Shown piece after piece: positions 1 to 64,000 of a stretch of DNA of 64,000 bases. Numbering within the stretch: position 1 is the first letter of the stretch; each line of letters begins with the position of its first letter. Both the position numbers and the translations under genes were made by a program. Where the stretch lies: assembly GCA_020628165.1 (NCBI GenBank), contig JAHDFM010000012.1, positions 1 through 64,000 on the forward strand, read 5' to 3'. The DNA is from Bdellovibrionales bacterium (GTDB lineage: Bacteria > Bdellovibrionota > Bdellovibrionia > Bdellovibrionales > UBA1609). The notes under the pieces were generated by a model. The model was not told the DNA's origin. It searched no databases and was given only the letters and a program-made list of their open reading frames with translations.

Positions 1-217
1 CATCAACAAATTGCACAAGAAACCCTGTTTGTACGTTGGCTTTACGGTCTCCCCAGAGAGTGCCTGCTTTTGGGCTTTTATCTCCTCGAGCTGGGTTGAG
101 CTGCTCCCAGGGAACTTGAGCTACAGGAAGTAATTTAATATCATCGGGGTCGTTTTTAGACATTGTAGTGCAAGCGCTAATCAGTACTGACAATATAGAA
201 ATTAATAGTAGTTTCAT
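1..217 (-). CDS. DUF4437-like lipoprotein (3' part cut by window edge)
   Basis: The first 72 residues of a minus-strand protein are visible and the rest lies left of the window. It begins [16 protein letters not shown], a short lipoprotein signal with lipobox I-S-A-C16. The mature part contains [17 protein letters not shown] and [17 protein letters not shown], which I recognise as the opening of DUF4437 (cupin-like) proteins; this is a memory-based family match. An AAGGG-type ribosome binding site precedes the ATG. No function is known to me beyond the cupin-like fold. The gene reads away from the methyltransferase start region in the same direction and may be transcribed with it. Confidence 0.65.
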
Positions 218-281
218 ATTTCTTACCCTTTAATGTTAAGTTTCATTCTAATAGTAATCACTTATTACTATAAGTTACAAA

Positions 282-1034
282 TTAAATCTTTTGAAACAAC
301 ATTGTTTTACCGTGGAATTTTAACTTTAAGCTTTGACCTTCAAAAATTTTATCATAAACGTTTTTCATGCGATTTAAAGTGACATTTTTTTGATCGTTGT
401 TTTGAATTTGAAAATTACTCCAAGTCATAATTAAGTTCATAAACTCTTCTTGGGTTAAGTTTAAATGATGTTCGTATTTAAATTCTTTCTGCAACTGAAA
501 ACTGACCTGTTGAGCCGCCTCAACTGTTGGGAATCGATCTCGACGACTGGCATTTGGTAAATGCTCATCAAAAAGCTCGCTGTGCATTTGCTGTTTATTC
601 GCGTCAGTAGAAATCTGACCATTAAAGCCATAACTATCTATGCACAGATAACCCTTATTTTTAAGAACTCTTCTTGCTTCGCTTAAGAATTTAACTTGCT
701 CGACCCAATGAAACCCCATTGAAATATTCACCAGCTCAAATTCACCAGGATTGAATGGTAAATTCTCAGCGGCTGCTTGTATGAACTCCAGTTGATAATT
801 TTTGTACGCCTCTTGTAGCATGGAGTTTGATAGGTCACAACCAACTACAGAGTTAGAGATTTCAGCAAGCGCACTGGTGGAATGCCCTGTCCCGCAAGCC
901 ACATCAAGCGCTCTGTCTACTTTTTTTCCAATATACTCATTGATCTGCGCAAATGGCATATGATGATATTGAGGCCTAAATTTAGAATAACGTTCAGATT
1001 CATTATTATTTACAAACGGATTTTCAACATTCAT
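282..1034 (-). CDS. Class I SAM-dependent methyltransferase
   Basis: A 250-residue cytoplasmic protein with the seven-strand SAM-methyltransferase fold. Motif I is ALDVACGTG at about residues 42-50, followed by an acidic residue in VVGCDLSNSML that should bind the ribose of SAM, and a later LVNISMGFHWV segment typical of Methyltransf_11/25 proteins. The substrate cannot be read from the sequence. I start at ATG 1034 rather than the upstream in-frame TTG at 1046, because GGTGG sits about six bases before this ATG. The 64 bases to the next gene downstream suggest possible co-transcription with the lipoprotein at 1-217. Confidence 0.8.
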   Translation of the reverse strand: MNVENPFVNNNESERYSKFRPQYHHMPFAQINEYIGKKVDRALDVACGTGHSTSALAEISNSVVGCDLSNSMLQEAYKNYQLEFIQAAAENLPFNPGEFELVNISMGFHWVEQVKFLSEARRVLKNKGYLCIDSYGFNGQISTDANKQQMHSELFDEHLPNASRRDRFPTVEAAQQVSFQLQKEFKYEHHLNLTQEEFMNLIMTWSNFQIQNNDQKNVTLNRMKNVYDKIFEGQSLKLKFHGKTMLFQKI

Positions 1035-1399
1035 TGGTGCCACCAAACTATTGAGTTTATATACTAATTATAATGAAACAAATATTAACATTTTTTACAA
1101 CACGACATTGTTTTTTTATCTTACAGAATTAGAAAATTTATATTGCTCTGCAACGTAAGGCCAAATGCCTTAAGCATATATCCATCTAAGTATTTCTAAA
1201 TGTGTATAGAATTAATAATAAAAAATTTAATTCAAAAAGCTGGTATTGTGTGATTGATAATTCTTATGGAACTGACATTCTTAACATTGATTCAGTTTAG
1301 TGTTTAATTAATTGTAAATTGTAACCATAATCTACAGATAAAGAACCTCTAGAAACAAACTTAACTTACTAATTTTAAAATACTGCCAATTCTAATAAA
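1035..1399. other. Intergenic, AT-rich, no gene seen
   Basis: This 365-base AT-rich stretch holds no convincing open frame, RNA gene or strong hairpin. It must contain the promoter of the methyltransferase gene and the end of the transcript of the pectate-lyase-like gene, which would make it the leader between two same-strand genes. I cannot place a promoter with confidence. Confidence 0.6.
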
Positions 1400-2755
1400 T
1401 TATTTACAATGCTCTATACTTGAATTGCCTCGACCTGAACCCGCTGTTTTTAGCACGTAAGACATCACTTGCTCTGTTGGCAATAGGTCGTATGAGTAAT
1501 CAATTAAAAAAGGCTGTGGTTTATTCGGGTTAATGGAGCCACGAGATGAAGCCCCATCAATAAATTTTTCATTAACAGAGTAAATATGACCAACTGGATA
1601 ATCATCTCTCCCTTTAGCATTTGAGTTGTCACCCCTTTGTGCTTTAGATCCAACACCATTGGTAGCCCTTGTTGCAGAATATACATTATTTTCAGCTATG
1701 ATTTGGGAACCACCAACAGCATTCATACCACTAGTTTCAAACTTCTGAATGACAGAATTAAATACGTGCCCAGATGTTCCAGCAGAGAAGCGAGGGTTTC
1801 TAGATTTAGCTTCTAACAAACTAGAGTGAACAGTAACAAAACATTCACTGCCTTTCCCTGCCAAAACAACATCAGTGAAATTAGCGTTTTGTCCACAAAT
1901 AAGACCTTTTGTTGTATTATAGACATGATAAGACGAAACGGTCACAAAATTTGCAGTATCTTCAGCATCTGACCTTCCAATACCTATGCCCTCATCTGTT
2001 GAACGAGTCACCGATAATTGATTAAGCCAATAGTGATCACCACGACGTACAAAAATTCCTGCCATTTTATTTTCACCATCCACCGTCAACCCATGGACAA
2101 TGGTATTCCCACCATTAAATAGTAAGATCGCACCAGATGTACCTTTAGAAGAAGGAGAAATTGTTATTTTATTGCTCTTGCCATCAGTTCCTCTTCCGTC
2201 AATCGTTAAGTTACCAGCGGAGTGATATAAGGTTCTGTCTATACGAATAGTTCCACCACGAAGTTTATCATCAAAAATAATCCAATTAGGTTTTGAAGAG
2301 GACATCGCTTCACGAAGAGAGCCTGGTCCGCTGTCGTTTAAATTTGTAACTAAAGTGTACTTATCTGATTTAAAGCCTCCGGTTGTATTTCGTCCGTATC
2401 CTACACGATTTAAACTTGAAAGCAGAGAGACCTTCCTGTCAACTTGACAATCTTGTCCACTGCCTTGGTTATCTAACTCAAGAGAAACATCGTTTAAACT
2501 CTGATCAATGGTGCTATTATTCGTTGTTGGTTGTTCGTTGACGGTGCTGTTAAAATTTTCTAGATCATCAGGCATAGAGGATGAACTGTCACCCTCTTTG
2601 GTTGAGTCTTTTGAAGTATCAACAGCCGTAGAGTTTTCTGATCGACTGATAGATTGAGTTTCAAAGCCACTGCCACAGTTTTGAAATAACAATAAACAAA
2701 CAATTAGAACAATGCCAATATAAAATTGTTTGAAATTAATTTTAAGCCCTCGCAT
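1400..2755 (-). CDS. Lipoprotein with pectate-lyase (PL1)-like beta-helix
   Basis: A 451-residue exported protein. The N-terminus is a hydrophobic segment ending LLLFQNC27, an atypical lipobox with N before the Cys that I associate with Bdellovibrio lipoproteins. A Ser/Thr/Asn-rich linker runs to about residue 110. Then come family-1 polysaccharide lyase hallmarks: YTLVTNLNDSGPGSLREAM, IIFDDKLRGGTIRIDRTL and LTIDGRGTDG near the start of the helix, and later VTVHSSLLEAKSRNPRF, where the Arg of RNPR matches the catalytic Arg region of pectate lyases. Activity is plausible but the substrate need not be pectin. No operon partner is evident; about 200 bases separate it from the next gene upstream. 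Confidence 0.75.
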   Translation of the reverse strand: MRGLKINFKQFYIGIVLIVCLLLFQNCGSGFETQSISRSENSTAVDTSKDSTKEGDSSSSMPDDLENFNSTVNEQPTTNNSTIDQSLNDVSLELDNQGSGQDCQVDRKVSLLSSLNRVGYGRNTTGGFKSDKYTLVTNLNDSGPGSLREAMSSSKPNWIIFDDKLRGGTIRIDRTLYHSAGNLTIDGRGTDGKSNKITISPSSKGTSGAILLFNGGNTIVHGLTVDGENKMAGIFVRRGDHYWLNQLSVTRSTDEGIGIGRSDAEDTANFVTVSSYHVYNTTKGLICGQNANFTDVVLAGKGSECFVTVHSSLLEAKSRNPRFSAGTSGHVFNSVIQKFETSGMNAVGGSQIIAENNVYSATRATNGVGSKAQRGDNSNAKGRDDYPVGHIYSVNEKFIDGASSRGSINPNKPQPFLIDYSYDLLPTEQVMSYVLKTAGSGRGNSSIEHCK

Positions 2756-2959
2756 GTAATAATATTACTTTAACATAAGACACAAGTTTAAAGGTAATAC
2801 CTAATGATATCAAAATAAGCTACTTGCGTATTAATTTGATACACTTAGAAGTCTGCTGAATATAACGATAAAGAATAAATTATCTCAAAAAAATACAGTT
2901 GGAATTAAGGTCATGAATACTTTAATTTTATAAAACACTTCACGCCTATATCAAATTTA

Positions 2960-3988
2960 TTAATTTACAAAACAAGCACTGGCTCTTTCTGTACTAAATT
3001 TTGGATCTTGAATAGGAGCAGCATGTCCGTTGATGGAATTACTGTCGGCATCAAAGTATGGTGGAGAACTCACTGCATTAGTAGTAATGTTCACAAAACT
3101 TAATGCTGACGAGAAACTTGCATAAGAAGAGTCCTCAACTGTTAGAAATGCTTTAATATTTGATTTACTCATCACAAAATTACTGTCTAGCAACCAGTCC
3201 GCCATATTTTCTGCAGGAACACTTGGTACTGAATCTGCCACGTCGTAAGTTCCGCCGAGCACACACACATTTCTAGCACCAAAATTTTTTCCTATGTACA
3301 AAGCATGTCCAGAGCCTTGCGAGTGTCCTCCCAAATAAAGCCGTGACCAATTCAAGGTTGAGCCTGACACAAAATTTTGCGGAAAGTTAAAACCATTGCT
3401 TTCAAAGTACTCTATGATTTTTATGATGCGAGTTTCAATACTATCAGCTACGTTCACAGTAGTTACAGAGCTTTCATCAGTGCCTTTAATCTTTTCAAGC
3501 CGAACTTTGCCGGCACAATTATCAACGGTTGTATTCCCTGCACATTCATCACTGCTATTGACAGCAAACCTATTATTATAAGCTGGTTGAATCATGATAT
3601 ATCCTGAACTCAGTGACTCTTCTAAAAAGGTTAATGAACCAAACTCACTGCTTGATACGCTGTAAGGTCTGCCAAACGTTCCTGTGAAATGAACATAAAC
3701 ATTTTGAGGATTGAAGTTATTTTTTGGAAATGCTATGGCATGATAACCAAACCCTAAGAGAGCATCACCACCAGACGGGCCAGCAACATCCATAGCTAAT
3801 GGGTCAATGCGTGACGGCTGTAGTGCACAAATAAAACCGTCAGGCAGATCAAGGAAATGGTCACAGAGGGCACTGCTTGGTTGTGAATATGTATAAGTAC
3901 TGCCTGGATCTGTGTTTGAATCACTGTCTTTGCAAGATAGCAAAGTCATCATCAAAACTATAATAATACAGTTTAAAATATTTGCCAT
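2960..3988 (-). CDS. Lipoprotein with alpha/beta-hydrolase-like GHSQG motif
   Basis: A 342-residue predicted lipoprotein with signal MANILNCIIIVLMMTLLSC and lipobox L-L-S-C19. The body has an alpha/beta-hydrolase nucleophile elbow, G221-H-S223-Q-G225, in the context LYLGGHSQGSGHAL, and a late His in NSINGHAAPIQD that could complete a triad. Several Cys pairs (ECAGNTTVDNCAG) suggest disulfides outside the cytoplasm. The overall pattern resembles the BPSS1187-type hydrolase-like family, a match from memory. The substrate is unknown. The gene stands alone, divergent from the phospholipase D-like gene. Confidence 0.65.
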   Translation of the reverse strand: MANILNCIIIVLMMTLLSCKDSDSNTDPGSTYTYSQPSSALCDHFLDLPDGFICALQPSRIDPLAMDVAGPSGGDALLGFGYHAIAFPKNNFNPQNVYVHFTGTFGRPYSVSSSEFGSLTFLEESLSSGYIMIQPAYNNRFAVNSSDECAGNTTVDNCAGKVRLEKIKGTDESSVTTVNVADSIETRIIKIIEYFESNGFNFPQNFVSGSTLNWSRLYLGGHSQGSGHALYIGKNFGARNVCVLGGTYDVADSVPSVPAENMADWLLDSNFVMSKSNIKAFLTVEDSSYASFSSALSFVNITTNAVSSPPYFDADSNSINGHAAPIQDPKFSTERASACFVN

Positions 3989-4338
3989 ATAACTGTATCG
4001 GCAAACGTATTCACTAACTTAAGAGGTGAATATTATTTATATTTTACCAGAGCATAAAGGTGTTTCGAGATAGAATTTCAAAAGTATATATTCTGATTTT
4101 GCCTGTATTCTACATGGCAAAGGTTTGAATTTTTTGTTTAAAGAGTTAAGTGTAAGCAGTCTTATTTGCGATATAATAATTATAAATTTCTATATAATAT
4201 TTATAACAACCACCTATCTCCAGCTTAATAACTAAGCAGTTGTGTTAAAATAAGACATTAGTTTCAATCACAGTCGACTTTCTATCTTAGTTTTTTCACC
4301 TAGAATTTTATCGAGTGCAAAATCATGAAGGAAAAAAC
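3989..4338. other. Divergent intergenic region
   Basis: The 350 bases between the divergent hydrolase-like lipoprotein and phospholipase D-like genes are extremely AT-rich and contain no gene. TATAAT-like hexamers occur at 4172-4177 and 4193-4198, but neither has a convincing -35 box at 17 bases. The region should hold promoters for both flanking genes. Confidence 0.5.
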
Positions 4339-6993
4339 ATGTCTAAAAAATTGAGCCTTTTTATTTTAATAGTATCATTATTAATGAGCTTGAACGTTTT
4401 TGCTGGCAGCTACACAGTTGAAAACAAGTTAAACAAATCTGAACTATGGACTGGACAGACAGAGGAAAGCTTTCAACAATACATCCAAAAATATAACTCC
4501 CCATTTATATATCAAGACAATCGCCAGTCTTTTGATGCCCGTCTCAAGCTACTTGATCAATTGCCCAAGGGCTCTTATGCCAAGGTATTGTCTTTTGTTT
4601 TTCACAACAGTCCAACCACTCGAGAGCTTGCAGCCCATTTATGTGCCGCCGCTCAAAGAGGAGTGAACGTTGACTTCATGGTTGAAAGTAAAAACGGTGA
4701 TCGCCCAGGAATTCCCGATTTATTTGACGGCGATGATGACAAAAAGATCAACGAAGAGGTTTATCAGTTTTTAGCAAACTGTGGAGTGAATGTTGGAGTC
4801 CACAACCACATTCCAGACATCACAACTGTTAAATTAATGAGTTTTTTTAAAACAGTTTCACCTTCATTTCTGCTTGGATCAAAAAAACCACACGATAGCT
4901 ATTCAAAGTTATTTGAAGGCACCTATAATCTACACATGATCATTAAAGATCATTTCAAGGATGAGTTTGCTCAGGCCTTCGAACCAGTTTTTGCAGAGCT
5001 AGCAGTTATTAAAGATAGAAAAATAAAAGAAATTAAAGAGCACTACTCGAGAGAAAATATCTCAAAAATGGTGAGCAAAAATGCTAGAGAACACCACAAA
5101 AAATTTCTAAAATTGCTCGAAGAAGGCAAGGAAATTAACAATAGGACACTGCCACAAAGGTTGCCCCGCAATTTAGAAGCCACTTATCTATTTCACGAAG
5201 GGCGAAGAAAAATACTTGCTCTAACAAATACATATGAAAACTTTAAAAGTAAGCTAATCAAATTGGCCATCGAAGGGCTTTTGCTGAAAGTAAAAGGCAA
5301 CACTGAAAAAAGTAGTTTGTTAGAAATTGGACTCGTAGATCTGTTGCTCGCAAGTGGCCTGCACGAGGTCAAAAGCGAAACTCTCAAAAATGCTATCAAT
5401 GATTTGATGAAAAGATTTCGTGAGAATGAAGAGCTCTACAGCGCTTACTGGGTTGCACACAGAGCTAATCGACTAAATCACAGAAAACTTTTTTATGTTG
5501 AATCACCGAATCAAGAAGATGCATGCATTGTATTGGGTGGTCGAAACTTAGGAGATCATTACCTTGCCAATCATCATGACTCACATTTAGATTCTGATAT
5601 TCTTTACTGTAACCATCACGGCAAGCAAGTTGAAAATGTGATTTCTGAAGCCAAGGAGTCTTTTGAACAGTACACGTGGTCTGGGTATCAAATCGACGTC
5701 ACACATCAGTTTTATCAACTCAACAATTATGATGACTACTCTCAACCAAGTGACGAAGATGTTTACCCAGATTACACCAACTTTGATCTGCAGCAGTTTT
5801 GGCTTGAACATGACCAAGGTAATATCATAAGTAGAATTTTTCCAAACCCTAAATACAACTTTGAATTTCTTTATCTAGCTAAAGGACATGCCCCAAGTTT
5901 CAGCGGCACCGTTCAGAACACCGTTAACATTGACACTGAAAAAACTGATGAGGATGAAAAACACCCTAATGCAGAAATTCCAAATATAAAAGTTGAACAA
6001 AACGAAGAGCCCGTCTTTGGCAACAGTTTAGCACAAGCCTACGATTGGGAGTTTCTCAGAACAGATTGGGATTCTTATCGCGCCCCTGACTACGACGAGG
6101 TCAGAAACCGTTTGTATGAATATATGGAAAATGAGAAGGCCCATATATTTATTGAGTCAGCTTATGTAGAACTAGATGAAAGAGGGCGTAATATACTCGA
6201 GCAAGCTCTACAGAGAGGTGTTGATGTTGATATCATAACTAACAGTATTTTTATTTCTGATGCCGGTTCAAAGGCCATTCGCTTATTGAGTGGGCAATGG
6301 ATTAAGGAGCTTGTTACAAACTACGGAAAATTAGCTAAAAACAAAAACAGCCAATATGGAGATTTTAACATTCGCTTCACAACTCTTGCCGGTGGACATA
6401 TGATTCACTTCAAAGGGGCTAGTTTTGCCTGTCAAAGTGACGGCACTCAATACTATAGAACATCAATCATTGGTTCACACAACTATCACTCACGCTCTGG
6501 GTATTCTGATAAAGAACACGCCCTCACTTGGAAAGAAGCTCCTAGTAGTGATTGCTTAAGTAAAGTTGCAGACAGTGTCAGTGAAGACCAAATGGTAAGC
6601 TCTAACACTGCAAAAAATTTATTTGAATTGCGCGAAGAGTATTACGCTAAATTAAACGATCAAAAGCTCAAAGAGCATGAAGACGTCATTGCAACACTCC
6701 AGGGCAAAAGTAAACTCACAGAAGTAGAACAAAATTTACTCAAAGCCAACCCGAAACTGCTTGAGAACTACACCAGCATGTACTTTGAAATTGAAGATGC
6801 AATTCTATCTGGAAAATTAACTGGAACTCGTTTGGAGCTTGCTGAATCCATGCAAATTGTGATCTTCGGTAACGAAAAATACGACCGTACAGAAAATCAC
6901 AACCCTGAATTTAAGTCTGGAGAAAATTTCTCTAAGCTTTTAGAGGTGCTCAGAGATGGTGGAGCTCATGACCTGTTCGGCTACCTTCTGTAG
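4339..6993 (+). CDS. Exported phospholipase D-like protein with two HKD-type motifs
   Basis: An 884-residue protein with a Sec signal peptide (MSKKLSLFILIVSLLMSLNVFAG). Two PLD half-sites are visible. The first is H381-R-K383 followed by IVLGGRNLGDHY. The second is H690-F-K692 followed by IIGSHNYHSRS. In both, the stretch between HxK and the G-G/S-x-N part is longer than in the classical HxKx4Dx6GSxN motif. Between them lie a charged helical region (about residues 220-350) and a linker. It should act outside the inner membrane on a phosphodiester such as a phospholipid head group; the real substrate is unknown. The ATG at 4339 is chosen over the GTG at 4315 because AAGGA sits just upstream and the signal peptide begins there. 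Confidence 0.8.
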   Translation: MSKKLSLFILIVSLLMSLNVFAGSYTVENKLNKSELWTGQTEESFQQYIQKYNSPFIYQDNRQSFDARLKLLDQLPKGSYAKVLSFVFHNSPTTRELAAHLCAAAQRGVNVDFMVESKNGDRPGIPDLFDGDDDKKINEEVYQFLANCGVNVGVHNHIPDITTVKLMSFFKTVSPSFLLGSKKPHDSYSKLFEGTYNLHMIIKDHFKDEFAQAFEPVFAELAVIKDRKIKEIKEHYSRENISKMVSKNAREHHKKFLKLLEEGKEINNRTLPQRLPRNLEATYLFHEGRRKILALTNTYENFKSKLIKLAIEGLLLKVKGNTEKSSLLEIGLVDLLLASGLHEVKSETLKNAINDLMKRFRENEELYSAYWVAHRANRLNHRKLFYVESPNQEDACIVLGGRNLGDHYLANHHDSHLDSDILYCNHHGKQVENVISEAKESFEQYTWSGYQIDVTHQFYQLNNYDDYSQPSDEDVYPDYTNFDLQQFWLEHDQGNIISRIFPNPKYNFEFLYLAKGHAPSFSGTVQNTVNIDTEKTDEDEKHPNAEIPNIKVEQNEEPVFGNSLAQAYDWEFLRTDWDSYRAPDYDEVRNRLYEYMENEKAHIFIESAYVELDERGRNILEQALQRGVDVDIITNSIFISDAGSKAIRLLSGQWIKELVTNYGKLAKNKNSQYGDFNIRFTTLAGGHMIHFKGASFACQSDGTQYYRTSIIGSHNYHSRSGYSDKEHALTWKEAPSSDCLSKVADSVSEDQMVSSNTAKNLFELREEYYAKLNDQKLKEHEDVIATLQGKSKLTEVEQNLLKANPKLLENYTSMYFEIEDAILSGKLTGTRLELAESMQIVIFGNEKYDRTENHNPEFKSGENFSKLLEVLRDGGAHDLFGYLL

Positions 6994-7032
6994 ACAATTA
7001 AAAGGGCAAGCCATTTGGCCCTCAAATATCTT

Positions 7033-7060
7033 TAGCTACAGCCTGTCTGTAGCTATTTCT
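7033..7060 (+). terminator. Terminator-like hairpin after the PLD gene
   Basis: A perfect 9-bp stem, TAGCTACAG with CTGTAGCTA, encloses a 5-base loop and is followed by TTTCT. A smaller GGGC/GCCC hairpin lies just before it at about 7003-7022. Position and shape fit termination of the PLD transcript. Confidence 0.6.
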
Positions 7061-7204
7061 CATTCCCTATAATTAAATATTGTATTTGCTCTTGGTTTAA
7101 TAAATACTGTTTTGATCTAGTAGAGAAAATTCTTACTTCAATCAGGTTTTCACCTTTGATAAAGTTAAGCTTTGCGATAACCACAGTTATAAAAAATATT
7201 AAGC

Positions 7205-8224
7205 TTATTTTTCTAAAAAATCATCGTGCCCTGGAATATTTTCAGGCATAGGTTCTATTTGATTAACACCTAAATGCAAAATTCTAGTTCCAGCATCACA
7301 ATTAGGATTTATACTTTTTCCAATAACGACACCTGACTTATCTGCTTTGATCTCTTCTTTTACTTCACCGAATACATTATAAACTCTAGCAATGACTTGC
7401 CCAACTTGAATTTCGTCCGCTAATTTAGGAAAAACATCAAGGATGCCTCCTTTTTTAGAATAAATCCAATAAGAGTGATCACAAATTGTGGCATTATGAA
7501 TTAAATCTTTAACTTCACCTTCAAGCATTTTTAAATGGATTAAAGTGTTTTTGATTCCGTCCAAGGTCTCATCAACCAAAGAGTGTTGAAATGTATTTGG
7601 GTTACCAATTTCAATTGTGATTGCAGCAATGCCATTTTCATTCGCCCAACCCCTTAGAGTTCCTTCTTCATCATATTTTTGAACTATGATTTGAGGGTTT
7701 TGAAGATAAGCGAGAGTTCTTGTATCTTCTTTTTCTAAGTCTGCTCGAATGTATAAACTATTAACCCTTCCAGGACTAGCTGTATGCAAATCCAATAAGT
7801 AATTAAACTGACTTACGATTTTAGACGTAAAGTAGTGAGCATACAATTTACTAGATGCCCCAGTTGGACTCCCTGGCATTATCCTGTTTAAATCAACATT
7901 GTCAGAAAATACTCTTTGATTCATTAAAAATGCAGGTACATTACTTATAGGTATCATCACTAAGGTTCCGTTTAACTCAAGTGGATCAACATCATTTATC
8001 AATTTAAAAATTGTAGACGTCCCATTGAGTTCATTGCCATGTACAGCAGCTGTAATTCCTAAAGTGGGTCCCTCATTTTTACCTTTAACAATAATTATTG
8101 GCAGTTTCCAAGGAACCCCCAAAGAATTATCTGTTAAATGAATATAGGCTCTATGAACTTTTCCATTTTCAAATTCATCTAAGGCTAAGTCTTCTTTTGT
8201 TTTAAAAACTATAACTTCATTCAT
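7205..8224 (-). CDS. AstE/AspA-type zinc-dependent deacylase (M14-like)
   Basis: A 339-residue protein of the succinylglutamate desuccinylase/aspartoacylase family. Zinc ligands are visible as H62-G-N-E65 (AAVHGNELNG) and H147 (LLDLHTASPGR). The substrate-binding Arg motif is NVDLNR, and ITIEIGNP supplies the late Glu. The last third looks like the barrel-sandwich tail of this family (GGILDVFPKLADEIQVGQ). It hydrolyses an amide on an acylated amino acid or a peptide C-terminus, but the natural substrate cannot be told. The first ATG after the upstream gene's stop (8224) is used; an in-frame TTG at 8254 would overlap that gene. It lies directly behind the ATP-grasp-like gene, so the two probably form an operon. 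Confidence 0.8.
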   Translation of the reverse strand: MNEVIVFKTKEDLALDEFENGKVHRAYIHLTDNSLGVPWKLPIIIVKGKNEGPTLGITAAVHGNELNGTSTIFKLINDVDPLELNGTLVMIPISNVPAFLMNQRVFSDNVDLNRIMPGSPTGASSKLYAHYFTSKIVSQFNYLLDLHTASPGRVNSLYIRADLEKEDTRTLAYLQNPQIIVQKYDEEGTLRGWANENGIAAITIEIGNPNTFQHSLVDETLDGIKNTLIHLKMLEGEVKDLIHNATICDHSYWIYSKKGGILDVFPKLADEIQVGQVIARVYNVFGEVKEEIKADKSGVVIGKSINPNCDAGTRILHLGVNQIEPMPENIPGHDDFLEK

Positions 8225-8234
8225 ATTTTCATAC

Positions 8235-9665
8235 CTACTTAATGATCTCTTCAATTAATGATTTATCGTTATCTAGTGACTTAAAAAGCTTCATCCTAAA
8301 ACCACCCTTAGAATTTATTAAAGTTTGAGCCATTTTATCAATAGCGATAATTGTTAAAACTGTTTGGATGTAAGCCTCTACCAAGTCATCAATACCAAGA
8401 CCCAAAGAGTTAAAGTCTTTTCTATCCATGAGTAGTAACCTGGATGTTTCTGAATCCCATTGATTTTCTGCTAATTTAACAGATAAGTTGGTTCCTAACA
8501 CTTCCCAGCTTGAGGTTTTTAAGTCTGCCTCTAAAGGTCTTCTTGCCCTCCTTGCATATAAAGCGCAAGGCAACAAACCCGATTTTGAAGCACAAACCAT
8601 CATACGCAAATCAGTTATATAAATGTTTCCTTTTAAATTTGGAACTGTCCCCACATGGAAATATTTTCCATGTTGACTAGTTGAACTCCAATTATAATGT
8701 CCTATCAAACTCTGTACTATAAACTGATCATAAGCATACTCACCACTCATAAAGCTATCTAACTCTTCATCACTCGTAATCGTCCAAACGCCTTGACCCG
8801 CATTTGAATATGGGTTTTTAACAACGGCTTTCCCGCCGAAACGATTAACCCATAAAGGAATCTCTAATTTACTCACATCTTTAATTGTTTCTGGCATTTG
8901 AATTTTTAAACCAGAATCTGCAAGATCAGAATTATATAACTCATATGCTTTGTTTGCTAATAGCTTATTTCTACCTCCGGACAAGCAAACTAAAATGGAG
9001 TTAAAAATAAATGTTTTAGTTATAATAGGAATTCTATTCCACGGCTTTTGGGTTACATACCTAAAAGCTGCCCTTATAGGAACAGTCTCTCCATCTGAGC
9101 AACTTACATGCATGACTCCATCTTTAAAATCAATAGATTGAGTTTCATTATCATAGTGCGGAACTAAATATACTTTTTCACCTGTCATGTCGGATAAAGT
9201 CTGTGCATAACCTGAAGTTTCCATATAGTTTTTGTCATAAATAACTGCCAAACTTCCTTTTGGCAGCTTTTTCTTTTTCTTAAGAGCTGGCAGAAACGTA
9301 TTTTCAATTAAAAATTTATAACCTCTGTGTTCATCATAATCAGTACGTGGAGGCATAGACTTCTGACCAGAAGGACATGAGTTGGTTTCCAAAACAACCA
9401 TCCTTCTATTGCCCATTTCTGTTGTCACATAAAATAAGTCAGATCCACCCCAAAAAAAATGTTTGGGATTGTAAGAAAGTGACTTAAACAAAGTATCCTC
9501 ATTTACTTGTGGATTTAAATGTAAATATCTTTTTATGATTCTGCTTTTATCCAAATTAAAAAAATGATTTACAATCGGGTGTAATTGGGAGTTCAACGCT
9601 TTCGGATAAAAATGATTATCCTGCTCAAAGTTATTTGGCTCAATAATTTCAATATTTTTTTTCAT
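8235..9665 (-). CDS. Putative ATP-grasp-like ligase
   Basis: A 476-residue protein that I do not recognise as a named enzyme. It has a glycine-rich loop VVKNPYSNAGQGVW (about 281-294) and a T351-D-L-R354-M-M-V segment, both in the order and spacing of ATP-grasp folds. A typical metal-binding E-x-N is not clear after the DLR element (only G-T-N393), while an E93-T-N95-S-C-P-S-G-Q motif occurs near the N-terminus. It could be a divergent or rearranged ATP-grasp ligase that joins a carboxylate to an amine. The next gene encodes an amidohydrolase of the AstE/AspA type, so the pair may make and trim an acylated amino acid or small peptide. Family assignment is inference. Confidence 0.55.
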   Translation of the reverse strand: MKKNIEIIEPNNFEQDNHFYPKALNSQLHPIVNHFFNLDKSRIIKRYLHLNPQVNEDTLFKSLSYNPKHFFWGGSDLFYVTTEMGNRRMVVLETNSCPSGQKSMPPRTDYDEHRGYKFLIENTFLPALKKKKKLPKGSLAVIYDKNYMETSGYAQTLSDMTGEKVYLVPHYDNETQSIDFKDGVMHVSCSDGETVPIRAAFRYVTQKPWNRIPIITKTFIFNSILVCLSGGRNKLLANKAYELYNSDLADSGLKIQMPETIKDVSKLEIPLWVNRFGGKAVVKNPYSNAGQGVWTITSDEELDSFMSGEYAYDQFIVQSLIGHYNWSSTSQHGKYFHVGTVPNLKGNIYITDLRMMVCASKSGLLPCALYARRARRPLEADLKTSSWEVLGTNLSVKLAENQWDSETSRLLLMDRKDFNSLGLGIDDLVEAYIQTVLTIIAIDKMAQTLINSKGGFRMKLFKSLDNDKSLIEEIIK

Positions 9666-10034
9666 ATTTTAAATATTATTTTTTTTTAAATGATTTGAAT
9701 ATATAAAAATTCAAACACTTTAAAATTTAAGTCAAAAGTATATTTAGTCATCCAAAATCATTTGAAACTATAGATTTAGGCAAACTTGCTAAACACCAAT
9801 ATGCTTGTAATTTAAACAACCTAATCCCATTTTAGCTCAAGTAGATCCCAAGCCTTAAATGGCAATGTAAATATCTGCCATTTGGGACCTGGAACCAGAT
9901 TTCAAATCTATATAATTTTCCTTAATATATTTTGCTATTTATTCCACGCCTTATGAAGACCTAACTCTTTATACATTTGTATAATATCAGAGACTTAACC
10001 AAAAATATCTTTGGCCATAGTTTTTTGTTTTGTT
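9666..10034. other. Intergenic with one 53-bp repeat copy
   Basis: This 369-base AT-rich gap separates the ATP-grasp-like gene from the DUF6817-like gene. It holds repeat copy A (9848-9900). I see no open frame or other convincing hairpin. The promoter for the ATP-grasp/AstE pair should be in the left half, before 9700. Confidence 0.55.
9848..9900 (-). repeat. 53-bp palindromic repeat, copy A
   Basis: This sequence matches copy B (11580-11632) at 50 of 53 positions in the same orientation. The core TTAAATGGCAATGTAAATAT is identical. The palindrome arms (9848-9864 and 9876-9892) are partly decayed here: two mismatches and two wobble pairs, and no T-run on either side. It is therefore unlikely to be an efficient terminator now. 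It lies downstream of the DUF6817-like gene, so copies A and B bracket that gene and the aldolase-like gene. Confidence 0.85.
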
Positions 10035-10376
10035 TCATAGCTTGAGTGAAAGTCTACAGTCATCCTTTCTTGATAAATTTTCCCATAAAGAATCTTTTAC
10101 ATGAACTCCAAAAATGTAAGTAAGATACTCAGCTTCAGAACCTATGATAGATTTTATATTTTCGCGTTCAGAAAAATCTATGGGTTGTTTTCTGTAAGAC
10201 TCAGTACCATAAATGCTATGACATAACTCTGATAAACATAAACTTTCAGAGCAGTTCCAGCTTTGTAGAATATTAAATGTACCTTTAAGATGGCTAATAA
10301 GCCCTTCATCTGTATGTGAAAACCCTTGAAGATTGTACTTATCTAGTTTTTTTAATATTATATCTAGATCAATCAA
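10035..10376 (-). CDS. DUF6817-like small protein
   Basis: A 113-residue cytoplasmic protein. The segments FSHTDEGLISHLKGTFNIL and LSELCHSIYGTESYRKQP carry conserved His residues and the HSIYGTE signature that I recall from DUF6817, an HD-like helical domain seen in metabolic and natural-product gene clusters. The function is unknown; the His residues suggest metal binding. It lies 94 bases after the aldolase-like gene on the same strand. These two genes together are enclosed by the two 53-bp repeats. Confidence 0.6.
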   Translation of the reverse strand: MIDLDIILKKLDKYNLQGFSHTDEGLISHLKGTFNILQSWNCSESLCLSELCHSIYGTESYRKQPIDFSERENIKSIIGSEAEYLTYIFGVHVKDSLWENLSRKDDCRLSLKL

Positions 10377-10470
10377 ATTTAAACCCTTTTAAGTACTTTA
10401 ATAATAAATGTTTTGTCGAATATCCTTCATTATACAAAGGTTCCAGGCAGAAATACCCTAATTTTTTCTT

Positions 10471-11553
10471 TTAACCCTCATTAACCATCCGCAAAAGAAA
10501 CTCTTTAATCTTAACTAATGGAACATCCACAGTTGCATCACCAATATACCATTCAGTTTTACAAAAACCGTCGCTATTTGGGTTACTAAAATGTACTAAA
10601 CCCCAAACACCTAGCTCATTGGCAGTTTTTAAGGATCGATTAAATAGTTCCTCACGATTTCCCTTTACATATAAGTGAAACATATTAACTTGAGGTATTT
10701 CTGGGTTAATATACATATTTTTTATATTTGAAACTAGATCCGCAATTTCTAATGTTTTTTTATAAAATGATTCAAATGAATTTATTCTTTTTTTTAAATT
10801 ATACTGCGCTGATAAATAAAGTGGTGAAGCAGTGATTAAGTTGCCACCATGACGACGGTTCCATATGCGAGCCTCTTTTATTAAATCAATAGATCCTAAA
10901 AGTGCAGAGCCTGCAACAGCACCGATACCTTTATAAAAACTGATATAAACACTATCAAATAAACTTGCGATTTGGTCATAGCTTTTTTGGTAGTAAGGTA
11001 AGCACTCCCAGACTCTTGCGCCGTCTAAATGAACAATAATATTTTTTGATTTTAAGTACTCAATTTGCTCTATTAAGTCTGACCAGGTAGGTAGTTGCCC
11101 GCCAATTTCACGCTGAGGAAGTTCAAAAATGACTGCTGAGGGTTTTGTTTTTAAGTTTTTTAGGTCTGCATGTGTAAACAGACGGTCTTTTTCACCAATT
11201 AACTCTGCTTTTAGATTATGTAATACCTTATAAGCATTTTGTTCATGTATCTCTAAATGACAAGTGGGGTGAAATGCAATTTGAGGGTTATTTTTTTTGT
11301 CAGTCCATATGCGCATGGCGATTAGCTGAGCCATGGTACCACTTTGTAAAAAAACACAGTCTTCATGCCCAAATAATTTTGCTAAATGAGTTTCAAAACT
11401 TCTAATGGAATCACCTTTACCGTATTGATCAGATTGATCTTCAGGTGAGACAACTTCACTCATTTCAGTAAAATACTGATGAGGAGTTTGGCGATAATTC
11501 CCTTGAAGAAATAAAGTACATTTTTTATGAATTTTTTCGGGGTCTGCTATCAT
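10471..11553 (-). CDS. Threonine-aldolase / beta-eliminating-lyase family PLP enzyme
   Basis: A 360-residue fold-type I PLP enzyme. The Schiff-base Lys is K208 in ISFYKGIGAVAGS, preceded by the pyridine-N-binding D177 in VHLDGARVWE. LQSGTMAQL near residue 70 is the phosphate-cup region. These features match low-specificity L-threonine aldolases, which cleave beta-hydroxy amino acids to glycine and an aldehyde, although related lyases share them. ATG 11553 is preceded by AAAGGT. The C-terminal 40 residues include a Trp-rich segment (WGLVHFSNPN, EWYIGDATVD) that differs from the housekeeping enzyme as I remember it. It sits next to the DUF6817-like gene and about 80 bases beyond the tmRNA 3' end. 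Confidence 0.75.
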   Translation of the reverse strand: MIADPEKIHKKCTLFLQGNYRQTPHQYFTEMSEVVSPEDQSDQYGKGDSIRSFETHLAKLFGHEDCVFLQSGTMAQLIAMRIWTDKKNNPQIAFHPTCHLEIHEQNAYKVLHNLKAELIGEKDRLFTHADLKNLKTKPSAVIFELPQREIGGQLPTWSDLIEQIEYLKSKNIIVHLDGARVWECLPYYQKSYDQIASLFDSVYISFYKGIGAVAGSALLGSIDLIKEARIWNRRHGGNLITASPLYLSAQYNLKKRINSFESFYKKTLEIADLVSNIKNMYINPEIPQVNMFHLYVKGNREELFNRSLKTANELGVWGLVHFSNPNSDGFCKTEWYIGDATVDVPLVKIKEFLLRMVNEG

Positions 11554-11570
11554 GTCATTTACCTTTGTTA

Positions 11571-11624
11571 AAAAAAATTCCAGGTCTTAAATGGCAATGT
11601 AAATATCTGCCATTTAGGACCTGG
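11571..11624 (-). terminator. Rho-independent terminator of tmRNA (within repeat copy B)
   Basis: On the minus strand the tmRNA 3' end is followed by a 17-bp stem with one wobble pair (arms 11608-11624 and 11580-11596, 11-base loop), then by AA and seven Ts at 11571-11577. This is a strong intrinsic terminator. It lies entirely within repeat copy B. Confidence 0.8.
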
Positions 11625-11632
11625 AACCAGAT
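11580..11632 (-). repeat. 53-bp palindromic repeat, copy B (adjoins ssrA)
   Basis: This is the intact copy of the family. It ends two bases from the tmRNA 3' CCA and forms the tmRNA terminator stem. Copy A is a 50/53 match in direct orientation 1.7 kb away. Copy C (15751-15803) is a diverged inverted match of the same length. Confidence 0.85.
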
Positions 11633-11634
11633 GG

Positions 11635-11985
11635 TGGTGGAGGCGGCGGGAGTTGAACCCGCGTCCGCAAATAATCCACTTTAAGGCACTACATGTTTAG
11701 TTTGTGTTTTTAGGCGATAGTCAGTCTTCCACAAACAAAATCCAAACTACCCCTCCTGCAATTGATTTAAGTATCAAACCTTGCAGAAAACAAATTGATA
11801 CCGAGAAGTCTAAAGTGGCGACTCATCAAGCCCGACTTCGCAGCAAGAATCGTCGTAGCTGCAACTTAGGCAGCTAATGCATAGTTATCATTAGCAACTA
11901 TAAACTTGCCCGTTTTAAATGGGACCTCGGGCGCCCATACATGCTCCTTAAGCTTCATGATCCACGTCGAAGCCTTTTCGCCCCC
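11635..11985 (-). ncRNA. ssrA: tmRNA (ssrA), tag ANDNYALAA
   Basis: This is a 351-base one-piece tmRNA. The 5' end reads GGGGGCGAAAAGGCTTCGAC and the 3' end closes with CGCCTCCACCA, so the 7-bp acceptor stem pairs and CCA is encoded. The T-arm GGTTCAACTCC is present. The resume codon follows TATAGTT, and the reading frame GCT AAT GAT AAC TAT GCA TTA GCT GCC TAA (11866-11895) gives the tag ANDNYALAA, a standard ClpXP/AP degradation tag. tmRNA rescues stalled ribosomes. Its 3' flank is a common integration site for islands, which is relevant to the repeat-bracketed cassette next to it. Confidence 0.97.
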
Positions 11986-12066
11986 AGTTAGAATCAATTT
12001 AATATATTTTCAGTGTTTATCTTTAGCATATTTCTATATTATTGATCCACTTAAAAAGGAGCCCAA

Positions 12067-13896
12067 ATGCGCTATTTATCCACTTTTTTACTATCTATCA
12101 TGGTTTTACTTACAATCAGTTCTTGTACTATGAACCCCAAGGTTGTTTATTCTCCTGAAGATATCACCGTTGAAAGCAAAAAATTAGATCAGTTTTTCCA
12201 AGCTGATATTGAAAAGTACATTGCAAGATCCCCTACATTTAGCACCTATTTAGGTCGTAAGGATCGATACCATGAACTCGATGATATAAGTTACAAAAGA
12301 GCTCAAGAAGATATAGCTCTCAATAAAGAATCTCTCAAACAACTGCGCTCATTCAACTTCAACAGTCTCAGCGAAAAGCACAAAGTGAGCTATAAATTGT
12401 ATGAAGAAAGACTACAAAACGGTATTGATGACTTTAAATACTTTCACAATCGTTTTTTTGTGTCACAAATGTTTGGACACCACTCAGACTTACCTAACTT
12501 CATGATAAATATGCATCAGATCAAAACTGAAACGGATGCCCAAGCCTATATCTCAAGGCTCAATGGGTTTAAAAAATCATTTAAACAGCTTGATGAAAAT
12601 ATGAAAACACAAGAGCAAAAAGGTGTACGCATGCCTCAATTTGTTTTTGCTAAGGTGATCCGCGACAGTCAAAATATTATCAGTGGCTATCCATTTACAA
12701 AAAGTAAAAAAGAACAAAGCCCTATTTACAAAGACTTTGCAAATAAAATACAAGCTGCCAAAATCTCTATACCACAACAAAAAAAGCTTCTTGCTGCACT
12801 CACCGAATCACTAAATAAATCTGTTGGACCTGCTTACACCAACTTCATCAGTTATATGCAAGAGCTAGAAAAAAGAAGTCAACAAGTTGCCGGAGCCTGG
12901 TCTCTTCCTGATGGAAAAAACTTCTACAACAATCGACTGCAAAGAATCACCAGCACTAAAATGAGCGCTATGGAAATTCACAAACTTGGCCTTCAAGAAG
13001 TTTCCCGCATTCAAGGTGAAATGCGTTCTATCATGCAAAGAGTGAATTTTAATGGCAACCTACAAGACTTCTTTACTTACATAAAAACTAACCCCAAGTT
13101 TCAATATCCAAACACTCAAGCTGGAAAAGACGCTTACTTAAAAGACACCAGAGCTATCATTGAAAATATGGAAAAAAAACTTCCAAAAGTTTTTAATGTT
13201 TTACCAAAAGCAAATGTTCAGGTACGACCTGTTGAACCTTTCAGAGAAAAATCAGCCGGCATTGCTTTTTACCAAGGGCCTGCATTAGATGGCTCACGTC
13301 CTGGCATTTACTATGTCAATCTATCAGATATGTCTTCGGTTGCTAAATATGACATGGAGGCTCTCGCTTATCACGAAGCTTTGCCTGGTCATCATATGCA
13401 AATCGCTATTGCCCAGCAGTTAAAAGACCTTCCTTTATTTCGAAGACTTGGCGGCTATACTTCATACTCTGAAGGCTGGGGACTTTACTCAGAGTACTTG
13501 CCAAAAGAAATGGGCCTATATCAAGACCCTTACTCTGATTTTGGTCGCCTAAGTATGGAAATTTGGAGAGCTTGCAGGCTTGTTGTCGACACTGGTATTC
13601 ACTATTACAAGTGGACTAGAGACCAATCCATTGATTACCTTAAAGCCAACACACCAAGCTCAGATGATGAAATTATGAAAGGTGTTGAAAGGTATTTTGT
13701 AATGCCTGGGCAAGCAACTGCCTATAAAATTGGGCAACTTAAAATATTAAGCTTGCGTGAAATGGCCAAAAAGAAACTTGGCTCCCAATTTGATATAAAA
13801 ACATTTCACGATCATGTTCTAAAAAATGGAGCTGTCCCGCTCAACGTTTTAGAAAGCAACATTAAGGACTATATTAAAGAGAGTAAAAGTTTATAA
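12067..13896 (+). CDS. DUF885 family lipoprotein (putative metallopeptidase)
   Basis: A 609-residue predicted lipoprotein: MRYLSTFLLSIMVLLTISSC with lipobox I-S-S-C. The mature protein is mostly helical and carries the DUF885 signature Y-H436-E-A-L-P-G-H-H443, a zincin-like HExxxGHH arrangement, followed by YTSYSEGWGLYSEYL and YFVMPGQATAYKIGQ, both typical of the family. It probably degrades peptides outside the cytoplasm; DUF885 members are largely uncharacterised. AAAAGGAG lies just before the ATG. A cNMP-binding protein gene follows after 64 bases on the same strand. Confidence 0.85.
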   Translation: MRYLSTFLLSIMVLLTISSCTMNPKVVYSPEDITVESKKLDQFFQADIEKYIARSPTFSTYLGRKDRYHELDDISYKRAQEDIALNKESLKQLRSFNFNSLSEKHKVSYKLYEERLQNGIDDFKYFHNRFFVSQMFGHHSDLPNFMINMHQIKTETDAQAYISRLNGFKKSFKQLDENMKTQEQKGVRMPQFVFAKVIRDSQNIISGYPFTKSKKEQSPIYKDFANKIQAAKISIPQQKKLLAALTESLNKSVGPAYTNFISYMQELEKRSQQVAGAWSLPDGKNFYNNRLQRITSTKMSAMEIHKLGLQEVSRIQGEMRSIMQRVNFNGNLQDFFTYIKTNPKFQYPNTQAGKDAYLKDTRAIIENMEKKLPKVFNVLPKANVQVRPVEPFREKSAGIAFYQGPALDGSRPGIYYVNLSDMSSVAKYDMEALAYHEALPGHHMQIAIAQQLKDLPLFRRLGGYTSYSEGWGLYSEYLPKEMGLYQDPYSDFGRLSMEIWRACRLVVDTGIHYYKWTRDQSIDYLKANTPSSDDEIMKGVERYFVMPGQATAYKIGQLKILSLREMAKKKLGSQFDIKTFHDHVLKNGAVPLNVLESNIKDYIKESKSL

Positions 13897-13960
13897 AATG
13901 ATTAGCTGTAGAGCGCTGTTTCGTGGTTGAACTGAAATATACATTGGAGATATTTCCCGA

Positions 13961-14350
13961 ATGATCAAACAAGTCATAAAACTGAATAAAGATGAATATT
14001 TATTTAAGAGCGGCGACAGCGCCGATGCTATGTACATCATTGAAAGAGGTATTATATCCATCACCAAATCACAAAATGACTCTGAGGTTGTCCTAGCTGA
14101 ACTCACAGCCGACGACCTCATTGGTGAAATGGGCTTTTTTAACCACTCTAAACGCAGCGCAAATGCAAGGGTACTATCAACTGTAGCTCACCTTGCCGTT
14201 CTCCCCTACGCGGCTCTCAGGTCGGAATATGATGGTATGCCCAAGTGGATCAAAGCTGTGATCAAGTCCATAAATACTAATTTAATCCTTTCTAATGCTC
14301 GTGTTCAGGAGCTTGAACAGCGCCTCAACCAGCTTAAAAAACAAAGCTAG
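13961..14350 (+). CDS. Single-domain cyclic-nucleotide-binding protein
   Basis: A 129-residue protein consisting of one CRP/FNR-type nucleotide-binding beta-barrel. YLFKSGDSADAMYIIERG and the phosphate-binding-cassette-like GEMGFFNHSKRSANARVL are clear. No DNA-binding helix-turn-helix follows; the C-terminus is a short coiled coil (ARVQELEQRLNQLKKQ). It could be a stand-alone sensor or partner subunit. The cassette has S-K-R-S-A instead of the R-S/T-A of cAMP binders, which roughly fits. It may be co-transcribed with the DUF885 gene. Confidence 0.8.
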   Translation: MIKQVIKLNKDEYLFKSGDSADAMYIIERGIISITKSQNDSEVVLAELTADDLIGEMGFFNHSKRSANARVLSTVAHLAVLPYAALRSEYDGMPKWIKAVIKSINTNLILSNARVQELEQRLNQLKKQS

Positions 14351-14781
14351 TTTACTTCCCAAGATATGTAAAAAATGCAGACCTGTAATGACATTTTACG
14401 CCCGATAAATGCCCCTTTTTTTCACCACTTAAGCCTTACAATCATATGTTTTTAAGCCAACTCTAATGAGCTCACTTTGAGGTAAAAATCTCTCCCAAAA
14501 AAAGTGGTCCAGTTGTTGCTATTACTTTTAATCAGTTGAACGTTAGTTATTAGTTGTACGTTAGTTACATCTTGCTTTTTTGGCTTTAGTGATGGGAATA
14601 GTCTTTCTTCCCCCTCCCCCCCTGAAAGTTTATTTTGGGCGAGAGCCCATCTCACTCATCACTAAGGCCGAAAAGCTTTTTTCTAAAAAGCCTTATCGCC
14701 TTAAAATCTATCCTTAACATTTGTGCCTTTTTAATCTTAAATATACCATTAATTTAAATTCATAATTAAGGCAGCCTCACA
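14351..14781. other. 431-bp intergenic region with several secondary-structure signals
   Basis: No convincing protein gene is present. The stretch contains an imperfect tandem repeat (two copies of ACGTTAGTTA at about 14540-14567), a long-range 9-bp inverted repeat (TTAGTGATG 14586-14594 with CATCACTAA 14657-14665), a C-rich tract at about 14610-14622, a TGGGC-GAGA-GCCCA hairpin at 14636-14649, and a T/A-rich hairpin GCTTTTT/AAAAAGC near 14675-14692. It should also hold the end of the cNMP-binding protein transcript and the promoter of the epimerase gene. Confidence 0.5.
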
Positions 14782-15765
14782 TTGAAATGGTCAATCCACC
14801 CCACCGAACTCAAGCTCAAAAATAAATGGTCCATTAACGGCGGATCGGTACAAACAAAAAAGCATCCCATCATTACGGTCTCTGATGATCAACACACAGG
14901 CCATGGTGAGATTGCCCTATCTACCAAAGAGGCTTCAAATGATTTAATAGTTGAACAACTTAAAAGAATAGATTTCAGCCAATTTGGTTCCCAGTCAGAC
15001 ATTCAACAATCACGCCTTCATCCTGCTATTAAACACGGGCTTGAACTCGCTTTGATTCATTATTTAGTTGATAAAAATAACTCTAATATAAGTCAGTTCT
15101 TTTCCCTTAAAGAGAACCCCAGCATTAAAACAAACTTTTCAATTCCGATTTTGCCAGTTGATAAGGTGGCAAACTACATTGAGCAAAACAGCGTCCACCA
15201 CTATGAAAGCTGTAAACTAAAAATTGACGGTCAAAAACCTTTAGACTTTATTAGAGAAGTTGCCAGGAATTACAAGGGCACACTGCGAATCGATGCTAAC
15301 GAATGTTTCACAACTGCTTCAGACTGCCTAGCACTCATAAATAAATTGCACGACATACAAGTGGATTTTTTTGAACAACCACTAGGCAGAGACAACTTAC
15401 AAGAAAGTGAACTTCTCAAAAAAGAATCTCCTTGGCCGATAATAGGTGATGAATCATTACAGAACGAAGACATTAATTCGTTTCATGTTACTTGCTTTGA
15501 TGGCCTTAATGTTAAGCTTGCAAAAGCGGGTGGCCCCACTCAAGCTCTACGACAAATTCAACAGTGTCAAAAACTCGGTCTTAAAGTTCTTGTCGGGTGC
15601 ATGGTTGAAACATCCCTTAATATCTCTGCAGCCATGCAAGTGGGGCAACAAGCCGATTGGTTTGATTTAGATGGTTTTTTACTTTTGGAAAATGATCCCT
15701 ACGAATTAGTTAAAAATAACCATGGAAACCTAACTTTAAACCCTTCAAAAGGTTCCAGGTCCTGA
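14782..15765 (+). CDS. Enolase-superfamily dipeptide epimerase-like enzyme
   Basis: A 327-residue member of the muconate-lactonising subgroup of the enolase superfamily. Expected catalytic elements are present in order: K145-L-K147 (CKLKIDG), metal ligands D171 (RIDANECF), E198 (FFEQPLG) and D223 (IIGDESL), the late Lys K245 (NVKLAKAGG), and VGCMVETSL. This set fits L-Ala-D/L-Glu-type epimerases, which process murein peptides; o-succinylbenzoate synthase is a less likely alternative. It is somewhat shorter than usual because the N-terminal cap is compact. The last codons (G-S-R-S and the stop) lie in the palindromic repeat copy C, so the native C-terminus may have been replaced. The start ATG is the first in frame. 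Confidence 0.75.
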   Translation: MKWSIHPTELKLKNKWSINGGSVQTKKHPIITVSDDQHTGHGEIALSTKEASNDLIVEQLKRIDFSQFGSQSDIQQSRLHPAIKHGLELALIHYLVDKNNSNISQFFSLKENPSIKTNFSIPILPVDKVANYIEQNSVHHYESCKLKIDGQKPLDFIREVARNYKGTLRIDANECFTTASDCLALINKLHDIQVDFFEQPLGRDNLQESELLKKESPWPIIGDESLQNEDINSFHVTCFDGLNVKLAKAGGPTQALRQIQQCQKLGLKVLVGCMVETSLNISAAMQVGQQADWFDLDGFLLLENDPYELVKNNHGNLTLNPSKGSRS

Positions 15766-15803
15766 ACGGAAAAGTGATTCTCTGTCATTGAGGGCCTGAA
15801 ACC
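15751..15803 (+). repeat. 53-bp palindromic repeat, diverged copy C
   Basis: Reverse-complemented, this sequence aligns without gaps to copy B over 53 positions with about 35 identities, including a 13-base identical end (AGGACCTGGAACC on the B strand). Its own arms GGTTCCAGGTCCTGAA and TTGAGGGCCTGAAACC pair with a few mismatches. The stop codon of the preceding epimerase gene (15763-15765) lies inside it. Confidence 0.65.
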
Positions 15804-15917
15804 GAATGGTGATTTACATGACTATTGTCCTGATAAAACATATTTTATATATAGAACTTTAGTTGATTTTATTAGATTTCACTCCGAGAGACCTCCTTTA
15901 AACGCTATAATAATTGA

Positions 15918-17030
15918 GTGAAACTTCTTTTTATAACAACTCTTGCTCTGTTAATATCATGCGGCAGTCAATCTGGTCGCCGAGAAGCACTCTCTTCAAC
16001 GGCTACAGGCCCCACACCTGGTGTGGCTACAGTTATAAGCATAGAAGATGCTGCTGGTGGAAGTGGAAATGTAGTTAATTCTCAAACACTAGTCAACGGA
16101 GCGCCCATCACTTTGTATGCTGTTGCTCGCGACGCTTTTGGAGATTTTGTCAGAGATGAACTCGTCAATTGGAACTCTACTACAGCTACAGGTTACTTTT
16201 CCAATCAAACTGGAAGTTCGACCGTGTTCACGCCAACTGGGGACGAAGAAGTTATCACCATAAATGCCGCGCACCTAACGTTAACACCAGACTCCACAGG
16301 TTTAATCTCTGTCACCTACGATGCTAAAAATTTTGCTGGACTTACTTTATGGTTAAGAGCTGATTCTTTATTGGGTCAACTTGCGGACAATGACAACGTC
16401 GTTGCTTGGAATGATGTCAATGGGTCTGGCAGGAATGTGATTGCACTCAGCGCTGGCCAAGAGCCTAACTTCACTCTCGGTGCCTTTAACGACTACCCCG
16501 CTCTTCGCTTTTCACCAGGAAATAGTGACGGCCTCCAGTCCACATTCACCATCAATGACATTATCACCAATACTGAGTTCACTTATTTTATTATTTTTAG
16601 CTCTACTAGTATTGCCACTGATAATAACACCGACCCCTCCCAAAACAATGCTTTAATGATTGATAACAGTGGGTACTTTGGAGCGACTTTGCGTTCGAGT
16701 GGTCCACTTGTGCAATCTTACAATTTTGATGGGGCTACCGCAGCAGCCGTAACAAGAAATATTGGCTTAGGTAGTTTTTATTTATTCACAAGTTATCATG
16801 AAGCCGGAGAGTTGTTCACTCAACTGAATGGGGACACTGCCACATCTACACTCTCAGGCAATACCGACAACCTCGGTGGCCAACTGACAATCGGTGGAGG
16901 CTTCGCTCCCGCCGGATTTTTTGACGGCGACATCGCAGAAATCATCATCTACAACACAAGTTTAGCTCCAGCCGACCGTCTTGTTGTACAAAATTATCTC
17001 TGCACCAAATACGCACTCACTTGCCCTTAA
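15918..17030 (+). CDS. Lipoprotein with Ig-like and LamG/ConA-like domains
   Basis: A 370-residue predicted surface lipoprotein starting at GTG: MKLLFITTLALLISC with lipobox L-I-S-C. Residues from about 40 to 110 (ITLYAVARDAFGDFVRDEL, VNWNSTT) look like an invasin/BIG-type Ig fold. Residues from about 140 onward (LTLWLRADSLLGQLADND, VVAWNDVNGSG, then a terminal GDIAEIIIYNTSLAPADR) match concanavalin A-like lectin/LamG repeats seen in bacterial surface proteins. It probably binds a glycan or another surface. No good ribosome binding site is visible, so the exact start is uncertain. Confidence 0.7.
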   Translation: MKLLFITTLALLISCGSQSGRREALSSTATGPTPGVATVISIEDAAGGSGNVVNSQTLVNGAPITLYAVARDAFGDFVRDELVNWNSTTATGYFSNQTGSSTVFTPTGDEEVITINAAHLTLTPDSTGLISVTYDAKNFAGLTLWLRADSLLGQLADNDNVVAWNDVNGSGRNVIALSAGQEPNFTLGAFNDYPALRFSPGNSDGLQSTFTINDIITNTEFTYFIIFSSTSIATDNNTDPSQNNALMIDNSGYFGATLRSSGPLVQSYNFDGATAAAVTRNIGLGSFYLFTSYHEAGELFTQLNGDTATSTLSGNTDNLGGQLTIGGGFAPAGFFDGDIAEIIIYNTSLAPADRLVVQNYLCTKYALTCP

Positions 17031-17335
17031 GCTACGAGCGAACTTTTTCTCCTTACATGTTTTTATTGTGATTTAAATGATCCAAAAAAATCCAGCTTTT
17101 CAAATCAGTGAAGAAAAAAATTTAAATTTAAAAAGTGTATTTGCACATTTCCATAGAAAAAGGAATTAGATAATAGTTACTATTTGTTATCGATAAAATC
17201 GATAGACAAATGATATCGTATATTTAAATGTTAATAAATTAAAATTAGATGGTGATCCTATTCTTTTTATTTTAATTCAATTTTATAGTCTCGAATTCGC
17301 TTGCTATCTTAGTTCAATGGTACTAAAAAATTGTC
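17031..17335. other. Intergenic region with an inverted repeat
   Basis: This 305-base AT-rich region holds no gene. The only notable structure is an inverted repeat at 17183-17210, reported separately. Confidence 0.5.
17183..17210. promoter_or_regulatory. Inverted repeat, possible operator
   Basis: TTTGTTATCGAT and ATCGATAGACAAA pair around an AAA centre with one unpaired G, giving a palindrome of about 28 bases, 126 bases before the next gene. It has no T-run, so an operator or a processed RNA structure is as likely as anything. No regulator is known. Confidence 0.3.
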
Positions 17336-17788
17336 ATGATAACACAAGATAAAATTACAAAAGCACAAGAAGAATGGGGTCAAACAATTATAAAAATTGG
17401 TGAGTTCAAAGAGTTCTCTCCAGAGTGCCAAGCGTTCACACTCGAACAGCTCAAGCATCTTTATGATTTTTCAGCTCCTATATTATTTAAACCTACAAAA
17501 GCTAAAGAAAAGCCGTTTCGCTCCAATATTGAAGCTGCCCTTTCTTACTTCATTGGTGGCAACAGTCAGTTCTCTGAAGACAAAGGCTTTGCTCTTAACC
17601 CTTGGGTGAAAGTACGTTTTGAAAATGATCAAATCAAAATCAAACAAGACAGCGCATTAGCTATGGGTCACTACTTCTTTACTGACCCTGAAGGCAATGA
17701 AGTCAAGGTTGAGTACACTTTTGGTTATAATTTAGAGGGTGACTCATTGAAAATTGATTTACATCACTCATCTTTGCCGTTTAGCTAA
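17336..17788 (+). CDS. Small NTF2/SnoaL-like protein
   Basis: A 150-residue soluble protein without signal peptide. The pattern (EEWGQTIIKIG, HLYDFSAPILFKPTKA, ALSYFIGGNSQF, ALAMGHYFFTDPEGNEVKVE, YTFGY, IDLHHSSLPFS) is a compact alpha+beta layout that I recall from a widespread family of NTF2/SnoaL-like proteins, often misnamed phosphoribosyl-AMP cyclohydrolase. I know no biochemical function. The ATG follows a weak upstream region without a clear ribosome binding site. A DoxX-like membrane protein gene follows after 79 bases. Confidence 0.7.
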   Translation: MITQDKITKAQEEWGQTIIKIGEFKEFSPECQAFTLEQLKHLYDFSAPILFKPTKAKEKPFRSNIEAALSYFIGGNSQFSEDKGFALNPWVKVRFENDQIKIKQDSALAMGHYFFTDPEGNEVKVEYTFGYNLEGDSLKIDLHHSSLPFS

Positions 17789-17867
17789 AAATTAAGTTGC
17801 TCTTTACCTATGAGTCTTGGCAAAATAAAGTAGATTCGATCAGTACACCAACTACTATGGAGGCTTT

Positions 17868-18260
17868 ATGAAAAAGCTTTTTTTGGCAGCTCAATTGTTA
17901 ACCGCTCTTATTTTTATAGTCTTTGGTGCCAATGGCTTAATTTATATGGCCACAGGAAACTTATTGATACCATTGCCTCCTAAAACTGAAAGTATGGGGG
18001 CCTTTATGGCAAGTCTTTTTGCAGCTAAGTACCTGATGCCCACAGTGAAAATCATAGAAGTCTTTGCTGGGGCATTGCTTTTAGTGAATAAATTTTCAAA
18101 CCTTGCACTCATCTTACTTGGGCCGCTTGTGTTTAATATTCTTTTTGTGCATATATTTTTAGATCCTCCTGGTATACTCGTAGGAGTAATTGTCACTGTT
18201 TTATACTCAATGTGCATTTTTGCTCGCTGGAAAAGTTTTAAAAACTTTTTGTTTAACTAA
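17868..18260 (+). CDS. DoxX-like integral membrane protein
   Basis: A 130-residue protein with four predicted membrane segments (about 5-27, 48-70, 75-97, 103-120). The arrangement, with AKYLMPTVKIIEVFAGALLL in the middle, matches the DoxX family. Some members work with redox or sulfur enzymes, but the role here is open. TGGAGG lies five to six bases before the ATG, so the start is firm. Confidence 0.75.
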   Translation: MKKLFLAAQLLTALIFIVFGANGLIYMATGNLLIPLPPKTESMGAFMASLFAAKYLMPTVKIIEVFAGALLLVNKFSNLALILLGPLVFNILFVHIFLDPPGILVGVIVTVLYSMCIFARWKSFKNFLFN

Positions 18261-18340
18261 ACTCCATTAGTGTTGATTACAATTTGAGATCATTAAGACC
18301 CTATTTTAATTTATTAACTCATTAATCTGAGGTTTTTAAA

Positions 18341-18532
18341 TTGAGCCATACTCTAGAAACCCATTTTAGCTGTCCATACTGCTATCAAACTATCTCTATG
18401 ATGTTAGAGCCTTTTGATGGCAAGCAAGATTATATCGAGGACTGTGAGGTTTGCTGCCAGCCTATAAATATAGAGTACGTGTATCGAGATGAGTGCCTCG
18501 AACAATTCAGTGCAAAATCTCTCCATGAATAG
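18341..18532 (+). CDS. CPXCG-type cysteine-rich small protein
   Basis: A 63-residue protein with two Cys pairs, C-P-Y-C near residue 11 and C-E-V-C-C near residue 33, matching the CPXCG small zinc-ribbon family. The start is TTG 18341, preceded by GAGG at good distance; no ATG is available in frame. Members are conserved but uncharacterised and probably bind zinc. Confidence 0.75.
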   Translation: MSHTLETHFSCPYCYQTISMMLEPFDGKQDYIEDCEVCCQPINIEYVYRDECLEQFSAKSLHE

Positions 18533-18710
18533 TCATGGTTATTTTCTCGTTTTTTTTAATCGCTATTTTATCTCTATATATAAGTTTTAACTCTTCTGTA
18601 TGTTGCAATTAAACAGTTATTTAAGAGCAACGTCTTAAAAGTGTAAAATTACTGTTAAGTGACTTAATAACTTTGAAATCAACCCGTTTTTTATACATAA
18701 TGAAAGCCTT

Positions 18711-19304
18711 ATGAAACTCTTTTTTGTTCTGGCATTGTTTATATTCATCGCTCCACTTCATGCTAAAAAAATAGTATTTTTAGGAGACTCCTTAACTGAA
18801 GGCTACGGCATACCACTAGATAAGGCTTACCCAAAACTGATTGAAAAAGAGCTTAAAAAAAGCTTTCCAAAATTAACAGTTGTGAATGCTGGTAGCAGTG
18901 GATCAACTACAGCTAGTGCCCTGTCTCGCCTTAAGTGGTTACTTAAATCTAAACCAGACATTCTTTTTATTGCTCTTGGAGGAAATGACGGTTTACGTGG
19001 AGTTAATGTAAATGCCAGTGAAACTAATTTACAACAAGCCATCGACTTAGCAAAAAATAATAATGTCCAAGTCATTTTAGCTGGCGTAAGAATCCCAATG
19101 AATTACGGCGAGAAATATCGTAAAAACTTTGAAAATATATTCATACGTCTTGCAAAAAAAAATAAAATCACTTTTATCCCTTACCTCCTCAAAGGAGTGG
19201 CCGGCGTGAAAGAATTAAATTTACCCGATGGCATTCACCCTAACGTCAAAGGCCATGAAGTCATTATGAAAAACACCCTCCCAACCATAAAGAAGCTGTT
19301 ATGA
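18711..19304 (+). CDS. tesA: TesA-type SGNH esterase / acyl-CoA thioesterase I
   Basis: A 197-residue exported SGNH hydrolase with a short signal peptide (MKLFFVLALFIFIAPLHA). Block I is FLGDS27LTEGYG, block III is ALGGNDGLRG, and block V is D173-G-I-H176-P-N, giving the Ser-Asp-His triad. This is the arrangement of periplasmic TesA (thioesterase I/protease I/lysophospholipase L1). Its stop overlaps the start of the next gene (ATGA), so it is translationally coupled to the ABC transporter ATPase, reflecting the tesA-ybbA-ybbP association known from Proteobacteria. Confidence 0.9.
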   Translation: MKLFFVLALFIFIAPLHAKKIVFLGDSLTEGYGIPLDKAYPKLIEKELKKSFPKLTVVNAGSSGSTTASALSRLKWLLKSKPDILFIALGGNDGLRGVNVNASETNLQQAIDLAKNNNVQVILAGVRIPMNYGEKYRKNFENIFIRLAKKNKITFIPYLLKGVAGVKELNLPDGIHPNVKGHEVIMKNTLPTIKKLL

Positions 19305-19960
19305 TCATAGAAACCAAACAACTCAACAAAACATTTGTTCAAGGCGACAGTCAAATTCAGGCAGTAAAAGATGTAAGTATGCAAGTTAAAGATGGTGAAA
19401 CTATTTCTATCATCGGTAAATCAGGGTCTGGTAAAACAACTCTTCTTTCATTGCTCACAGGTTTAGAGCAGGCCACTACAGGCAGTATCACACTTAACGG
19501 CAACACCATCACAGCGATGAGCGAGCAAGAGCTTGCCCAATACAGAGCCAAAGAAGTGGGCATTGTTTTTCAACAATTCCATCTCATTCCACATTTAACA
19601 GCTCTTGAAAATGTCAGTTTATCTCTTGAAATTGCTGGCACTGATGACGTTCAAGAAAAGGCCAAGAACGCCCTCAAACTTGTCGGGCTTGAAAACCGCC
19701 TTGACCACCTTCCAAGCAAACTTAGTGGTGGCGAAAACCAACGGGTGGCAATTGCACGCGCCATCGTGAACGAACCAAAAATTTTGTTTGCTGATGAGCC
19801 AAGTGGTAACTTAGATCTTGAAACCGGAAAAAAAGTGATGGACCTTATTTTTGATATTTGTCAAAAACAAGGAATGACTTTAGTGCTAGTCACCCACGAC
19901 CAACAACTCGCACAAAGGTGCCAAAGACAAGTTCAAATTAGCAACGGGCAAATGATTTGA
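19301..19960 (+). CDS. ybbA: YbbA/LolD-type ABC transporter ATPase
   Basis: A 219-residue ABC ATPase with Walker [10 protein letters not shown] (39-47), Q-loop [17 protein letters not shown], signature [14 protein letters not shown], Walker [13 protein letters not shown] and the H-loop VLVTHDQ. It belongs to the MacB/LolD/YbbA branch, which powers extraction or export of hydrophobic substrates with FtsX-type permeases. It overlaps tesA by four bases upstream, and the permease start overlaps its own stop. Confidence 0.9.
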
Positions 19961-22500
19961 GACTGATTAAATATTTCGTATCACAACTCATTAATAACAG
20001 AAGTTTTAGTTTACTGTTTATCTTAAATTTAGCCATTGGTTTGAGTAGCTTTGTAACTCTCGATGTCTTTAAAAACTCAATTAGCACTTCCATCAATAGT
20101 AAATCAAAACTTTTGCTAGGGGCAGATTTTGGCCTCAGCTCTCGTCAGCCACTTTTAGATGATAAATTCAACACGGCTTTTGATGAACTTAAGCAGCCAG
20201 ATGCAGAAACCTCTATCGTAGAAACTTTCTCAATGATTGCTGGCCCCACCGGGCAATCTCGTCTAGTGCAAATTAAAGCCATTGAAGAGGACTTTCCTTT
20301 TTATGGCGACATCACAATAAATAAAGACAATAAAAACCAAGTTGGTGTTGCTTCACGATTGCAAAATGCAGAGATTGCCTGGATCTATCCAGAACTACTC
20401 ATACAATTGAATGTCAAAATCGGTGAAAAAATTAAAATAGGTCAAACTGAGTTTGTCGTAAAAGCGATTGTTGAAAATGACAGCGCTGAAGGCATCACCA
20501 CGAGCATGGCACCAAGAGTTTATATTGGCCTTAAAAATTTAGAGAAAACACAACTCATTCAATTTGGCTCTGTGGCCTGGTACTCAAAACTGTATAAAAT
20601 TGAATATGAGGATTTTGATCAGTTAATAGATCTCAAACTTGATCTTAAAGATAAACTGAGTGAACCTTCTTTACAAATATACACCCATAAAGATGTCTCC
20701 GAACAAACCTCACGAATTTTAAAATACCTCAATGATTTTCTTGGCCTGGTTTCCATAGCAGCTCTGTTCTTGTCTGCCATCGGTGGCGCTTTTTTGTTCC
20801 GCTCATACTTGATCAAACAAATCAAACCCATTGGTATTTATTTATCTCTTGGCATGACTAACAAACAAGTTTTCTTACTACAGTCTTTGCAGCTATTAAT
20901 GCTTGGTGTGATCAGTGCTTTATTGTCTCTCATATTTGGTTTTACTTTAAGCCCGCTACTGAAAGTCATCACCCAAGGTCTACTGCCATTTGAACTACAA
21001 ACGCAGCTGCAAACAGGAACTATTTATCTTATTTTAATTTTAGGCTGTGTTGGTTCTATTCTGATTGGTGCGCCTATCCTCAGCCAGATTTATAACATCA
21101 AACCCAATATACTTCTTAGAAACCAAACCACTCAGTTTTTAAAAAGAAACTTTGGATTTTGGTTGTCATTATTCATAGGCTTAGTGTTTTTATGGGCTCT
21201 GTCTGTTTGGCAAGCTGACTCCGTCAACACTGGGTCCTTATTCACAGGTCTATTTATTTTAGCTGGCTTATTGATCACTGGTTTTGCTTACTCAGTTTTG
21301 TATTTACTAAAAACTTTTAATTTATTTAAAAGCCTGTCTTTTAAATGGGCTGTGCGCGACATTGTTCGCTTGCCGTTTTCGTCTATATCTATTTTCTTAA
21401 GCATTGGCCTGGGAATGCTTTTGCTGAATCTGATTCCGCAGATCAAAGCTTCTATCAATTACGAACTCACTATGCCTAAAGATTCAAAGCTACCGAGCTT
21501 TTTTATGTTTGATATTCAAGAAGATCAAATGAATGCTCTGAAAGACATCACCAAAAAGTACAACATTGACCTAGTTCAAACCTCGCCTATGGTGAGAGCT
21601 CGTCTTAAAAAGATCAACAACAAAGATTTTAAAGACCTACAGATCGATGGTGAAAATTTAAACCGCGAACAACAGCGCAGGCAAATGTCTCGCAACCGTG
21701 GCTACAACTTATCGTACCGCAATGGCCTCGGCATCGGTGAAAGCATTCACAAAGGCACTCCTTTGAATGAATACGACCACAGTGCAATGACCGGCATATC
21801 TCTTGAAAAACGTTTTTCTGAGCGCTTAGATGTTAAAATTGGCGATGTTCTCTTATTTGATATTCAAGGAGTGGAGGTCGAAGGTAAGATTGTAAATATT
21901 AGAAAAGTTCAGTGGACCACCTTTCAACCCAACTTTTTTATTTTATTTCCGGATGGAGTGCTCAATGAGGCTCCTAAGACGTATATTTCTTCTGTTCCTA
22001 AAATTTCTGGTAAGATCAAACAAGACTTTCAGAATAGTGTTGTCAAAACTCTTCCTAATGTATCGATCATAGATGTCACCCGTTTAGTTAAACGCATTAA
22101 AGGTATCATTCAACAAATGAGTTGGGCTCTACAGTTTATGACTATCATTTGTTTATTAGCCGGGTTTTTAGTTTTATTTTCCATCACCAATTATCAAGCA
22201 AGGCAAAAAAGCAAAGACATAGCCCTATTAAAAAGCCTCGGAGGGTCATTTTCTTTGATTCGCTCATTCTTTAATTGGCAAGTGCTTATCGTTACTGTTT
22301 TCTCTGGATTGTTTGGAGTGCTTGTCTGCTTTATTTTGAGTTACTTTTTGTCGATGCTCTTGTTTGACTCTAAGTGGATTGTGGAGTTACAAACACCAAT
22401 CCTTTCAGTATTAGGTCTTATTCTAGTGTCATTACTGATTAGTTATCTTGCAACCAACAAAAGCCTCAACATTAAGGCATCAAAGCTTTTAAACGATTAA
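19957..22500 (+). CDS. ybbP: YbbP-type FtsX-domain ABC permease
   Basis: An 847-residue inner-membrane permease. It has one N-terminal membrane segment, a periplasmic domain (about 40-260), then two FtsX-type four-helix blocks, with the second at the C-terminus (about 720-840) and another soluble domain between. The layout and length match YbbP. The start is TTG 19957, which overlaps the stop of ybbA as TTGA, a coupled start; no ATG is better placed. With TesA and YbbA it should form an envelope lipid or acyl-compound handling system, whose substrate is not established. Confidence 0.88.
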   Translation: MRLIKYFVSQLINNRSFSLLFILNLAIGLSSFVTLDVFKNSISTSINSKSKLLLGADFGLSSRQPLLDDKFNTAFDELKQPDAETSIVETFSMIAGPTGQSRLVQIKAIEEDFPFYGDITINKDNKNQVGVASRLQNAEIAWIYPELLIQLNVKIGEKIKIGQTEFVVKAIVENDSAEGITTSMAPRVYIGLKNLEKTQLIQFGSVAWYSKLYKIEYEDFDQLIDLKLDLKDKLSEPSLQIYTHKDVSEQTSRILKYLNDFLGLVSIAALFLSAIGGAFLFRSYLIKQIKPIGIYLSLGMTNKQVFLLQSLQLLMLGVISALLSLIFGFTLSPLLKVITQGLLPFELQTQLQTGTIYLILILGCVGSILIGAPILSQIYNIKPNILLRNQTTQFLKRNFGFWLSLFIGLVFLWALSVWQADSVNTGSLFTGLFILAGLLITGFAYSVLYLLKTFNLFKSLSFKWAVRDIVRLPFSSISIFLSIGLGMLLLNLIPQIKASINYELTMPKDSKLPSFFMFDIQEDQMNALKDITKKYNIDLVQTSPMVRARLKKINNKDFKDLQIDGENLNREQQRRQMSRNRGYNLSYRNGLGIGESIHKGTPLNEYDHSAMTGISLEKRFSERLDVKIGDVLLFDIQGVEVEGKIVNIRKVQWTTFQPNFFILFPDGVLNEAPKTYISSVPKISGKIKQDFQNSVVKTLPNVSIIDVTRLVKRIKGIIQQMSWALQFMTIICLLAGFLVLFSITNYQARQKSKDIALLKSLGGSFSLIRSFFNWQVLIVTVFSGLFGVLVCFILSYFLSMLLFDSKWIVELQTPILSVLGLILVSLLISYLATNKSLNIKASKLLND

Positions 22501-22540
22501 ATAAATTTAGCTCTAAATTTATAAACCATTGGTTTGTTTT
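22501..22540 (+). terminator. Hairpins after ybbP
   Basis: Right after the stop codon, ATAAATTTAG and CTAAATTTAT form a perfect 10-bp A/T-rich stem with a 2-base gap. AAACC-ATT-GGTTT then forms a second small hairpin followed by GTTTT. The tandem structure fits a weak terminator or a 3'-end stabilising structure. Confidence 0.45.
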
Positions 22541-22770
22541 GGTCTTATAATGAACTCGAAAAAAGAAAATTTATCTTAGCGAAAAGCTTACACAACTTGC
22601 TTTATAATCTTTTGGCGAGCTTCTTACTAGCTAAACAAACTATACTCATCTCACAATACTAAAGTCCATAACATTTTAATACAGTCCCTTTGTCCGTAAA
22701 GTCTTTGATTGAGACATCCGAATATTAAATTAAGAAAATTATTTTTTGAACAATCAATAAAGGCATTGGC

Positions 22771-24072
22771 ATGGCAATTTTTAAAAATTTTCTATTGATG
22801 TTTACTGTTCTAATTTTTGTTGGATTTAATTTAGGTTGCGGTGACGATGTCGAACCCTCTTCATTCACAAGTGCCTCTTCAAGTGGTGGCGGTGACTCTG
22901 CACCGACCCTTGATAACACACGTATATTTTTTGCCCTCGAATCGCCGTTTACTTATTATATTAATTCATCTGTGTGGAATCAAACGTGTGAGATCGCAGA
23001 GTCTGTTTCTTCCAACACTGTTATGAACTGTATCATTGACATTAAAGAAACCGATCTCTATGTCAATGAGATCAAACTACAATACAACTTTCCAGCGAGC
23101 ATGTGTGAGTATGTTTCATACAGTGTTCCTTGGCACTGGAATTACTCGTCCGGAACTGGCCCAAGTGAAGTGATTGTTTCTCTTGATAGAGATACAGACC
23201 CTCCTACTCTAGCATCTTCAGACCCAACTGGAACAGGGTGCTCTGTAAGACTTCATGATGGAACTTATGCGGCTTGTAGTACGAGTGATGAGTTGAAACC
23301 CCTAGGAGCTGATTTCAAGGCCTCTTGTATTTATGATTACACAAACGAAGATGGAAAACCAAACTGTTGTTTTGGTGATTATCAATATATTGTTCACACA
23401 GATAACGACAACGATGGAACCCCTGAAGCTGTTGAGACAAACCAAGAAAACTGGGGTGGAGAAGTTAAAAACTGTATTGGCGGCCATGGTCGTTCTGACT
23501 GGAATACATTTTCAGCTAATGGCTACCCAATAGGAGAGATTGTTTCGGCTCTTGACGGTCTTTCTAACAATTTTATTCTTAAGGCAAATGCTAAAAGCAC
23601 TGTCACAAACTTCTCGTACCAAGCCAACTATTTTGAAGTGATCGGTACTCCTCACAACCATGATGGTTATGAAACAGCAACAACTTCTAACCTTCCTTAC
23701 GCTGTTGAACCTCTAGATGATCTTGATGGCTCCCCTATGATTTCTGGGAATCCGAACTATTTGTTTTCATGCAAAGACTCCGGCGGAGAAACCATTCATC
23801 AAGTCAGCTTAGCCATCAGAGAGTGGAACACTCTGGAGGACTTCAACAACTACGCAGCTTCAAACGGTCTGACTATAAACCCAGACACAGTTGGTGTTGA
23901 AGGAACAGATTGCGATTACGATTCGATTTTTGTCGGCACTCAATGTAATGATTTTTTAGACTTCTTTGACATTTTGACGAACGCAGGTGGCGCCTACCCA
24001 ACTGATAATACAGTTCCATCACCTAATAGCATACGTAGAACCTACTTCCCAGAAGTTGATGGATACCAATAA
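22771..24072 (+). CDS. Unrecognised Cys-rich lipoprotein
   Basis: A 433-residue predicted lipoprotein: MAIFKNFLLMFTVLIFVGFNLGC with lipobox N-L-G-C. The body has many Cys residues (for example CSVRLHDGTYAAC, SCIYDY, NCCFGDY) and an Asp/Asn-rich segment HTDNDNDGTPEAVE resembling a calcium-binding loop of the thrombospondin type-3 kind. I do not recognise the family. The Cys content suggests disulfides outside the cytoplasm. It is flanked by 270-285-base gaps, so it is likely its own transcription unit. Confidence 0.65.
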   Translation: MAIFKNFLLMFTVLIFVGFNLGCGDDVEPSSFTSASSSGGGDSAPTLDNTRIFFALESPFTYYINSSVWNQTCEIAESVSSNTVMNCIIDIKETDLYVNEIKLQYNFPASMCEYVSYSVPWHWNYSSGTGPSEVIVSLDRDTDPPTLASSDPTGTGCSVRLHDGTYAACSTSDELKPLGADFKASCIYDYTNEDGKPNCCFGDYQYIVHTDNDNDGTPEAVETNQENWGGEVKNCIGGHGRSDWNTFSANGYPIGEIVSALDGLSNNFILKANAKSTVTNFSYQANYFEVIGTPHNHDGYETATTSNLPYAVEPLDDLDGSPMISGNPNYLFSCKDSGGETIHQVSLAIREWNTLEDFNNYAASNGLTINPDTVGVEGTDCDYDSIFVGTQCNDFLDFFDILTNAGGAYPTDNTVPSPNSIRRTYFPEVDGYQ

Positions 24073-24357
24073 AATATTATTTTATATTCACATGCTAAAG
24101 CACTTAGTTACTTTCTAAACTTAAAGAAAATCTTATGTCAGAGATGCCATTGCCTTATACTACCTATTTACCATTATTACGATTTTTAAAATTATTAGCT
24201 TTGCACAGTGTTATTAGCTAGATATAAAAATGATCTCTTAATAGCTCTGTACTTATCATCATTTAAATGAATTATAAATTTTACTAGAGTCTCAATTAAA
24301 GAGATAAAATAGCTAGTTTTATTTTAATCATAATTTTGAATATGCTATTAAAGTCTC

Positions 24358-25161
24358 ATGAATTTAATGAGAACTTTATTTTTATTTTGTTATATTTTCG
24401 GAACTGCATTCGAGGCCGCCAATGCACGCCCCTCTGATGAATGCACCATTCCTGTAAAAAGAGGCTTTTCAAAAACCAAAGTTGATAATTTTAAATTCGA
24501 TTCATCATTATGGGATAACAAGAAATTCACGGATACAAATTATAAATTGCACACCTTACCGGAAGTCAAACCTCAAAGCACTGTGCTTAATGATTTGTCG
24601 ATCATTGTTCTTAAAAACTCTGGCTGGACTCAAGAGATTGTTAATAAAAGGATTCAATCTTTACGAAGCATCTATGCACAATGTGGCATTGAGTTTAAAC
24701 GAATTCACGTTGTCTTTACCAACTCACCTTTCAAAGAAGTGATCTTAAGAAATCATCGTCTGTGTCCACGTGATGATCCTAAAGGTGACAATAAACTAGC
24801 CTCAGTGACACCATATATGCCAGGACCGAGAATTTTCTTATTTCAAAAATTTATTATCGGCCCTGAAGGGTATGCCATGTTTAGAAACGCCTCGAAAGAC
24901 AACTATATGGAAAACACAGCCTGGGTTGCTTATGAAAAATTTAGTAACCTTGCCGAACCAAGTGATAAAAATTATGAAATCATGGCTCATGAATTGGGTC
25001 ATTTACTTTTACAGGCAAGTCACGTCACAAAAAATAAAAAACTACCTAACTTGATGTCTAAAAAAAGAAAACACCTCAACAATAACCTGAATATTGAGCA
25101 GTGCTATAAAATGAAAAGTAACATTGTTAAAATTTTCAATCAAAGCACACAAGCTCTATAA
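24358..25161 (+). CDS. Exported metzincin-like zinc protease
   Basis: A 267-residue protein with a signal peptide (hydrophobic residues 4-20, cleavage near ANA-R). The zinc site is H211-E212-L-G-H215, with a further H222 in LLLQASH. A metzincin third ligand usually lies at HExxHx5H; here the spacing is HExxHx6H. A Met-turn-like NLMS follows at about residue 232. The protein is small for a protease and has no recognisable prodomain. It is likely an exported protease, with some doubt because of the unusual spacing. The gene is convergent with ampG. Confidence 0.65.
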   Translation: MNLMRTLFLFCYIFGTAFEAANARPSDECTIPVKRGFSKTKVDNFKFDSSLWDNKKFTDTNYKLHTLPEVKPQSTVLNDLSIIVLKNSGWTQEIVNKRIQSLRSIYAQCGIEFKRIHVVFTNSPFKEVILRNHRLCPRDDPKGDNKLASVTPYMPGPRIFLFQKFIIGPEGYAMFRNASKDNYMENTAWVAYEKFSNLAEPSDKNYEIMAHELGHLLLQASHVTKNKKLPNLMSKKRKHLNNNLNIEQCYKMKSNIVKIFNQSTQAL

Positions 25162-25193
25162 CAAATCATATAGATCTGCGATTTTAAGACTAG

Positions 25194-26717
25194 CTAGGTT
25201 TTTAATTTTTTACCTGCAAGTAAAACTAAAAAGATCACCGGCACCCCAATGATCGCAGTGAATAAAAAGAAGTTAGAATACCCTATAGTGTCGACCATTG
25301 ACCCAGAATAACCACCAATCACCTTTGGAAGCAAAGTCATCAGTGATGAGAAAATGGCATACTGAACCGCTGTGAATGATATGTTCGTAAGACTTGATAA
25401 AAAGGCTATGAAAGCTGCACTTGCAAGCCCAGCAGCGAGATTATCAGCAGAAATCACCACATATAACATAGGTAAATTATGCCCTAGCTCTGCTAACACC
25501 ATAAAAAGTAAGTTGGTGATCGCAGAAAACAAAGCCCCTAAAAATAAAATTTTAAACACTCCAAAACGCACCGTTAACAAACCACCTAAAAAGCCACCAA
25601 GTAATGTCATGAACAAACCAAAAGTTTTCACGATGGCTGCAATTTCATTTTTGGTAAAACCTAAATCTTGATAAAACACATTCGAGATAACGCCTAGAAC
25701 TATGTCACTCACTCGGTACAAGCCAACTAGTGCTAGTAAAAGCAAAGCCACACCCTGGCCGTATCTTTTAAAGAAATCTTTCACTGGATCTACATATGTT
25801 TCATTGACCATATTTTTATTAACTAACTTGAACACGAGCAGAGACTTAGCCCACACAAATGATGATATAACAGCAACAATAAGTCTTGATGACTCAACTA
25901 TAAAACTCGCCAAAGACTTGCCAAACACGTCTGTCAGCTCAATCTTTGTCGCTTTTACTATGTCTTTTGAGAAATAAAATGTTGCAACAAAAGAGCACAC
26001 TATGACTAAAAATAACATAAAGAATTTAAAATAATCTAATGTGGCATAGTCTGTTTTTTTATTTTTTTGTTGCGGCTCTGGAATTAAAAACGTTGTCACC
26101 ACACCTATGAGCATACAAGCTGCCATAATAACATAAGTGATCTTCCACGCTGAATAACTGTAGATGTCTTTTGTACTACCGAAATACTGAGCTAAAAACA
26201 AAGCACCCGCACCAGCAACCACCATACCTATTCGGTAACCTGCAATGTATGTTGATGACAAAATCGCTTGCATATCGGCCTCATCAGACTCAATCCTATA
26301 AGCGTCAATAACAATGTCTTGAGTTGCAGAAGAGAAGCCAAGTAAAATAGCAAACAAGGCCATAACAGTTAGAGCTGAATTTCCAACTGCAGGATTTGTG
26401 AAGGCCATTCCCAGAATAGCTAGCAAAATAAATAATTGCGACACCAACAACCAAGAGCGTCTACGGCCGAGACGCCCTAGCACCGGCAACGGTAATTTAT
26501 CAACGAGTGGAGCCCAAACAAATTTAAATGAATAACCGAGAGCAGCCCAACTAAAAAAAGTCACAGCTGATCTTTCTACTCCCGCTTCGCGTAACCAAAG
26601 TGATAAGGAAGAAAAAATTAATAAAATGGGCAAGCCAGCTGAAAAGCCTAAAAATAACATATTTATATTTGAAGGCTTTAGAAAAGTTTTTAATGTGTCG
26701 ATCCATGATGTTTTCAT
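25194..26717 (-). CDS. ampG: AmpG-family muropeptide permease (MFS)
   Basis: A 507-residue inner-membrane protein with about 14 hydrophobic segments. NMLFLGFSAGLPILLIFSSL and LGYSFKFVWAPLVDKLPLP, then LGRRRSWLLVSQ, are strong AmpG signatures. SATQDIVIDAYRIE is a further family motif. AmpG imports anhydromuropeptides for recycling. In a predator it could also take up prey wall fragments, which fits the dipeptide-epimerase-like gene at 14.8 kb. It lies downstream of the S8 protease gene on the same strand, separated by a structured gap. Confidence 0.88.
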   Translation of the reverse strand: MKTSWIDTLKTFLKPSNINMLFLGFSAGLPILLIFSSLSLWLREAGVERSAVTFFSWAALGYSFKFVWAPLVDKLPLPVLGRLGRRRSWLLVSQLFILLAILGMAFTNPAVGNSALTVMALFAILLGFSSATQDIVIDAYRIESDEADMQAILSSTYIAGYRIGMVVAGAGALFLAQYFGSTKDIYSYSAWKITYVIMAACMLIGVVTTFLIPEPQQKNKKTDYATLDYFKFFMLFLVIVCSFVATFYFSKDIVKATKIELTDVFGKSLASFIVESSRLIVAVISSFVWAKSLLVFKLVNKNMVNETYVDPVKDFFKRYGQGVALLLLALVGLYRVSDIVLGVISNVFYQDLGFTKNEIAAIVKTFGLFMTLLGGFLGGLLTVRFGVFKILFLGALFSAITNLLFMVLAELGHNLPMLYVVISADNLAAGLASAAFIAFLSSLTNISFTAVQYAIFSSLMTLLPKVIGGYSGSMVDTIGYSNFFLFTAIIGVPVIFLVLLAGKKLKT

Positions 26718-26794
26718 TCTTAAATTGTATCAACAATCATTTAAAACACAATTTGAATTTATATTTATAAATCTAGAACCATCTTAATACACAA

Positions 26795-26851
26795 GGGCCT
26801 GCTGCCGTCTCATCTATTCTTTAGGGGGAAAGACTTGTTGGCAACAGACCC
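26795..26851 (-). other. Inverted repeat between the S8 protease and ampG genes
   Basis: GGGCCTGCTGCC (26795-26806) pairs with GGCAACAGACCC (26840-26851) at 10 of 12 positions. Inside it, GTCT (26807-26810) pairs with AGAC (26831-26834), around a loop that includes AGGGGGAA. It could be a terminator or attenuator between two same-strand genes, or a small RNA; neither side has a long T-run on the minus strand. Confidence 0.4.
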
Positions 26852-26891
26852 TGTTTTCAAAAAAAATTAATGGTTTTTAATTTAAAACTTC

Positions 26892-28439
26892 TCAGTCAAT
26901 GGACACTGACAGCTCAACCTCTTTATAGTCATCAAAAGCCCTTAACATGATATGATAGGTGCCTTCTAACGGATTTAATATTTCACAAACTTCGTTATTA
27001 CCAACTCTAAAAGGTCGACACTGGTAAGAAAAACGAGTGGGCTGCTCACCAAAACGGACATACAAGTCAGCATCTCCAGAACCACCACGAATCTGTACAC
27101 GCAAGCTATCAACACTTTCATCAACGACAACTTCATAAAAACTTTCTTGAGATTGAAACTGCGCTAACCCCTCAATGACCTCACCATCTTCAAGAATATT
27201 ATCGTCTAAGTTTTTATCGTCGCCACCATCATCTGGCTCTTCAACATCTTCACCGATTAAATATTGAGCTGACAATAGTAAGTTTGGCGAATCTCCACGC
27301 AACCCTCTTAACTTGTCTATTAAAGCGTTGCCCAAAATAGCATCTTTCACTTGTTGTGGAGTGCTCTGTGGATTTTGAGACAAATGCACAGCCACAACAC
27401 CAGCAACTAAAGGTGTAGCCATGGAGGTCCCGCTGATTGTGCGTGTGCGCGAGTTAGACCCAATCCATGCCGACAATATATTAGAACCTGGTGCAAAAAT
27501 ATCTACACACTCACCAAAGTTTGAAAAACTGGACATGTCATCATCTCTTGTTGTGCTCCCCACTGTGATTGCTTCAGCAAGTCTTGCTGGTGATTTGTTA
27601 CATGCATTGCTTGATTCATTTCCAGCAGCAACTACGTATGTGACTCCACTGTTTATGGATGCTCTCACTGCTAAGTCTATTGATGTTGAAATTCCACCAC
27701 CCAAGCTCATATTTGCAACGGCAGGCTTAATATGATTGCGTGTGACCCACTCTATTCCAGAAATGACATCTGAAAAGCGACCGCTTCCGCCACAACCTAG
27801 TACTCGAACTCCAACAACCTTAACATTTTTAGCAGCACCATATGTTTTCCCAGCAAGGGTTCCTGCAACATGAGTTCCGTGACCGTTACAATCATTGGCT
27901 ATTGAATCATTACCAACAAAATCAAACCCCTCCCTCCCACGATCTTCAAATTCGTTATGACTAATTTGCACGCCTGTATCTAATACATAAGCGTGCACCT
28001 CACTGCCCCCACTAAGAAGCGAATGTGAGCCGTCTAAAGGTAAGTTGCTCTGATCAATTCTATCTAAGTTATATGGGGGACTTAACTGAAAATTATCGAT
28101 GGATATAAAGTCATCTTTCTCAATCAATAGGACTTCATTCATGTTCTTAAGGAGTTCGACGTCAGCCAGTGATAGCTGGAACACTCCCCCCTTAATCGTA
28201 TGAGAAAAAGTTTTTAAACTTTGCACTTCCAATAAGCCTTCTATGGACGTCACCATAGACTGCACGTAGGCCTCTCCTTTTTTTTGCTGACCACTTATAA
28301 CCTGATCATTCAAAATAACAATGTACTGATCTGTAATGGCCGCTTGAGTGGGCGCAACTTCTTTGAACACAAGCTTTTCATTGGTGCACGACGAGAGCGC
28401 GAATAGAAACAATAATATGACAATACTTCTTACCTTCAA
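26892..28439 (-). CDS. Subtilisin-like S8 serine protease, lipoprotein with PPC domain
   Basis: A 515-residue predicted lipoprotein (MKVRSIVILLFLFALSSC, Cys 18). Residues about 35-115 form an inhibitor I9-type propeptide. The catalytic domain has D154 (YVLDTGVQI), H187 (NGHGTHVAG) and S339 (ISGTSMATPLVAG). After an acidic linker (residues about 395-415) comes a PPC-type C-terminal beta domain (RIQIRGGSGDADLYVRF-like, GTYHIMLRAF). The domain order matches secreted proteinase K-like enzymes, here lipid-anchored. It lies upstream of ampG on the same strand. Confidence 0.92.
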   Translation of the reverse strand: MKVRSIVILLFLFALSSCTNEKLVFKEVAPTQAAITDQYIVILNDQVISGQQKKGEAYVQSMVTSIEGLLEVQSLKTFSHTIKGGVFQLSLADVELLKNMNEVLLIEKDDFISIDNFQLSPPYNLDRIDQSNLPLDGSHSLLSGGSEVHAYVLDTGVQISHNEFEDRGREGFDFVGNDSIANDCNGHGTHVAGTLAGKTYGAAKNVKVVGVRVLGCGGSGRFSDVISGIEWVTRNHIKPAVANMSLGGGISTSIDLAVRASINSGVTYVVAAGNESSNACNKSPARLAEAITVGSTTRDDDMSSFSNFGECVDIFAPGSNILSAWIGSNSRTRTISGTSMATPLVAGVVAVHLSQNPQSTPQQVKDAILGNALIDKLRGLRGDSPNLLLSAQYLIGEDVEEPDDGGDDKNLDDNILEDGEVIEGLAQFQSQESFYEVVVDESVDSLRVQIRGGSGDADLYVRFGEQPTRFSYQCRPFRVGNNEVCEILNPLEGTYHIMLRAFDDYKEVELSVSID

Positions 28440-28619
28440 GAAAACCTCCCTGTTTTTGAAGCCAACGAGCTTCTGTAAAGAGGTTATAAAAGGCTAAAAG
28501 GGTTAAAAATTCTCACCCAAGGTCGGGATATAAGTGCTTAAATTAACTTACAAAATAAATATTTCTAAGGGGCAAAAGCAATTCTTATAGAGGTTCCTAA
28601 GCCGCTCTATTTAAAAAAC
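28440..28619. other. Gap between the OmpA and S8 protease genes
   Basis: The 293-base gap between the OmpA-like and S8 protease genes (both minus strand) contains the OmpA terminator at its right end and presumably the S8 protease promoter. AGGGAGGTTTTC lies just before the protease ATG and supplies its ribosome binding site. Nothing else was seen. Confidence 0.5.
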
Positions 28620-28621
28620 AT

Positions 28622-28653
28622 AAAAAAATACCTTTGCTCATATAAGCAAAGGC
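28622..28653 (-). terminator. Terminator after the OmpA-like gene
   Basis: On the minus strand GCCTTTGC and GCAAAGG form a stem of about 7 bp with an 8-base loop, followed by TATTTTTTTATG. This is a typical intrinsic terminator about 80 bases after the gene. Confidence 0.75.
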
Positions 28654-28732
28654 ATAAAAATTAATATTACAAAATGGCTACGACTCATATATTTTTAAAT
28701 AGACATCAGCGAAGCCATTCAAATAATAAAAC

Positions 28733-29395
28733 TTACTTTTCCATGACTCTTAATGAGATACGTCTGTTCTGTGCACGTCCCTCAGGAGTGTCATTAGTTG
28801 CGACAGCATGAGCTGAGCCATAACCTTCAGCACTCATGCGAGCCTCAGCAATACCTAAATTCATAATTGCACTTTTAACTGAATCAGCTCTGGCTTGTGA
28901 TAATTTTTTATTGATATCATCACTGCCTGTGTTGTCTGTATAACCACCAATCTTTAGTTTAACATTTGGGTAAGCTTTTAAAATTTCGAAAATATTTTTG
29001 ATCTGTTCGCTAGATTCCGCAGACAAGCTAGAACTTCCCGTTGCAAAGTTAATGCGATCAAAATTGAACCAAGTCTCTTTGTCTACCTGTCCATCTTTGA
29101 TGAAACCAATCAACTTGTTCTCAACACCAAACTCAGGGATGTTTAAACTAATACCAGATGGAAGTTCAACGGAAAAGAAATCACCGAGCGCTTTGGCAGC
29201 ATCTCCAGCAGCATCAATGGCTTGGCCAGCAACATTGGTGGCCGTGTCAGCTGCATTTTTTGCTGTATCAACCACGCCTTGAGTGGCGTCTTTCATTGCA
29301 TCCGTTAACCCTGCACCTTGATCACAAGAGCGATACCCAAAAAATATGGCAATAATAATTGCGATTAAAATTAAAATATTGATAAATCCCTTCAT
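28733..29395 (-). CDS. OmpA-domain protein with N-terminal membrane anchor
   Basis: A 220-residue protein. Residues about 4-20 are a single hydrophobic segment ending near GYRSC. An Ala/Asp-rich helical stretch (about 30-75) reads like a repetitive coiled segment. The C-terminal 110 residues are an OmpA/MotB peptidoglycan-binding domain (INFATGSSSLSAESSEQI, KIGGYTDNTGSDDINKKLS, GRAQNRRISLRV), with the D and R residues that contact diaminopimelate. It likely ties a membrane to the murein. AGGAG precedes the start. Confidence 0.85.
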   Translation of the reverse strand: MKGFINILILIAIIIAIFFGYRSCDQGAGLTDAMKDATQGVVDTAKNAADTATNVAGQAIDAAGDAAKALGDFFSVELPSGISLNIPEFGVENKLIGFIKDGQVDKETWFNFDRINFATGSSSLSAESSEQIKNIFEILKAYPNVKLKIGGYTDNTGSDDINKKLSQARADSVKSAIMNLGIAEARMSAEGYGSAHAVATNDTPEGRAQNRRISLRVMEK

Positions 29396-29595
29396 GGCTC
29401 CTCCTAGGTAGCGAGATACTTTCTATATAAAAACTGGCTCAGTATTTTCTCCACGGTATCAACTGTCAAGGTGTTTACCTACGACCGTTTCCAAATATAC
29501 ACACTTAATTAAACAGAATTAATTAACCTTGTGTAAAAAAGTTGAATGAATTTAAAATACATTTTGTTATTTGAGTCAGAAAAGGGGAATGACAA

Positions 29596-30018
29596 ATGGA
29601 TGACTGTATATTTTGTAAGATCGTAAATAAAGAACTCCCAAGCCATGTTGTGTACGAAGATGAACTCACACTCGCAATTTTAGATATCTTTCCAGCCAGC
29701 GAAGGCCACACCCTCGTTATCCCAAAAAAACACTATCTGAACTTTACCGATGTGCCAGAACAAGAACTCAAAGCATTAGCTGTTACTAGTCAACGTGTTT
29801 TAAAAGCTATCTTAAAATCTGAAATTTTACCGCAAGGCGCAAATGTGCTTACCAACCATGGTGAGGTCGCTGGACAAGACGTTATGCACTTCCATTGGCA
29901 CCTTATTCCTCGCTTTACGAGCGACTCTCTTGGCAAAGTCTTCAACAGAGAGTTTGCTCAAAAAGATACCCAAGAGCTCGCTCAAATAGCAACTAAAATA
30001 AAATCTTATATCAACTAA
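29596..30018 (+). CDS. HIT family nucleotide-binding protein
   Basis: A 140-residue histidine-triad protein with the motif H98-F-H100-W-H102-L-I-P-R. The N-terminal C4-I-F-C7 pair plus His residues suggests the zinc site of the HinT/Fhit-like branch. ILDIFPASEGHTLVIPKKH is characteristic. Members hydrolyse nucleoside phosphoramidates or similar substrates in the cytoplasm. GGGGAATGACAA lies just before the start. It is a stand-alone gene upstream of the second subtilase. Confidence 0.92.
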   Translation: MDDCIFCKIVNKELPSHVVYEDELTLAILDIFPASEGHTLVIPKKHYLNFTDVPEQELKALAVTSQRVLKAILKSEILPQGANVLTNHGEVAGQDVMHFHWHLIPRFTSDSLGKVFNREFAQKDTQELAQIATKIKSYIN

Positions 30019-30123
30019 AACTTTTTAGTCTTTGACCCTATCTATCGATAACTGAAACAATTGTTACACCGTTAAAAATAACGAGTTTTCCTGACTCAAT
30101 TCGCTTTAGCCAAGGAGGTGCTT

Positions 30124-31446
30124 ATGCGTATTCTATCCACTTTATTAACCCTATTTTTCTGTCTGAGTGCCACGGCCAATAATGAGTACATTATTGAAGT
30201 GAACGATGCCTTTTTGGCGACTCAAACTCAGCCACTGTCTATGTTTTCTCAAAACATCACACAAAATCAAAATAAGTTTGTTGCAAATTTAAGCAGCGAT
30301 GACCTAAGAGTCCTTAAAAGCGATTCAAATGTCATAAATGTTTATAAAAATTTACGCTTTCAACTTTTTAACACACCAGATGACTTAGGTGAAAACTTGT
30401 GGGGCTTAGAAAATCCATCTAAAGCTGATGAAAACTTTGATATCAATGTCATTCCAGCTTGGGCTATCACAACAGGTTCAGAAAAAATCGTTGTTGCCGT
30501 GACTGATACAGGTGCAATGATTGATCATACAGACCTCAAAGACAACCTTTGGATGAATGAGGCTGAGCTGAACGGAATCGCCGGTGAAGATGACGATGGC
30601 AACGGTTATGTTGATGATATCTATGGATACGATTTTCCTAAAGACACTGGCACATTAGGAGACCGAGTAGGTCACGGAACGCACGTCTCTGGAACCATAG
30701 GCGCTCAAGGAAATAATGGCACAGGTGTTGTTGGTGTTAACTGGGATGTTAGCCTAATGACTTTAAACATCTTTCCTGATAGAGGATCTGCAACTTTAGA
30801 TAAAATCATAGATGCCATTAAGTATGCTGCCGATAACGGTGCGCACGTTATCAACGCGTCTTGGGGTGGTCCAGCACCAGATCCAAATGATGAAGAGGCT
30901 ATAGAGGCTTATGAGCAGCTCAAGCAAGTTATTAAAGAAGCTGGAGATGCCGGAGTATTGTTTGTAGCTGCAGCTGGGAACAGTGGCAACGATTCAGACT
31001 CTCGCCCTCTTTACCCAGCAGCTTTTGACTTAGACAACATTATATCTGTTGGTTCAATGACTAGCACTGGTCGTAGATCATTCTTTTCTAACTACGGAAA
31101 AGTCAGTGTTGATGTCTTTGCCCCTGGCAGTAACATTGTCAGCACAACTAACAACGGCCGCACCGGTCGCCTTTCTGGAACATCAATGGCATCTCCTCAT
31201 GTTGCTGGCATTGCAGCACTTTTACTTTCTGTTAACGAAGAAGCTACTTGGGCTGAACTCAAAGATGCCATTCTTTCAACCTGTACTGCAAATAACGCCT
31301 TCACTGATCGCAGTGTTTGCGGTGGACATGTTGATACACATGCTGCCCTTCTTAAGATTCAAGAGATTGCCGAGCAAGACCCTGAAAACCCAGACACTCC
31401 TGAGGACCCAGAAAACCCTGAAGAGCCAGAAGAAATCACTAATTAA
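30124..31446 (+). CDS. Secreted subtilisin-like S8 serine protease
   Basis: A 440-residue protein with a Sec signal peptide (MRILSTLLTLFFCLSATA). A short propeptide-like part precedes the catalytic domain, which holds D128 (VAVTDTGAMI), H184 (VGHGTHVSG) and S354 (LSGTSMASPHVAG). The insert AGEDDDGNGYVDDIYGYDF is the calcium-binding type known from thermitase-like and S8A proteins. The tail is a Pro/Glu-rich P-E-N-P repeat of about 25 residues. ATG 30124 is chosen because AAGGAGG lies five bases upstream, so the GTG at 30118 is part of the ribosome binding site. Confidence 0.93.
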   Translation: MRILSTLLTLFFCLSATANNEYIIEVNDAFLATQTQPLSMFSQNITQNQNKFVANLSSDDLRVLKSDSNVINVYKNLRFQLFNTPDDLGENLWGLENPSKADENFDINVIPAWAITTGSEKIVVAVTDTGAMIDHTDLKDNLWMNEAELNGIAGEDDDGNGYVDDIYGYDFPKDTGTLGDRVGHGTHVSGTIGAQGNNGTGVVGVNWDVSLMTLNIFPDRGSATLDKIIDAIKYAADNGAHVINASWGGPAPDPNDEEAIEAYEQLKQVIKEAGDAGVLFVAAAGNSGNDSDSRPLYPAAFDLDNIISVGSMTSTGRRSFFSNYGKVSVDVFAPGSNIVSTTNNGRTGRLSGTSMASPHVAGIAALLLSVNEEATWAELKDAILSTCTANNAFTDRSVCGGHVDTHAALLKIQEIAEQDPENPDTPEDPENPEEPEEITN

Positions 31447-31461
31447 TCTTAACTCTTTACA

Positions 31462-31490
31462 AAGAGCACTCTTTAGAGAGTGCTCTTATT
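31462..31490. terminator. Bidirectional terminator between convergent genes
   Basis: An 11-bp perfect stem (AAGAGCACTCT and AGAGTGCTCTT) with a TTAG loop sits 16 bases after the protease stop. The TAA stop of the convergent gene is read from the loop (31473-31475), so the minus-strand mRNA carries the hairpin across its stop codon. Confidence 0.75.
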
Positions 31491-31979
31491 TGCAACGATC
31501 TCTTTTTTTAATTTGTCGTAAAAAAAATCAATAACAATATCATGTGAAAATAATCGCCTCACTCTCAAGCGATAGCACTCTTCCTGTTGCAATATCACTT
31601 CAAAAGAAAATTTTTGGTCTAACTCTCTTTGATCTAAGTTAAAAAATTCAGGGTCAAACTGATCCTTATTAGCAAGCATATCTGCTAAAGCTAAATCAAC
31701 GACTTGCATATAGTTATCTTCTACAAAAATGGCATCTTCAGTGGAATGCACAGGGCCTTCTCCCCAAACATGCACATGTGATCTCAGAATTTGATTGTGT
31801 TCATTGAAGTAATACTCCCAGGACTGGATGTACACTTCATTTATAAAGCGAACTATTTTAGGTTGGTATATAAAAACCCTCTTGCCGTCTTCTTTGTGTT
31901 GATAGTTCGCTAATAAACTGGCAACTTCTGGTTCGCCATGAGATATGTCTTTCAAAGCTATAGCAATTAAATTTTTCAT
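31473..31979 (-). CDS. Unrecognised 168-residue cytoplasmic protein
   Basis: A protein beginning MKNLIAIALKDISHGEPEV, with no signal or membrane segment. It contains many aromatic and charged residues (VFIYQPKIVRFINEVYIQSW, HVHVWGEGPVHSTEDAIFVE) and I do not recognise its family. Its ATG overlaps the stop of the upstream fatty-acid-hydroxylase gene (ATGA), so the two are translationally coupled and probably work together. Its stop lies in the loop of the shared terminator. Confidence 0.7.
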   Translation of the reverse strand: MKNLIAIALKDISHGEPEVASLLANYQHKEDGKRVFIYQPKIVRFINEVYIQSWEYYFNEHNQILRSHVHVWGEGPVHSTEDAIFVEDNYMQVVDLALADMLANKDQFDPEFFNLDQRELDQKFSFEVILQQEECYRLRVRRLFSHDIVIDFFYDKLKKEIVANKSTL

Positions 31980-32755
31980 CGAAACGGCTGCAGGAAAAGG
32001 GTCCACAGTTTTTGTTCTTTGGATGAGCGAAACTCATCGAGACCAATTTTCATACTTTGCTCCGGATTTATTGTCTGAGATTTAAATGACGAAAAGATCT
32101 TATCCCACCATATGACTGAAAAACCAAAATTAGAATTGGTCTCATTTACAATCACTGAATGATGCACTCTATGTAAGCTGGGTGTGACTAAAATTTTATT
32201 CACAATGTTTTCTACTTTTTGAGGCAATTTAAAATTTGAGTGGTTAAACAAAGAACAACTGCTTAAAATCAATTCAAATAAAAACACAGCTACAACAGGA
32301 GCTCCTAGCAAAACTACAAATATCATTTTTAAAAGCAAGGATAGAACGATTTCAATGGGATGGAATCTCACGCCCGTTGACGTGTCAAAAGCGACATCAC
32401 TGTGATGAAAACGATGGATTCGCCATAGTAATGGTATGGAATGACTCAGTCTGTGTTGAAAATAAATCAAGATATCTAAAAAGATCACTGACAAGGTTAC
32501 TGTTAACCAAGCTGGCAGTGATAAATAATTAAAAAGACCTAGGCCTTCTAAACTCGCAAGCTCCGCCACTTGCAATAAAGTGACCGGCAATAAAATCAAG
32601 AGCCCAGAGTTAAGTACTGATATTATAATGTTAGTAATAAATCTCTGTTTGTTCGATTTGGCTCTAAAAGACTTCAACGATCCTATAAGAACAAACATTA
32701 CAAATAATGCTAGAAAGACAATCAGCCGAGATGTCGGTGAAAAAACAAACTCCAT
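31976..32755 (-). CDS. Sterol desaturase / fatty acid hydroxylase family membrane protein
   Basis: A protein of about 259 residues with several membrane segments and the three His boxes of the family: H-R-L-S-H, H-R-F-H-H and H-R-V-H-H, placed in QHRLSHSIPLLWRIHRFHHSD and LHRVHHSV. These bind the di-iron centre that hydroxylates or desaturates lipids. The substrate is unknown. I favour ATG 32755; a GTG at 32761 is equally in frame and neither has a strong ribosome binding site. It is coupled to the following 168-residue protein gene. Confidence 0.85.
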   Translation of the reverse strand: MEFVFSPTSRLIVFLALFVMFVLIGSLKSFRAKSNKQRFITNIIISVLNSGLLILLPVTLLQVAELASLEGLGLFNYLSLPAWLTVTLSVIFLDILIYFQHRLSHSIPLLWRIHRFHHSDVAFDTSTGVRFHPIEIVLSLLLKMIFVVLLGAPVVAVFLFELILSSCSLFNHSNFKLPQKVENIVNKILVTPSLHRVHHSVIVNETNSNFGFSVIWWDKIFSSFKSQTINPEQSMKIGLDEFRSSKEQKLWTLFLQPFR

Positions 32756-32825
32756 ATTCACATTTAACTATAATGGATCTTAATAAAAAAAAATAGTGCT
32801 ACTTAAGGCCTATTATTCTAAAAAT

Positions 32826-32856
32826 CAAAAAAAACCCTCGACGAGGTCGAGGGTTT
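32826..32856 (-). terminator. Strong terminator after the mechanosensitive channel gene
   Basis: On the minus strand AAACCCTCGAC and GTCGAGGGTTT form an 11-bp stem with a 3-base loop, continued by a run of eight Ts. It ends the channel transcript about 55 bases past the stop. Confidence 0.9.
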
Positions 32857-32911
32857 GTAAATTCAGTTGATCAATAGAACTTAAAGCCGTTCTACCATAC
32901 TTTTTATGGGT

Positions 32912-34084
32912 TTATTTTTTAACTTTACTCGCCCAATGGTTCGTTAAAGTCTTAGCAGCTTCAATACCACCAACACCAAAGGCAACAGCAGCAGATACAG
33001 CAACAGCACCTAAAGTCAAACCAAAGGCCATGTTCACGATATTGTCAGCAAGTCCCATAGCCTTTAAGCCCATACTTAACACAAGACCTAAAATAGCAAA
33101 GCGAGCAACACTTGCGATGAATTTGCTATTTGGAGCTAAGCTGATTTTCTTATGAGCTAAGTTAGCAAGAGCAGCACCAATAAAGATGATCACACCACCC
33201 ATTAACAAACGGCCACCAAAAGTGAGAACCTGGGCAAACACTTCAGACAACAGTTCAATCCCTAATAAATCAATAGCCGTGGTAAAAGCAGTTAACATAA
33301 TAAAGAACATCACAATCTTTCCAACGATGTTGACTGGTGTGATACTTTTAGGAAAAGCACTTTGTAAACCTAACTTATTCGGTAGGTCATTCACTGAGAG
33401 ACTCTCTAATAAAGATGTCAAAAGCGAGACTACAAATCTAGCTATATAGTATGTGACCCCAATAATAACTGCAGCACCAAACAATCTAAAAATCACATCA
33501 AAAAACTGCGACAACATATTTCTAGCAGGTTCAGAGATGGCTTCAAAATCTAAAGTCTCAAAACCTTGAATTGCTAGCGGTATAAAAACAACTGCAAAAA
33601 CAAAGGTGCTAAGAAATTTTGATGTTTTAAAGTTAATTCCAACGTTTTTACTATTCACCCACTCATCAAGTTTGACTGTTGCCAACTCAACAAAGCTTTG
33701 TGCCACTTTTGCTAAAATCCAGCCCGCGTAAAAAATAATACCAGCAGCAATGATGTTTGGTATGTATCCTAAGAACTGATCCGCTAGGTTTTTTAATGGA
33801 TCTAGCACTGCTGTGATATTCATTCGCTCTAGCACAATCAAAATCACGTTGAGTAAAATGATATAATAAATCAACTGCCCTAAGAGAGATGCAACATCGA
33901 CACCCACTGTGCTGGCATCTATTTTTTTATTGAAGCTTGTCTTTCTAAAAAAGCTAATAAACAAATTGCGTAAAAATTTGGCAATAAATATACCGACAAT
34001 GAGAATTAACAGTGTCACCAGTATTCCCGGAAAACTGCTGCCTAGTGTGGCACTCAGCGCACTTTTTAAACTATCTAAATTCAT
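32912..34084 (-). CDS. Mechanosensitive channel-like membrane protein (TM-helix repeats)
   Basis: A 390-residue protein with about eight hydrophobic segments arranged as repeats of the conserved TM-helix type. The C-terminal pattern GLTLGAVAVSAAVAFGVGG matches the pore-lining helix and the beginning of the MscS-like region, but the large cytoplasmic MscS beta-domain is absent. It could form a small-conductance osmotic channel. GGTAGGTTATATG supplies a moderate ribosome binding site. A single strong terminator follows, so it is probably monocistronic. Confidence 0.8.
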   Translation of the reverse strand: MNLDSLKSALSATLGSSFPGILVTLLILIVGIFIAKFLRNLFISFFRKTSFNKKIDASTVGVDVASLLGQLIYYIILLNVILIVLERMNITAVLDPLKNLADQFLGYIPNIIAAGIIFYAGWILAKVAQSFVELATVKLDEWVNSKNVGINFKTSKFLSTFVFAVVFIPLAIQGFETLDFEAISEPARNMLSQFFDVIFRLFGAAVIIGVTYYIARFVVSLLTSLLESLSVNDLPNKLGLQSAFPKSITPVNIVGKIVMFFIMLTAFTTAIDLLGIELLSEVFAQVLTFGGRLLMGGVIIFIGAALANLAHKKISLAPNSKFIASVARFAILGLVLSMGLKAMGLADNIVNMAFGLTLGAVAVSAAVAFGVGGIEAAKTLTNHWASKVKK

Positions 34085-34373
34085 ATAACCTACCCTTTGT
34101 AAAAATAATTAAACTCTCTCACACCTTTTGACGCTAGGTTAAAAGAAATGGTCACAATATAATATATTTAGTGCGTCAAATAGTTGAAAACAATGAACTA
34201 AAATTGATCTCTATTTTAATAGCCTGAATTCTTTTCATAATATTATTTGTTGAGTCTCAGCAACTGGCCCCTGGAAAGTTAGCACAAAGATGTTAAGTGC
34301 CTCGACCAAAAACTAGATGAAATATCAGCAGAGCCTAGTATAGTTAGTTCACTCATTCCCCCAAGGAGATTTC

Positions 34374-35534
34374 ATGCAAAAAACAATCATGTTACTTGGC
34401 TCTGGAGAGCTTGGAAAAGAATTTGTTATTGCCGCCCAAAGGTTAGGCCAAACTGTTATTGCTGTCGATAAATATGAGGGGGCCCCCGCTATGCAAGTGG
34501 CTGACAAGTTTGAAGTGGTCGACATGCTCAGTGGTGATGAACTTGAAAAAATTGTGCGCAAACACAAACCTGACATTATCGTTCCAGAAGTTGAATCCAT
34601 TAGAACTGAAAAATTAAAACAATTTGAAGGAGAAGGAGTTTTTGTCGTTCCTACTGCAGAGGCCACCCACCTCACCATGAACCGAGATGCCATCCGCGAC
34701 GTCGCTGCCAATGAACTCGGTTTAAAAACACCTAAGTTTGCCTATGCAGAATCGGCTGAAGAATTACAACAGGTCTCAGAACAAATTGGCTTTCCTTGTG
34801 TGGTCAAACCTGTGATGTCTTCTTCAGGAAAAGGGCAGTCCGTCGCCAACAACGTGAAAGAGCTTGCCGACTCTTGGACCTACGCTTGTGAAGGCGCTAG
34901 AGGTGATACTCAACGAGTGATCATCGAAGAATTCATTCGCTTTGAACAAGAAATCACTTTACTTACTGTTAAGCAAAAAAGCGGACCCACCGTGTTTGTA
35001 AAGCCAATTGGTCATCGACAAGAGCGTGGTGATTACCAAGAATCATGGTTACCAGCCGACTTAAGCAGTGACTTACTACACAAAGCACAAACCATGGCCA
35101 AGGCTGTGACGGATCGCTTAGGTGGAGCTGGGCTATTTGGAGTTGAGTTTTTTATTACAGAAGATGATGTTTACTTTTCAGAACTATCACCACGCCCACA
35201 TGACACAGGAATGGTCACACTCATCTCACAAAACCTGACTGAATTTGATCTTCACTTGAGAGCTATTTTAGGCTTAAAAATTCCTGACATCCAGTACTAC
35301 CACAAAGCTGCGGCGTCTCATGTGATCCTCGCAGACAAAGAGAGTGACACTCCCCCATACTTCATGGGCCTCAATGATGCTCTCAAAATTTCTAACACAG
35401 AAGTGAGAATATTTAATAAGCCATCAGCTAGACCGTTCCGTCGAATGGGAGTTGTGCTCTCTCATGCTGACGATATAAAAACGGCAAGAGCTTATGCAAG
35501 CAATGCCAGTCGCAAGATAGAGCTTAAGTACTAA
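34374..35534 (+). CDS. purT: Formate-dependent phosphoribosylglycinamide formyltransferase PurT
   Basis: A 386-residue ATP-grasp enzyme of purine synthesis: it makes formyl-GAR from GAR, formate and ATP. The N-terminal [21 protein letters not shown], the ATP-grasp segment [39 protein letters not shown] (metal and active-site Glu residues) and [13 protein letters not shown] are all PurT features, and the length is normal. CCAAGGAGATTTC precedes the ATG. A membrane protein gene begins one base after the stop, so they share a transcript. Confidence 0.95.
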
Positions 35535-35535
35535 T

Positions 35536-36138
35536 ATGCCGTTACCATTTATTACCTCACAAGGAATTGCCTTTGCGTTAAGCCTTGGGCAGTCTCAACT
35601 CAAAAAATACATTCAGAAAAAAATTGATCTCAAGATTTTAAATCAAGTGGAGATTAAAATTGAAAACGAAATAAATCTGTTTTTAAAAAACCTACAGTTA
35701 AAAACACAGATTTATATTTTAATAGCAGTTGTTAATCTAGCCTGTTTGTTAATTTCATTTTTTTTAAATGACTATCGTTTTATAAATTACATTGCTCTGT
35801 TTGTGTCAGTTCTTTTTATTTTATATATGACCTACAACTCCGTCACAAATTTTCGGCGCACGATTGATTACTTTCAAAATTTTGAAAGTCATATCAAACA
35901 ACTCTTATCTAAGGAGCTAAAGTCTGCTAAAGATGCCGACTGGAAAAACAAAATGGCCTTGCTATTAGACTCTAAAGAAATTCACGACTACTATCTTGTC
36001 GTTCTAGATAAAATGATCGCTTCGCTCTCAGCTTGGCTTACGCGCAATAAATCACTCCTGTACGTGCGAATTGGCTTGTTTATTTTTGCATCCATGAGCC
36101 TCACTTACTCCGCAAGAGAGCTATTAGCTAAACTCTAA
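35536..36138 (+). CDS. Unrecognised membrane protein
   Basis: A 200-residue protein with two adjacent hydrophobic helices at about 57-77 and 81-101 and a third near the C-terminus (about 172-190). The N-terminal 50 residues are amphipathic and charged. I recognise no family. It starts one base after the purT stop and is presumably co-transcribed and translationally coupled to it, although no metabolic link is evident. Confidence 0.6.
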   Translation: MPLPFITSQGIAFALSLGQSQLKKYIQKKIDLKILNQVEIKIENEINLFLKNLQLKTQIYILIAVVNLACLLISFFLNDYRFINYIALFVSVLFILYMTYNSVTNFRRTIDYFQNFESHIKQLLSKELKSAKDADWKNKMALLLDSKEIHDYYLVVLDKMIASLSAWLTRNKSLLYVRIGLFIFASMSLTYSARELLAKL

Positions 36139-36325
36139 TTTTATGCGATTCTTCGAAAGTACACACTGAGTTGATTTCAACAAAAAGACTCACTTCCTCT
36201 GCTCAGCAAAAAACACTCCAAATATATAAATTCACTGTGAAAAATCAAAACTTTTTGTTTTTACTAAACATTGACTGACAAAGTCACACTTATTACTATT
36301 GCTGACTTACACACTTTAGGAATTT

Positions 36326-37552
36326 GTGGCCATGTTAGAAGTTTTTAACCTGCTAGACTTAAGTCAAAATATTGAGTTTCAATATTTCATTCTTTTTTCT
36401 GTGCTTTTGCTTGTTCCTAAAATTTTGCAACGCTTTTCAATACCGACAGCCATCACGGCTCTTTTTCTTGGTATCTTAACAAGCTTAGGTCTTGGGTGGT
36501 TTCAAGATGATCAGTTGGTTCTTATGTTATCCAGGCTTGGTATCACTTCTTTATTTCTATTTGCTGGCATGGAGGTTGAGTTTGATGAGCTTCGCAAAGA
36601 CGCCAAGTATTTGAGTTATCATATTCTACAAATTGTTTTTATCACTGTCATTGTAGCACTTGCCATGGCTTATCTTTTTGAGATTCCTGTTCGCCCGGCT
36701 CTTGTTCTGTCTTTAGGTATCATGTCGCCATCCACTGGGTTTATTTTAAACTCACTTAACGGATTCGATTACACTGCCAAACAAAAGCATTGGATCCGCT
36801 CAAAAGCTATTTCTGCTGAACTTGTTGCTATCATCATGATGTTTTTTGTTTTGCAGACAGAATCAGTGTCAGAGTTTGCCATCTCTTCTGGTTCTATCAT
36901 TTTTATGATCATCCTATTGCCGTTATTTTTTAAGTTTTTTATTAAAGTCATTGCTCCTTTTGCGAAGGATTCAGAAGTTTCTTTTCTTATCCTCATTGCC
37001 TTGTTATGTGGCGTAATCACTACAAAGCTTGGAACCTATTACTTAGTTGGAGCCTTTATAGTTGGGATGACAGCTGGACGTTTTACCCATTTTATTAAAA
37101 TGGAAAAGTCCAAAGACTTTTTAATCGCTATTTCTTTTTTCTTTACCTTTTTTGTGCCCTTTTACTTTTATAAAGCAGGTATGAGCTTTCCACTAGATAT
37201 GCTCAATATGAAAGGGGTGATGTACGGAGTTGGGTTCTTAGCTGTTTTTCTACCTTTAAGAGTTATTTACATGAAAATTTCAATTTGGCTTTTCTTAAAA
37301 GAGCATTGGAACGACAATATTGAAATCACCTTTTCATTACTGCCAACCTTAATCTTCGGCTTAGTCATGGCTATGATTCTTCAAGATAGATTTGATATTC
37401 CACCTGAGTTAATAACAGGTTTGCTCATCTATACAATTGGCTCCAGTATCATACCTTCCTTGTTTCTCAAAAAAGCTCCCAGAGAAGCTTATGATTCATC
37501 TTTTATCACCAAGCACTCTCATAGTAAGCACAAAAGCTTGAGGAATGTTTAA
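36326..37552 (+). CDS. Cation:proton antiporter (CPA2/Kef-like)
   Basis: A 408-residue membrane protein with about 11-12 hydrophobic segments and the Na+/H+ exchanger fold. LGITSLFLFAGMEVEFDEL, LSLGIMSPSTGFILNSL and LVGAFIVGMTAGRFTHF are typical CPA2 elements. There is no cytoplasmic RCK/TrkA-N domain, so it resembles short antiporters rather than full KefB/C. AGGA lies five bases before the GTG at 36326 and eleven before the ATG at 36332; both starts are possible. Confidence 0.82.
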   Translation: MAMLEVFNLLDLSQNIEFQYFILFSVLLLVPKILQRFSIPTAITALFLGILTSLGLGWFQDDQLVLMLSRLGITSLFLFAGMEVEFDELRKDAKYLSYHILQIVFITVIVALAMAYLFEIPVRPALVLSLGIMSPSTGFILNSLNGFDYTAKQKHWIRSKAISAELVAIIMMFFVLQTESVSEFAISSGSIIFMIILLPLFFKFFIKVIAPFAKDSEVSFLILIALLCGVITTKLGTYYLVGAFIVGMTAGRFTHFIKMEKSKDFLIAISFFFTFFVPFYFYKAGMSFPLDMLNMKGVMYGVGFLAVFLPLRVIYMKISIWLFLKEHWNDNIEITFSLLPTLIFGLVMAMILQDRFDIPPELITGLLIYTIGSSIIPSLFLKKAPREAYDSSFITKHSHSKHKSLRNV

Positions 37553-37562
37553 TGGAGTCTTT

Positions 37563-37904
37563 ATGAGTAAAAATACCCGCCTTGTTTACAGCACAGATGG
37601 TTCCCATGAAAAGATCTGTAAAACTTGCAAAAATGCACCTTGTGATTGTCAAAAGCCTGTCACGGTTGTTCCTAGTGAAACTCTATTAAAAGTCTTTGTT
37701 GAAAAAAAAGGGCGTGGGGGCAAACTTGTAACTGTTGTTTCAGAGCTCCCTTTTAACCCTGATTATTTTAAAAAGCTGAGTAAAAAATTAAAGAGTCATT
37801 GTGGCTCTGGCGGTACTTTTAAAAATAACACCATTGAGATCCAAGGTGACCATAAAGTTAAGCTTAAAGTGTATTTAGAAAATCTTGGCTTTAAAGTGCG
37901 CTAG
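37563..37904 (+). CDS. SUI1/YciH-type translation initiation factor homologue
   Basis: A 113-residue protein. Residues 16-30 hold a short Cys cluster (KICKTCKNAPCDCQKP). The rest is the eIF1/SUI1 fold (EKKGRGGKLVTVVSEL, LKSHCGSGGTFKNNTIEIQG, DHKVKLKVYLENLGFKV). Bacterial YciH-like proteins bind the small ribosomal subunit and are thought to adjust initiation under stress. ATG 37563 has GGAG upstream; the frame begins inside the end of the antiporter gene, so the two are closely linked. Confidence 0.88.
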   Translation: MSKNTRLVYSTDGSHEKICKTCKNAPCDCQKPVTVVPSETLLKVFVEKKGRGGKLVTVVSELPFNPDYFKKLSKKLKSHCGSGGTFKNNTIEIQGDHKVKLKVYLENLGFKVR

Positions 37905-38131
37905 ACATCACTTAAAAATTTTGTTTGAAATTATACAATGACAAGCTGAAACATCAGCTGGACTTCTCAGTTAAAACCTGAATGGCTCTTAACAGAAACC
38001 TGACATTCATCGATTGTCAGTCTTGATTTACCTCATTTTTCTTGAACAATTGCAGTATCTTTATTTTAATAGTGCTTAAATTATACGGCTCTAGATTAAG
38101 AGCCCACAGACAAACATAAAAGGATAAAAAA

Positions 38132-38740
38132 ATGTTAAAATTTGCAAAACTTCTAACCGTGCCACTCGTGCTCTTTTCTCTTTCTTCTTTTGCCAGTAAA
38201 ACTGACAAAGTTGTTCCAATGCCTAAAACAAAACCAAAGGCTGTCAGTAAGGTTGATTTAAAAACAAGTACATTTAGATGGACGGGAACAAAAAAAATTG
38301 GTGATAAACATTACGGTCCAATCAAGTTAAAGTCTGCTGACATCATGGTCAAAGACAACAAAGTTGTTAACGGTGAATTTGTTATGGATATGACAACGAT
38401 TGATTCAGATGACATGAAAGGATCCCCTTATAAAAAGAAGTTGGTTGATCACTTAAAAGATCCTGATTTTTTCAATGTTCAAAAATTTCCAGCTGCAAAG
38501 TTAGTTATTACAAGCTTAGGCAAGGAAAACACAGCAAAGGGCCAACTCACAATCAAGGGTAAAACTTTGCCAATCACTATTCCGTACACTCAAAAAGACA
38601 ACCAGTTCACTGGTAAAATGACATTTGATAGAACTAAATATGGCATTACTTACAGTTCAGCCAACTTCTTCAAGAAACTTGCTGACAAGAAGATCATCAA
38701 CAACGATGTGACGGTCGACTTTGTTGTTAATTTAAAGTAA
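38132..38740 (+). CDS. YceI-family periplasmic lipid-binding protein
   Basis: A 202-residue exported protein with signal peptide ending SSFAS. The mature part is a lipocalin-like YceI barrel: LKTSTFRWTGTKKIGDKHYG, VNGEFVMDMTTIDSDD, LKDPDFFNVQKFPAAKL, LTIKGKTLPITIPY and the closing DRTKYGITYSSANFF. It binds an isoprenoid or similar lipid. AAAAGGATAAAAAA precedes the ATG. Confidence 0.92.
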   Translation: MLKFAKLLTVPLVLFSLSSFASKTDKVVPMPKTKPKAVSKVDLKTSTFRWTGTKKIGDKHYGPIKLKSADIMVKDNKVVNGEFVMDMTTIDSDDMKGSPYKKKLVDHLKDPDFFNVQKFPAAKLVITSLGKENTAKGQLTIKGKTLPITIPYTQKDNQFTGKMTFDRTKYGITYSSANFFKKLADKKIINNDVTVDFVVNLK

Positions 38741-38750
38741 TAACTATTTT

Positions 38751-38790
38751 AGCGCTCATTTTGTGAAATTTAATGAGCGCTCTCTTATTC
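38751..38790 (+). terminator. Terminator after the YceI gene
   Basis: AGCGCTCATT pairs with AATGAGCGCT over 10 bp around an 11-base loop, then TCTCTTATTCTCTT. It sits directly after the YceI stop and just before the next gene's ribosome binding site. Confidence 0.7.
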
Positions 38791-38805
38791 TCTTATAGGG
38801 AAGCT

Positions 38806-39519
38806 ATGACTCATTTTCTAAAAATTCTTACTCTTGCTGCATTTCTTTTCACTCAACACTTGTCGTTGGCCAATAAAACAGAAAAATATAAAGGCATCGC
38901 CTATAACGACAAAAATGAAATCGTTTATATTGAAAATCACACAGTTCAGTTTTCAAAAGAGGGTAAGGCTTTAAGCTCCTCCACCAAGTATGTAAACCCC
39001 AAAGGTAAAGTGATCGGAACACTTGAATCTGATTTTACTAACAGCCTTTCTGCTCCTGCCTATAAATACATGGACCTGCGCCATAAAAAAGGTCATGGCA
39101 TTAAATATGAGAAAGGCAAATTGGTTCTTATTCAATACAACAAAGATGGTACGCAAAAATCAAAAGTTCTCAACGAAAAATTCACTCCAGATAGTCTTAT
39201 TGTCGGTTGCCAAGGCTTGCATTATTACCTGATTGCCAACTTTGAAAAGATTAAAAAAATCAAAAACAAACCGGTAAAATTCCTCACACCAGGTAATTTA
39301 AGTTACTTTAACTTTAAGCTGAGTCATCTTGGCTTGAACAAAAAAAATCAAATCGAGCTTGAAGCCAAAATTTCAAATTTAATTCTGAGAATTTTTGCTC
39401 CTACATTAAACATGCTTTACAATTCAAAAACTAAACGACTTGTAAGTTATGATGGGTTATCTAATATCACAGATGACAACGACAAAAACCAGTCGGTAAA
39501 GATTGTTTATCAGTATTAA
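38806..39519 (+). CDS. Unrecognised exported protein
   Basis: A 237-residue protein with a signal peptide (MTHFLKILTLAAFLFTQHLSLA). The mature part is Lys-rich with short beta-prone segments (EKYKGIAYNDKNEIVYIENH, GHGIKYEKGKLVLIQYN) and a C-terminal SVKIVYQY that could be an outer-membrane-type end. The family is not recognised. ATG 38806 has AGGGAAG upstream; the in-frame start at 38773 would lie inside the preceding terminator hairpin and is rejected. Confidence 0.7.
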   Translation: MTHFLKILTLAAFLFTQHLSLANKTEKYKGIAYNDKNEIVYIENHTVQFSKEGKALSSSTKYVNPKGKVIGTLESDFTNSLSAPAYKYMDLRHKKGHGIKYEKGKLVLIQYNKDGTQKSKVLNEKFTPDSLIVGCQGLHYYLIANFEKIKKIKNKPVKFLTPGNLSYFNFKLSHLGLNKKNQIELEAKISNLILRIFAPTLNMLYNSKTKRLVSYDGLSNITDDNDKNQSVKIVYQY

Positions 39520-39715
39520 TCAAATTAACAAAAACCTAGATTCTATTATTTTATTATAATTGGGCTTAATCTTACTTGATTTAGTTCAAGATATATCATG
39601 TCAATTAAGCAAAACTTATATACATATTAGTCTAGTTCTTATAGAAGATCAGCTTGTAGTCAACTCACATTTATTATAGAATTTTGAATAACTAAGTAGT
39701 TCTACGGGGAATTTG

Positions 39716-40117
39716 ATGTTAAAAAACCTTTTAGCTTTATTAAGTATTCTTTTTTTAGTCTCTTGTTCAACTATTAAAAAGGAATCAAATACTATTTCTA
39801 GATCAACTGCTACAAACTCAACTTCATTAAATTTTTCTTTTTGTGATCAATTTATATTAATAAGTGGAAACCTTATAGATGAAGGCCAAATTCCTCCACC
39901 AAAAATTGAACACCTATCATCAGGAAGTAACTTAGTGAGTAGAAACCTCCAATGCCCGTACATACTTGTTGAAAATTGGCGAGGTAAGGATGTTGAGCTT
40001 TTTTATAACCTTGTTAGGGATACAGGAAAACAATGTGATTACAGTAGGGCAACTACTTCAGGTGCTAGATCAAATTCAACTGATATAACTACTCTTCAGT
40101 GTTATCCTAAGAAATAA
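39716..40117 (+). CDS. Small unrecognised lipoprotein
   Basis: A 133-residue predicted lipoprotein (MLKNLLALLSILFLVSC, lipobox L-V-S-C) with a Ser/Thr-rich linker and four more Cys residues, likely two disulfides. I do not recognise a family. GGGGAATTTG lies before the ATG. It stands alone in a run of small exported-protein genes. Confidence 0.65.
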   Translation: MLKNLLALLSILFLVSCSTIKKESNTISRSTATNSTSLNFSFCDQFILISGNLIDEGQIPPPKIEHLSSGSNLVSRNLQCPYILVENWRGKDVELFYNLVRDTGKQCDYSRATTSGARSNSTDITTLQCYPKK

Positions 40118-40298
40118 ATATTACTGAAATATTCTCTTGCAGTTATTTTGAGTTTAATAAACTCTCTTTATCATATGCTATTTTTAGAAATCTCAATAGA
40201 AGTCAAATTCATCTAAAAATGAATTAGTATAGTTATTTTTATGCTTTTGGCTCAGTTCTTGCTCATTCTTAATATAAAAATATATTAAGGAGACATAT

Positions 40299-40673
40299 AT
40301 GCAAATTATTACTGTACTAATTACAGGGTTGTTTATTTTCGCTACAAATTCTTATGCAGAAGACTGTGGCAATTGCTCGGCAGCTGAAGACTTTAGCCGT
40401 TTACAACAAATGGAAAGAGCTTCAGAAGTGAGTGTTGATCTTCAAGAGAGAGTGGATAAAGCTAAATCCTTAGCTGAAACAGATAAATCTCTTGATGGGT
40501 TTCGCGTAGAAACCGAAGGAAGAGTCGTTTATGTAGCCAATGAAATTAAGGTGTGTCGTCTTGAGAGAACAAAACGACTCGGCCCTGGCCCCATGTTGGA
40601 TGGCTTTTGGAACTCCTATTTTTTGAACTGTAAAGATAGAAACATCAAAGCTTGGCCTCCTGCTGGTGAATGA
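40299..40673 (+). CDS. Small exported Cys-containing protein
   Basis: A 124-residue protein with signal peptide MQIITVLITGLFIFATNSYA. The mature N-terminus begins EDCGNCSAAEDF, followed by a helical charged segment and two further Cys residues. No family was recognised. AAGGAGACATAT precedes the ATG, a strong ribosome binding site. The lipoprotein gene downstream starts 18 bases after its stop, so the two form an operon. Confidence 0.7.
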   Translation: MQIITVLITGLFIFATNSYAEDCGNCSAAEDFSRLQQMERASEVSVDLQERVDKAKSLAETDKSLDGFRVETEGRVVYVANEIKVCRLERTKRLGPGPMLDGFWNSYFLNCKDRNIKAWPPAGE

Positions 40674-40691
40674 TTTATTCGACCAAGCATA

Positions 40692-41609
40692 ATGTTTAAG
40701 TTCGGACTGTTGTCTCTTATTTTAATTTTTTCTTTTTCCTGTACTAGTCAAAAAGAATTTTCAATAGAGCATAAAACATGGAATCAGTGGACTAAAAATA
40801 GAGCCTTTTCTACAGCTCATTATGGCTCAACTATATGTCATATATGGAACGGTCGAGCTAAAAAATTGTTTTTAATTGAAGCTTATGGTCGATGCTCTTT
40901 TGAGAAATCTCAATCTGATGGGCCTTATTTAGGACAATTACTTTTTAAAAAAGATCATATTTTTTGGATTAAAAATAATGACAGAAAAGAAAATCTATTA
41001 GAAGCGAACAATTTATTTGATCTAAATACTAATGAGAATGGTCCAGATTTTTTAAAAATTGCAAAAACACCAGTGAAAAAAAAATACTTCCTTTCAGCAG
41101 AATTGTGGAAAGCTAAAGGTACAAACTTTTCTTATTTTTTAAGCTATCATGATACAAAAAAGTTCAAAAGTCTCAAAGAGCGGCTTAACCAAGTTAATAA
41201 GTCCTATTTTAAATACAATCCTTCTCTTAATGTGACCGCACAATATACTGAAAGTAATAAAATAATAATTTCTCTTCAGAAAAGTAAAAAAGGGACAACT
41301 AAGAAACTTTATAAGAAGGGAACTTTATCATTTGAACTTAAAGGTCAACGCTATTTTTTATCTGTCTATAGCGATGAAGATGGAAAAATACACAAGCATT
41401 TAATGTTTCAAGATTTGACTTCTGGAACATCTACTTTTGGTGGTGGGCGTTACTTAAATACTCCTGACTTAAACAGCTCCAATATTAAAGTAGACTTCAA
41501 TTACTCCAAAAACCCAATGTGTGCCTATACAAGTGCATGGAACTGCACAGTTCCTGATGATTCTTTACAAGTTGCCATTAAAGCAGGTGAAAAATATTTA
41601 AAAAACTAG
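40692..41609 (+). CDS. Unrecognised lipoprotein
   Basis: A 305-residue predicted lipoprotein (MFKFGLLSLILIFSFSC, lipobox S-F-S-C). The body is Lys/Tyr-rich with beta-prone segments and a C-terminal CAYTSAWNCTVPDD with two Cys. The family is not recognised. It is 18 bases behind the small Cys protein gene and probably co-expressed with it. The start has no strong ribosome binding site. Confidence 0.6.
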   Translation: MFKFGLLSLILIFSFSCTSQKEFSIEHKTWNQWTKNRAFSTAHYGSTICHIWNGRAKKLFLIEAYGRCSFEKSQSDGPYLGQLLFKKDHIFWIKNNDRKENLLEANNLFDLNTNENGPDFLKIAKTPVKKKYFLSAELWKAKGTNFSYFLSYHDTKKFKSLKERLNQVNKSYFKYNPSLNVTAQYTESNKIIISLQKSKKGTTKKLYKKGTLSFELKGQRYFLSVYSDEDGKIHKHLMFQDLTSGTSTFGGGRYLNTPDLNSSNIKVDFNYSKNPMCAYTSAWNCTVPDDSLQVAIKAGEKYLKN

Positions 41610-41624
41610 TGATAAAAAAACAAC

Positions 41625-41651
41625 GTCATCCTGAGCGGAGCGAAGGATGAC
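41625..41651 (+). repeat. Intergenic palindromic repeat (GTCATCCTGAGC family), copy 1
   Basis: GTCATCC and GGATGAC arms flank TGAGCGGAGCGAA. This is the intergenic palindrome whose translations give the well-known spurious HSERSE-type peptides in genome annotation. It lies between convergent genes. Confidence 0.85.
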
Positions 41652-41731
41652 GGAACTTCTCTCATGATGAAAGTGTTTTGCTCTTTCTCACAATATTTTT
41701 TCAATTGCACAACACTATTGTGGTAGTGATA

Positions 41732-42265
41732 TCAATTGTGTTGAATGAATTTTATATCTTTTGTTGAATAATGTATGTTATCTAGTTTGTTGATGAGGTC
41801 GTTCACATATTCTTTTGAAACTGATTTGTCTCTTGTCATGATCCATACATAAGATTGATTAGGAACGCCAACGATGGTCCACTGATAATCTTCATCTAGT
41901 GCCAGCACTAAGTAATCTAATTTTAATGGCCATAGAGGCTGAACTTTCCAATGAGCTTTTGAGTCTTGGTTGTGGATCCAGGCTTTTTGTTTGATCACTT
42001 TTTCAGGCCCGTCGAAACTGTCTTTATTGAATGAAAAGTGAATATCAATGCGGTTCTTTTTTTCATTCCAAATGTATCTTTCTAAGGAGTTATAAGCGCC
42101 TTTTTCAAGAAAGGTGGTGCGGCCAGCAACAACGTACCAATCGCCCATGAATCGTTCTATATCGACCTTTTCAACTGTTTGCATGTACTTCACAGATGTG
42201 CACCCCATATTTAACAAAAAAAGACTTAACAATAAAAAACAGGTGTAAAAAAAATTAGTGTGCAT
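41732..42265 (-). CDS. Bacterial lipocalin (Blc-like) lipoprotein
   Basis: A 177-residue predicted outer-membrane lipoprotein (signal ends LLNMGC). The lipocalin signature VDIERFMGDWYVVAGRTTF (G-x-W) is clear, followed by SLERYIWNEKKNRIDIHFSF, WKVQPLWPLKLDYLVLALDE and YVWIMTRDKSVS. Blc proteins bind lysophospholipids or fatty acids and help membrane maintenance. Its ATG overlaps the end of the ABC-F gene by 11 bases, so it is coupled to it. Confidence 0.92.
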   Translation of the reverse strand: MHTNFFYTCFLLLSLFLLNMGCTSVKYMQTVEKVDIERFMGDWYVVAGRTTFLEKGAYNSLERYIWNEKKNRIDIHFSFNKDSFDGPEKVIKQKAWIHNQDSKAHWKVQPLWPLKLDYLVLALDEDYQWTIVGVPNQSYVWIMTRDKSVSKEYVNDLINKLDNIHYSTKDIKFIQHN

Positions 42266-43850
42266 ATTTTTGCTTTATGTATTCGTTAAACTCTATATAT
42301 CTATCGTCCACTAATTTGCTATCGATGTCTATGATTCTATCAGCAACGGTTTGAATGAATTCATGATCATGGGAACTAAATAGCACTGTGCCCTTGAACC
42401 TTTTAATGCCGTCATTCACGGATGTGATGCTCTCAAGGTCTAAGTGATTGGTTGGGCCGTCTAGCATCAGTACATTGGCTCCCGACAACATCATTTTAGA
42501 AAGCATGCAACGTACTTTTTCTCCTCCAGACAAGACATCTGGCTTTTTTAAAGCTTCGTCACGGCTAAACAACATCTTACCTAAAAACCCGCGTATGAAC
42601 TCTTCTTCTTTATTTTCAGAGTAATCTCTCAACCATTCAACTAAGTTATCAGCTTGAGAGCCAGCGAAGTATTCCGTGTTGTCCGATGGAAAGTAACTGT
42701 GAGTGGTTGTCACTCCCCAAGAGTAAGTGCCTGAATCAGCTTCCATTTCTCCGGCAAGTATTTGAAAGAGAGTCGTTATCGCTAAATCACTGCTGCCCAT
42801 CAAAACAATTTTATCACCTTTTTTGACATTGAAGGTGATGTTATCAAGCACCTTTTCACCGTCGATGGTTTTTGAAATGCCATCGACCATAAGTATGTCT
42901 TTACCGGCCTCGCGGTGAGAGTCAAAAAACACATACGGATACTTTCTTGTTGAAATAGGCATGTCGTTGAGTTCAAGCTTCTCTAGCTGCTTTTGCCTTG
43001 AGGTGGCTTGTTTTGATTTAGCCGCATTGGCACTAAATCTCTGAATGAACTTTTTAAGTTCTTTAGCTTTGTCTTCATTTTTTTTGTTTTGATCTGAACG
43101 AAGCCTTAAAGCAAGCTCTGAAGCTTGTTTCCAGAAGTCATAGTTACCTGTGTAAGTGGTGATTTTGCCAAAGTCGATGTCGGCAATGTGAGTGCAAACT
43201 TGATTTAAAAAGTGCCTATCGTGCGAAACAACTATAACTGTGTTTTCAAAGCTAAATAAAAAATCTTCTAACCATTTGATGGCTTTAATATCGAGATGGT
43301 TAGTTGGCTCATCTAAAAGTAAGATGTCTGGGCTTCCAAATAAAGCTTGTGCCAAAAGAACTTTAACCTTCACTTTGGTTTCAAGGTCTTTCATTAATTT
43401 ATCATTGAATGAGGAGTCTAAACCAAGACCGGCTAAAATGATTTCAGCATCACTCTCAGCCTCCCAGCCGTTCATTTCAGCAAACTGCGTTTCAAGCTCT
43501 GAGGCCTTTAACCCATCTTCATCAGAAAAATCTGGTTTGGCGTAGATCTCGTCTTTTTCTTTCATAATTTTATAAAGTTTATGGTTGCCCATAATAACTG
43601 TCTCTAAAACTTTATTTTCGTCATAGGCATAGTGGTTCTGTTTCAAGACGGACATTCTAAGACCAGGAGTCATATGGATTTTTCCAGACTGAGCTTCCAC
43701 TTCTCCTGAAAGGATTTTTAGAAAGGTCGACTTACCAGCACCGTTGGCTCCAATCAAACCATAACAATTGCCTGGAGTGAATTTAACATTCACTTCATCA
43801 AAGAGCTTTTTACTACCATAACTGAGAGCAATATTTTCAGTGCTTATCAT
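42255..43850 (-). CDS. ABC-F family ATPase (YkpA/YbiT-like)
   Basis: A 531-residue soluble protein with two ABC ATPase domains and no membrane part; ABC-F proteins act on ribosomes. NBD1 has Walker A GANGAGKST (34-42) and Walker B LLLDEPTNHLD (catalytic E181). The NBD1 signature is degenerate (MKDLETKVKVKVLL, 153-166, no LSGGQ). NBD2 has a degenerate Walker A (MGSSDLAITTLF, no Lys), a good signature LSGGEKVR (440-447) and D464-G-P instead of D-E-P in LDGPTNHLDLE. Thus one composite ATP site is intact and the other lacks all three elements. Degenerate NBD1 signature and NBD2 Walker A occur in YkpA/YbiT relatives, as I recall them. The lipocalin gene follows with an overlap. Confidence 0.9.
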   Translation of the reverse strand: MISTENIALSYGSKKLFDEVNVKFTPGNCYGLIGANGAGKSTFLKILSGEVEAQSGKIHMTPGLRMSVLKQNHYAYDENKVLETVIMGNHKLYKIMKEKDEIYAKPDFSDEDGLKASELETQFAEMNGWEAESDAEIILAGLGLDSSFNDKLMKDLETKVKVKVLLAQALFGSPDILLLDEPTNHLDIKAIKWLEDFLFSFENTVIVVSHDRHFLNQVCTHIADIDFGKITTYTGNYDFWKQASELALRLRSDQNKKNEDKAKELKKFIQRFSANAAKSKQATSRQKQLEKLELNDMPISTRKYPYVFFDSHREAGKDILMVDGISKTIDGEKVLDNITFNVKKGDKIVLMGSSDLAITTLFQILAGEMEADSGTYSWGVTTTHSYFPSDNTEYFAGSQADNLVEWLRDYSENKEEEFIRGFLGKMLFSRDEALKKPDVLSGGEKVRCMLSKMMLSGANVLMLDGPTNHLDLESITSVNDGIKRFKGTVLFSSHDHEFIQTVADRIIDIDSKLVDDRYIEFNEYIKQKYAH

Positions 43851-44197
43851 GACCTCATCCTTTCATTTTAAGGGCGCAACCATATGAGACAAAACTTAAA
43901 GACGTCTTATCTTTTGGTGTCGTCTTTTTAGAACAAATAATAAGTAATATCTCTCATAAATGCTGGTTGTTGACAAGTCTTGTCAGACGGAGTTTTGCAG
44001 GATAGATGACGAGAATTGAAATAAGATTTGCTTTTTCAACCTTTCTTTAAATAATGTGTTTTATGGCTATTTGTCCTCTTCGTTGCAAATATTAGAATTT
44101 TGTTCAAATAAGCCAGGTTGAGTTAATACAACTTTACTTGAATATATAGCTAGAGCCCTTTAAAGTTTTTGTACAAACCAAAAAAAGGAGAATTTAT
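43851..44197. other. Divergent intergenic region
   Basis: The 347 bases between the divergent ABC-F and BON-LysM genes contain no gene. They must hold both promoters. The clearest element is a 15-base palindrome at 43971-43985. Confidence 0.5.
43971..43985. promoter_or_regulatory. 15-base palindrome, possible operator
   Basis: TGACAAG-T-CTTGTCA is a perfect odd-centred palindrome in the divergent promoter region. It could be a binding site for a dimeric regulator of the ABC-F or LysM gene. It overlaps TTGACA (43970-43975), a consensus -35 hexamer. No matching -10 was assigned with confidence. Confidence 0.35.
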
Positions 44198-44653
44198 ATG
44201 GGTTTATTTAGTTTTATCGCCGACAAAGGCATGCAACTTTTCGGTTCTAACGACGCACAAGAAAACACTGAAAAAGCACAAAAAATCACTGAATTTGTGT
44301 CTCAAATGGGGTTGAATGTTGAAAACTTTGCAGTGACTGTGGATAACGACAAAGCCACCATCCAAGGTCAAGCTAACAGCAGTGAAACAAGAGAAAAAGT
44401 CATCCTTGCCGTTGGCAACATTGAAGGAATTTCTCAAGTTGATGATCAATTAACGGTAACGACTCCAGCTCCAGAAGCTCAGTTCTACACTGTGCAAAGT
44501 GGCGACAGCTTATCTAAAATTGCTAAGCAATTTTACGGTGACCCGATGAAGTACCCACAAATCTTTGATGCTAATAAGCCAATGTTAGCTGATCCAGATA
44601 AAATTTACCCGGGTCAAACTTTAAGAATCCCAGATGAGAATACACTCGCATAA
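44198..44653 (+). CDS. BON-LysM protein, Kbp/YgaU-like
   Basis: A 151-residue protein with a BON domain (about 30-90: VSQMGLNVENFAVTVDNDKA, ILAVGNIEGISQVDDQLTV) and a C-terminal LysM domain (about 97-147: YTVQSGDSLSKIAKQFYG, YPQIFDANKPML, IYPGQTLRIP). The size and domain order match the E. coli potassium-binding protein Kbp (YgaU). No signal peptide is present, as in Kbp. AAAAAGGAGAATTTAT precedes the ATG. Confidence 0.9.
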   Translation: MGLFSFIADKGMQLFGSNDAQENTEKAQKITEFVSQMGLNVENFAVTVDNDKATIQGQANSSETREKVILAVGNIEGISQVDDQLTVTTPAPEAQFYTVQSGDSLSKIAKQFYGDPMKYPQIFDANKPMLADPDKIYPGQTLRIPDENTLA

Positions 44654-44680
44654 TTGAATTATTATATCGTTAAAAAAACA

Positions 44681-44717
44681 AAAAGCATTTCACCACTGGT
44701 GAAATGCTTTTTTTATG
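44681..44717 (+). terminator. Terminator after the BON-LysM gene
   Basis: GCATTTCACC and GGTGAAATGC form a perfect 10-bp stem with an ACT loop, flanked by A's and followed by seven T's: an unambiguous intrinsic terminator. Confidence 0.92.
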
Positions 44718-44792
44718 TTTGAGGGTTAAATTACTAGCTCTCTTTTTAGTTTCAGTATGTTTTTAACCTGGAAAATGTAATAACGCTCACAT

Positions 44793-46277
44793 TCAAACAC
44801 GCTCAGCTTTGTACATGGCTAGAGCCTTTTCTCTTTGAGTTTTGTGATCAACGATGGGCTCTGGATATGTGGAATGACCAATTATAGGCTCGTGTAATTT
44901 TTTAGCTTCTATATTGTTTAACTCTGGTAAAAACGTTTTTATATAGTGCCCGTCTTTATCGAACTTTTTACTTTGCGACCATGGGTTAAAGATTCGGAAG
45001 TAAGGCTGTGGATCACAGCCAGTTGAGGCTGCCCATTGCCAACCACCATTGTTAGGTGCCAAATCACCATCGAGTAAGGTTTCCATAAAGTACTTTTCAC
45101 CCCACTGCCAGTTAATTAATAGATCTTTTGTTAAGAAGGAAGCCACGATCATACGAACACGGTTGTGCATCCAGCCTGTGGTTTTAAGCTCGCGCATGCC
45201 AGCATCTACAATAGGAAAGCCTGTTTTCCCATCTTTCCAGGCTTGAAAGTAATCTTCATTATTTTCCCACTTTAAATTTTTATACTTATCGAGAAAAGAT
45301 TCACGCTCTACACGGGGATGACGATAAATAATATGGTAGTAAAACTCACGCCAAATCAACTCACTAAAGAAAACATCTCTTGAACTTTGTTTTTTTACGT
45401 AGGGCTGCAAATTAAAGTAATGAATAATTTGAGGCACAGTGATGCTGCCATTTTTTAAGTACATAGAGAGTTTTGAAGTCCCTTTAACATTTGGAAAATC
45501 TCTAGTCTCGCCGTAATTGTCCAGCTTAACTTTAAAAGCCTGTAACTGCTCATAGGCTTTAAGGGAGCCACTCTCAGGGATGGGCACAGTCACTTTTTTT
45601 AAATTTTCTTGATAATAAATGGATAAGTTATCTGGGTAGTTCATCTTACCAGCAAACAAATCTTGCCAGCTGTAATCAAATATTTTAGGAGCCATGTCAT
45701 TTTTTAATTGCTCTAGATATTCAAAACCTTTTTTTTGTGAACTCACTCTTTTTTTGAATTCATCTTGAACATAGATAGACAACCATTTGCGAGCAAAAGG
45801 TGAATACACTTGGTATCCATTTAAATCTTTTTCTGATTTGTAAAGCTCGTGAGGTTCAATGGTCAGATGATCGCGAAAATCTACTGTTTTAATATTTTGT
45901 ACTTCAAAAAAATCTTTCAACTCATTGTCGCGTGCCACGGCAAAGGGTTCATAGTCTCTATTCCAAGTGATGAGCTCAGGAGTTCTAAGTTGGTGAGTCT
46001 TGAGTTTTTCAAGTAAATCTTTAAAAGCATCTTGTGGGCCAATATCTAAAACCAACAAATCTGAACCGATTTTGTTAAGCTCTGTCTTTAAAGACATTAG
46101 CGTTTCAATGAAAAACTGGAAACGGTTATAGGACATATCTGGCCTGGATAAAAACTTTTTATCAAAACAAAAAATACCTAAAACTTTTTTATCGTTTACT
46201 TTCCAGTTGTACTTTAATGCTTTATTACCAGCGACTCGCAAATCTCGACGAAACCAATGAATTCCAAATTTTTCCAT
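44793..46277 (-). CDS. phrB: Deoxyribodipyrimidine photolyase
   Basis: A protein of about 494 residues of the cryptochrome/photolyase family; it repairs UV cyclobutane dimers using FAD and an antenna cofactor. The N-terminal Rossmann-like domain begins EKFGIHWFRRDLRVAGN. The C-terminal FAD domain carries ELIWREFYYHIIYRHPR, GFPIVDAGMRELKTTGWMHN, RVRMIVASFLTKDLLINW and DGDLAPNNGGWQWAASTGCD. The open frame extends 31 residues upstream, but family alignments start near MEKFGIHW (46277). There is no strong ribosome binding site there, so the start is not certain. Confidence 0.92.
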   Translation of the reverse strand: MEKFGIHWFRRDLRVAGNKALKYNWKVNDKKVLGIFCFDKKFLSRPDMSYNRFQFFIETLMSLKTELNKIGSDLLVLDIGPQDAFKDLLEKLKTHQLRTPELITWNRDYEPFAVARDNELKDFFEVQNIKTVDFRDHLTIEPHELYKSEKDLNGYQVYSPFARKWLSIYVQDEFKKRVSSQKKGFEYLEQLKNDMAPKIFDYSWQDLFAGKMNYPDNLSIYYQENLKKVTVPIPESGSLKAYEQLQAFKVKLDNYGETRDFPNVKGTSKLSMYLKNGSITVPQIIHYFNLQPYVKKQSSRDVFFSELIWREFYYHIIYRHPRVERESFLDKYKNLKWENNEDYFQAWKDGKTGFPIVDAGMRELKTTGWMHNRVRMIVASFLTKDLLINWQWGEKYFMETLLDGDLAPNNGGWQWAASTGCDPQPYFRIFNPWSQSKKFDKDGHYIKTFLPELNNIEAKKLHEPIIGHSTYPEPIVDHKTQREKALAMYKAERV

Positions 46278-46482
46278 GCATCGATTTATATAGAACTCTC
46301 TGAATCTTGACAATTTAAACTCTCGGGTAAAGTCATGATCCCTCAAAGTTTGTAAGCTTATCTGCCACATTGTTAAATCTGCTCAAGAAGCATTCACATT
46401 GAACTAGACCTTAGTTAGTGTTGTACAAATATTTTTGTAAACACCTAATAATATTGATAAATTATACAAAAAAGGAGCTAGC

Positions 46483-46956
46483 ATGCTAAAACTTTTGCCA
46501 TTACTACTAATTCCATTTTTCTTAATAGCTTGTGATGAAGAGGATGATGACAGTGTGACTGTTCAGATCACAAGATTTGAACAAGCCTCAAAACAAAATA
46601 AAATCTTTTTTAAAGATGACCGCAAAGCGGGCCTCGACAGTTATTTGCGATTTGCAGTTGATACCGTAAATGACCGCGTCACGATGACTGAATATTTAGA
46701 AAGCACCGATAGCCGAGGACCTAAGTATAAAGCTCAAGATCCAATCACTTTTTTCTGTGACAGTTCACAATGCAAAAGCTCTGAATTTGAAGACAGCTTT
46801 GAAACCATAGTGATTGATCCGAAATTGACAGAGGTTTTGGTTTCCAAGTATTTAATTGTCAATGAGAAAAATGAACTTAAAACTAGAACTCGCTACGTTA
46901 ATGATGAAAACCCAGATGAAGAAAACTTCACAAACAGTAACTACGATTACGAATAA
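46483..46956 (+). CDS. Small unrecognised lipoprotein
   Basis: A 157-residue predicted lipoprotein (MLKLLPLLLIPFFLIAC, lipobox L-I-A-C) followed by an acidic stretch and a short beta-prone domain with one CDSSQC pair. I do not recognise it. AAAGGAGCTAGC before the ATG is a strong ribosome binding site. The HI0933-like flavoprotein gene starts nine bases after its stop, so they share an operon. Confidence 0.7.
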   Translation: MLKLLPLLLIPFFLIACDEEDDDSVTVQITRFEQASKQNKIFFKDDRKAGLDSYLRFAVDTVNDRVTMTEYLESTDSRGPKYKAQDPITFFCDSSQCKSSEFEDSFETIVIDPKLTEVLVSKYLIVNEKNELKTRTRYVNDENPDEENFTNSNYDYE

Positions 46957-46965
46957 AGAAGCCCG

Positions 46966-48174
46966 TTGAAAAAAATAGCTATCATAGGCGGCGGAGCTGC
47001 CGGTTATTTTTGTGCCGCCAATCTCAAAAAATCAAATAAATATGAAGTGTCCCTGTTTGAACAGGGGCAACGTGTTCTTAAAAAAGTAAAAATCTCCGGC
47101 GGCGGGCGCTGTAATGTCACCCACAACATCTTTGAAGTTCGTCCTTTTGCAAGCAACTACCCTCGAGGAGAGAGAGAACTCATCTCCCCACTTCATCAGT
47201 TTCAGGCCAAAGACACACTGTCTTGGTTTTTAAAAAAAGACATTAAAATAATCGCTGAAAGTGATGGCCGCATGTTTCCAACAACTAATGACTCCCAAAC
47301 GATCATTAACTGTTTAGAAAATGAAGCTAAAAAAAACCAAGTAAAAACGTATTTAAGTCACAAACTTGTTAGAATTGTTAACAAGGGAAACCGCTTTCAA
47401 TTAGATTTTAAAAACAATGAGTCTCTTGAATTTGACCGCGTATTGATATGTACGGGAAGCTCTGAACAAGGTTATCAACTGGCTACACAACTTGGCCACA
47501 GCATCACCGAAAGAGCGCCCTCACTATTTAGTTTTAAAATAAAGCACCCAACCTTCAAAGACCTTTCTGGGATTAGTTTTGCTGACTGCCAGTTAAAACT
47601 TACCTTTAAAGACAGTAAAAAGAGCTTTAAATCTTCTGGCCCTTTACTGATCACTCACTGGGGCCTCAGTGGACCAGCTATTTTAAAATTATCAGCATGG
47701 GCAGCCCGCGAGATGAAAGTTGCAAATTACAAGGCAACTCTTCATGTTGATCTCAAAGTTGCAAACTTACAAGGTGTTTTGAATGACTTTAAGTCTAACA
47801 AAGCCAAATCAAAAGTATCCAACGTTTTTCCGAACGAATTGCCAAAACGGTTTTGGCACAATCTCATTCAATATTTAAAAATTGATAGCGATAAACTTTG
47901 GGCAGACGTTAATAAAAAAGAATTATCTGCAATGATGGATTCCATTGCAAAACTAGAATTGAACATCAATGGGCAAAATCGCTTTAAGGATGAGTTTGTA
48001 GAATGTGGTGGTGTGGCTCTCAAAGAGATCAATTTAAAAACTATGGAAAGTAAACTTGTACCAGGGCTTTATTTTGCAGGAGAAATTTTAGACGTCGACG
48101 GCGTTACTGGTGGTTTTAATTTTCAAAACGCTTGGACCACCTCCTGGATCACCGCTCAAAACATCACTCTGTAA
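46966..48174 (+). CDS. HI0933/YhiN-like flavoprotein
   Basis: A 402-residue FAD-dependent oxidoreductase-like protein. The N-terminal dinucleotide fold is IAIIGGGAAGYFCAANL, then KISGGGRCNVTH, which is diagnostic for the HI0933/BaiN/YhiN family. The C-terminal LYFAGEILDVDGVTGGFNFQ, then AWTTSWITAQN, completes the FAD site. The reaction is unknown. The start is TTG 46966; no ATG is available near the fold's first strand. It follows the small lipoprotein gene closely. Confidence 0.9.
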   Translation: MKKIAIIGGGAAGYFCAANLKKSNKYEVSLFEQGQRVLKKVKISGGGRCNVTHNIFEVRPFASNYPRGERELISPLHQFQAKDTLSWFLKKDIKIIAESDGRMFPTTNDSQTIINCLENEAKKNQVKTYLSHKLVRIVNKGNRFQLDFKNNESLEFDRVLICTGSSEQGYQLATQLGHSITERAPSLFSFKIKHPTFKDLSGISFADCQLKLTFKDSKKSFKSSGPLLITHWGLSGPAILKLSAWAAREMKVANYKATLHVDLKVANLQGVLNDFKSNKAKSKVSNVFPNELPKRFWHNLIQYLKIDSDKLWADVNKKELSAMMDSIAKLELNINGQNRFKDEFVECGGVALKEINLKTMESKLVPGLYFAGEILDVDGVTGGFNFQNAWTTSWITAQNITL

Positions 48175-48181
48175 AAAAACT

Positions 48182-48259
48182 GTCATCCTGAGCACAGCGA
48201 AGGACCTAAGCTCATAATTCAAAATTTCGCGATAAATACGTCGCTTCGTTCAGGATGAC
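48182..48259. repeat. Intergenic palindromic repeat (GTCATCCTGAGC family), copy 2
   Basis: Two inverted units, GTCATCCTGAGCACAGCGAA at 48182 and TCGCTTCGTTCAGGATGAC ending at 48259, face each other across about 35 bases, so the whole can form a long hairpin. It lies seven bases after the HI0933-like gene. Confidence 0.85.
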
Positions 48260-48343
48260 GGTGCTCTGTTCAAAACTACAATCTTTGCTGGAATTAACAT
48301 TTGAATGTGTATATATAGTCTTAATTACAAAGTGAGAATCTCT

Positions 48344-49132
48344 ATGACAATTAGTAAAACAGAACTAAAAAAGTATTTAAATGAAGTAGAAAAACTATTT
48401 CTTAAGCTCGGCAAACCATTTAGTAAAGCTGACGAGGCCCGAAATAATGAGGCTAGTTTCAAAGGAACCAAGTACCGTATTTATAACATCAGTAACCCTC
48501 AGTATCAAAAAATTTTAAAGATGCCTCTTTCGTTCAAAGATTTTAGTGACTCCGACAGAGCACAAATCTGGTCTTACATTTTTAAAAACACGAAATGGAT
48601 GGGCGTTGGTAGTTTAGCGATTGACTACTTTAAACAATTCCAAAACAAAAAATCCTATGACCTTAGCAAAGACTGGAAACATTTAAAGTCCTGGGCGCCC
48701 CTCATTGAAAACTGGGTGCACGGTGATATGCTGTGTGGGTTGTACTGTCACATTCTCGATAAAAAACCAGAAACGGTTTACCCTGAGCTGTTGAAGTGGT
48801 CGAAGGCGAAAAATCCTTGGAAAAATAGACTCGCCATGCTCAGTTTGCTTTATTATTACAACCCGAAAAGACAACTTCTCAGTTACAACAAGTATATTTC
48901 GATTATTAAACCTCATATCTTGACAGACCATTACTATTTACAGAAAGCCGTTGGTTGGACACTGCGAGAATTGCAAAAACCGTATGGAAAACAAACTGGT
49001 CAATTTATAAATAAAAACATCACTCAATTTTCGGCCATCTCATTCACAACTCTTGCTGAAAACATGCCAAAGCCAAGAAAAGAACGCCTTAAAAACTTAC
49101 GCAAAAAACATCGCAATCAAAAAGCTAAGTGA
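48344..49132 (+). CDS. AlkD-like DNA alkylation repair protein
   Basis: A 262-residue all-helical protein of the HEAT-like repeat AlkD superfamily. ISNPQYQKILKMPLSFKDFS, AIDYFKQFQNK, DLSKDWKHLKSWAPLIENWV and LQKAVGWTLRELQKPYGKQ match the family, whose members excise alkylated bases without base flipping. The C-terminal KPRKERLKNLRKKHRNQKAK is strongly basic and could bind DNA. ATG 48344 has GAGAATCTCT upstream. The 3' end overlaps the convergent Gre-like gene by eight bases. Confidence 0.82.
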   Translation: MTISKTELKKYLNEVEKLFLKLGKPFSKADEARNNEASFKGTKYRIYNISNPQYQKILKMPLSFKDFSDSDRAQIWSYIFKNTKWMGVGSLAIDYFKQFQNKKSYDLSKDWKHLKSWAPLIENWVHGDMLCGLYCHILDKKPETVYPELLKWSKAKNPWKNRLAMLSLLYYYNPKRQLLSYNKYISIIKPHILTDHYYLQKAVGWTLRELQKPYGKQTGQFINKNITQFSAISFTTLAENMPKPRKERLKNLRKKHRNQKAK

Positions 49133-49601
49133 TATTTAAAATTTCAAAATAATTGTTTTTAAATTTAAACTCATCACCAATGCTTTTTTTATACACGGCT
49201 TTACCAATTGGAGAGCTTAAAGTAATGATTTGAAACTTTGCTTGGGCATGCTCAACAACGACTCCTCCCTGAACAGGTAAAATGAAAAAGTTCTTTTCCT
49301 CGCCGTCATCATCACTAACTTGAACGATCGTAAAAAGTTCAGCACTTGATTTTTGCTCGAGCTCTTCAGGCTTTACTTTCTTTAAATAAAATAATGACTC
49401 TTCAAGCTCCATCACACGACGTGACTGAGCGCCCGCCAAGTAAGAAGCTTCTAAACCTCGTGTGTCGTATTTGTTTTCAGCTTTGGACTCTTCGTTGGTG
49501 GCGGCATCATGGGCCTCTTTTGCAGACTTAACTAAAGCCTGCAACCTTGCCTCAACATCAATGATCACTTTTTCAAGTAAATGGGATTTCGTCTTCATCA
49601 T
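49125..49601 (-). CDS. GreA/GreB-like protein
   Basis: A 158-residue protein. The N-terminal half is a coiled coil containing NEESKAENKYDTRGLEASYL and AGAQSRRVMELEESLFYLK. The C-terminal half is the FKBP-like Gre fold, ending in LSSPIGKAVYKKSIGD and YFEILNI. It resembles transcript-cleavage factors, but this branch is a common Gre-like paralogue rather than GreA itself. Tip acidic residues (DAATNEESKAEN) are present. Its ATG (49599-49601) lies directly after the U-tract of the HiPIP terminator with no visible Shine-Dalgarno sequence, and its stop overlaps the AlkD-like gene. Confidence 0.75.
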   Translation of the reverse strand: MMKTKSHLLEKVIIDVEARLQALVKSAKEAHDAATNEESKAENKYDTRGLEASYLAGAQSRRVMELEESLFYLKKVKPEELEQKSSAELFTIVQVSDDDGEEKNFFILPVQGGVVVEHAQAKFQIITLSSPIGKAVYKKSIGDEFKFKNNYFEILNIT

Positions 49602-49631
49602 AAAAAAAGGGAGTTAATAATAACTCCCTTT
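49602..49631 (-). terminator. Terminator after the HiPIP gene, abutting the next start codon
   Basis: On the minus strand an 11-bp stem (AAAGGGAGTTA with TAACTCCCTTT, 4-base loop) runs into seven Ts, some of which can count as the stem end, immediately followed by ATGATG of the Gre-like gene. Confidence 0.85.
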
Positions 49632-49656
49632 AGTTTAAATCTATTTAAATTATAAA

Positions 49657-50064
49657 TTAAGCTTTTTTAGCCCAAGTTAAGCACCAACCTTTTTCAGCAA
49701 CGTGCTTGCCTTTAACAGGAATCAACTGACAAGTTCCATAGTTTTTACCTTCAACGGGTTTATAAAACTGACAGTTAGAACATAACTGTTCACTGCCTTT
49801 GGTTCCTGGCTTGTCTGGTCTTTCAGCTTGAGTTGCATCGTGAACGTACTTCAACGACTTTGCTGTTGGGTGATCGAGTGAGATTAATGGATCGCCACTG
49901 CCAGCTTGAGCTGTAGCTTCAGGAGCTTTAGTCGTCGTCGTATTTGACGTTCCAGCCTCTCCTTTTTTGCCTTTATCAAAGCATCCAGTCACTCCTAAAA
50001 AGAGCCCAGAAGCCAATATATAACTGCTATTTTTTATTAATTTTCTTCGTGATATCATAGACAT
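49657..50064 (-). CDS. High-potential iron-sulfur protein with Tat signal and lipobox
   Basis: A 135-residue HiPIP. Cluster ligands are C95-x2-C98, C112 and C128 (LCSNCQFY, YGTCQLIPV, GWCLTWAKK), the normal order and spacing for a cubane HiPIP electron carrier. The N-terminus S-R-R-K-L-I-K is a twin-arginine motif. It is followed by a hydrophobic stretch ending V-T-G-C28, which also fits a lipobox, so the protein may be a Tat-exported lipoprotein. A Thr/Ala/Gly-rich linker joins anchor and domain. A strong terminator follows. Divergent from the MFS gene. Confidence 0.88.
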   Translation of the reverse strand: MSMISRRKLIKNSSYILASGLFLGVTGCFDKGKKGEAGTSNTTTTKAPEATAQAGSGDPLISLDHPTAKSLKYVHDATQAERPDKPGTKGSEQLCSNCQFYKPVEGKNYGTCQLIPVKGKHVAEKGWCLTWAKKA

Positions 50065-50159
50065 AGAGATTCTCCTTGTGAATATCAGTTAGTTTTACGT
50101 AGGCTTTCATTTAATTTTCATTTAAGTTAAAGCATTTTAATAAATCTGGCTAGTACTTT

Positions 50160-51359
50160 TTGTTGAATTTAAAGTGTAAAGTTCTAATGATGATATTCGC
50201 GTTCGGTTTTTTTAGTATGTTTTTAGTGATGATCCCAGTCATTGTTCCACTGTTTATGGACCTTGGTATCGACATCAAAGACTTCCTCATCCTGCAAGCT
50301 TATTTTGGAATCGTCGTTGCCATTGTTGAAGTTCCGTCAGGTTACATTTCTGATTTATGGGGACGAAAAAAAACACTTTTACTCGGCGCTTTTTTAGTGA
50401 CCACCGCCGTGGGTTTTCTTTACTTTGTTGAAGGCTTTTATAACTTATTGATTTACCAAACAATTCTTGCAACCGGATTCAGTATGATTTCAGGAGCTGA
50501 CATTGCGTTTCTTTATGACAACGCTGCAAAAGATCTTACTGACTTTAAAAAAACACAACTCATTTCAAATTACAGTGCTTCGAAATTGGCTGGTGAAACT
50601 ACTGGTGCCATTTTGGGTGGTCTGATTGCTGTCATGTCTTTAAAGTATGTCATCATCGGACAATTCATAGCTGATCTGTTTTTAATTTTATTTGCCTGTT
50701 TGCTCGTAGAAAAACCATTTGAACGCATGGCGAAAACAAGTCACCTCAACAATTTAAAATCAACGCTCAGAGTTTTTGTCGACAAAAAAGGACTGCTGTT
50801 ATTAGCTGCAAATGTTACCTTCTGGAGCCTCTCTACTTTTTCAGCAATATGGCTATTTCAAAAACAATGGAAAAATGACGGCATTGATTTGAAATTTTTT
50901 GGCTACATCTGGGCTTCATTCACTTTGACGAGTGCATTATTTTCGAAACTGACTCCAACTATTAAAAGGCGCATTGGCAATGTTGGTTGTTTGTTGATCG
51001 TGTCTTTGTTTCCCTTGATTGGCTATATCGGTATGGCAAATACAAGCTCTTTCACAGCTGCTATGTTTGGATACTTGTTTGCTATCAGTCGAAGTTTTAA
51101 CTATGTGTTTTTGCGCAACGAACTTAATTTAAAAATAGAATCTAAATACAGAGCCACTTTTAACTCCATTCAAAGTTTAGCTTTCCGTCTTGGTTTTTTT
51201 GTGATTGGACCCACCTTAGGGTTTATAGTTAATGAGTATGGTATTCAGATTGGGTATAAGAGTTTACTTGTTTTATTCTCGGTGATCTTTTTGTTGTTCA
51301 TGGTTCCGATGTTGAAGTTGAATCGAGATCAACCGGAGTTCTTTTCTTCTAATTATTAA
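50160..51359 (+). CDS. MFS transporter
   Basis: A 399-residue membrane protein with about 12 hydrophobic segments. The loop 2-3 motif is GYISDLWGRKKTLLLGAFL, the classical MFS signature A. SMISGADIAFLYDN resembles a branch that includes quinolone- and tetracycline-like exporters, but the substrate is unknown. The start is TTG 50160; an ATG pair at 50187 is an alternative, and no clear ribosome binding site decides. Confidence 0.82.
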   Translation: MLNLKCKVLMMIFAFGFFSMFLVMIPVIVPLFMDLGIDIKDFLILQAYFGIVVAIVEVPSGYISDLWGRKKTLLLGAFLVTTAVGFLYFVEGFYNLLIYQTILATGFSMISGADIAFLYDNAAKDLTDFKKTQLISNYSASKLAGETTGAILGGLIAVMSLKYVIIGQFIADLFLILFACLLVEKPFERMAKTSHLNNLKSTLRVFVDKKGLLLLAANVTFWSLSTFSAIWLFQKQWKNDGIDLKFFGYIWASFTLTSALFSKLTPTIKRRIGNVGCLLIVSLFPLIGYIGMANTSSFTAAMFGYLFAISRSFNYVFLRNELNLKIESKYRATFNSIQSLAFRLGFFVIGPTLGFIVNEYGIQIGYKSLLVLFSVIFLLFMVPMLKLNRDQPEFFSSNY

Positions 51360-51374
51360 TTTTTTTAGTGGTTT

Positions 51375-51416
51375 GCGCTTAATTCCCTCGCTTCGCTCAG
51401 AATGATGACAAAGCGC
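51375..51416. repeat. Intergenic palindromic repeat (GTCATCCTGAGC family), copy 3
   Basis: The reverse strand reads GTCATCATTCTGAGCGAAGC, a diverged copy of the family, flanked here by GCGCTT and AAGCGC that can close a hairpin. It sits between convergent genes. A spurious frame across it reads CHHSERSEG. Confidence 0.8.
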
Positions 51417-51433
51417 CGTCACCCTATGCAGAA

Positions 51434-52153
51434 TTAGAAATTGTATTTTTCTATTTGGTAGTGGTTTTTTTTGAGCCAAACTTCGTGGATTTTGTAATTA
51501 GGTGAGTATTTTTCTACGAGGCTCCAGAAAGTTTGGCTGTGGTTTTGGTGTTTCAAGTGACAAAGTTCATGAATGACAACGTACTCGATAACTTCTGGTG
51601 GGCAGAGTATAAGTTTCCAATTGAGACTGATGTTACCTTCACTACTGCAACTTCCCCATCTTGTCTTTTGAGCACGGAAGGAAACTTTTTTGGGATACAG
51701 TTGCATGCGCTCTGACTGTTCGTTCATAACTTTTGATAAGATTTCAATGCCTGACTTTTTATAAAAAGATTTTACAGCTTTAGTAATTTCACCTTGAGTA
51801 TGGTGTGGATTTAATTGCACCTCAATACAATCACTGGTAATTCGGCACTTAACCCTTTGACCTTCACCATAACAAAACCTGAGTTGAATAGGTCTTGCAA
51901 TAAATAAAACAGTTTCACCATCGCGATATTTAATGTTGGGAAATTTATTTTTTTCATCTTCAATGAGCTTTACGTTTTTTAATAGCCAGTCTCTTTGAGA
52001 ATTTAAAAAGTGCAAAATGTGTTTTTTAAAAACCGTTTTTCCAGCCGTCACTTTGACTTGCCCATTAGGCTTAATCAATAAATTCATCGTGCGCTGAAAC
52101 ATGCGTCTTTGTACGACCACATCTATGTTTTCAAATCGAATGATCTCTTTCAC
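51434..52153 (-). CDS. YgjP-like M48-type metallopeptidase domain protein
   Basis: A 239-residue cytoplasmic protein of the YgjP/DUF45 family. The zincin motif is H195-E196-L-C-H199, followed by LKHQNHSQTFWSLVEKY. Upstream, FRAQKTRWGSCSSEGNISLNW is the family's diagnostic segment. Enzymes of this type are predicted metal-dependent hydrolases; a nucleotide pyrophosphatase activity has been reported for some members, so the substrate is unsettled. It is convergent with the MFS gene and divergent from the SRP RNA. Confidence 0.9.
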   Translation of the reverse strand: MKEIIRFENIDVVVQRRMFQRTMNLLIKPNGQVKVTAGKTVFKKHILHFLNSQRDWLLKNVKLIEDEKNKFPNIKYRDGETVLFIARPIQLRFCYGEGQRVKCRITSDCIEVQLNPHHTQGEITKAVKSFYKKSGIEILSKVMNEQSERMQLYPKKVSFRAQKTRWGSCSSEGNISLNWKLILCPPEVIEYVVIHELCHLKHQNHSQTFWSLVEKYSPNYKIHEVWLKKNHYQIEKYNF

Positions 52154-52301
52154 ATTTGCAAGCTTACACCAATTTCACTCCCTCGACCTCTTTAAGTTTT
52201 GAACCTAAGTTATTCTAGATACTTACAGGTTTTGCATTGAGCCAGAAAAGTGACTTTCTGGCTTTACTTATGGGCCTCGCCCCTTTAGATTAAAGAATCT
52301 T

Positions 52302-52401
52302 GGGATCAGGTCCCATACAATAGCAAACCCAGTGAACTCCGCCAGGACCGGAAGGTAGCAACGGTAACTGAGATTCTATGTGATATGGGCCGCCTGGTCT
52401 C
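52302..52401 (+). ncRNA. ffs: Signal recognition particle RNA (bacterial 4.5S type)
   Basis: A sequence of about 100 bases folds into one long hairpin. GATCAGG near the 5' end pairs with CCTGGTC at the 3' end, and CCCATA pairs with TATGGG. The apical part has CCGGAAGG with GGTAGCAAC, the conserved SRP RNA tetraloop and symmetric loop that bind Ffh. It lies about 30 bases before dnaX, an arrangement seen in several bacterial phyla. Confidence 0.92.
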
Positions 52402-52431
52402 TTTCTTTTTGGGTTTGAGGATCACTACGCA

Positions 52432-54192
52432 ATGCCATACGAAGTCATCGCCCGCAAATGGCGACCTAAAAATTTCAATGAACTGATTGGTCAAAACCAC
52501 ATTCGACAAACTCTCGTTAACTCACTCAAAAACAACCGAGTGCCACAAGCTTTATTATTTAACGGCCCACGTGGAACTGGCAAAACATCGTCAGCTAGAA
52601 TCTTTGCCAGCACGTTGCGATGTCAAAATGTTCAAGACTATCAAGCTTGTGGTGTTTGCCAAGACTGCGTTGAGATCAACCAAGGTAAAAGTGTAAACGT
52701 TATCGAAATAGACGGTGCCAGTAATAACGGTGTCGATTCTATTCGCGAACTGCGCGACAGCGTGAGCTATCTACCGCCCACTGGCAAATACAAAATTTAT
52801 ATCATTGATGAAGTACACATGCTTTCAACGAGCGCTTTCAACGCTCTTTTAAAAACTCTCGAAGAACCACCAGAGCATGTGGTTTTCATTCTAGCGACCA
52901 CCGAACTTCACAAAGTGCCCAATACCATTTTATCACGCTGTCAAAAATATGATTTTAGACGAGTGAGCAGTAAAGAAATCTCTGACAGTTTAAAAAACAT
53001 TTGCGACAGTGAGAACATCACATACGAAGAAGAGGCCCTTTGGGATATCGCAAAACAAGCTGATGGTTCTATGCGTGACAGCCAAAGCTTACTCGATCAA
53101 GTGATCAGCTACTGTGACAATAACCTCACGCGCGAACAAACCGTTGAAGCTTTAGGGCTCACTAACCGCAAGTGGGTGATCGCCACTCTTAAAGCTTTGG
53201 TTGAGCGCGATAATATTGAACTATTAAACATTGTTGAGAAGATCACTTTGTCAGGGCAAGACCCTAACTTGTTTATAAAATCTCTCTTGCAAGAAATCCG
53301 CAATGTTTTGATTTACAAACTAAACCCAGAAACTGCCTCGACAACTATAGATCTTTCTGATGCAGGACTTGCTGAGCTAGGCTCCATCGCAGATCAACTC
53401 GGCGAAGAGGACTTGCACCTATTGTTTGATATGACTTTAAAAGGCTCACATGATGTGATCAGGTCGTCCTCTTCACAAACTGTGTTGGAAATGCTTTTAT
53501 TGAAACTGGCCGCAGCCCCTCGAATTGTTCACGTTCAAAGCCGAAGTTTCCCTGCTACAAAAACGACTAACTCACAAACGCCAGCGCGCAAACCGGCTCA
53601 AACTCAAACTCAAACTCAAACTCGCTCTACTTCACCACCTGTAGAAAAAAAAACTAAAAAAAATATTGAGCCTGTAAAACAAACTCCAGTTCCACAAGCA
53701 CCTCCAACACCAAAACCTAAGGCTCAACCAGAACCCTCTTTAAATCCAAACTCTGGTTCACCTAAGGAACAATGGAACCTTCTCGTTGGTCGAATTAAAG
53801 GACTCAACCCAATAGCAGCGGCAAAATTAGAACACTCTTATCTCGTTAAAAAAACAGACACAGATGTAACTATTGGTTTTCCTGCCAACATGCAGTTTTT
53901 GATCGATCAAGCAAAAGACAAAGACTTTATCAACCAAATTCAAAATTATATATCCACTTTGTGGGGACAAAAATTCAACATTGAATTCACAGAGATTCAC
54001 GAAAAAAAAAACGACAACATGAGCCCACGTGAGCTCAAAAGTTTTCAACAGCAAAAAGAAAGTGAAGAACTGCGCCGAAAAATCGAAGCTCACCCCGTGA
54101 TAAAAAAAACACAAGAGGTGTTTAAGGGTGAAATTGTCGCTATTAACGAAATCAAACAACCCAAACCACAGAACACTGAACAAAGGCTATAA
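52432..54192 (+). CDS. dnaX: DNA polymerase III tau/gamma subunit
   Basis: A 586-residue clamp-loader subunit. It has AAA+ Walker A GPRGTGKTS (45-53), zinc Cys residues C64/C73/C76/C79, Walker B YIIDEVHMLS and sensor FILATTELHKVP. Residues from about 205 to 360 are the lid and collar domain. A Pro/Gln/Thr/Lys-rich linker follows (about 375-445), containing a QT repeat from four tandem CAAACT units and the tracts A9 (53645-53653) and A8 (53656-53663). A -1 shift at the first tract would stop at 53655-53657 and give a gamma-like product of about 408 residues. Domain V lies from about 455 to 540. Followed by ybaB and recR. Confidence 0.95.
   Translation: MPYEVIARKWRPKNFNELIGQNHIRQTLVNSLKNNRVPQALLFNGPRGTGKTSSARIFASTLRCQNVQDYQACGVCQDCVEINQGKSVNVIEIDGASNNGVDSIRELRDSVSYLPPTGKYKIYIIDEVHMLSTSAFNALLKTLEEPPEHVVFILATTELHKVPNTILSRCQKYDFRRVSSKEISDSLKNICDSENITYEEEALWDIAKQADGSMRDSQSLLDQVISYCDNNLTREQTVEALGLTNRKWVIATLKALVERDNIELLNIVEKITLSGQDPNLFIKSLLQEIRNVLIYKLNPETASTTIDLSDAGLAELGSIADQLGEEDLHLLFDMTLKGSHDVIRSSSSQTVLEMLLLKLAAAPRIVHVQSRSFPATKTTNSQTPARKPAQTQTQTQTRSTSPPVEKKTKKNIEPVKQTPVPQAPPTPKPKAQPEPSLNPNSGSPKEQWNLLVGRIKGLNPIAAAKLEHSYLVKKTDTDVTIGFPANMQFLIDQAKDKDFINQIQNYISTLWGQKFNIEFTEIHEKKNDNMSPRELKSFQQQKESEELRRKIEAHPVIKKTQEVFKGEIVAINEIKQPKPQNTEQRL
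53645..53727 (+). promoter_or_regulatory. Candidate -1 frameshift signal in dnaX
   Basis: In frame, the sequence is GAA AAA AAA ACT AAA AAA AAT. The slippery heptamer A AAA AAA is present, and a -1 slip gives AAC then TAA; the second tract after a -1 slip reaches TGA at 53667. An 8-bp inverted repeat, TTGAGCCT (53666-53673) with AGGCTCAA (53720-53727), lies just downstream and could be a stimulatory stem with a 46-base loop. Confidence 0.6.
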
Positions 54193-54378
54193 AATTATGG
54201 CTATGTGCCCTTTTCAAAAGGCATTTGGAGTTTGTATTTAAGAGGATTGTTATATTATTATAAACTAGATTTTTTGCAGATGTTGGGAGCAAAAAAATTA
54301 ATAACTGAACTAGCAATTGACCGGTCACACTTATGCAATAATATTCGAGTGCGACTCATTAAAAAGAAGGAGTAACAA

Positions 54379-54702
54379 ATGAAAGGTTTTGGCGGAGGCA
54401 TGCAGCAGTTAATGAAGCAAGCTAATCAAATGCAAAACAAGATGAAAAAAATCCAAGAAGAGCTTGCAACCAAAGAATTCGAAGGCACTTCTGGCGGCGG
54501 CGCTGTAAAAGTGACCGTAAATGGCAACAACGAACTCAAAGCCGTTGTTATCAACCCTGATGCTGTTACACCTGACGATGTTGAAATGCTCCAAGACCTC
54601 ATCATGTCGGCAACCAATGACGCTTTAAAGAATGCCAAAGAAACTCACGACAAAGAAATGTCCAAAGTGACTGGTGGCATGAACATTCCGGGGATGTTTT
54701 AA
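54379..54702 (+). CDS. ybaB: YbaB/EbfC nucleoid-associated protein
   Basis: A 107-residue DNA-binding protein. Residues about 8-30 form the helix (MQQLMKQANQMQNKMKKIQE), followed by TSGGGAVKVTVNGNNELKAV and the conserved VINPDAVTPDDVEMLQDLI. It sits between dnaX and recR as in most bacteria. AAAAAGAAGGAGTAACAA precedes the ATG. The mature length and lack of a signal fit the family. Confidence 0.95.
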   Translation: MKGFGGGMQQLMKQANQMQNKMKKIQEELATKEFEGTSGGGAVKVTVNGNNELKAVVINPDAVTPDDVEMLQDLIMSATNDALKNAKETHDKEMSKVTGGMNIPGMF

Positions 54703-54705
54703 TCT

Positions 54706-55314
54706 ATGAATTGCCCCTCTCTTGATAAGCTAACGACAGAACTGGCAAAGCTTCCTGGCATTGGGCCTAAAACGGCCTTGCGCTTGTCTTACTTTATTTT
54801 GAGAAGCCCCAATAAATACGTGAATGAGCTTTCTAATTCTTTAACAGACGTAAAAGACAAAATACAATTGTGCTCAAAATGTTATTGTTACACAGAACAA
54901 GACATCTGCCACTTTTGCTTAGACCCACACCGCAGTGATAACACTCTTTGTATTGTTGAAAACCCTTCTGACATTTCTCAAATAGATAGCTCGGGAGTTT
55001 TCCGAGGTCGCTACCACGTATTGCACGGCGTGATATCTCCGATGGAGGGCATCGGCCCCGATGACATCAAAGCTAAGGAGCTGTTTAAGCGCATAGAAGC
55101 GGTGAAAGACACAGACCTCGCTATTACAGAAGTGATCCTTGCTCTTGATGCTGATTTAGAAGGCGATACTACAGCCCTATATATTGCAAAAACTTTAAAA
55201 ACATATGATATTAAAGTAACGAGGATAGCTCACGGAGTTCCTATAGGTGGAGATATTGATTATATCGACCACAGAACCCTAGGAAGAGCTTTAGAAAACA
55301 GGGTACAGCTTTAA
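54706..55314 (+). CDS. recR: Recombination mediator RecR
   Basis: A 202-residue protein that works with RecF/RecO in recombinational repair. A helix-hairpin-helix (KLPGIGPKTALRLSYFIL), the zinc finger C56-x2-C59-x8-C68-x2-C71, and a Toprim domain (LCIVENPSDISQIDSSGVF, ILALDADLEGDTTALYIA) are present. It starts three bases after ybaB, and its stop overlaps the start of mglA, so translation is coupled. Confidence 0.96.
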   Translation: MNCPSLDKLTTELAKLPGIGPKTALRLSYFILRSPNKYVNELSNSLTDVKDKIQLCSKCYCYTEQDICHFCLDPHRSDNTLCIVENPSDISQIDSSGVFRGRYHVLHGVISPMEGIGPDDIKAKELFKRIEAVKDTDLAITEVILALDADLEGDTTALYIAKTLKTYDIKVTRIAHGVPIGGDIDYIDHRTLGRALENRVQL

Positions 55315-55904
55315 TGTCATTTATAAATTACAACGCCAAAGAAATTCACTGCAAGATTGTTTACTACGGCCCGTCGTTAGGTGGCAAAACCACAAATATT
55401 CAATGGGTCTTTCATAAAACTCAAAATGATGACAAATCAGAGCTCAATGAACTTCCAACCGACCTTGAACGAACTTTGTTTTTTGATTTCTTACCTTTGA
55501 ACGTTGGCGACATTCGCGGATTTAAAACAAGGTTTCATTTGTACACTGTGCCTGGACAGGTTGTTTACGATGCTAGTCGCAAACTCATTTTAAAGGGTCT
55601 CGACGGTGTTATTTTTGTGGCTGACTCACAAGCTGAGCGCATGGAAGAAAACCTACAATCAATGCAAAATTTAAAAACCAACCTTGAGCAACAAGGTTAC
55701 GACATCGACAAGATTCCGTTAGTGATTCAATACAACAAAAGAGACCTTCCCAATAGCTTGCCAATTGTTGAGCTTCGCAATAAATTAAATCACTTTAACT
55801 CTCCTGATTTTGAAGCTCGTGCTAAAGATGGTGATGGAGTTTTTGAAACTCTCAACACTGTTTCAAAATCTATTATTACCACTCTTAAAGGTGGAGAAAT
55901 TTAG
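55314..55904 (+). CDS. mglA: MglA-type small GTPase
   Basis: A 196-residue Ras-like GTPase. Walker A is YYGPSLGGKTTNIQ (19-27), the switch region contains TLFFDFLPLNVGDIRGFKTR, and the G3 box is YTVPGQV, with the TxPGQ form typical of MglA. The G4 box is QYNKRDLP. MglA controls polarity and gliding in Myxococcota and is linked to prey invasion and polarity in Bdellovibrio. It directly follows recR with overlapping stop and start. No MglB partner gene is visible in this window. Confidence 0.93.
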   Translation: MSFINYNAKEIHCKIVYYGPSLGGKTTNIQWVFHKTQNDDKSELNELPTDLERTLFFDFLPLNVGDIRGFKTRFHLYTVPGQVVYDASRKLILKGLDGVIFVADSQAERMEENLQSMQNLKTNLEQQGYDIDKIPLVIQYNKRDLPNSLPIVELRNKLNHFNSPDFEARAKDGDGVFETLNTVSKSIITTLKGGEI

Positions 55905-56120
55905 TTATCGCAGGTTAGCTCTTTACATTAAAAGACAAAACAGCCAATACAATCCAAAAGTAACCTTTAATAACCATAACCTATTTAACGAATAGACGCC
56001 TAAGCCTAAGACCTTCCTCTAGTTTCTCTGCCATTGCAGGGCTGTTACGGGACCTCAATATATTTTTTGTTTATGATTAAAATGTTATCTTTGCTTTCTC
56101 ATGAGCAAAAAAAGGATACT

Positions 56121-56393
56121 ATGCGCTTTATTCTATTAATTGTAATCGCTTTTCCATTACAAATTTTTGCAGGCAGTAGTAAAAATTTTTTTGAGAACAC
56201 TCAACGAAAAGTTGCACAATCTCAAGGAGCTATAAGTGATTTTAAGTGCAGTAAAATAGATTATATCAATTCAAATCGCATCGAAATGTTTCTGATAGAC
56301 AATTGCGCTCTTGATAAACAATTTTCATTTTCATCTTTACCTAAACTCAATGAAAATAAAGAAAGAACAACTATCTGTTGCTTCCAAAAATAA
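56121..56393 (+). CDS. Small exported protein of unknown function
   Basis: A 90-residue protein with signal peptide MRFILLIVIAFPLQIFAG and four Cys in the mature part (DFKCSKID, IDNCALD, ICCFQK). No family was recognised. ATG 56121 has AAAGGATACT upstream. Earlier in-frame starts would place a non-signal extension before it. Confidence 0.6.
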   Translation: MRFILLIVIAFPLQIFAGSSKNFFENTQRKVAQSQGAISDFKCSKIDYINSNRIEMFLIDNCALDKQFSFSSLPKLNENKERTTICCFQK

Positions 56394-56476
56394 CTTACTA
56401 AAACTTAAAAAGACTATTGAAAACTCATTGATAAATTAACTAGCTAAGTCGCTATTTTTTTGCTAGATAATTAAAC

Positions 56477-57430
56477 ATGATAACAGATCGTATTGAACAG
56501 CTCAAAAAAGACACTGACACTTTATTGCTTGCTCACTTTTATGAAGAGAGTGATATTCAAGGTGTTGCCGATCACATCGGCGACAGTTTGAAACTGGCAC
56601 AGTGGGGACAAAAAAGTGAGGCCTCAACCATTCTCATGGCAGGTGTCGTTTTTATGGCAGAGAGTATTAAAATTTTATCTCCTGAAAAAACTGTACTGGT
56701 TCCTGATCTGAATGCCGGGTGCTCTTTAGTCGAACACTCCCCTTTTGAAAAGTATTTGCAGTGGCGCAAAGACAACCCAACTGGCATTTGCATTACTTAT
56801 ATTAACAGTAGTGCTGCCGTTAAAAGTATCAGTGATGTTATTTGCACCTCTTCTAATTCTGAAAAGATCGTCAACTCCATTCCAAAAGATCGTCCTATTT
56901 TATTTGGCCCAGATAAAAACTTGGGCCGTTATTTATCAAAAAAATCCGGACGAGAATTTAAACTATGGCCTGGTGCTTGCGAAGTTCATGTTCTATTTTC
57001 AGCAAAAAAATTATTCACTCTAAAAAAAGAACATCCTGAAGCTATTGTGATCGCTCACCCTGAGTGCATGGAAGAGGTCCTTCAATACGCCGATGTTATT
57101 GGCTCGACCTCAAGATTGCTTGAAGAGGTAGTCAACAACCCTGCCAAAAAGTTTATCGTCGCAACTGAAGACGGCATCTTACACAATATGCGAGAAATGC
57201 GTCCTGATGCCGAAATCATTCAGGCACCGGCAGAAGGCTCTTGCGCCTGTAACCAATGTCCTTACATGAAACTTAACAATTTAGAAAAGATTGAGCTTGC
57301 TATTAAAAACAAAACTCCAGAAGTAACTCTTGATGAGAACTTAAGAAAAAAAGCTCTCATTCCGTTACAGCGAATGATGGACATTACTGACGGAAAATCA
57401 GTGACTTGGCCGGATCGCTTTGAGTATTAG
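56477..57430 (+). CDS. nadA: Quinolinate synthase NadA
   Basis: A 317-residue [4Fe-4S] enzyme that condenses iminoaspartate with dihydroxyacetone phosphate to quinolinate in NAD synthesis. Its length is that of the compact NadA type. Cluster Cys candidates are C82 (NAGCSL), C168 (PGACEVH) and one of C256/C258/C261 in GSCACNQCPYMKLN. LLLAHFYEESDIQGVADHIG, DSLKLAQ and VIAHPECMEEV are typical. No nadB or nadC is seen nearby, and no strong ribosome binding site is visible before the ATG. Confidence 0.95.
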   Translation: MITDRIEQLKKDTDTLLLAHFYEESDIQGVADHIGDSLKLAQWGQKSEASTILMAGVVFMAESIKILSPEKTVLVPDLNAGCSLVEHSPFEKYLQWRKDNPTGICITYINSSAAVKSISDVICTSSNSEKIVNSIPKDRPILFGPDKNLGRYLSKKSGREFKLWPGACEVHVLFSAKKLFTLKKEHPEAIVIAHPECMEEVLQYADVIGSTSRLLEEVVNNPAKKFIVATEDGILHNMREMRPDAEIIQAPAEGSCACNQCPYMKLNNLEKIELAIKNKTPEVTLDENLRKKALIPLQRMMDITDGKSVTWPDRFEY

Positions 57431-57465
57431 GTTTTTAGGCTAACAGATAATTCGTAAATTTTTAT

Positions 57466-57492
57466 ATGAAGCCACCATATAAATCGTGGCTA
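57466..57492 (-). terminator. Possible weak terminator after the FAD protein gene
   Basis: AGCCAC and GTGGCT form a 6-bp stem that overlaps the stop codon of the minus-strand FAD protein gene, followed by an A/T-rich stretch. The stem is short, so termination is only possible. Confidence 0.35.
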
Positions 57493-59670
57493 AAGTTTTA
57501 ACTCTAAATCTAATTTTGCGTTCTCAACTTTTTTAGCTGGATTATTTTTGCGTGCTCTATTCGTGTATTCAACTCTTAGATTTTCAACATCTAATTGTCC
57601 ATTAACAACCGGAACTGAAACATTAAAAGACCTCGATACTAGAGTCAGTATTTCACTCATCATATTAAAAAAGTCTCTTGTCGCTAGTAGTGGGTCTACT
57701 ATGATCTCTTGAACATTAGCCCCTTTTAAATTAGTGTCTAGGTAGACTTTGTTTTTACCGTTGTAAAAGTTAATCTCTAAATTATTTCCTTCAAGCACTA
57801 AATCATCAGCCACTTTAACACCCGTTAATAGATTTGATAAAACAGCTTTTAAATAGACATCATTCACTCCTGGAAGTGTCCTCACATCAGACAAATTAGA
57901 CACTTCAAACTGTGATCGAATCAACGGGCTATGATATTTTAAAACTCTTTCTTCGACTTTATTTTTTGCTTTGCCCGCTTTGACGCCCTTTAATAATTGT
58001 TTCGTGGACGCCTCCGTTCTAGGGGCGTTGTTAAATATTGAGACTGAGTTTTGAACGATTCCCACAAGCTCATCATCTTGTGGAAGCTTACCAGCAGCAG
58101 GCCCATTGATAACAGCCATCGGTTTTTGATTTGTAGCCCTATTAACCTTTACAACTCGCCCTATGCGTGTGTCTTGGCCATCAGACACCTTGGTTGTACC
58201 CATCTGAAAGCTTGTGTACTTTTCATAAAACTCATTTATTGGGAGGTTAAGGTCCGATTCATCTAAGTCAGGAATCAAGCCTTGAATCAATTTAGCAACT
58301 TGGCTCTCATAGCCTGTTGCCAATACGATAACATCTGACTCAATGTCATCAATGGGAAAAGGCTCTTCTTCTAAAGTCGCAATGACCTTCTTTTTGCCTT
58401 TGGCTTTGACTGAGGCTAAGCGGTTGCTAATCGGTTTTATGATCGCTTCCACATTTTCACTTGAACTTCTAAAGCCTGTTCCAATGGGAGCATAACGACT
58501 GCGAATGTCTTCTATGAACTCCTCACAACTTTCTCTATCTTGCCCAATCCAGTATATGTTTTTTGGACCTAGTGTTTGAGCATTTGAAATACCGTAAGCA
58601 TTATCAACGGCGTAGCCCAACATAAATTCAATCGTAACGTTGGCAGAGTCTCCCACACCAACCACTGAAATATTTTTATCGGCAATGTACTTTTTAGGGT
58701 CGGAGCTTTGAGAAAGAGCGCGAATAAAATTTTCAAAAGTGATCACTCTTGGTAATGCTTTTTCAATTTTATTGGTTTTAATGAGTGACCTATCTTTTCT
58801 TAAATCTTTGGCCACTTGCTCTGGAAGCCTAGGAGTGCCCACACCCGTCGCGATGGAAAGCCTAGATGATTTGATTTTCACTTCACCACCCGGGACCTTT
58901 ACTTGTGAGCGAAACTCTCCCCTTGCATATTTAAAGTCTTTAACTTGTGAACTGAATAAAACATCTATGTTTGGATACTTAAGTGTCGCACTGTAAAGAC
59001 CAGTCACCAAGGCTCCCCCCAGATCACCTGCAGTGGGGTATTTCACAGCAGATAAATCTGAAACCTGTATTGGAAGGTTTGGCAATTCGTTTATGTTGCC
59101 CTCCCCAGGAAGTGGAAGTCGGTCCTCACCAGAAGCTCTATTAGAGCTGTTAATATTAAACACATCCGTGGCATAGCGAAAGTTAGAGCCTGCCGTGTCT
59201 GATGAATCAATGACTAAGATTTTATAATTACTATTTTTTTTCAAAGCTGTTTGTGCCGCTATCACACCGTGAACGCCTGCACCTACAATAACTAAGTCGT
59301 ATTTTTCAACTTTGCTCTGAGCGAGTAGCTTTTTTGATAGAGCCAATGACTTCATTCGCAAGTCTGACTCCATAAAACGAATTATGGCCTCCGTAGTAGC
59401 ACCATTGAGGCGCATGTAGGGTAAGTAGTCTTTTCTAAAAGAATTCATTTTTTTTGAAACAGGAATTGGGGAATCTATACGATCGGTATTCTCTAATGTT
59501 TTTGTAGTTTTAGCGATGTCCACGGAATAAGCTTGCTCACTTGATAGAGTCTCCGTGATTTCATGAGACTCACCTGGAACCACAAGCTGACAGGTCTTTG
59601 CAGACGCTTGAAAGCCCCAATGAACTAAAAAACTAAATAAAATTAATGATATAAGGTGACGTGTAAGCAC
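57490..59670 (-). CDS. Exported FAD-dependent oxidoreductase-like protein
   Basis: A protein of about 726 residues with an apparent Sec signal peptide (LTRHLISLILFSFLVHWGFQASA). The first dinucleotide fold is YDLVIVGAGVHGVIAAQTAL, and a second GxGxxA motif is ISVVGVGDSANVTIEFMLG, so the core looks like a two-Rossmann flavin monooxygenase or thioredoxin-reductase-like enzyme; VIVLATGYESQ is the classical ATG/ATGY segment of such enzymes. The C-terminal 200 residues are unassigned. The start is GTG 59670 because GGGAGGGA lies just upstream. No partner gene is evident. Export of a flavoprotein through Sec is unusual. Confidence 0.7.
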   Translation of the reverse strand: MLTRHLISLILFSFLVHWGFQASAKTCQLVVPGESHEITETLSSEQAYSVDIAKTTKTLENTDRIDSPIPVSKKMNSFRKDYLPYMRLNGATTEAIIRFMESDLRMKSLALSKKLLAQSKVEKYDLVIVGAGVHGVIAAQTALKKNSNYKILVIDSSDTAGSNFRYATDVFNINSSNRASGEDRLPLPGEGNINELPNLPIQVSDLSAVKYPTAGDLGGALVTGLYSATLKYPNIDVLFSSQVKDFKYARGEFRSQVKVPGGEVKIKSSRLSIATGVGTPRLPEQVAKDLRKDRSLIKTNKIEKALPRVITFENFIRALSQSSDPKKYIADKNISVVGVGDSANVTIEFMLGYAVDNAYGISNAQTLGPKNIYWIGQDRESCEEFIEDIRSRYAPIGTGFRSSSENVEAIIKPISNRLASVKAKGKKKVIATLEEEPFPIDDIESDVIVLATGYESQVAKLIQGLIPDLDESDLNLPINEFYEKYTSFQMGTTKVSDGQDTRIGRVVKVNRATNQKPMAVINGPAAGKLPQDDELVGIVQNSVSIFNNAPRTEASTKQLLKGVKAGKAKNKVEERVLKYHSPLIRSQFEVSNLSDVRTLPGVNDVYLKAVLSNLLTGVKVADDLVLEGNNLEINFYNGKNKVYLDTNLKGANVQEIIVDPLLATRDFFNMMSEILTLVSRSFNVSVPVVNGQLDVENLRVEYTNRARKNNPAKKVENAKLDLELKL

Positions 59671-60032
59671 ATTCCCTCCCCAGAGATGCCTAATAAACTT
59701 CCAAAAGCACAAACGAGATATATAATTGCTTAATAGTGTTAAAAAAGTTTTTAACACAGTGATGACTATTAAAGAGTCTATTTTTAGTATTTGAAATTTT
59801 TCAGAAGTAATTAATTCTTGTAGCTGAAATTATTATATCTGTTTCACTTTAGTACATATTTCAAGTGTCTGGGATTGAATTTAACCAAAAGTGTCAAACA
59901 TCTGTATGAAGATCAAATAAGTAAGCAAACCCTGTAAATTTTTTTTGTGAATTCTCAATTTAGCTTATGGCATCACCTAAACTTTCTAACTCCTAGACCG
60001 ATAACTAGTTAAACTTAAGACGAGGTTTGTAA
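59671..60032. other. Divergent intergenic region
   Basis: The 362 bases between the divergent FAD protein and PilZ-like genes are AT-rich and contain no gene or strong hairpin. They should hold both promoters. ACGAGG before the PilZ-like ATG is its ribosome binding site. Confidence 0.5.
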
Positions 60033-60419
60033 ATGGGAGCTGAAAATAGAGTCGCCAAAAGAAAAGTCACTGAGACCATCGATGTCCAGGACGTTACTTC
60101 ACTGAAAAGTTATTTAGTGATTGCCAAGCATGCGCAAATTGTTAATGCATCTACGAGTGGATTTTTAATGCATGTGGACCGTAAGTTCTTTGAACTTGAA
60201 GATTTAAAAAATACAATGAACATAGACACTGTTCTTAATGAGAAGATTGTTTTGTTTTTACCGCAAATGAACTTAGATTTAGAGGGCTTAATCACCCGCA
60301 CTAAGCATGTTGGCAAAGGTGTGTTTGAGATAGCGGCGCAGTTCACTCCAAATGTCCCTGATTACTGGAAAGAATGCCTGATCGATCTTTTGCCGGAACA
60401 AGGCGAGTTTGAAGATTAA
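60033..60419 (+). CDS. PilZ-like domain protein
   Basis: A 128-residue soluble protein. RVAKRKVTETIDV near the start resembles the RxxxR region of PilZ c-di-GMP receptors, and YLVIAKHAQIVNASTSGFLM gives the D/NxSxxG element as N-A-S-T-S-G. The rest is a compact beta-barrel. It could bind c-di-GMP, although the first motif is imperfect. It is followed by a terminator for the opposite gene. Confidence 0.55.
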   Translation: MGAENRVAKRKVTETIDVQDVTSLKSYLVIAKHAQIVNASTSGFLMHVDRKFFELEDLKNTMNIDTVLNEKIVLFLPQMNLDLEGLITRTKHVGKGVFEIAAQFTPNVPDYWKECLIDLLPEQGEFED

Positions 60420-60448
60420 TTCGTATCTACTATAAAATGAAATTATAA

Positions 60449-60473
60449 AATCTCTATTTTCTAAATAGAGATT
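60449..60473 (-). terminator. Terminator of the 212-residue protein gene
   Basis: AATCTCTATTT and AAATAGAGATT form an 11-bp stem with a 3-base loop, followed on the minus strand by TTTTATAATTTC. It lies between convergent genes. Confidence 0.75.
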
Positions 60474-60488
60474 CACCTATAAAAATAT

Positions 60489-61127
60489 CTATAAAGAATA
60501 AAAAGGTGGAAGCCCTTCTTCCTGAATTAGCATTATTGAATAGTTATAAGGTAAAAACCAAGCGATGGCCTCACAGAGGTCTTTGTGCTCTTCTTTGGGA
60601 GGATTGTCTAAAGAGTCCAAAGAAAAACAAAGATCGTACTCTTTCTGGTCTTCACTCACTACGAGCACTTTCATATCTTCAATTTCTTGTTGTTTAAAAA
60701 ATTCTGCTAATACAGCTCGCACCGATTTTGGTAAGTACTCTTCTGACGGAGGGCCGGCGACGATACTTGATTTTTCTTCAAACACTTTTTGCCCAGGGTT
60801 ACCGACCTCAAGAGGTGGAAACAATGTTGAGAAATTAATATAACTCCACACCATGCCATAGGTAAAAATATAATCTGGCAATTCTTTGTGAGGATTTAGA
60901 GCAATTCCCACGCCCTTATCTGAGCACCACTTAAAGACATTAAGTAGGTAATCCTGCCCGTTTTCATCACTTTGTAAAAACATATAGGGCCAGTTGTCTG
61001 GTCCGACAACTGGATCTTGTTGTATGACATTGACCTTGATGTCTTTGAGATTTTCTAGAAATTCAGTCTCCCATGTTTCATCGCGGGCTGACTCAGGCTT
61101 AGTTAGGTGCTTATAGACTTCAAACAT
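60489..61127 (-). CDS. Unrecognised acidic cytoplasmic protein
   Basis: A 212-residue protein without signal or membrane segment. It contains WPYMFLQSDENGQDYLLNVF, GVGIALNPHKELPDYIFTYG and PKSVRAVLAEFFKQQ, and has an acidic overall composition. The family is not recognised. Its ATG lies eight Us after a terminator-like hairpin, and the hairpin's 3' arm ends in AGGG, which could act as a partly hidden Shine-Dalgarno sequence. Confidence 0.7.
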   Translation of the reverse strand: MFEVYKHLTKPESARDETWETEFLENLKDIKVNVIQQDPVVGPDNWPYMFLQSDENGQDYLLNVFKWCSDKGVGIALNPHKELPDYIFTYGMVWSYINFSTLFPPLEVGNPGQKVFEEKSSIVAGPPSEEYLPKSVRAVLAEFFKQQEIEDMKVLVVSEDQKEYDLCFSLDSLDNPPKEEHKDLCEAIAWFLPYNYSIMLIQEEGLPPFYSL

Positions 61128-61156
61128 AAAAAAAACCCTAACATAAAATGTTAGGG
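61128..61156 (-). terminator. Terminator of the unknown operon, abutting the next start codon
   Basis: On the minus strand CCCTAACAT and ATGTTAGGG form a 9-bp stem with a 3-base loop, followed by eight Ts and then directly by the ATG of the 212-residue protein gene. Confidence 0.82.
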
Positions 61157-61264
61157 ATTAAAAATTTGTTTTTAATTTTATTCTACAAATACTTGAGACC
61201 TACTGAGTTAGTTGTAGGCCGTGCGTTTCAAGTAAACTTTAAATTCATTCTATAAACAAGCCAA

Positions 61265-62554
61265 TTAATCAACTTCAACAGAGACCTGACCAACACTTTC
61301 GCCATCAGTATTTTCAGCTTTTTCCACAACTACCTTTTCACCTTCAACAAAGTCTTCTATCGTCTCTTCACCTAGGTTTTCAGCTTTTTCAATAGCACTT
61401 AGGATCTTAGCTTCATTTTCTTCATGAGCCTTTTCAACACCTGCGACAGATGGAGAATCTACCCTTGAAATAACTAATCGTTCATACTCAAAATTGATAA
61501 TATGTAAAGTATCTAAGTATGTTTCCATATCAATGATTTGAAAAATGCCTGATGGCTGCCTCAATAACACGCTGACCATCTGTTGAATCGTTGCGTTCAT
61601 TGCGCTGTAGTATGCACTAGTCAAAGTTTCAAGCTCATCTTTCATGCCCTTATATTCTGCTACTTTCTCACTTTGTTCTGCCTCAAAAGTTTCCAAGTCA
61701 GTGTTTGCTTGCTCTAATTCAGACTTTTTAACTGCAAGTTTACTTTCTATAGCGTCTAACTGACCAGACATTGTGTTATAAAGTTCAATAAGGTCATTCG
61801 TCCATATAGATACATCACTTTTTTGATCTTCTTCTGATGTTGTGTTTTGCATGTGAGTAAGAAACTTTAATGAATACTCGTTATCATCTTCACCATCTAA
61901 GAGTTTGAAATTAAGTAAACTCTCAATAACTTCTTCCATAGAATCAACAGTGGACTTTATTGAGTCAGCATTTTCCTTTAAGCTAACACTTTTTTCATAC
62001 ATCTCCTCTAAGTTAGACTGATCCATTTTGTCTTGTAATTCTGATGCGTAATCAATGACATCTTTTCCTGAAATAAGATCTGCAGATGCTTCACTTATTT
62101 TTGCTCTCATCCAAAGACATAAGTTATCGAGAGCTTCATTTACATGAGCATAACCCTCATTATCTATAACTGGTATCTCAAATGGCTCATCTGAAGTTGG
62201 ATCATCAATAACCTTTAATGTTCCCATCTTTAGCACGGGCATTACACGCGTTAACGAATCAAGTATCTCTTGGTTACGAGCTAAATTTGGGTACTTTCTG
62301 CTGATTTTAGGCTTAATGTAACCAACGATAAAAGTATTTAAATAGTTATTTTTACAAGCTTCATGTGCATGAAAAATACTAGCGAAGTCTTCTATTGAAG
62401 TAATTCCTACTTCTTTATCCTCTGTTTGTACTGAAGCTTGCTCGCTACTCGACACTTCACTAGTTTCTTCTTCAGCATAAGTGTTACCGGCTAACAAAGT
62501 AGTTGCAACAATTATTGTTAAAAGCTTTTTTATTAAATTTCCAAAATTGTTCAT
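61265..62554 (-). CDS. Exported coiled-coil protein of unknown function
   Basis: A 429-residue protein with signal peptide (MNNFGNLIKKLLTIIVATTLLAGNTYA). The mature protein is acidic, with an N-terminal domain containing AHEACKNNYLNTF and LDNLCLWMRAKI (one Cys each, perhaps a disulfide) and long coiled-coil segments (about 195-220, 270-325). The tail is Glu/Val-rich. The family is not recognised. It lies 10 bases behind a larger unknown gene, so both belong to one operon. Confidence 0.7.
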   Translation of the reverse strand: MNNFGNLIKKLLTIIVATTLLAGNTYAEEETSEVSSSEQASVQTEDKEVGITSIEDFASIFHAHEACKNNYLNTFIVGYIKPKISRKYPNLARNQEILDSLTRVMPVLKMGTLKVIDDPTSDEPFEIPVIDNEGYAHVNEALDNLCLWMRAKISEASADLISGKDVIDYASELQDKMDQSNLEEMYEKSVSLKENADSIKSTVDSMEEVIESLLNFKLLDGEDDNEYSLKFLTHMQNTTSEEDQKSDVSIWTNDLIELYNTMSGQLDAIESKLAVKKSELEQANTDLETFEAEQSEKVAEYKGMKDELETLTSAYYSAMNATIQQMVSVLLRQPSGIFQIIDMETYLDTLHIINFEYERLVISRVDSPSVAGVEKAHEENEAKILSAIEKAENLGEETIEDFVEGEKVVVEKAENTDGESVGQVSVEVD

Positions 62555-62564
62555 CTCAATTCTC

Positions 62565-64000
62565 CTACTTTATTATGGATCTAAGTATATTTGTTAATAG
62601 ACCTTCGTGTGCTCGCTGTTCATCAGCTTTTCTTCCAACAAATTGCTCTAAAACTGCTGCATTATCACTTCTTTCTTTTAAAATTAAGTCAACTTGACTT
62701 GCTGACACCGCTTTATCATATGGTGGGATTGCAATATTTTTAGCTAAGAACTCTTCGATGATGATAGTTTCTCTTTTTTCTCTGTTTACAACCTCTTTAG
62801 ACTTCTCTTCTTCAGCCTCGTCAGTGCTATCTGTTGAGCTATCTTGATCTATAGTATCTGTTTCTAAAAATTCATTCATAGAGTCAGAAATACTTTTTAG
62901 GCCATGATACTTAGCAAAAGTTAACACTTCAGGAAAAGAAACTGGCTGTAACCCACTTTGTTGCAACAATTGATTTGCTCTGTTCAATGCCTGTATTGGT
63001 ATTGCTGGCAATTGCGGAATAACTTTACGGTAGTAAGCAGCAAGATGCTCACTCGCAGTTTTATTTGTAACTGCTTTCTGTATAGATCCCGTTAATTCAA
63101 AGACATCAACAACTGATAAACGCACAGGTTGTTTAGAGTTCGGGTTGAAAATTCCTTTTTCAATCAAGAAAGCATCAAGCTCTTCAGATAAGCTTACTAA
63201 CTCCTCTTGAGTGAGTTTGTTAAAGCTGTCAGGATTACTATCGAATATCTCTTTAGATCTTTTTTGCTCCTTGTAACCATTGACTACTGCCATTAATCTA
63301 GCTGAAACGAAATTTGTGGTGTTATCAGCAGTGATCACAGCTTGATCACCAGGTTCGAAAATTTGACTTTTTCCTCTAACTTGTTGCGGAAGCTGTCCAG
63401 TTCTATTGGCTGTTTGTGCAATTGCATAATCTGCATTCGCCAAGAATGGATCTCGTCTCGTTTTAGTTTCGTCAGGGTCTCCAGGAACACTTAATCCATT
63501 TACTATAGCTAAGTATTGAGAGGCAATCATGCCCATCTCATCTCTGAACACCTTATATGAAGGACCACTAACTAAGTCTTTAAAGTCTTTTTGGAAAGAA
63601 ATTAAGTTCGTATTCGCAAGCTTACTTATATCAGACAATGAGGTTGGATCAGGAATTCTAACCCCATCTAACAGTCTCCTGTAAACAACGTTTGTAACAG
63701 CTGACCTGATATCTGGTTCATCTAACATAGATGGCGTGAACCCTGCACTGACGTTTTTGCGAGACAACGTCATTCTTGCGGTTAACATTCCCATAGCTTG
63801 CAGTTTTACATCACCAACCCCAACATAATCAACGATACCTGATAATGGGTTCATACCTTGATTCTCTTGAAGTTTATGACTGCCCCCAAAATTATCATAG
63901 CCAACTTGACCAATTAACTTCAAACCTTGCTCTTGTAAGTAGTCATCACTAACTAGTGGGTTGAAACAGCTTTCAACATATTCTCCAGCATAGCCTTCAG
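62565..64000 (-). CDS. Large protein of unknown function (5' end beyond the window)
   Basis: The visible C-terminal part is 477 residues; the reading frame stays open to the right edge (EGYAGEYVESCFNPLVSDD), so the start lies outside. It is soluble and rich in Gln/Ser/Leu, with an acidic segment near EFLETDTIDQDSSTDSTDEA and a basic stretch after it. I recognise no domain. A spurious start at 63923 should not be taken as the real one. It is the first visible gene of the operon that ends at the terminator near 61150. Confidence 0.7.
   Translation of the reverse strand, partial: EGYAGEYVESCFNPLVSDDYLQEQGLKLIGQVGYDNFGGSHKLQENQGMNPLSGIVDYVGVGDVKLQAMGMLTARMTLSRKNVSAGFTPSMLDEPDIRSAVTNVVYRRLLDGVRIPDPTSLSDISKLANTNLISFQKDFKDLVSGPSYKVFRDEMGMIASQYLAIVNGLSVPGDPDETKTRRDPFLANADYAIAQTANRTGQLPQQVRGKSQIFEPGDQAVITADNTTNFVSARLMAVVNGYKEQKRSKEIFDSNPDSFNKLTQEELVSLSEELDAFLIEKGIFNPNSKQPVRLSVVDVFELTGSIQKAVTNKTASEHLAAYYRKVIPQLPAIPIQALNRANQLLQQSGLQPVSFPEVLTFAKYHGLKSISDSMNEFLETDTIDQDSSTDSTDEAEEEKSKEVVNREKRETIIIEEFLAKNIAIPPYDKAVSASQVDLILKERSDNAAVLEQFVGRKADEQRAHEGLLTNILRSIIK

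Follow-up and report, generated by a model that had tools for sequence, protein, structure and literature searches.

Two direct repeats that bracket a two-gene cassette beside the tmRNA gene of a Bdellovibrionales bacterium belong to a family of about 11 palindromic, terminator-like hairpins in the same genome. This set is probably a small, lineage-specific family of palindromes of ~60 nt, mostly two-way intrinsic terminators, that has been copied locally in variable stretches of the genome. The repeats lie in the window, by which we mean the whole 64,000-nt stretch analysed here (positions 1 to 64,000 of contig JAHDFM010000012.1, referred to as C39 among the contigs of this genome). We call the copy next to tmRNA T1 and the distal one T2. 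The features of the locus are as follows.

11635..11985, minus strand: tmRNA (ssrA), tag ANDNYALAA (ARAGORN; Rfam RF00023, 172.7 bits).
11577..11632, minus strand: T1 hairpin, the tmRNA terminator, with a stem of ~20 pairs and then U8 (74.9 bits to the family model R3).
10471..11553, minus strand: pyridoxal phosphate (PLP)-dependent beta-eliminating lyase, threonine-aldolase-like, 360 aa (PF01212, E 1.2e-31; under the NCBIfam cut-offs).
10434..10470, plus strand: possible remnant, an isolated GGTTCCAGG arm within the cassette, immediately after the aldolase-like stop codon (from sequence).
10035..10376, minus strand: DUF6817 gene, 113 aa, TTG start (PF20680, E 7.3e-22, profile positions 4–82 of 85).
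9845..9900, minus strand: T2 hairpin, without a U-run, its stem partly kept by G–U pairs (71.8 bits to R3).
7205..9665, minus strand: gene pair left of T2, conserved, encoding a 476-aa protein without a Pfam match and an AstE/AspA-like deacylase.

The direct copies at 9848–9900 (T2) and 11580–11632 (T1) agree at 50 of 53 positions, with mismatches at 9851, 9853 and 9884, and the 60 bp flanking them on the outside are unrelated (20 and 15 of 60 bases in common). Repeat finding returned them as the top repeat family of the region, extending to 69 nt at 86%, and a BLAST search of the genome against itself gave T1 and T2 as the only near-identical places, which taken alone would point to a pair private to this locus. 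Coordinates and Pfam matches thus bear out the first-pass annotation, which had described two 53-bp repeats, 50/53 identical, around a DUF6817-like and a threonine-aldolase-like gene. It had also taken one repeat, two bases from the CCA, to be the tmRNA terminator, and this holds for T1, which begins two bases past the tmRNA CCA, folds strongly (−28.5 kcal/mol, z −7.1) and is followed by eight U residues. T1 therefore combines a stable GC-rich stem, a U-run and a position just after a gene, as expected of an intrinsic terminator, and by sequence most other family members show the same combination of stem, U-run and gene end. T2 folds at −24.9 (z −4.5) with the help of G–U pairs and fails as an intrinsic terminator because the U-run is absent. 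Its description as a decayed duplicate fits the missing U-run and the G–U-patched stem, and the duplication is likely.

Kinship among the copies points the same way. In the family alignment, T1 and T2 have an identity of 0.89, whereas all other pairs reach at most 0.77 and most lie near 0.58; the two are 94% identical to each other, compared with about 60% to other members. T1 and T2 begin with ATCTGG at the point where AAAAAGG is the usual family sequence, an ATCT flank that is missing from the other members, and their loops are the same. Because they are the closest pair and share the ATCT flank, a local duplication is likely, and because this flank sits directly against tmRNA, T2 was presumably copied from T1. 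The copying is not fresh, since each of the two carries private changes. The earlier alternative that two repeat-family elements happened to flank the cassette comes closest to our reading in that both copies are members of the hairpin family. The other earlier alternative, entry of a cassette beside ssrA with duplication of the terminator, may apply: a local duplication is likely, but the far end has no ssrA fragment, the region has no integrase, and the relatives compared show no empty site. Without T2, within-cluster similarity is only slightly greater than between-cluster similarity (permutation p about 0.08), so local copying is supported for T1 and T2 and only suggested elsewhere. In the mechanism we favour, T1 would terminate tmRNA and T2 would be its local duplicate, which, as no transcript would depend on it, would have lost its U-run and have a decaying stem. 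The copying itself may have occurred by local duplication or by recombination during gene gain.

The clear members of the family sit in three tight clusters: three in the window, at 9.8–15.8 kb of C39 (T1, T2 and the copy at 15747), four at 35.2–38.0 kb of contig C29, beside tRNA-Leu, and four at 10.2–20.1 kb of contig C18, downstream of tRNA-Ala. The third member in the window is the following.

15747..15808, minus strand: hairpin overlapping the stop codon of an enolase-superfamily gene at 14782–15765 (62.0 bits).

A search with the inner stem led to a third site, on C29, with more hairpins of the same make beside it. A five-copy model run on the genome gave further clear copies in C39, C29 and C18 only, with 150 of 1999 candidates scored, and the family count is therefore a minimum. 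When the arm pattern was run over the whole genome with up to two mismatches, all nine matches with zero or one mismatch fell inside the same three clusters; outside them, two-mismatch matches were about as frequent as in a reversed control, and their folds are not those of family hairpins. Motif-independent repeat finding recovered copies in C29 and C18. With R3, a model of 11 members, these members score 54–75 bits, as rows of its own training set, versus at most 21 for other stretches of the genome tested; one weak, probably diverged candidate was found on contig C4 and one broken-looking one on C40. The isolated arm at 10434..10470 was not significant in a model search without filters (12.3 bits, E 0.21). 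Uniform placement would give ~10.8 clusters, compared with the three observed, and three or fewer never occurred in 100,000 trials. The copies are related beyond the stem, with partly shared loops in the model and pattern searches and in the alignment, as in a dispersed palindromic repeat family.

The family appears to be specific to this species or lineage, as no other species yielded a member in the searches made. R3 found no member in 451 kb from relatives (best score 19.7 bits, at noise level), and GGTTCCAGG has eight occurrences in an 86-kb sample covering parts of two clusters but a single one in ~410 kb of relatives. Across GTDB, a strict hairpin pattern gave no matches and the arm pattern gave six, about the chance level and none in a family hairpin; the single match of the arm pattern in a viral scan likewise has no such hairpin. 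In Rfam, only tmRNA was matched above the cut-off and the hairpin has no family; a 'mir-4477' match at T1 was discarded as below cut-off (E 0.84).

Members are ~60 nt long and palindromic, typically AAAAAGGTTCCAGG...CCTGGAACCTTTTT, with ends GGTTCC...GGAACC. They fold as hairpins, with 77% of cells pairing in register versus 28–46% when slid. Covariation over the 11 members barely exceeds that in shuffles, which leaves selection on the hairpin structure unproven, and the consensus that RNAalifold itself derived from the 11 members had no pairs, so the structure in R3 was set by hand. Of the 11 members, of which all but the C18 copy at 20042 have assigned neighbours, seven lie at or just past a stop codon or the tmRNA end. 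Among them are the C29 copies at 35263, 36575 and 37254, 10–30 bp past stops, and the C18 copies at 13379 and 18665, 13 and 58 bp past stops. Judged from such positions and from their stems and U-runs, the hairpins would mostly function as terminators. Two placements argue against this: the C18 copy at 10180 lies between divergent open reading frames, where a terminator is unneeded, and T2 lies off a gene end, 134 bp from the DUF6817 stop, its nearest. The C29 copy at 37929 is also off a gene end, 134 bp from tRNA-Leu. The strong clustering near tRNA and tmRNA genes (tDNAs) is likewise not predicted by a plain terminator family.

The three clusters occupy variable stretches near tDNAs, because one side of each tDNA is conserved and the other has no genes in common among relatives. 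Upstream of ssrA, a DUF885 gene is common to the window and the same-genus genome G002 (60%); downstream, everything differs from the window in G002 and in a second genome, G003. There, both carry an XRE-type regulator, accompanied by a serine recombinase in G002 and by other genes in G003, all named from sequence; the hairpin is absent downstream of ssrA in both. In two same-genus genomes, small serine recombinases, recognised by sequence, lie downstream of ssrA (L033:9273-9875 and L045:4953-5570), and both of these variable regions carry a tautomerase/epimerase-like gene pair. At the other two clusters, tRNA-Leu is conserved on its nusA–rimP side and tRNA-Ala on its RidA side; on the opposite side, within the length of the relatives' short contigs, no gene is in common. 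The layout 3′ of a tDNA has exceptions: the copy at 15747 is 5′ of ssrA, and on C18 the copies start 2.5 kb from the tRNA. Directly 3′ of tRNA-Leu on C29 (L110:3998-4109), we also observed a 56-bp tandem duplication, 95% identical, between the tRNA 3′ end and the nearest hairpin; it contains the tRNA-end-like GCCTCGG.

The DUF6817 and lyase genes, both on the tmRNA strand, are the sole genes between T1 and T2. They are ordinary domain and enzyme genes of a variable region, and nothing marks them as a mobile unit. For the aldolase-like gene, a G002 homologue at a different locus has 58% identity, a value usual for orthologues in this genus. Plasmid searches gave only distant homologues, all below 60% identity, and viral scans gave no relatives of either cassette protein. 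Left of T2, the 476-aa gene has 68–76% identity with homologues from a number of other genera and families but 57–59% with those of its own genus, a pattern that would mean transfer or old paralogy. The pair at 7205–9665 was adjacent in every relative's stretch read, at differing places in the genome, and is possibly an unnamed two-enzyme module.

The rival that survives best is gene capture at the hairpins, in which incoming DNA with one hairpin recombines with a resident hairpin and leaves a gene unit flanked by direct copies. Entry could involve a circular form, a recombinase or short homology, and of several such units the one with the aldolase-like and DUF6817 genes would be the latest. 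We consider this unlikely, though several observations agree with it. T1 and T2 are the closest pair; C18 has a similar layout, in which direct copies at 10186–10236, 13380–13430 (80%) and 18671–18721 (63%) bracket gene units; each of the three clusters is close to the 3′ side of a tmRNA or tRNA gene, with the 5′ neighbours of that gene conserved across the genus; and the cassette is slightly AT-richer than the window (GC 0.323 versus 0.372). Against it, the relatives compared offer no empty site: the proposed comparison, a search for ssrA followed by a single repeat without the cassette, returned none, the nearest relatives having unrelated genes downstream. Nor is a recombinase nearby. The tyrosine recombinases found in the genome (99% complete) number three, two XerC/D-like by sequence and size (304 and 308 aa) and one 175-aa protein of the catalytic domain only, and the genome's PF00589 proteins lie on C12, C13 and C53, none beside a cluster. 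In C29 the hairpins point in both directions, and the copy at 15747 is located 5′ of ssrA. The 175-aa recombinase is encoded on C13 (L154:1456-1983), away from the hairpin clusters.

Two more specific mechanisms fare worse. Capture in this lineage by a novel integron-like process, with units of one to a few genes inserted next to tmRNA or tRNA genes and each adding a hairpin as terminator and recombination site, is very unlikely. As to integrons proper, AAC stands at the 5′ edge of attC sites and GTT at the 3′ edge. The 11 aligned members show GGTT at the 5′ edge and AACC at the 3′ edge, so an attC array fails the R-box test; in the published description of attC, R boxes included, GTT is on the top strand and AAC on the bottom strand (PMC2727003). 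None of the three tyrosine recombinases was recognised, from sequence and size, as IntI-like. We regard as similarly improbable that the hairpins are REP/REPIN-type elements spread by a RAYT (Y1 transposase) of the same genome. In favour are their short palindromic form, their position at gene ends and the presence of a single intact RAYT-like gene (C33:49544, 216 aa). The palindrome that flanks this gene, AAAGGTGGTCCGNAC...TTTGCGAAAC, is of another kind, which led us to reject the hairpin as the REP of the only clear RAYT in the genome. Model and pattern searches placed no family member on C33, and ~11 copies in three clusters contrast with the 69–235 REPINs per Escherichia coli genome (PMC8049555). 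The C33 RAYT-type transposase (L176:1400-2140) bears its own inverted palindromes (AAAGGTGGTCCGNAC...).

A classical genomic island inserted by a tyrosine integrase at the ssrA 3′ end, with T1 and T2 as attachment-site duplicates, is extremely unlikely here. In its favour, tmRNA is the most enriched tDNA target (PMC4383910), and other genomes of this order do carry fragments of an ssrA 3′ end. Against it, such insertions leave behind a displaced piece of the target tDNA (PMC4383910); here, the repeat stops two bases outside ssrA, the ssrA 3′ 20-mer is single-copy in the window at up to three mismatches, and no integrase lies between T1 and T2. The proposal that the 1.7-kb unit is an island with an attachment pair in ssrA is thus contradicted. 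In G041, from a related family, ssrA is followed, 5.4 kb downstream, by a second fragment of an ssrA 3′ end, ~85 nt long (L077:5992-6075, 11457-11808), a layout that by its sequence carries the signature of a true tmRNA island.

The apparent att-flanked cassette is then part of a small hairpin family that marks where genes end in the variable neighbourhoods of tmRNA and tRNA genes, and most likely reflects a small REP-like terminator repeat family in such a region. Gene gain may have caused the copying, a case helped by the C18 layout but by no recombinase or empty site. Should the hairpins do no more than terminate transcription, they warn against reading direct repeats at ssrA as attachment sites. 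Gene units gained and lost exactly between hairpins in sister genomes would instead point to a new way of collecting genes.

The family resembles several known systems in part. Like tDNA islands of the Islander type, it is associated with variable genes that immediately follow the 3′ ends of tmRNA and tRNA genes, but the T1–T2 unit has neither a displaced gene fragment nor an integrase. Integron attC arrays and clusters of attC sites lacking integron-integrases (CALINs) share palindromic sites of similar size, similar within a species, between single genes or small units; the hairpins differ in their GGTTCC...GGAACC ends, in their mixed orientation in C29 and in the lack of a recognised IntI-like integrase. 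REP and palindromic-unit families are likewise short, lineage-specific extragenic palindromes, mostly at gene 3′ ends and with local duplicates, whereas the hairpins have ~11 copies in three clusters, a longer stem, terminator-type A/T flanks and no cognate RAYT found. In Neisseria and Haemophilus, pairs of uptake sequences form two-way intrinsic terminators on repeated motifs. As in those genera, a repeated motif in inverted pairs could end transcription from both sides, although here the motif occurs mainly as whole hairpins in three clusters and not genome-wide.
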